DNA of 13,423 nt, taken from positions 1-13,423 of the forward strand of contig CALGLY010000224.1 in the NCBI GenBank assembly GCA_937959095.1, given 5' to 3'. Below are positions 1 through 13,423 of the stretch, piece by piece. The notes beneath the pieces are model-generated. The model worked only from the letters and a program-made list of their open reading frames with translations, was not told the origin of the DNA and made no database searches. A program made the translations under genes and the position numbers. The stretch's first letter is position 1; each line of letters opens with the position of its first letter. The DNA comes from an uncultured Saprospiraceae bacterium. Lineage in GTDB: Bacteria; Bacteroidota; Bacteroidia; Chitinophagales; Saprospiraceae.

Positions 1-414
1 ACAAATCCTTTTGTGAGGATTCATACAATGGTTAATTTTCAAGTAAAGAATGAGCGTAATATAGCTGTATCGAATGCAGAAATTATTATTCGAAAAATGG
101 GAGCCAAAGATCATAATGGCTATCAAAAAGTAAAAACAGACAGGAGTGGACAAGTAAAGGTTCGCTTATTGAAAAATAAAGATTACGACATTGTCATAAA
201 TAGAAAGGGATATGAACCCTTAATTCAAAAGTTATCTACTACGGCTAAATCCAACACAGTGTCAACATTTATATTAAAAGTAAAGAGGTCTAACTCGCGA
301 GCTGTAAAAGAACAAGAGACGAATATACAAGTATTGGGTATTGTTTATAAAAAACTAAGCAAGACCCCCAATCCAATACCTGATTTTCAAGCAATAGAGG
401 ATTCTTTTTCTTGA
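1..414 (+). CDS. Carboxypeptidase-regulatory-like domain protein, 3' part
   Basis: The reading frame is open from the first base to a TGA at 412-414, so the gene probably begins outside the window. An internal ATG at 28 or GTG at 13 could be a start, but neither is followed by a signal peptide, and the domain would begin at once (VNFQVKNERNIAVSNAEIII). That run, the DRSGQVKVRL strand and the KDYDIVINRKGYEPL strand fit a carboxypeptidase-regulatory or PEGA-like Ig-type beta-sandwich, a non-catalytic domain common in exported and cell-surface proteins of Bacteroidota. The tail of about 45 residues is Lys/Ser/Pro-rich and looks unstructured. No partner gene is visible on this strand. The domain class is moderately sure. 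The role of the whole protein cannot be told. Confidence 0.6.
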   Translation, partial: TNPFVRIHTMVNFQVKNERNIAVSNAEIIIRKMGAKDHNGYQKVKTDRSGQVKVRLLKNKDYDIVINRKGYEPLIQKLSTTAKSNTVSTFILKVKRSNSRAVKEQETNIQVLGIVYKKLSKTPNPIPDFQAIEDSFS

Positions 415-575
415 TAAAAACAACAAGGCAAGTAAGAAAAGCAGCGAAGGGACGCTACACACTGTATGACATTGAATAGAGCAAAAATTTAGCTATTGTA
501 ATTGTTCCAATTCAATTGAGTAAAGTCAAACCAATCATCAAATGAAGACAAGTATAACCCATTTTTAGTGTCATG

Positions 576-598
576 CCTCTCGTCTTTTGGGCGAGAGG
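576..598. other. Small hairpin in convergent gap
   Basis: CCTCTCG (576-582) pairs with CGAGAGG (592-598). A T-G and a C-G pair extend the stem to 9 bp around a TTTTG loop. No T-tract follows on either strand, so it is not a standard intrinsic terminator. It may be a transcript-end structure or a processing site. Confidence 0.4.
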
Positions 599-643
599 TA
601 CTGATTTGCTTAATTCAGTTCTTTGAAAAGATAGGCAAATTGC

Positions 644-685
644 CACGACTACACTAATGGGAGTGTAGTCGTGACTAATTTTTTT
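644..685 (+). terminator. Intrinsic terminator, possibly bidirectional
   Basis: A perfect 12-bp stem (CACGACTACACT at 644-655 with AGTGTAGTCGTG at 662-673) closes a 6-base loop. A run of seven T follows at 679-685 on the plus strand. It lies about 230 bp after the plus-strand gene and 48 bp after the DUF1501 stop on the minus strand. The T-tract favours the plus direction. On the minus strand the stem is preceded by A's and followed by a weak T-poor stretch, so termination there is less certain. Confidence 0.6.
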
Positions 686-721
686 GTATTAAAATAAAGT
701 AGCCTTGATCGTTGATATGGT

Positions 722-2506
722 TTAATTCACATCAATCGCCATCCCACTCATCACACCTAAGTGATTACGGTGTCGAATAGCTACTTCATACTGTGCTCCA
801 GCCACAAGATTTCGGAATGTGATTCCCGAAGTACCATCATCCCAATGCACGATATTCCCATCGCGACGCACTAATGCAGAGATAGAATTTACAACTGTAC
901 TTGGACTACTCGAATCTCGTAATTCTATTAGCACCCAATCTACAATAGAATCGGTAGGATGATTGACTGCCATTACCATCGGATCGATTTGTGCATTAGA
1001 ATTTTCAGGAGAGAACCCTAATGCAGTATAAGGTTCTATAGTAGGCAAATCACCAGATACTCGAAGGTCATCCTTCATGGTATTGGTTCCCGTATCGTAA
1101 GGTCCACGTAAGAATACCTTTGCATTTACCTCTAAGGTTACAGAACCCATGCTACAATCTGGCCCGATCGCTGCACTAGGATCAATCAGTGGTAGCTTCG
1201 GCGAGATATAGCTACTTGTCAGGAAGGTTGCTTCTACAGCTTGGTCATTTGCACCCATCCAATCTTGAAGAACACTACCAAATACTTCCCGATAGTCATG
1301 CTGCATAGCTCCTGGTGTAGGTGCATTTTGAGCATCTAAATCATTTAAATCAATATTATTACCCATCACGCCACCTTCTACACCATTTCCGATAAGCACC
1401 ATAGAACCAAGCGTACCATGATCTAAACCAAAGGTGCCATTCTGTACCACTTTGCGACCAAACTCAGAGAAGACCACTGTCAGTACTTTATCTGCTAGCC
1501 CAAGTGCTGTAATATCATTCTGAAATGCTTGTATGGCTTGACTCATATCTCCTAATAAGTCGGCATGCCGTCCCGTTGTCACACTTCCATCATCCACTTG
1601 GAAGACATGGGTATCGTAGCCACTTTGGGTAGCCATGAATACTTTCGTTTGACTTCCTCCATTTAGCATTCGTGCTACCGTTTTCAATTGATCGGCTAAA
1701 TCATTGTCAGGATAGGCAGTTGAGGAATTAGAACCAGCATTAAAGGTGTCAGAAATTCGTTCTGCATATACATTCACACTATTTTCAATTGCCATAATAT
1801 GCCGTAGCATATCACCATGGTCGGAATCAGGAAAATTGATAATAGGTGGTCCGCCAATAGAAGAAATAAGCGAGTAAAAACCTCCTGGATCTTGACCTGA
1901 AAGGTTGATTTCAAAGCGATGTTCCTCTGGGGTATGAAAGCCTGAGTTAATCATGCGTCCTAACAAAATGCCTAGTGGATCTGGTTCTCCTGAAAAGGGG
2001 ACACCTTGAAAGCTAGGGTAGCGATTGTCTAAGAATCGCCCAATCCAACCCGTATCTAGATTGGATAAAGCAGAACTGGTGCCATCTCCACCACGTAACC
2101 ACAAATCTTGTGCTTTAAAATGCGAGCGATTCGGGTCAGGCATTCCTACTCCTTGAATAACAGATAATTTCCCTGAATCGTAGAGTGATTTAAAAGGAGT
2201 TAAGGACGGGTGTAGTCCCAATTGTTGCGATGAAGATAGTGTACTATCTAATGTAATCAAGTTGGAAGTTGGGATATAAATATTAGGACGATGCCCTGCA
2301 TAAACACTATGCTGATCGAGTGGTACGAAGGTATTCACAAAATCATTTGCACCATTCAAATATACCGTTACTAATACGCGCTCACTTGCTTCACAAGTTC
2401 TAGCTAACATAGTAGGTGAAGCAAAGGTACGGATAGGCATGCCTTGCAGCAAAAGAGGGGATGCGGCTAAGGGGCGCGCTATTTTTAGAAAATCTCTTCT
2501 TTTCAT
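722..2506 (-). CDS. DUF1501 family exported protein with C-terminal extension
   Basis: This is a 594-aa protein of the DUF1501 family, whose fold is related to alkaline phosphatases and sulfatases. Its function is mostly unknown and it is usually paired with DUF1800. I chose the ATG at 2506 over the longer frame (to 2584) because it begins MKRRDFLKIARPLA, a twin-arginine-like signal sequence typical of the family, and follows an AAAACCAAAT leader. Family landmarks in order: LNGANDFVN (50-58), MPDPNRSHFKAQDLW (122-136), SGYDTH (295-300), SEFGRKV (347-353) and LDHGT (361-365). Residues about 455-594 lie beyond the core and form a separate beta-rich module (VFLRGPYDTGT, IEPYTALGF, IVDWVLIELRD, VAIRHRNHLGVM) that recurs at the C-termini of Bacteroidota secreted proteins. 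The DUF1800 gene lies 111 bp upstream on the same strand, so co-transcription is likely. Family assignment is secure; substrate is unknown. Confidence 0.92.
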   Translation of the reverse strand: MKRRDFLKIARPLAASPLLLQGMPIRTFASPTMLARTCEASERVLVTVYLNGANDFVNTFVPLDQHSVYAGHRPNIYIPTSNLITLDSTLSSSQQLGLHPSLTPFKSLYDSGKLSVIQGVGMPDPNRSHFKAQDLWLRGGDGTSSALSNLDTGWIGRFLDNRYPSFQGVPFSGEPDPLGILLGRMINSGFHTPEEHRFEINLSGQDPGGFYSLISSIGGPPIINFPDSDHGDMLRHIMAIENSVNVYAERISDTFNAGSNSSTAYPDNDLADQLKTVARMLNGGSQTKVFMATQSGYDTHVFQVDDGSVTTGRHADLLGDMSQAIQAFQNDITALGLADKVLTVVFSEFGRKVVQNGTFGLDHGTLGSMVLIGNGVEGGVMGNNIDLNDLDAQNAPTPGAMQHDYREVFGSVLQDWMGANDQAVEATFLTSSYISPKLPLIDPSAAIGPDCSMGSVTLEVNAKVFLRGPYDTGTNTMKDDLRVSGDLPTIEPYTALGFSPENSNAQIDPMVMAVNHPTDSIVDWVLIELRDSSSPSTVVNSISALVRRDGNIVHWDDGTSGITFRNLVAGAQYEVAIRHRNHLGVMSGMAIDVN

Positions 2507-2525
2507 TTTACATTGATTTGGTTTT
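2507..2525 (-). promoter_or_regulatory. A-rich leader before the DUF1501 start
   Basis: Read on the minus strand, AAAACCAAAT (2516-2525) sits 9 nt before the ATG at 2506. The word AAACCAAAT recurs before the starts at 6559, 8273 and 11477. No Shine-Dalgarno sequence is placed correctly. The purine run at about 2542-2560 is too far away. This supports the 2506 start. Confidence 0.45.
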
Positions 2526-2617
2526 CTAACAATACTTGTCGTACTCCTTCTCCTTCTCTCTATATAAAGTATAGAGTACTGCAAATGTCAAAAAACATTT
2601 TTTTGTTAATTTAGAAA

Positions 2618-4297
2618 TTAGAATGTTTGAAATTCAGGGGAACTCAAAATAGTCGTGAATAGCCGCTCAAGCGCCACCGTTGCAGATGCAATAGAATCAG
2701 CCTCTCCTTGTTGAGCAAATTGCCATTCAAATTTCCAATTAACAGGACTCAAATCTCCTAATAATGCCTCTCTGAAATAATCGTAACGTTTGGTCGTATC
2801 ACCAGGGGTATCATAGCCTTCTGGTAATTCTGAAAAAGTAGTTTCTAAAATTTGTAATACAAGACTATCTGCATAAAGCTGATTTGTATATTCAGTAGCT
2901 ACGAAGTTATATATATCTGCTTGAAAACTAGTATCGCCGCTAATCAACATAGAGGCCGTATCCCGTATTCTTGTTCCACTTAATACCGATTCCATAAGCC
3001 TGTAGCGATTGGCAATAGAAGAAGAATCGAACCAGTTTTTACTAAAATCAGGTGCTTTGAAATAGCCCGGATAGCCTTCTACTGTTAAAGGGTACATTAG
3101 TTGTCCCATATCCTCTAAGTTATTACGACCTGTAATCGACCAAACTCTGAAAAAGAGATTTCTTGGATCGGAAAGAGGAGGTAATTTATCACCCATATTC
3201 AAATAACTCAAGGTTTGCAGCCATAGCATCATAGCGGACTTGAGCTTACCTCCTATGATTTCGTCGGTATTGCTACTATCATCTTCATCGTAAAAATGGG
3301 TGCTTTTAAGTAGATGCTTAATAGCTATTTCGACATTATAGTTATTCGCATGCATTTCTATTGCTAGTGGTTCTATAATATCCGATTCTATTTCGGCATC
3401 AATAGCATCACATACAAAAAAGCGGTACAGGCGACGGCAATAAGCGCGAGCTGTTTCCAACTGCCCGAATACCATATCTATAAAGTCGTTTAATTCTCGA
3501 TAATTATCGGCAGTATTTACTGCACCTGTAATTACTGTATTGTTGAAGGCAGCAGAGAAGGTTTTATTGCCAGTATCATGCTGAGCGTGTCTAGCGATGC
3601 CTGTTGTAAGTCCTGTCTCAGGGTCAAGATTATTTCTGTAATAATCATTTTGTCCTCCTGTGAAGCCCGTCAAAACTCTTGCAGCCTGTACAATGTCTGC
3701 TTCCGTATAATTCGTGTAATTAGTTGGTCCGATCTGCGGTCCTTTCAAAATCGTAAATAATTCTAGAAATTCTCGCGCATAATTTTCATTAGGGGCAGTT
3801 GCTAGATTGAAACGGTTATCCAAGAAAACGAGCATTTTGATATCCAGCGTCATTTTATACGCCAAATCACGAATACTCCCTTTAGCCATTTCTTGCAATA
3901 ATCGAAAATGATTGAAATTGACATTGCCATCGAGTCCAAGTCCCGTTACCCAAACTGTTCTATGGAAAACAGACAAACGCCCACGCATAGAAGTATCATG
4001 GAATAATTCATTAAGCCACCAACCTTCTGCGCCAAGGCGCTGCAGTGTACCTGATAATTCACCATGATTATTAGTGTTCGGTGTTTCTGTAATCCAAGCG
4101 AAATTATTAAGATAGGAAACAGGACCAGCAGGATGTGTTAAAGCAGGAAAGTTTAATAATTCATCTACTGCTTGATCTGCAGTTTTTAGCGCAAAAGCAT
4201 CAATTCGTGCTTTTGTAACCTGGTAGGTAGAACGACGAAGTAAATGGGCAGCAAGACGCGTTCCAAGTACCCCAGGCCGTTGAGCTAGAGAAGCCAT
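2618..4297 (-). CDS. DUF1800 family protein
   Basis: This 559-aa protein belongs to DUF1800, an uncharacterised family nearly always encoded next to DUF1501. Diagnostic stretches in order: HLLRRSTY (18-25), the LDIKMLVFLDNR stretch (151-162), NENYAREFLELFTI (170-183), YTEADIVQAARVLTGF (197-212), HDTGNKTF (240-247) and YCRRLYRFFV (286-295). All lie at the spacing usual for the family. The length is normal and I see no frameshift. No clear signal peptide follows the ATG at 4297; the domain starts within 18 residues. It precedes DUF1501 on the same strand and the two probably form a transcription unit, with the promoter in the gap 4298-4867, where I could not place boxes. Family certain; biochemical role unknown. 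Confidence 0.93.
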   Translation of the reverse strand: MASLAQRPGVLGTRLAAHLLRRSTYQVTKARIDAFALKTADQAVDELLNFPALTHPAGPVSYLNNFAWITETPNTNNHGELSGTLQRLGAEGWWLNELFHDTSMRGRLSVFHRTVWVTGLGLDGNVNFNHFRLLQEMAKGSIRDLAYKMTLDIKMLVFLDNRFNLATAPNENYAREFLELFTILKGPQIGPTNYTNYTEADIVQAARVLTGFTGGQNDYYRNNLDPETGLTTGIARHAQHDTGNKTFSAAFNNTVITGAVNTADNYRELNDFIDMVFGQLETARAYCRRLYRFFVCDAIDAEIESDIIEPLAIEMHANNYNVEIAIKHLLKSTHFYDEDDSSNTDEIIGGKLKSAMMLWLQTLSYLNMGDKLPPLSDPRNLFFRVWSITGRNNLEDMGQLMYPLTVEGYPGYFKAPDFSKNWFDSSSIANRYRLMESVLSGTRIRDTASMLISGDTSFQADIYNFVATEYTNQLYADSLVLQILETTFSELPEGYDTPGDTTKRYDYFREALLGDLSPVNWKFEWQFAQQGEADSIASATVALERLFTTILSSPEFQTF

Positions 4298-4497
4298 ATA
4301 TACATGCTATTTAAATAAAGTGAAAAGATGTTTTCATATACCTTTCTAAAAAACATAATATGATGCTTTCATTATTTTTGCTTACTAAAAGCAATATAAT
4401 CCGAATGCTCCATCAATGTAAACGTAAAAATAATGCTTTTTTTATAAAAAAAATGGATAAGGGTGAAAAACATCTATTTTTTATTATTAGTGACAGG

Positions 4498-4525
4498 CTT
4501 AACTGTGTTAAGTAAGTTTTTTTTT
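4498..4525 (+). terminator. Hairpin plus T9 tract, plus strand
   Basis: CTTAAC (4498-4503) pairs with GTTAAG (4507-4512) around a TGT loop, and nine T's follow four bases later (4517-4525). The form is that of a weak intrinsic terminator on the plus strand, although no plus-strand gene precedes it. The stem is short and A/T-rich, so it could be chance in this composition. Confidence 0.3.
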
Positions 4526-4641
4526 AGTAAAAAAAAGACATCAGATTAGAAATGATAATTTTTTTTTTCACCTAAAAATATTTTCTATTAACGGATTAGT
4601 AGAATTTTAAACATGTAATCTGTCATTTTTAGTATACTGAT

Positions 4642-4677
4642 AAACGTTTGTTTTTTGGAACTAAACAAGCGTTTTTT
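4642..4677 (+). terminator. 12-bp hairpin with T-tract, plus strand
   Basis: AAACGTTTGTTT (4642-4653) pairs with AAACAAGCGTTT (4663-4674), with one G-T wobble and a 9-base loop. The right arm runs into TTTTTT. It has the form of an intrinsic terminator on the plus strand. No plus-strand gene is seen upstream, so an unannotated small RNA or an accidental structure are both possible. Confidence 0.35.
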
Positions 4678-4808
4678 AATGTTAAAGCCTGATATGTTGG
4701 TAATTGTTAGAGATGATAACTTGCAAATGGAGACAAGCTATAAAATCGCTTATTCGTTATGTATCGGAAAGACAATTTTATTTTTGAAGTATCTTTTATT
4801 CGTTAAAT

Positions 4809-4859
4809 AACAGTCACGGATATACACTCTTGTATACTCGTAACTGTTACATTTTTTTT
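4809..4859. terminator. Imperfect hairpin after the lipoprotein gene
   Basis: A 17-bp imperfect stem (AACAGTCACGGATATAC at 4809-4825 with GTATACTCGTAACTGTT at 4832-4848, two mismatches and one wobble) closes a 6-base loop. It begins 19 bp past the lipoprotein stop on the minus strand, the right place for that gene's terminator. The clean T8 tract (4852-4859), however, lies on the plus-strand side. Confidence 0.45.
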
Positions 4860-4867
4860 GCTTGAAA

Positions 4868-5272
4868 CTAATCTCTATCGGCTTCTATTTCCCAGCGCGT
4901 ACCACCTAAATTTCCAGATAGTTCTAGATTATCTCTATCTAAATCCATATCAAATTTATCTCCATCAAAATCAATTTCAGTACCATCATCGCTAATTTCA
5001 TAATCCGTCTCTACTTTAGTAGCAGAACCATCCGTACCAATCAAATCCCATTCGGATTCTCCACCAATGTCTGAATCCGATTTGAATTCCAATTCAAAAG
5101 AAGTCAAGATGACATCCATCTGTTCTACGCCATCAATAGTGAGTGATTGTACTTCCCATTGTCCTTCTATGTCTTTATTCGCTAATCGATCTTTATTGCA
5201 ACTGCTCAAAGTGATAGAAAGAAATGTGCATAGAAGTATTCCTTTTGCTAAGTTAAGTGTACTACGTTTCAT
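4868..5272 (-). CDS. Small lipocalin-like lipoprotein
   Basis: This 134-aa protein starts MKRSTLNLAKGILL, a hydrophobic signal, and ends the signal with the lipobox LSSC followed by NKD, so it should be cleaved and lipidated at that cysteine. I chose the ATG at 5272 rather than the frame opening at 5314 because only the shorter form puts the basic n-region at the N-terminus, and AAATGAAAACAAC directly precedes it. The mature part (IEGQWEVQSLTIDGVEQ, then FELEFKSDSD and later strands) resembles the lipocalin-like small lipoproteins common in Bacteroidota, which open with a G-x-W-x-V/L strand. It is very acidic (DDGTEIDFDGDKFDMDLDRD), which may reflect cation binding, though this is a guess. 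It is transcribed away from the 5554 gene. The ligand is unknown. Confidence 0.78.
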   Translation of the reverse strand: MKRSTLNLAKGILLCTFLSITLSSCNKDRLANKDIEGQWEVQSLTIDGVEQMDVILTSFELEFKSDSDIGGESEWDLIGTDGSATKVETDYEISDDGTEIDFDGDKFDMDLDRDNLELSGNLGGTRWEIEADRD

Positions 5273-5285
5273 GTTGTTTTCATTT
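5273..5285 (-). promoter_or_regulatory. ATGAAAACAA leader before the lipoprotein start
   Basis: On the minus strand AAATGAAAACAAC sits directly before the ATG at 5272. The same word precedes the start at 11477, and close variants precede 5554, 6559 and 8273. It supports the shorter start and probably acts as the A-rich initiation context that replaces a Shine-Dalgarno sequence. Confidence 0.4.
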
Positions 5286-5329
5286 TTTGATTTAGAAAAA
5301 ATAGTGATTTGCACAAGAGAACGTGTTAA

Positions 5330-5373
5330 ACACTATTTCTCTTGATTTACTCATATAGTGTAGTTATAGTGTA
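5330..5373. repeat. ATAGTGTA repeats in the divergent intergenic region
   Basis: ATAGTGTA occurs at 5355-5362 and 5366-5373, an 11-bp period or about one helical turn. An inverted ACACTAT lies at 5330-5336. The three copies lie between divergently transcribed genes (lipoprotein on the minus strand, the peptidase cluster on the plus strand), where a regulator could bind. The repeats are seen; the operator role is inferred. Confidence 0.3.
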
Positions 5374-5432
5374 ATTGTTATCTGAGAATATCCCTTTTTA
5401 TTATCTTTTTTATATGAAATTTTACACCCATA

Positions 5433-5464
5433 TTTGACGTTGACCCCTTGTATGGATACATTTT
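5433..5464 (+). promoter_or_regulatory. Candidate Bacteroidota-type promoter for the peptidase cluster
   Basis: TTTG at 5433-5436 is followed 20 bp later by TACATTTT at 5457-5464. This matches the Bacteroidota sigma pattern (TTTG, 19-20 bp, TAnnTTTG) except for the last base. It would give a leader of about 80 nt before the ATG at 5554. A T8A7 run follows at 5461-5475. Confidence 0.4.
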
Positions 5465-5553
5465 TTTTAAAAAAAGCACTTATTTATAGAGACCTTTTAT
5501 CAAATAAACACACTAACTTTATGTAAGCATTTTTTGAATGAAACAACAATCCA

Positions 5554-6426
5554 ATGAGAACGCTATTCTATACGCTTTTACTTTGTCTCTTATCCACCCT
5601 TGCTTATAGCCAAGATCCTTATTCGGAATATCAAGATGAAACTACACAAACCGATGGTGGTCGAGATACCCGCGCTTTAGCAGATAGTCTCCGTATGATT
5701 CGGCAAAGTGTGCAAGACATGGCAATGGGCGAAACCGACGCGCTTACCGAAGCCCGCATCAAGCGCAAACTCATACCCGCTCTCCAAGGTTTTTTGAATA
5801 CCGAATTTATGCGAAAATTCTACGACCTCAAGAAAGAGTCAGAGGGGTTGGTGGCCGCTTTTAAAGCAGAACAAATAGAATATCATCCACGCGATATACA
5901 AGAAGTGAAGACGGCTTATGAGCAAGTCCGTAGCCGATTTAATACCAAACTGGTAGCTATCACAGCCGATTTTAAAGACAAAAAGAAGCAAAAAATTATT
6001 CGTACTGCACCCGATATGTATTCAAGCGGCATGGGCTATGAGATGAATGAATTGAAGGATTTTTATGATAGCGTTTTCCGCCAAACATTGGCTGATGTAC
6101 GCGGCAATAATATAGATGGTGCCATTCCAATCGGACTGATTTTATCTATGATAGAACTAGCCAGTGAAGTGACCAACTATGTGATGACTTCCAACTACAA
6201 TACCAAACGCATGACGGAAGAATACCTTAAAGAGCATCTTATCGAACCTTTCGGATTTGCTGCTTGGGATGATATTTTAGCCAGCGAAGGCGATATTTAT
6301 AAAGAGCGAATAGAAGAAGAAATTCCTCCTGCTCTAAATGGTACATACAACGACCCTTTCTACGATTCCGACTCCACAAAACAAGATTCTACAGGCAATA
6401 ATCTAAAGCTAAAGAAAGGAAATTAA
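5554..6426 (+). CDS. Exported protein of unknown function (290 aa)
   Basis: I do not recognise this family. MRTLFYTLLLCLLSTLAYS is a clear signal peptide, with likely cleavage before Gln20, giving a periplasmic or secreted protein. The mature part is highly charged and looks almost all alpha-helical: helices around 38-58, 63-105, 113-150 (Lys-rich KDKKKQKIIR), 163-185, 190-212 (amphipathic or hydrophobic, IPIGLILSMIELASEVTNYV) and 218-255. The last 35 residues are Asp/Ser/Lys-rich and probably disordered. There are no cysteines in the mature chain and no catalytic motif I can name. It is first in the plus-strand cluster, behind a candidate promoter at 5433-5464, and its leader (AATGAAACAACAA, then ATGAGAAC) resembles that of the 11477 gene. 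Position suggests it serves the two downstream cysteine peptidases, for instance as partner, substrate or inhibitor, but the sequence itself does not show this. Confidence 0.8.
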   Translation: MRTLFYTLLLCLLSTLAYSQDPYSEYQDETTQTDGGRDTRALADSLRMIRQSVQDMAMGETDALTEARIKRKLIPALQGFLNTEFMRKFYDLKKESEGLVAAFKAEQIEYHPRDIQEVKTAYEQVRSRFNTKLVAITADFKDKKKQKIIRTAPDMYSSGMGYEMNELKDFYDSVFRQTLADVRGNNIDGAIPIGLILSMIELASEVTNYVMTSNYNTKRMTEEYLKEHLIEPFGFAAWDDILASEGDIYKERIEEEIPPALNGTYNDPFYDSDSTKQDSTGNNLKLKKGN

Positions 6427-6429
6427 TTT

Positions 6430-6544
6430 TTTGTATTGAACCATATAAGGCATATAAGGACATATAGATTATAGAGAAAATCGCTTTGCGATTTCTAAAA
6501 AAAAACTTAAATGCTCTTCTATGCCTTATATGGTTCAATACAAA
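6430..6544 (+). repeat. Large intergenic stem-loop 1
   Basis: A perfect 25-bp inverted repeat (arms 6430-6454 and 6520-6544) fills the gap between two genes. The left arm starts 3 nt after the stop codon at 6424-6426. The right arm ends inside the leader word before the next ATG. Inside lies a second hairpin, AAATCGC-TTT-GCGATTT (6478-6494). CATATAAGG is directly repeated at 6442-6450 and 6451-6459, with a partial third CATATAG at 6461-6467. No T-tract follows the right arm, so it is not a standard terminator. Confidence 0.85.
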
Positions 6545-6558
6545 CCAAATAGAAAACA
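6541..6558 (+). promoter_or_regulatory. Shared leader word before the C1 peptidase start
   Basis: CAAACCAAAT-A-GAAAACA runs directly into the ATG at 6559. The same word, with small changes, precedes the starts at 8273 and 11477. It fits an A-rich initiation region without Shine-Dalgarno pairing and fixes the start choice. Confidence 0.5.
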
Positions 6559-8094
6559 ATGCGCCGCTACACGCTATATCTGTTTTTGCTATGTATAAAT
6601 ATTGAAGCATCTGCTCAAATAGACTATTCCACAGGTATGGTCTTTGAGGATGAACGCTATGATACCATCAGCACGATTTCTAGTGAAATCGAAGGCTCAA
6701 AATTTCTACCACAAAAAGTAGATTTGACTCCTTACAGTCCTGCCATACGCAACCAAGGTGAAATATTTTCTTGTGTCGGTTGGTCGGTCGGCTATGCCGC
6801 TCTGACCATAGAACGCGCCATTCAAAACGGATGGACAGACCGCCAGCACATTACTGAAAATGCCAATTCTGCCCTTTTTATTTACAATCAAATCAAAAAA
6901 GGCAATTGTAAAAGTGGTTCACAAATCACGGCTGCCCTCGACCTACTCGAAAGCAAAGGCGATTGTCTTGCTAAAGCTTTCGATTTTGATATTAATGATT
7001 GTACGGCACAACCCGACGGACATCTACTAGCGCAAGCCAACGAATATCATATCAATAACTATGTAAAACTCTTTGAAAAACATGATGAAAATGCCCTCAA
7101 AATACAGAAGGTAAAGCGCGTACTTGCACATCAAAAGCCCGTGATAGTAGGCATGAAAGTGCTACGAAATTTCTATAAATTAGAAGGCGCGCGCTATTGG
7201 TGGCCCGACATCGGCGACCAAACCTTCGCAGGTGGCCACGCCATGTGTGTCATTGGCTACGATGATGAATTGAAAGCCTTCAAGCTGATGAATAGCTGGG
7301 GGAATAATTGGGGGAAAGGCGGTTATATTTGGATAAAGTATCAACACTTCGCGGATTATTGCAAATATGCTTATGCGGTATTTTTAGCCGAAGGCGAACC
7401 CATTGATTTTGATAAAGACCCTAAAACGACGATAAGCATAGCAGCCGATTTGAAACTAGAAAAGCCAAGCGAAGTACAAACGGTAGCAGCAGCAGCGCGA
7501 CCGTTGCGCGCGATGTCAGGAACATTCGGTTTTCAGAAATTCACAGGCTGGGGGAGCGATAGCAAACCCGTTTTTGAAGCGGCAGCGGTGCAACTAGATC
7601 GAAAGCATTATAATCTTACAGGTGGTGGTGCAATCGGAGATCGCTTTCAATTGGTTGCCGAAACGGGTTTTGATAATGGCTATGTCTATGTATTCAGCGT
7701 GGATGCGGTAGGAAAAACCGAAGTCCATTTCCCCAAGAAAGAAAGCTTGAATAAGAAATTTAAAGGCAAAAACGAGACAGCCCTTCTGCTATCGGGCGGC
7801 TCGAAATTGACGATTCCGAGCAAAAGCAAAGTGCTAAAACTAGCCGAAGTAGGCGATGATTATTTGATAACGCTTTTTTCAGAGAAACGTATCAAGCCAA
7901 AATACATCCGCTACCTCTGCTACGAATTGAGTGACAAACAAGACAACTTAGTACCGACTTTACATCAGCTTATCGGGAAGCACCTTATCCCAACGGCAGA
8001 TGTAACCTACGATATGGATAAAATGAAATTCACGGTCGATACACGCAGCAAAGGCAGTATTGTACCGATTGTTCTAAAAGTAAAAACAGAGTAA
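6559..8094 (+). CDS. Exported papain-like (C1) cysteine peptidase with DUF4384-like C-terminus
   Basis: This is a 511-aa exported cysteine peptidase. MRRYTLYLFLLCINIEASA is a signal peptide, with cleavage likely before Gln20. The papain-fold domain spans about 50-280 and has every catalytic residue: oxyanion Gln66 in RNQGE, nucleophile Cys72 in SCVGWS (six residues after the Gln, as in papain), His227 in GGHAMCVIGYDD and Asn245 in NSWGNNWGKGGYIWI. No separate propeptide is evident; only about 30 residues precede the domain. Residues about 361-440 (DRFQLVAE, GYVYVFSVD, VHFP, KLTIPS, LITLFS) match the pattern of DUF4384, a beta domain often attached to caspase-fold peptidases and protein kinases. 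The last 70 residues are unassigned. The gene lies between two large intergenic stem-loops and directly precedes the caspase-fold gene. Activity is well supported by the residues; the substrate is unknown. Confidence 0.9.
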   Translation: MRRYTLYLFLLCINIEASAQIDYSTGMVFEDERYDTISTISSEIEGSKFLPQKVDLTPYSPAIRNQGEIFSCVGWSVGYAALTIERAIQNGWTDRQHITENANSALFIYNQIKKGNCKSGSQITAALDLLESKGDCLAKAFDFDINDCTAQPDGHLLAQANEYHINNYVKLFEKHDENALKIQKVKRVLAHQKPVIVGMKVLRNFYKLEGARYWWPDIGDQTFAGGHAMCVIGYDDELKAFKLMNSWGNNWGKGGYIWIKYQHFADYCKYAYAVFLAEGEPIDFDKDPKTTISIAADLKLEKPSEVQTVAAAARPLRAMSGTFGFQKFTGWGSDSKPVFEAAAVQLDRKHYNLTGGGAIGDRFQLVAETGFDNGYVYVFSVDAVGKTEVHFPKKESLNKKFKGKNETALLLSGGSKLTIPSKSKVLKLAEVGDDYLITLFSEKRIKPKYIRYLCYELSDKQDNLVPTLHQLIGKHLIPTADVTYDMDKMKFTVDTRSKGSIVPIVLKVKTE

Positions 8095-8252
8095 CTATTC
8101 AGTAGAGCAGACCCGCCTGTCAGTCGGGCGGGGAATAGAGACCGTTTCACTGCGAGAATAGAGAAAATGATACTAAGACGTATAATTTAAAATCTCTGTT
8201 CCCCCGACGGCAGGCGGGTCTTAACAAAGTGGTCTCTATTCTGAGTAGTTAC
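8091..8252 (+). repeat. Large nested stem-loop 2 with alternative pairings
   Basis: Nested arms pair across the gap: 8091-8102 with 8241-8252 (GTAACTATTCAG, one wobble), AGACCCGCCTG 8109-8119 with 8211-8221, GTCGGG 8123-8128 with 8203-8208, and 8132-8141 with 8193-8202 (one mismatch). The outer stem includes the TAA stop of the C1 gene (8092-8094). A competing stem joins 8133-8143 (GAATAGAGACC) to 8231-8241 and cannot form together with the nested set. GAATAGAGA is also repeated at 8156-8164. The GC-rich GACCCGCCTG core differs from the surrounding composition and resembles palindromic intergenic repeats seen in Bacteroidota genomes. Confidence 0.75.
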
Positions 8253-8272
8253 AAACCAAATTGAAAACAAGC
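8252..8272 (+). promoter_or_regulatory. Shared leader word before the caspase-fold gene
   Basis: CAAACCAAATTGAAAACAA (8252-8270) plus GC precedes the ATG at 8273. A TTG at 8261 is in frame but lies inside this conserved leader, so 8273 is the better start: it puts MNRLIILFFF, a signal peptide, at the N-terminus. Confidence 0.5.
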
Positions 8273-11200
8273 ATGAACCGACTAATTATACTTTTCTTCT
8301 TTCCTCTTTTCGCCCTCGCGCAACCGACCGCAGTAGAGTGGGAAAACACCTTTGGCGAAGGATTAGATGATAAATTTCATCAAGTGATAGAAGCAACCAA
8401 CGGCTATATCGTAGCAGTGGGGGAGACCTCCGTGAGTAAACGTGGGAAACAAGGCTTACTCGTGATTTTAGATTATAGCACAGGCCGCCAAATTGTGCGC
8501 CAAACCTATGGCTATGCCAAAGACGATGTACTAAAAGATGTCGTGCAGACCGATGATGGACACTTTATCATTGCAGGTTTTTCCAATTCATCGGGTAAAG
8601 GCAAATCGGACGGTTGGCTCTTGAAAGTGGATATAAAAGGAAAGGTCGTTTGGCAAAAATATTATGGCACAGAAGAAGCCGATTGGCTGACTGCCCTGAC
8701 CTATGCACCTGATGGCACAGTACTCGCCGTAGGGAAGCGACGCAATAAGGATGTTTGGCTCTTGAAAGTAAAAGAGAAAGCCGTCGTATGGGAAAAAGCA
8801 TGGTCAGATAAGCCGCAATATGTGGATGTGCAAGGTGTGGCAAATGGCAAAAATGGCGAATTCGTACTTACAGGAAATACGGAAAAAGCGAATGGCACAG
8901 ATCGAGATGATATTTGGATGGTGCGTGTTGATGCTAACGGAACTACGTTAACAGAAAAGACCTTCGGCGAAAAAGGCTGGGAAGCTGCAACTGATGTGAT
9001 TGCTACACAAGATGGGGGCTATGCGATAGTGGGAAATACCATCACAAAAGGCAATGGGAAAATAGATATGTGGCTGCTGAAATTGAATGCAGGAGGTTTC
9101 AAACAATGGGACAAAGCCTATGGCGGTAGAGACGAAGATTTGGCGAACGCTGTAACACAAACCGCTGATGGCGGCTTCCTGATTACAGGACAAACCCTCT
9201 CGCATGTACGCGGCGCACGAGAGTATATTTCGCGCTCTATCAAGTTGAGTTCAGGCGGAGATTTGCAATGGGAAAAAGACTATGGCGGGAAGAAAAACGA
9301 TGATATAGGCAGCGCAATACTAGAAGTGCATGACGAAAGTATTCTTTTTGTTGGAAATACCGCTTCGCAAGGCAATGGTGGCATGGATGCTTGGGTCGTG
9401 AAATTTCAGAAAGAAAAACCTAAAGCCTTGATAAGTGGTGGTGGCAAAGGCACACATAATCTATTGAGTACACGTCTTTGGCTCAATACGGAAGATGGCG
9501 AATTGCAGCCGAACCAGAGTAGTTTTTTATCTTTTGAACTCTCTAATAAAGAAGACTTCGACTTCCCAAATGTATCGGTGAAAGTGGAGAATAAGAGTAG
9601 TGTAAATCAAGAAGTAGAATTTTGGAAAAGTACTTATATCGGAAACCTCAAAGCAGGCGAAACACGTATCGTGAAAATCCCAGTAGCTGCCGGACAAGTG
9701 CTAGAAACAAACGATAATCCTTTACAATTAAATGTCTTTTCGGAAGATGCGGAACTCGCTACTTTTGAAGGCGTTTTAAAGACAAAAAATCCGCGCCCTG
9801 CTACCCTCGTCATTCGTGATACAGATGTGACACGCGAAGGAAGCACCGAATACAGCCCTCGAACACTGACCGTAGAAATCGAAAATCAAGGAGACTATAC
9901 CGCTTCTGATGTAAAGGTGACCTTCACGACTCCGCAAGGCGTACAAGGCTTGGGTAGTGCATCTGTATTTGTAGGCGAAATCGGGCCACGCGTGACGCGT
10001 ACAGCTACTTTTCGCATACAAAAAACGGTACAATTTTCGGGAACAATGGCAAATATTCAATGCCTAGTAGAAGACCGAGAATTCAGTCGTACCCGCGAAA
10101 TGGTACAGGTCTCTTTCGATGAAATCATACAAGGCGGTGGCGATCAGTTTATCCTCTTCACACAGCCCAATGAAGCTCGTGTAAACGTAAAGCAACTCGA
10201 TTGGGATTTACCAGCCTTCCCGATAGAAGCGACCTTTGGTTCTTCGAGTCAATTACGTGCCGAATCGACGACCGTACTCATCAATGGAACACCGATTGAT
10301 AAAGGTAAAATGGATGAAGAAGACCTTTCGCCACCCGCAAAAAGTGGTAATTTGAATTATTACGCCTACGAAAACACCTTGCAACTAGACGAGGGTAAAA
10401 ACACAATCATAATACAAGTGCAAACCGCGCAGGGAACTATTCAGTCCAATGAAATCATTATCAACTATGTGCCGCGCAAGCCGAATTTGCATGTGCTTTC
10501 GATAGGTGTACCACATAAAGATTTGAAATATACAAGTAAAGACGCGCAAGATTTTGCCATGCAATTCCGAAATCAAGCAGGTGCAGGCAAAATCTACAAT
10601 CGCGTATTTATAAATGAATTGACGACTGCACCACAAACGCAATTTATTCCAGTTCGGGCTGCTTTTGCCGATTTAAAAAGCCGCTTCAATAGTGATATGA
10701 AGGATAATCGCATCACGCGAGAAGATGTATTGATTGTCTTCATTTCTTCGCATGGAAAAAGCGAAAACGATGAATTTAAAATACTGACTTCTGAATACGA
10801 ACAATTTCCTACGGCTGCTTTGATAGACTACAAACGCGATGTCTTGGAAATTATGAATCAGATTGATTGCAAGAAATTCGTATTCATAGATGCTTGTCAT
10901 AGTGGAGGTGCAGAAGGCGGCAAAGAAGCACTTACCACCAACGCTCGACGCGCGCTAGAGTTGATAAATTCGACCTATCCAGGCTTGAATGTACTAACGT
11001 CGAGTCAAGTCAATCAGCTTTCTTACGAGGATGAAGCGTGGCAAAATGGCGCATTTACCGAATCCATTTTAGATGCCTTCGCCAATCGCGATTGCTTGGA
11101 CAACAATGGAATGTTTAAAGCCGATGTGAATGGTGACGATGCAGTTGCGTTCGGAGAATTGTATGAATTTTTGAAACGTCGCGTACCAAGTTTGGTATTC

Positions 11201-11281
11201 GATAAGAAGAATAAACCCCAAATGCCTAGCCGTACCGAAACAGAGTTAGGTGATGATATTCCAATCTTTATTCGGTATTAA
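8273..11281 (+). CDS. Exported beta-propeller / CARDB-like / caspase-fold (C14) protein
   Basis: This 1002-aa exported multidomain protein has signal peptide MNRLIILFFFPLFALA, cleaved before Gln17. About 20-380 hold seven repeats of roughly 50 residues, each with a DGG-like turn, a V-G-N/E-T strand, a D-x-W-L/M-x-K/R strand and a closing W-x-K-x-Y/F-G strand (for example TQDGGYAIVGNT, DMWLLKLNAGG). This predicts a seven-bladed propeller whose first strand VEWENTFG closes the ring. About 400-505 and 505-616 are CARDB/Ig-like; about 624-733 is a further Ig-like unit. The caspase fold spans 737-1002: SIGV strand (about 743-746), His827 in FISSHGKSEND and Cys875 in FIDACHSGG, the usual dyad. The tail (KPQMPSRTETELGDDIPIF) is standard for bacterial C14 proteins. 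It is separated from its neighbours by large stem-loops and sits next to a second cysteine peptidase. The propeller and Ig domains probably bind a partner; cleavage specificity is not readable. Confidence 0.88.
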   Translation: MNRLIILFFFPLFALAQPTAVEWENTFGEGLDDKFHQVIEATNGYIVAVGETSVSKRGKQGLLVILDYSTGRQIVRQTYGYAKDDVLKDVVQTDDGHFIIAGFSNSSGKGKSDGWLLKVDIKGKVVWQKYYGTEEADWLTALTYAPDGTVLAVGKRRNKDVWLLKVKEKAVVWEKAWSDKPQYVDVQGVANGKNGEFVLTGNTEKANGTDRDDIWMVRVDANGTTLTEKTFGEKGWEAATDVIATQDGGYAIVGNTITKGNGKIDMWLLKLNAGGFKQWDKAYGGRDEDLANAVTQTADGGFLITGQTLSHVRGAREYISRSIKLSSGGDLQWEKDYGGKKNDDIGSAILEVHDESILFVGNTASQGNGGMDAWVVKFQKEKPKALISGGGKGTHNLLSTRLWLNTEDGELQPNQSSFLSFELSNKEDFDFPNVSVKVENKSSVNQEVEFWKSTYIGNLKAGETRIVKIPVAAGQVLETNDNPLQLNVFSEDAELATFEGVLKTKNPRPATLVIRDTDVTREGSTEYSPRTLTVEIENQGDYTASDVKVTFTTPQGVQGLGSASVFVGEIGPRVTRTATFRIQKTVQFSGTMANIQCLVEDREFSRTREMVQVSFDEIIQGGGDQFILFTQPNEARVNVKQLDWDLPAFPIEATFGSSSQLRAESTTVLINGTPIDKGKMDEEDLSPPAKSGNLNYYAYENTLQLDEGKNTIIIQVQTAQGTIQSNEIIINYVPRKPNLHVLSIGVPHKDLKYTSKDAQDFAMQFRNQAGAGKIYNRVFINELTTAPQTQFIPVRAAFADLKSRFNSDMKDNRITREDVLIVFISSHGKSENDEFKILTSEYEQFPTAALIDYKRDVLEIMNQIDCKKFVFIDACHSGGAEGGKEALTTNARRALELINSTYPGLNVLTSSQVNQLSYEDEAWQNGAFTESILDAFANRDCLDNNGMFKADVNGDDAVAFGELYEFLKRRVPSLVFDKKNKPQMPSRTETELGDDIPIFIRY

Positions 11282-11295
11282 TTTCTTGGGTTATA

Positions 11296-11447
11296 AGATG
11301 TGAGACTTTTAGATGTGAGATAAGAGATGTATCGCGATTTGTGTTTTAAAGTTTATAAAATCTAGAAAAGATGGCAGGCATTTTAAAATGCCTGCCATCT
11401 GGATTGCTTGGAGCGTCTCATATCTCACATCTAAAAGTCTCACATCT
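11296..11447 (+). repeat. Large intergenic stem-loop 3
   Basis: Arms 11296-11327 and 11416-11447 form a 32-bp inverted repeat with one A-A mismatch (11323 and 11420). Each arm holds a direct repeat of AGATGTGAGA at a 15-bp period (left copies 11296-11305 and 11311-11320; right copies 11423-11432 and 11438-11447 as the complement). The left arm starts 14 nt after the caspase gene's stop. The right arm ends 7 nt before the CAAACCAAAT leader of the next gene. A 32-nt palindrome lies in the loop. There is no T-tract after the right arm. Confidence 0.85.
11369..11400. repeat. Perfect 32-nt palindrome inside stem-loop 3
   Basis: AGATGGCAGGCATTTT (11369-11384) is followed at once by its exact complement (11385-11400), with no spacer. 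It can fold as a compact hairpin at the tip of the larger stem. No T-tract follows on the plus strand. Its GGCAGGC core echoes the CAGGCGGG of stem-loop 2. Confidence 0.8.
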
Positions 11448-11454
11448 CACGATT

Positions 11455-11476
11455 CAAACCAAATGAAAACAAGACC
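11455..11476 (+). promoter_or_regulatory. Shared leader word before the FG-GAP gene
   Basis: CAAACCAAATGAAAACAAG (11455-11473) plus ACC precedes the ATG at 11477. An ATG inside the leader at 11463 opens only a five-codon frame and stops at the TGA that overlaps the true start (ATGA, 11477-11480). It could be a reinitiation arrangement or chance. Confidence 0.5.
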
Positions 11477-13423
11477 ATGAGAACAAACACTATACTTATT
11501 TGCTTGTTGCTAGGCGTACAAGTCGCTTTTGCACAAAATACCTGCTTCCTGCAACAGGAAAGCATTGATGATATTGCCGCGTTCACTCATTTTACTTCCC
11601 AAAACGAATTTGCCGACCTCGATAATGATGGCGACCTCGACTATATCGTAGCACATGGGCCAGATAATATCTTCTTGGATATTTATACAAATAAAGAGAA
11701 TGGCAGCAGCTTTAGCCAATCAGAAAGCTTCGATTTTTCGGGTAATGCGACGGCTGCCGCTTTTGTGGTAGGCGATGTGACTAACAATGGCTTCGTGGAT
11801 ATTATAGATGTCGATTTAAACACGAATCAAAGGCCTGAAATTCGCCTTCGTGCCAATCAGGATGGGCGTGGCTTTGAAACAATTTCGCTTTATATCAATG
11901 ATACAGGCACCGAACAACTCACCACCGCACCGCGTCTCGTAGATTTTGATAATGATGGAGACTTAGATATTACGATAGGGGTGTCGCCCTTTGAAGCTGG
12001 AGGTTTTCAGATGCGCGTGATGGCTTTAGAGAATCAAGGCGGTGGACAGTTTATAGAACGCACCCTCCTAGAAACAGTCGAAGATTTCGTGGAAACCATT
12101 ATTCAAGTCGAATGGGCAGACATGAATAATGATGGCTCAGAAGATTTACTAGTGAGTTATAATTTTAATGGGGATAACAATGAAAATCTCCGTTTTCTAC
12201 GCTTATACTTGAACGATGGCGAAGGAAACCTAGAATTCCATTCCGAACCAATTGCTCAAAACCAAACCCTACTAATTCAGCTTGGCGATGTAGACAATGA
12301 TGGTGACATAGACCTTATTACAACAAGTACGACAGATGGACCGGGCGTTTATTTTAATACCAATCTTCGGTTTTCGCCTTTGCTAATAGAGTCGAACCTC
12401 ATTCCGTTTCGCCTACGCGTAGCGGATGTTAATCATGATGGCTTTTTGGATTTAGTAATCGTTGGGTTATTTCGAGATGGCTTTGCTTTGAGAATGGAAG
12501 TCATTGGCAATTTTGGAGGGACAAGCTACTTCCAAATTGCAGAAGAGAGGTTGGTCTATGATATGCTTTTAGGGGATATAAATCGCGATAATAAGCTAGA
12601 TATAGTGTTTACGTACTTTGAACAACAACAAAATATTATTCGATATTCCTTTTCTGATTTAAGCCAAAACGGATGTATCAATGAAGCCCCCGCTAAGCCA
12701 GACCGATTGGTGTCGGATCCGAATGGTAGAGATGTGATTTTGAGTTGGGACATGACCGAAGATCGCCAGCAAGCGAGTCCATCACTCAGTTATAACATAT
12801 ATATGTATCGGGTAGAAGATGGCAAAATCATCATTGCACCTGATTCGGATTTGGAAACTGGTGAGCGTCGCGTCGTTGATTTTGGTCGCCAAGGACCGCA
12901 CAACAAATGGATTTATCGCAACCTAGAAAGTGGGACATATCGCTGGCGGGTACAAGCCGTAGATCATCATTATCAAGGCGGTGGATGGAGTGCCGAAGAT
13001 GAATTTACGATAAGTGTTTGCCCAGAATTTGCCTTCAATAGGGTAGTGGAAGGCGGTTATAGTTCGGATACTAAATTTGGGGATTATAATAATGATGGTG
13101 CTTTGGATGCCTTCATTGTGCATGTAGAAGGTGGTGAATTTGGCACAAGTTCGCATTTACATTTACTCGAAAATAAGCAAGGCACTTTCCCAACAGCAGA
13201 CCCTTGGGACGAAGAAGTACTTAGTGCAGAATTTATAGACCTCGGGGATGCGGATAATGATGGCGATTTGGATGTAGTAATTATAAACGATGTAAGCTTA
13301 TCGGTCTTAGAAAATCAAGGAGGAAATTACACTCGAAAAGAAATTTCCAATTCTATAGAAGGTTGGACAAATTCCAACGCTCAATTTATAGACTTCGACA
13401 ATGATGGCGATTTAGACATTACC
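11477..13423 (+). CDS. FG-GAP/VCBS repeat protein with Fn3-like domain, 5' part
   Basis: I translated 649 codons without a stop; the frame runs off the right edge. MRTNTILICLLLGVQVAFA is a signal peptide, cleaved before Gln20. Calcium-binding D-x-D/N-x-D-G-x-x-D loops, as in integrin alpha and VCBS repeats, begin near residues 47 (DLDNDGDLD), 100, 156, 215, 271, 317 and 367. Seven evenly spaced copies predict one complete seven-bladed propeller. The copy at 100 (DVTNNGFVD) and that at 367 (DINRDNKLD) are degenerate. An Fn3-like domain follows at about 402-511 (ILSWD, SYNIYMYRV, YRWRVQAVD), then a second series at 536, 591 and 639. Cys23, Cys400 and Cys515 sit at domain borders. Such proteins are cell-surface or secreted adhesins or binding proteins, often type IX secreted; any sorting domain would lie past the window. 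It is last of the visible cluster and shares the leader word. Confidence 0.88.
   Translation, partial: MRTNTILICLLLGVQVAFAQNTCFLQQESIDDIAAFTHFTSQNEFADLDNDGDLDYIVAHGPDNIFLDIYTNKENGSSFSQSESFDFSGNATAAAFVVGDVTNNGFVDIIDVDLNTNQRPEIRLRANQDGRGFETISLYINDTGTEQLTTAPRLVDFDNDGDLDITIGVSPFEAGGFQMRVMALENQGGGQFIERTLLETVEDFVETIIQVEWADMNNDGSEDLLVSYNFNGDNNENLRFLRLYLNDGEGNLEFHSEPIAQNQTLLIQLGDVDNDGDIDLITTSTTDGPGVYFNTNLRFSPLLIESNLIPFRLRVADVNHDGFLDLVIVGLFRDGFALRMEVIGNFGGTSYFQIAEERLVYDMLLGDINRDNKLDIVFTYFEQQQNIIRYSFSDLSQNGCINEAPAKPDRLVSDPNGRDVILSWDMTEDRQQASPSLSYNIYMYRVEDGKIIIAPDSDLETGERRVVDFGRQGPHNKWIYRNLESGTYRWRVQAVDHHYQGGGWSAEDEFTISVCPEFAFNRVVEGGYSSDTKFGDYNNDGALDAFIVHVEGGEFGTSSHLHLLENKQGTFPTADPWDEEVLSAEFIDLGDADNDGDLDVVIINDVSLSVLENQGGNYTRKEISNSIEGWTNSNAQFIDFDNDGDLDIT

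Follow-up and report, generated by a model that had tools for sequence, protein, structure and literature searches.

Three junctions of a Saprospiraceae gene cluster are likely occupied by unrelated families of hairpin-forming repeats

Several described repeat systems resemble the stem-loops considered here. The BrickBuilt MITE of Porphyromonas gingivalis, also a member of the Bacteroidota, is reported to lie between genes, to have inverted ends with short direct repeats inside, to form long stem-loops by prediction and to carry no transposase (PMC4596501). However, it is described as a single family of 19 copies built on a 23-nt unit, whereas here many families built of 6-9-nt words coexist and swap at the same junction. 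The Correia repeat enclosed element of Neisseria is a short, stem-forming inverted-repeat element found beside genes, for which RNase III binding and cleavage have been reported (PMC2649163). It is one family, and it is likened by description, not by sequence, to the present hairpins, which are known from sequence alone. Another example is the TAACTGA heptamer repeat of Beggiatoaceae, Cyanobacteria and some Bacteroidetes, which forms arrays of a short word between genes, many of them close to start codons, and is patchily distributed across phyla (PMC4679880). These are given as direct repeats of one word, with one indirect repeat in BOGUAY, in contrast to the mostly inverted pairs of several words seen here. 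REP/BIME sequences with RAYT transposases are likewise palindromic, intergenic and present in high copy (PMC2817692, PMC3733652). A study of 40 bacterial genomes reported that stable intergenic stem-loops are over-represented towards the 3′ side of genes and that some of them are repeat families; its abstract does not mention a swap of families at orthologous junctions, which is seen here (PMC1590033). Among insertion sequences, ISDge4 of Deinococcus geothermalis, from the ISBst12 group of the IS66 family, has the terminal inverted repeats GTAACTGCTCAGCA and GTGACTACTCAGCA and an 8-bp repeat (PMC12898284), and IS66 elements with 8-bp repeats have been tabulated (PMC3281130).

The window, the whole 13,423-nt stretch of DNA that was analysed, comes from an uncultured Saprospiraceae bacterium and carries a gene cluster with one large stem-loop at each of three junctions (Table 1). 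An earlier, sequence-only reading had described stem-loops of differing sequence with inner stems or palindromes, short direct repeats and no terminator T-tract, and the description holds. The RNA folds reach -47, -74 and -88 kcal/mol at junctions 1, 2 and 3, with shuffle z-scores of -10.9, -8.3 and -12.9 and equally good folds in 0 of 200 shuffles each. The three sequences are unrelated to one another. The arms measure 37 nt each at junction 1 (89% complementary, by repeat finder) and 32 nt each at junction 3 (97%), while junction 2 is reported by the repeat finder only piecewise because a GACCCGCC..-type palindrome interrupts its arms. The direct repeats CATATAAGG, GAATAGAGA and AGATGTGAGA lie within the stem-loops, and a perfect palindrome is nested in junction 3. 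A terminator scan of the three junctions found no stem followed by a T-tract. The gap before position 5554, which the same reading had named as empty, has an inverted-repeat score of 16 (p=0.89) and no comparable hairpin. In the whole contig a score of 34 (span up to 260) is reached by the stems of junctions 1 and 3 only, and hence, as also claimed, no such hairpin lies between the DUF1800 and DUF1501 genes.

Table 1. Features of the three junctions, in positions of the window
Feature	Sequence	Positions	Strand	Remarks
Junction 1, family A hairpin	TTGAACCATATAAGGCATATAAGGACATATA ... inner AATCGCTTTGCGATT ... TATGCCTTATATGGTTCAA	6430..6544	.	Arms 6430-6466 and 6508-6544
Leader of papain-like protease gene	CAAACCAAAT	6541..6558	+	Similar in G002
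Candidate 8-bp target duplication, left half	AAAACAGA	8083..8090	+	6/8 match with 8253-8260
Junction 2, putative family B MITE	termini GTAACTATTCAG / CTGAGTAGTTAC	8091..8252	.	Fold, copies, flanking repeats, terminus
Outer stem of junction 2		8091-8102 / 8241-8252		Fold shows the 8091-8252 stem-loop clearly
Protease gene stop codon		8092..8094	+	Lies in the GTAAC end of the family B element, which forms it
REP-like palindrome, left arm of junction 2	GACCCGCCTGTCAGTCGGGCGGGG	8110..8133	.	Sequence
Partner REP-like stretch, right part of junction 2	CCCCGACGGCAGGCGGGTC	8202..8220	.	Sequence, fold
Candidate 8-bp target duplication, right half	AAACCAAA	8253..8260	+	Inside the shared leader
Junction 3, family C hairpin	AGATGTGAGACTTTTAGATGTGAGATAAGAGA ... 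TCTCATATCTCACATCTAAAAGTCTCACATCT	11296..11447	.	Arms 11296-11327 and 11416-11447
Nested perfect palindrome	AGATGGCAGGCATTTTAAAATGCCTGCCATCT	11369..11400	.	Similar copies at C536, C139, C516
Leader of FG-GAP gene	CAAACCAAAT	11455..11476	+	Kept in part in G002

Hairpins of this kind are dispersed through the genome. A sample of 602,577 bases holds 112 with a score of at least 34, against one in one dinucleotide shuffle. Of these, 102 are mainly intergenic, while intergenic DNA makes up 14.8% of bases; the hairpins occupy 13% of the intergenic bases in the sample, and many have arms composed of 6-9-nt words. Across 36 tandem gaps they lie at a median of 13 nt past the stop and 25 nt ahead of the start. 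The position after a stop and before a leader, which had been noted for the cluster, is general: placement at convergent gaps is similar, and such a layout would be expected if insertions survive wherever stop and leader are spared. The adjacency of leader and stem fared likewise, being real in the window and uncoupled elsewhere in the sample. Only two of 24 copies of AAACCAAAT, both inside the window, have a called hairpin within the preceding 25 nt; the window's third copy adjoins junction 2, whose stem was missed by the hairpin caller. AAACCAAAT was also considered as an insertion target site and rejected, as it shows no association with hairpins elsewhere in the sample.

We consider it likely that the three junctions record independent insertions of three different short, non-autonomous, self-complementary repeat families with fast turnover, the element at junction 2 being a MITE. 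Each family would be a hairpin by design, so that the common plan would come from dispersed repeats whose every copy shows it. Selection would remove copies that lie inside genes or overlap a start, a stop or a leader; survivors would then span from just past a stop to just before the next leader. Families A and C would spread by copying. In a co-transcribed mRNA the elements would still form strong RNA stems, which could incidentally influence its processing. The earlier suggestion of a repeat family at a preferred site survives in part, as dispersed intergenic repeats with a target-site duplication for family B, but with three families rather than one.

Support for transposition comes from family B. 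A search of its own genome returned 67 pieces at E<=10, and copies at unrelated loci are 83-89% identical over 82-105 nt of asymmetric interior. Ten copies tested measure 96-323 nt, too short for a transposase gene; the arms carry AGAG-type words, and nearly the entire element is a hairpin. Flush 8-bp direct repeats flank the copies (79% versus 30% match, p=5e-5), with a peak at 8 among lengths 3-12, in a set comprising nine of 16 listed copies chosen by eye on the element interior plus L014, chosen with its flanks in view. The nine alone give 78% versus 29% (p=5e-5), as do eight without the window copy (78% versus 29%), and 11 copies, with L014 and L010 added, give 73% versus 31%. The window's own copy matches at six of eight positions, and two other copies at three and four of eight. 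The signal is not prominent in a loose set of 38 places, mostly chance matches of ends, nor when hairpin ends replace the element termini (cluster 7). Compared by eye with ISDge4, the ends of family B have a GTAA start and an IS66/ISBst12-like terminus. ISDge4 shares the terminus GTAACT..TCAG and the 8-bp direct repeats, whereas the family B copies tested leave no room for a transposase gene and have arms of AGAG-type words (PMC12898284). Judged by these sequence features, a MITE is the most likely identity of junction 2, and family B was probably moved by an IS66-family (ISBst12-type) transposase. Its insertion, with GTAACTATTCAG ends and an 8-bp target duplication, would have supplied through its GTAAC end the stop codon of the upstream gene; in G002, a sister species, the ortholog of that protease, without a family B element, extends one codon further. 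No autonomous partner with family-B-like ends on both sides was seen in 13.5% of the genome plus loci; loose family-B-like end pairs appear in seven listings at four distinct places of the same sequence sample, 0.9-2.6 kb apart.

Families A and C are also repetitive. Family A gives 104 BLAST pieces at E<=10 in its own genome, self and both arms counted, and its 18-mer has 43 exact copies against none for the reversed control. In an alignment of 21 copies, an inner AATCGC..GCGATT loop is common to most long copies. Its distribution is patchy, with presence in two of four same-genus genomes searched, yet also in distant Bacteroidota, and Flavobacterium franklandianum is among its carriers (L312); phage records, plasmid records and viral contigs gave no match, and three family A strings were not found in the published papers searched. 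In its own genome family C gives 88 BLAST pieces, with self and double-strand matches counted, and 33 have E<1e-3. Its copies lack sharp outer ends and fall in the mixed cluster 0, where the best target-site duplication has z 3.3. For family A (22 copies) and family D (30 places), with every offset and lengths 4-10 considered, the best duplication signals (z 3.1 and z 2.1) are not convincing. Nor is any in 12 hairpin clusters, the best being cluster 3 with z 4.4 before correction for some 2000 combinations, so that transposition is supported for family B only.

A highly improbable alternative is growth in place, in which slippage expands words and hairpin-templated replication errors make palindromes, with no mobility involved. 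The arms of 6-9-nt words, the unit gain within a copy at L084 and L256, and the compensated arms of one family A copy, L075, are what it would produce. It fits poorly with the long asymmetric interiors common to unrelated loci in family B, the inner loop shared among family A copies and the target duplications of family B. Moreover, family A arms match each other no better than the arms of other copies; their self-match lies below the cross-match, in a comparison that mixes both arm types because copies were not oriented. This test used 19 of 24 copies with a core of at least 80 nt for inner arms and 23 of 24 for flanks, the false match L273 having been dropped beforehand. Copying of the whole asymmetric element would leave no arm self-match excess to be expected in family A. 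The compensatory changes that the sequence-only reading had proposed to look for did not emerge across family A copies, the only family tested pair by pair, where both sides changed at one of 11 predicted pairs. Co-evolution of the arms in the outer flanks of family B is weak (p=0.03 over 26 nt, 0.26 in the distal part, 12 copies).

The rate of hairpins per gap is highest between convergent genes (17/45), with 42/169 at tandem and 12/49 at divergent gaps. Together with the position right past stop codons, this is the pattern expected of bidirectional transcription terminators, a reading that we nevertheless regard as scarcely credible: the stems of the three junctions have no following T-tract, and family A stems mostly have T on their left flank and A on their right, opposite to the arrangement of an intrinsic terminator. 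In addition, at a convergent pair in C42 both species were seen by eye to keep a terminator-like stem with a run of T, distinct from the hairpins, which are not the same in the two.

The sister species G002 has the same gene order in the cluster and a hairpin at all three junctions, each of another family, as fast turnover would predict. Word-family sequence is present in both species at 16 conserved junctions, and the families differ at 11 of these and agree at five. A hairpin at all three cluster junctions is not rare in G002, since 18 of 31 other junctions there are also positive. Relatives with the same genes and no stems, which would speak against a conserved element, are found in part: orthologous junctions with intact gene order stand empty elsewhere (gaps of 127 versus 12 and 173 versus 8), and G017 has no more than about 20 nt at junction 2, while G002 retains all three hairpins.

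These comparisons bear on the possibility of a functional junction device, whereby any strong hairpin between co-transcribed genes would be selected for mRNA processing, 3′-end protection or insulation of the next start, its sequence being swappable. The three hairpins in G002, the very stable folds and the proximity to stops in tandem gaps agree with it, as does shared occupancy at 33 conserved junctions (odds ratio 4.7, p=0.065). We still judge it unlikely. The correlation is non-significant; it falls to an odds ratio of 3.2 (p=0.15) at 35 junctions in the word-family test, and without the window junctions to p=0.24 (33 set) and 0.45 (35 set). With strict scoring, hairpins are called in G002 at four of 11 own-positive and four of nine own-negative junctions; occupancy is high in both species across the 33-35 junctions. 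The 33 are the own-sample pairs out of 44, and the 35 add two from L008, with eight duplicates and one N-run pair (L083) omitted. The syntenic set is not random: queries with 36 junctions that have a hairpin and 36 that do not yielded 11 and nine syntenic ones, and the remaining pairs were drawn from neighbours and G002 contigs in the data. The word-family test is not blind, because its seeds were hand-picked from copies already seen, and its threshold also scores nine of 301 coding windows as positive. Tandem and divergent gaps have similar rates, though divergent genes are not co-transcribed; some orthologous gaps are empty, and the arms of family A lack co-variation.

The three hairpins do not resemble a single common regulatory element, and mobile, tolerated repeats are favoured. 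The idea of a structural RNA maintained by position and structure is not borne out, given the empty orthologous junctions, the non-significant occupancy correlation, the missing co-variation in family A and a AAACCAAAT leader that is uncoupled from stems elsewhere in the sample; a search of Rfam gave five matches at E<=1, all far under gathering scores. We infer that the hairpins serve no required function, although the lean towards shared occupancy and the hairpins kept at all three cluster junctions would be compatible with selection for having a hairpin of some kind. A bolder version, to which we give little weight, is that Bacteroidota harbour intergenic "word hairpins" as a class, comprising many families with arms of 6-9-nt words that would move between distant members without target duplication. 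A junction would tend to keep a strong hairpin while its family is replaced, and the host would use interchangeable parasites as mRNA boundary stems.

What appeared to be a regulatory pattern becomes an illustration of the way in which gaps between bacterial genes fill up, where unrelated families can occupy one junction in two sister species. If occupancy is selected but family identity is not, mobile repeats would act as interchangeable parts; if occupancy is not selected, the locus is a clean warning against taking "structure kept, sequence not" as a sign of functional RNA. The 8-bp duplication of family B offers a concrete handle, an IS66-type transposase, and for families A and C their mode of movement poses a defined question. 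An identity as REP/RAYT (REPIN) elements was considered and rejected. In contrast to REP/BIME systems (PMC2817692, PMC3733652), the two Y1_Tnp genes of this genome (G000, 74% complete) are unflanked by the junction families in the stretches read, where other palindromes were seen by eye. A GC-rich palindrome of the GACCCGCCTGTCAGTCGGGCGGGG kind occurs as an extra insert in a hairpin otherwise conserved between this genome and G002 (C37).

The stem-loops filling the three intergenic gaps of the gene cluster (junctions 1, 2 and 3) are members of three dispersed families of self-complementary repeats, named A, B and C, respectively. The sequence-only reading had described a large stem-loop without a terminator T-tract at each junction, and this description is accurate: all three fold strongly relative to shuffled sequences (0 of 200 folding as well in each case), and a terminator scan found no T-tract after the stem at any of them. 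Their arms repeat words of 6-9 nt, CATATAAGG in family A, AGAGACC/AGAGAAT in family B and GATGTGAGA in family C. Searches with each element (E<=10) returned 104, 67 and 88 pieces, respectively, counting the element itself, both arms and both strands, in the source genome, a fragmented draft (4.45 Mb, 857 contigs, 74% complete) of which the window forms a single contig. For a family A 18-mer there are 43 exact occurrences in this genome, against 0 for its reversed control. Family copies elsewhere lie between other genes and likewise reach from the vicinity of a stop to that of a start. At 644-685, between the first ORF (ending at 414) and the DUF1501 gene, CACGACTACAC..GTGTAGTCGTG forms a stem resembling a terminator, with a T run after it on the + strand.

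Genes of the cluster, called as simple ORFs, and the stem-loops at their junctions
Feature	Position	Strand	Basis
290-aa gene, unassigned	5554-6426	+	ORF call
Junction 1 stem-loop	6430-6544		fold -47.1 kcal/mol, shuffle z -10.9
Papain-like protease gene	6559-8094	+	ORF call
Junction 2 stem-loop	8091-8252		fold -74.0 kcal/mol, shuffle z -8.3
Caspase-domain protein gene	ends 11281	+	ORF call
Junction 3 stem-loop	11296-11447		fold -88.1 kcal/mol, shuffle z -12.9
FG-GAP repeat protein gene	starts 11477	+	ORF call

Placement between stop and leader is general across the genome. A banded hairpin search of 101 contigs (602,577 bases) found 112 hairpins scoring at least 34, compared with 1 in a single dinucleotide-shuffled control; 102 were mainly intergenic, intergenic DNA being 14.8% of bases, and such hairpins occupy 13.2% of the intergenic bases sampled. 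They are present in 52 of 180 junctions of 55-600 nt flanked by genes longer than 400 nt. In tandem gaps holding a single hairpin (n=36), the median start is 13 nt from the stop and the median end 25 nt from the start codon; the median distances are 16 and 13 nt in convergent gaps and 56 and 57 nt in divergent ones. Among gaps of at least 40 nt, the hairpin rates are 42/169, 17/45 and 12/49, respectively. This general plan fits the removal of insertions that strike stops, leaders or promoters.

Hairpins from this genome and from G002 (Saprospiraceae MAG-138, JAHDCQ), a sister species of the same genus, form 25 clusters of at least two members; by eye, 13 have short-word arms and others are longer families of 110-170 nt resembling MITEs (short transposon remnants). 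Cluster 3 is a dispersed element, about 120 nt long (GTTCTCTGACAAATCCCGTGACGAAG...; L267 18607-18730, C57 2618-2731, C96 7984-8097 and others), listed at 21 places in the own genome at 78-87% identity; it shows a tentative sign of a duplication. Elements of about 160 nt that resemble MITEs and whose ends read AGGCAA or AGGGA.. lie at C63 2481-2640, C57 4750-4910, C62 5132-5292 and C88 513-674, the last missing from the orthologous G002 gap (L244). Some family C copies (L033, L039, L043 and L046), judged by eye, consist of the start-proximal arm only, with TCTCACATCT words just before the start codon, much like the heptamer arrays that stand in a single orientation ahead of starts.

The ends of family B are sharp (GTAACTATTYAG...CTRAATAGTTAC). 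In ten copies, the flanking 8-mers match at 79% of positions, against 30% in mismatched pairings (z 6.2, p=5e-5), and of the lengths 3-12, 8 gives the highest match. The figures are 78% against 29% with nine copies alone or with eight, the window copy being left out, and 73% against 31% with eleven. Individual 8-bp matches include 6/8 in the window, 3/8 at L006 and 4/8 at L273, which has a flush 7-bp repeat; in 38 loosely gathered family-B-like places, mostly chance end pairs, the 8-bp peak was not among the best. ISDge4, of the ISBst12 group of the IS66 family, is described as having ends GTAACTGCTCAGCA and GTGACTACTCAGCA and as having made an 8-bp repeat (PMC12898284, section 2.2). Given the family's sharp ends and 8-bp flanking repeats and this parallel, the junction 2 element is most likely an IS66-type MITE. 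Its GTAAC end provides the stop codon of the protease gene (8092-8094), beyond which the G002 ortholog extends by one codon.

Flank comparison yielded no convincing target duplication for family A, another such family (D) or the other hairpin clusters. Arms of family A match less well within copies than between them (14.2 vs 19.0). This speaks for an asymmetric element being copied as a whole and against selection for compensatory changes; one copy with compensated arms (L075) is a counter-case. A link to Y1 transposases was rejected, as the two Y1 genes found in the genome have none of the junction families in the flanking stretches read.

Cluster gene order is identical in G002, spread over two contigs, with amino-acid identities of 80-87% for the first three proteins and 64% for the FG-GAP protein. 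All three G002 junctions carry a hairpin, and none belongs to the family of its counterpart in the window: GTTGAGTTGTGG words at junction 1 and family A at junctions 2 and 3, the junction 3 arms being separated by about 300 nt of other DNA. This element (TTTCGACCTTA.TTCTTTTAGTGGAAAAAG..., about 800-1095 of L222 on contig C453, JAHDCQ010000434.1) also lies in an own-genome junction (C71 1878-2424, pair L255), making it a further dispersed repeat, lodged within a hairpin. At junction 1, the unrelated elements of the two species are bordered by the same two conserved sequences, TTTTTGTA and TACAA(A)CC (own 6427-6437 and 6538-6558; G002 L221 about 8012-8030 and 8100-8124), which are mutually complementary; the insertions may have split a small palindrome in its middle. 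Neither species has a hairpin in the gap before 5554. In G017, which is more distant, junction 2 spans no more than about 20 nt and lacks a hairpin, and junction 3 is about 480 nt.

Across 35 conserved junctions, a small set partly picked on hairpin status, word-family sequence was present in both species at 16, in the own genome only at 7, in G002 only at 5 and in neither at 7 (p=0.15; 13/7/5/6 without the window, p=0.45). An inverted-repeat score (33 junctions, p<=0.01) gave 16, 6, 4 and 7 (p=0.065; 13/6/4/6 without the window, p=0.24); by a strict score, G002 was positive at 4/11 own-positive and 4/9 own-negative junctions. The 16 junctions doubly occupied by the word-family test hold the same family at 5 and different families at 11. 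Some junctions are filled in only one of the two species, among them those with gaps of 127 vs 12 nt and 173 vs 8 nt. Hairpin turnover is therefore fast and occupancy high, and retention through selection is possible. Because G002 is positive by the word-family test at 18/31 non-window junctions, three occupied junctions of three in the cluster are unremarkable. The most clearly inherited hairpin, on C37 (own 3236-3375; G002 L229), shares 34 9-mers, against 0-3 at the other 15 junctions doubly positive by inverted-repeat score. It keeps GTATTAG words in both species, and a CTGCCTGTCGGCAGACAGG palindrome is inserted in its right arm in the own genome only.

A family A 22-mer occurs in 33 stretches from 20 genomes of a named genome collection, covering Saprospiraceae, Flavobacterium, Sediminibacterium, another Chitinophagaceae, Nubsella, Fluviicola, Bacteroidales and Draconibacterium, all of them Bacteroidota taxa by title. 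By eye, these matches often have the same intergenic hairpin layout. The 18-mer is missing from 2 of 4 same-genus genomes searched, from 56 other relatives and from 391 of 395 genomes of the phylum, and searches of phage, plasmid and viral collections gave no family A match. So patchy a distribution suggests that the family spread horizontally or was lost repeatedly. A literature search, with most subscription journals outside its scope, found no published description of these word families; the nearest described elements include a Porphyromonas MITE that carries short repeats in its interior (PMC4596501), the Correia elements (PMC2649163) and arrays of the TAACTGA heptamer (PMC4679880). In G026, long GAACTGAAGAATCGAGG and CAATCGAACC arrays in inverted arrangement (L224 8350-8844) lie upstream of the distant caspase-domain homolog and resemble the word hairpins on a far larger scale.
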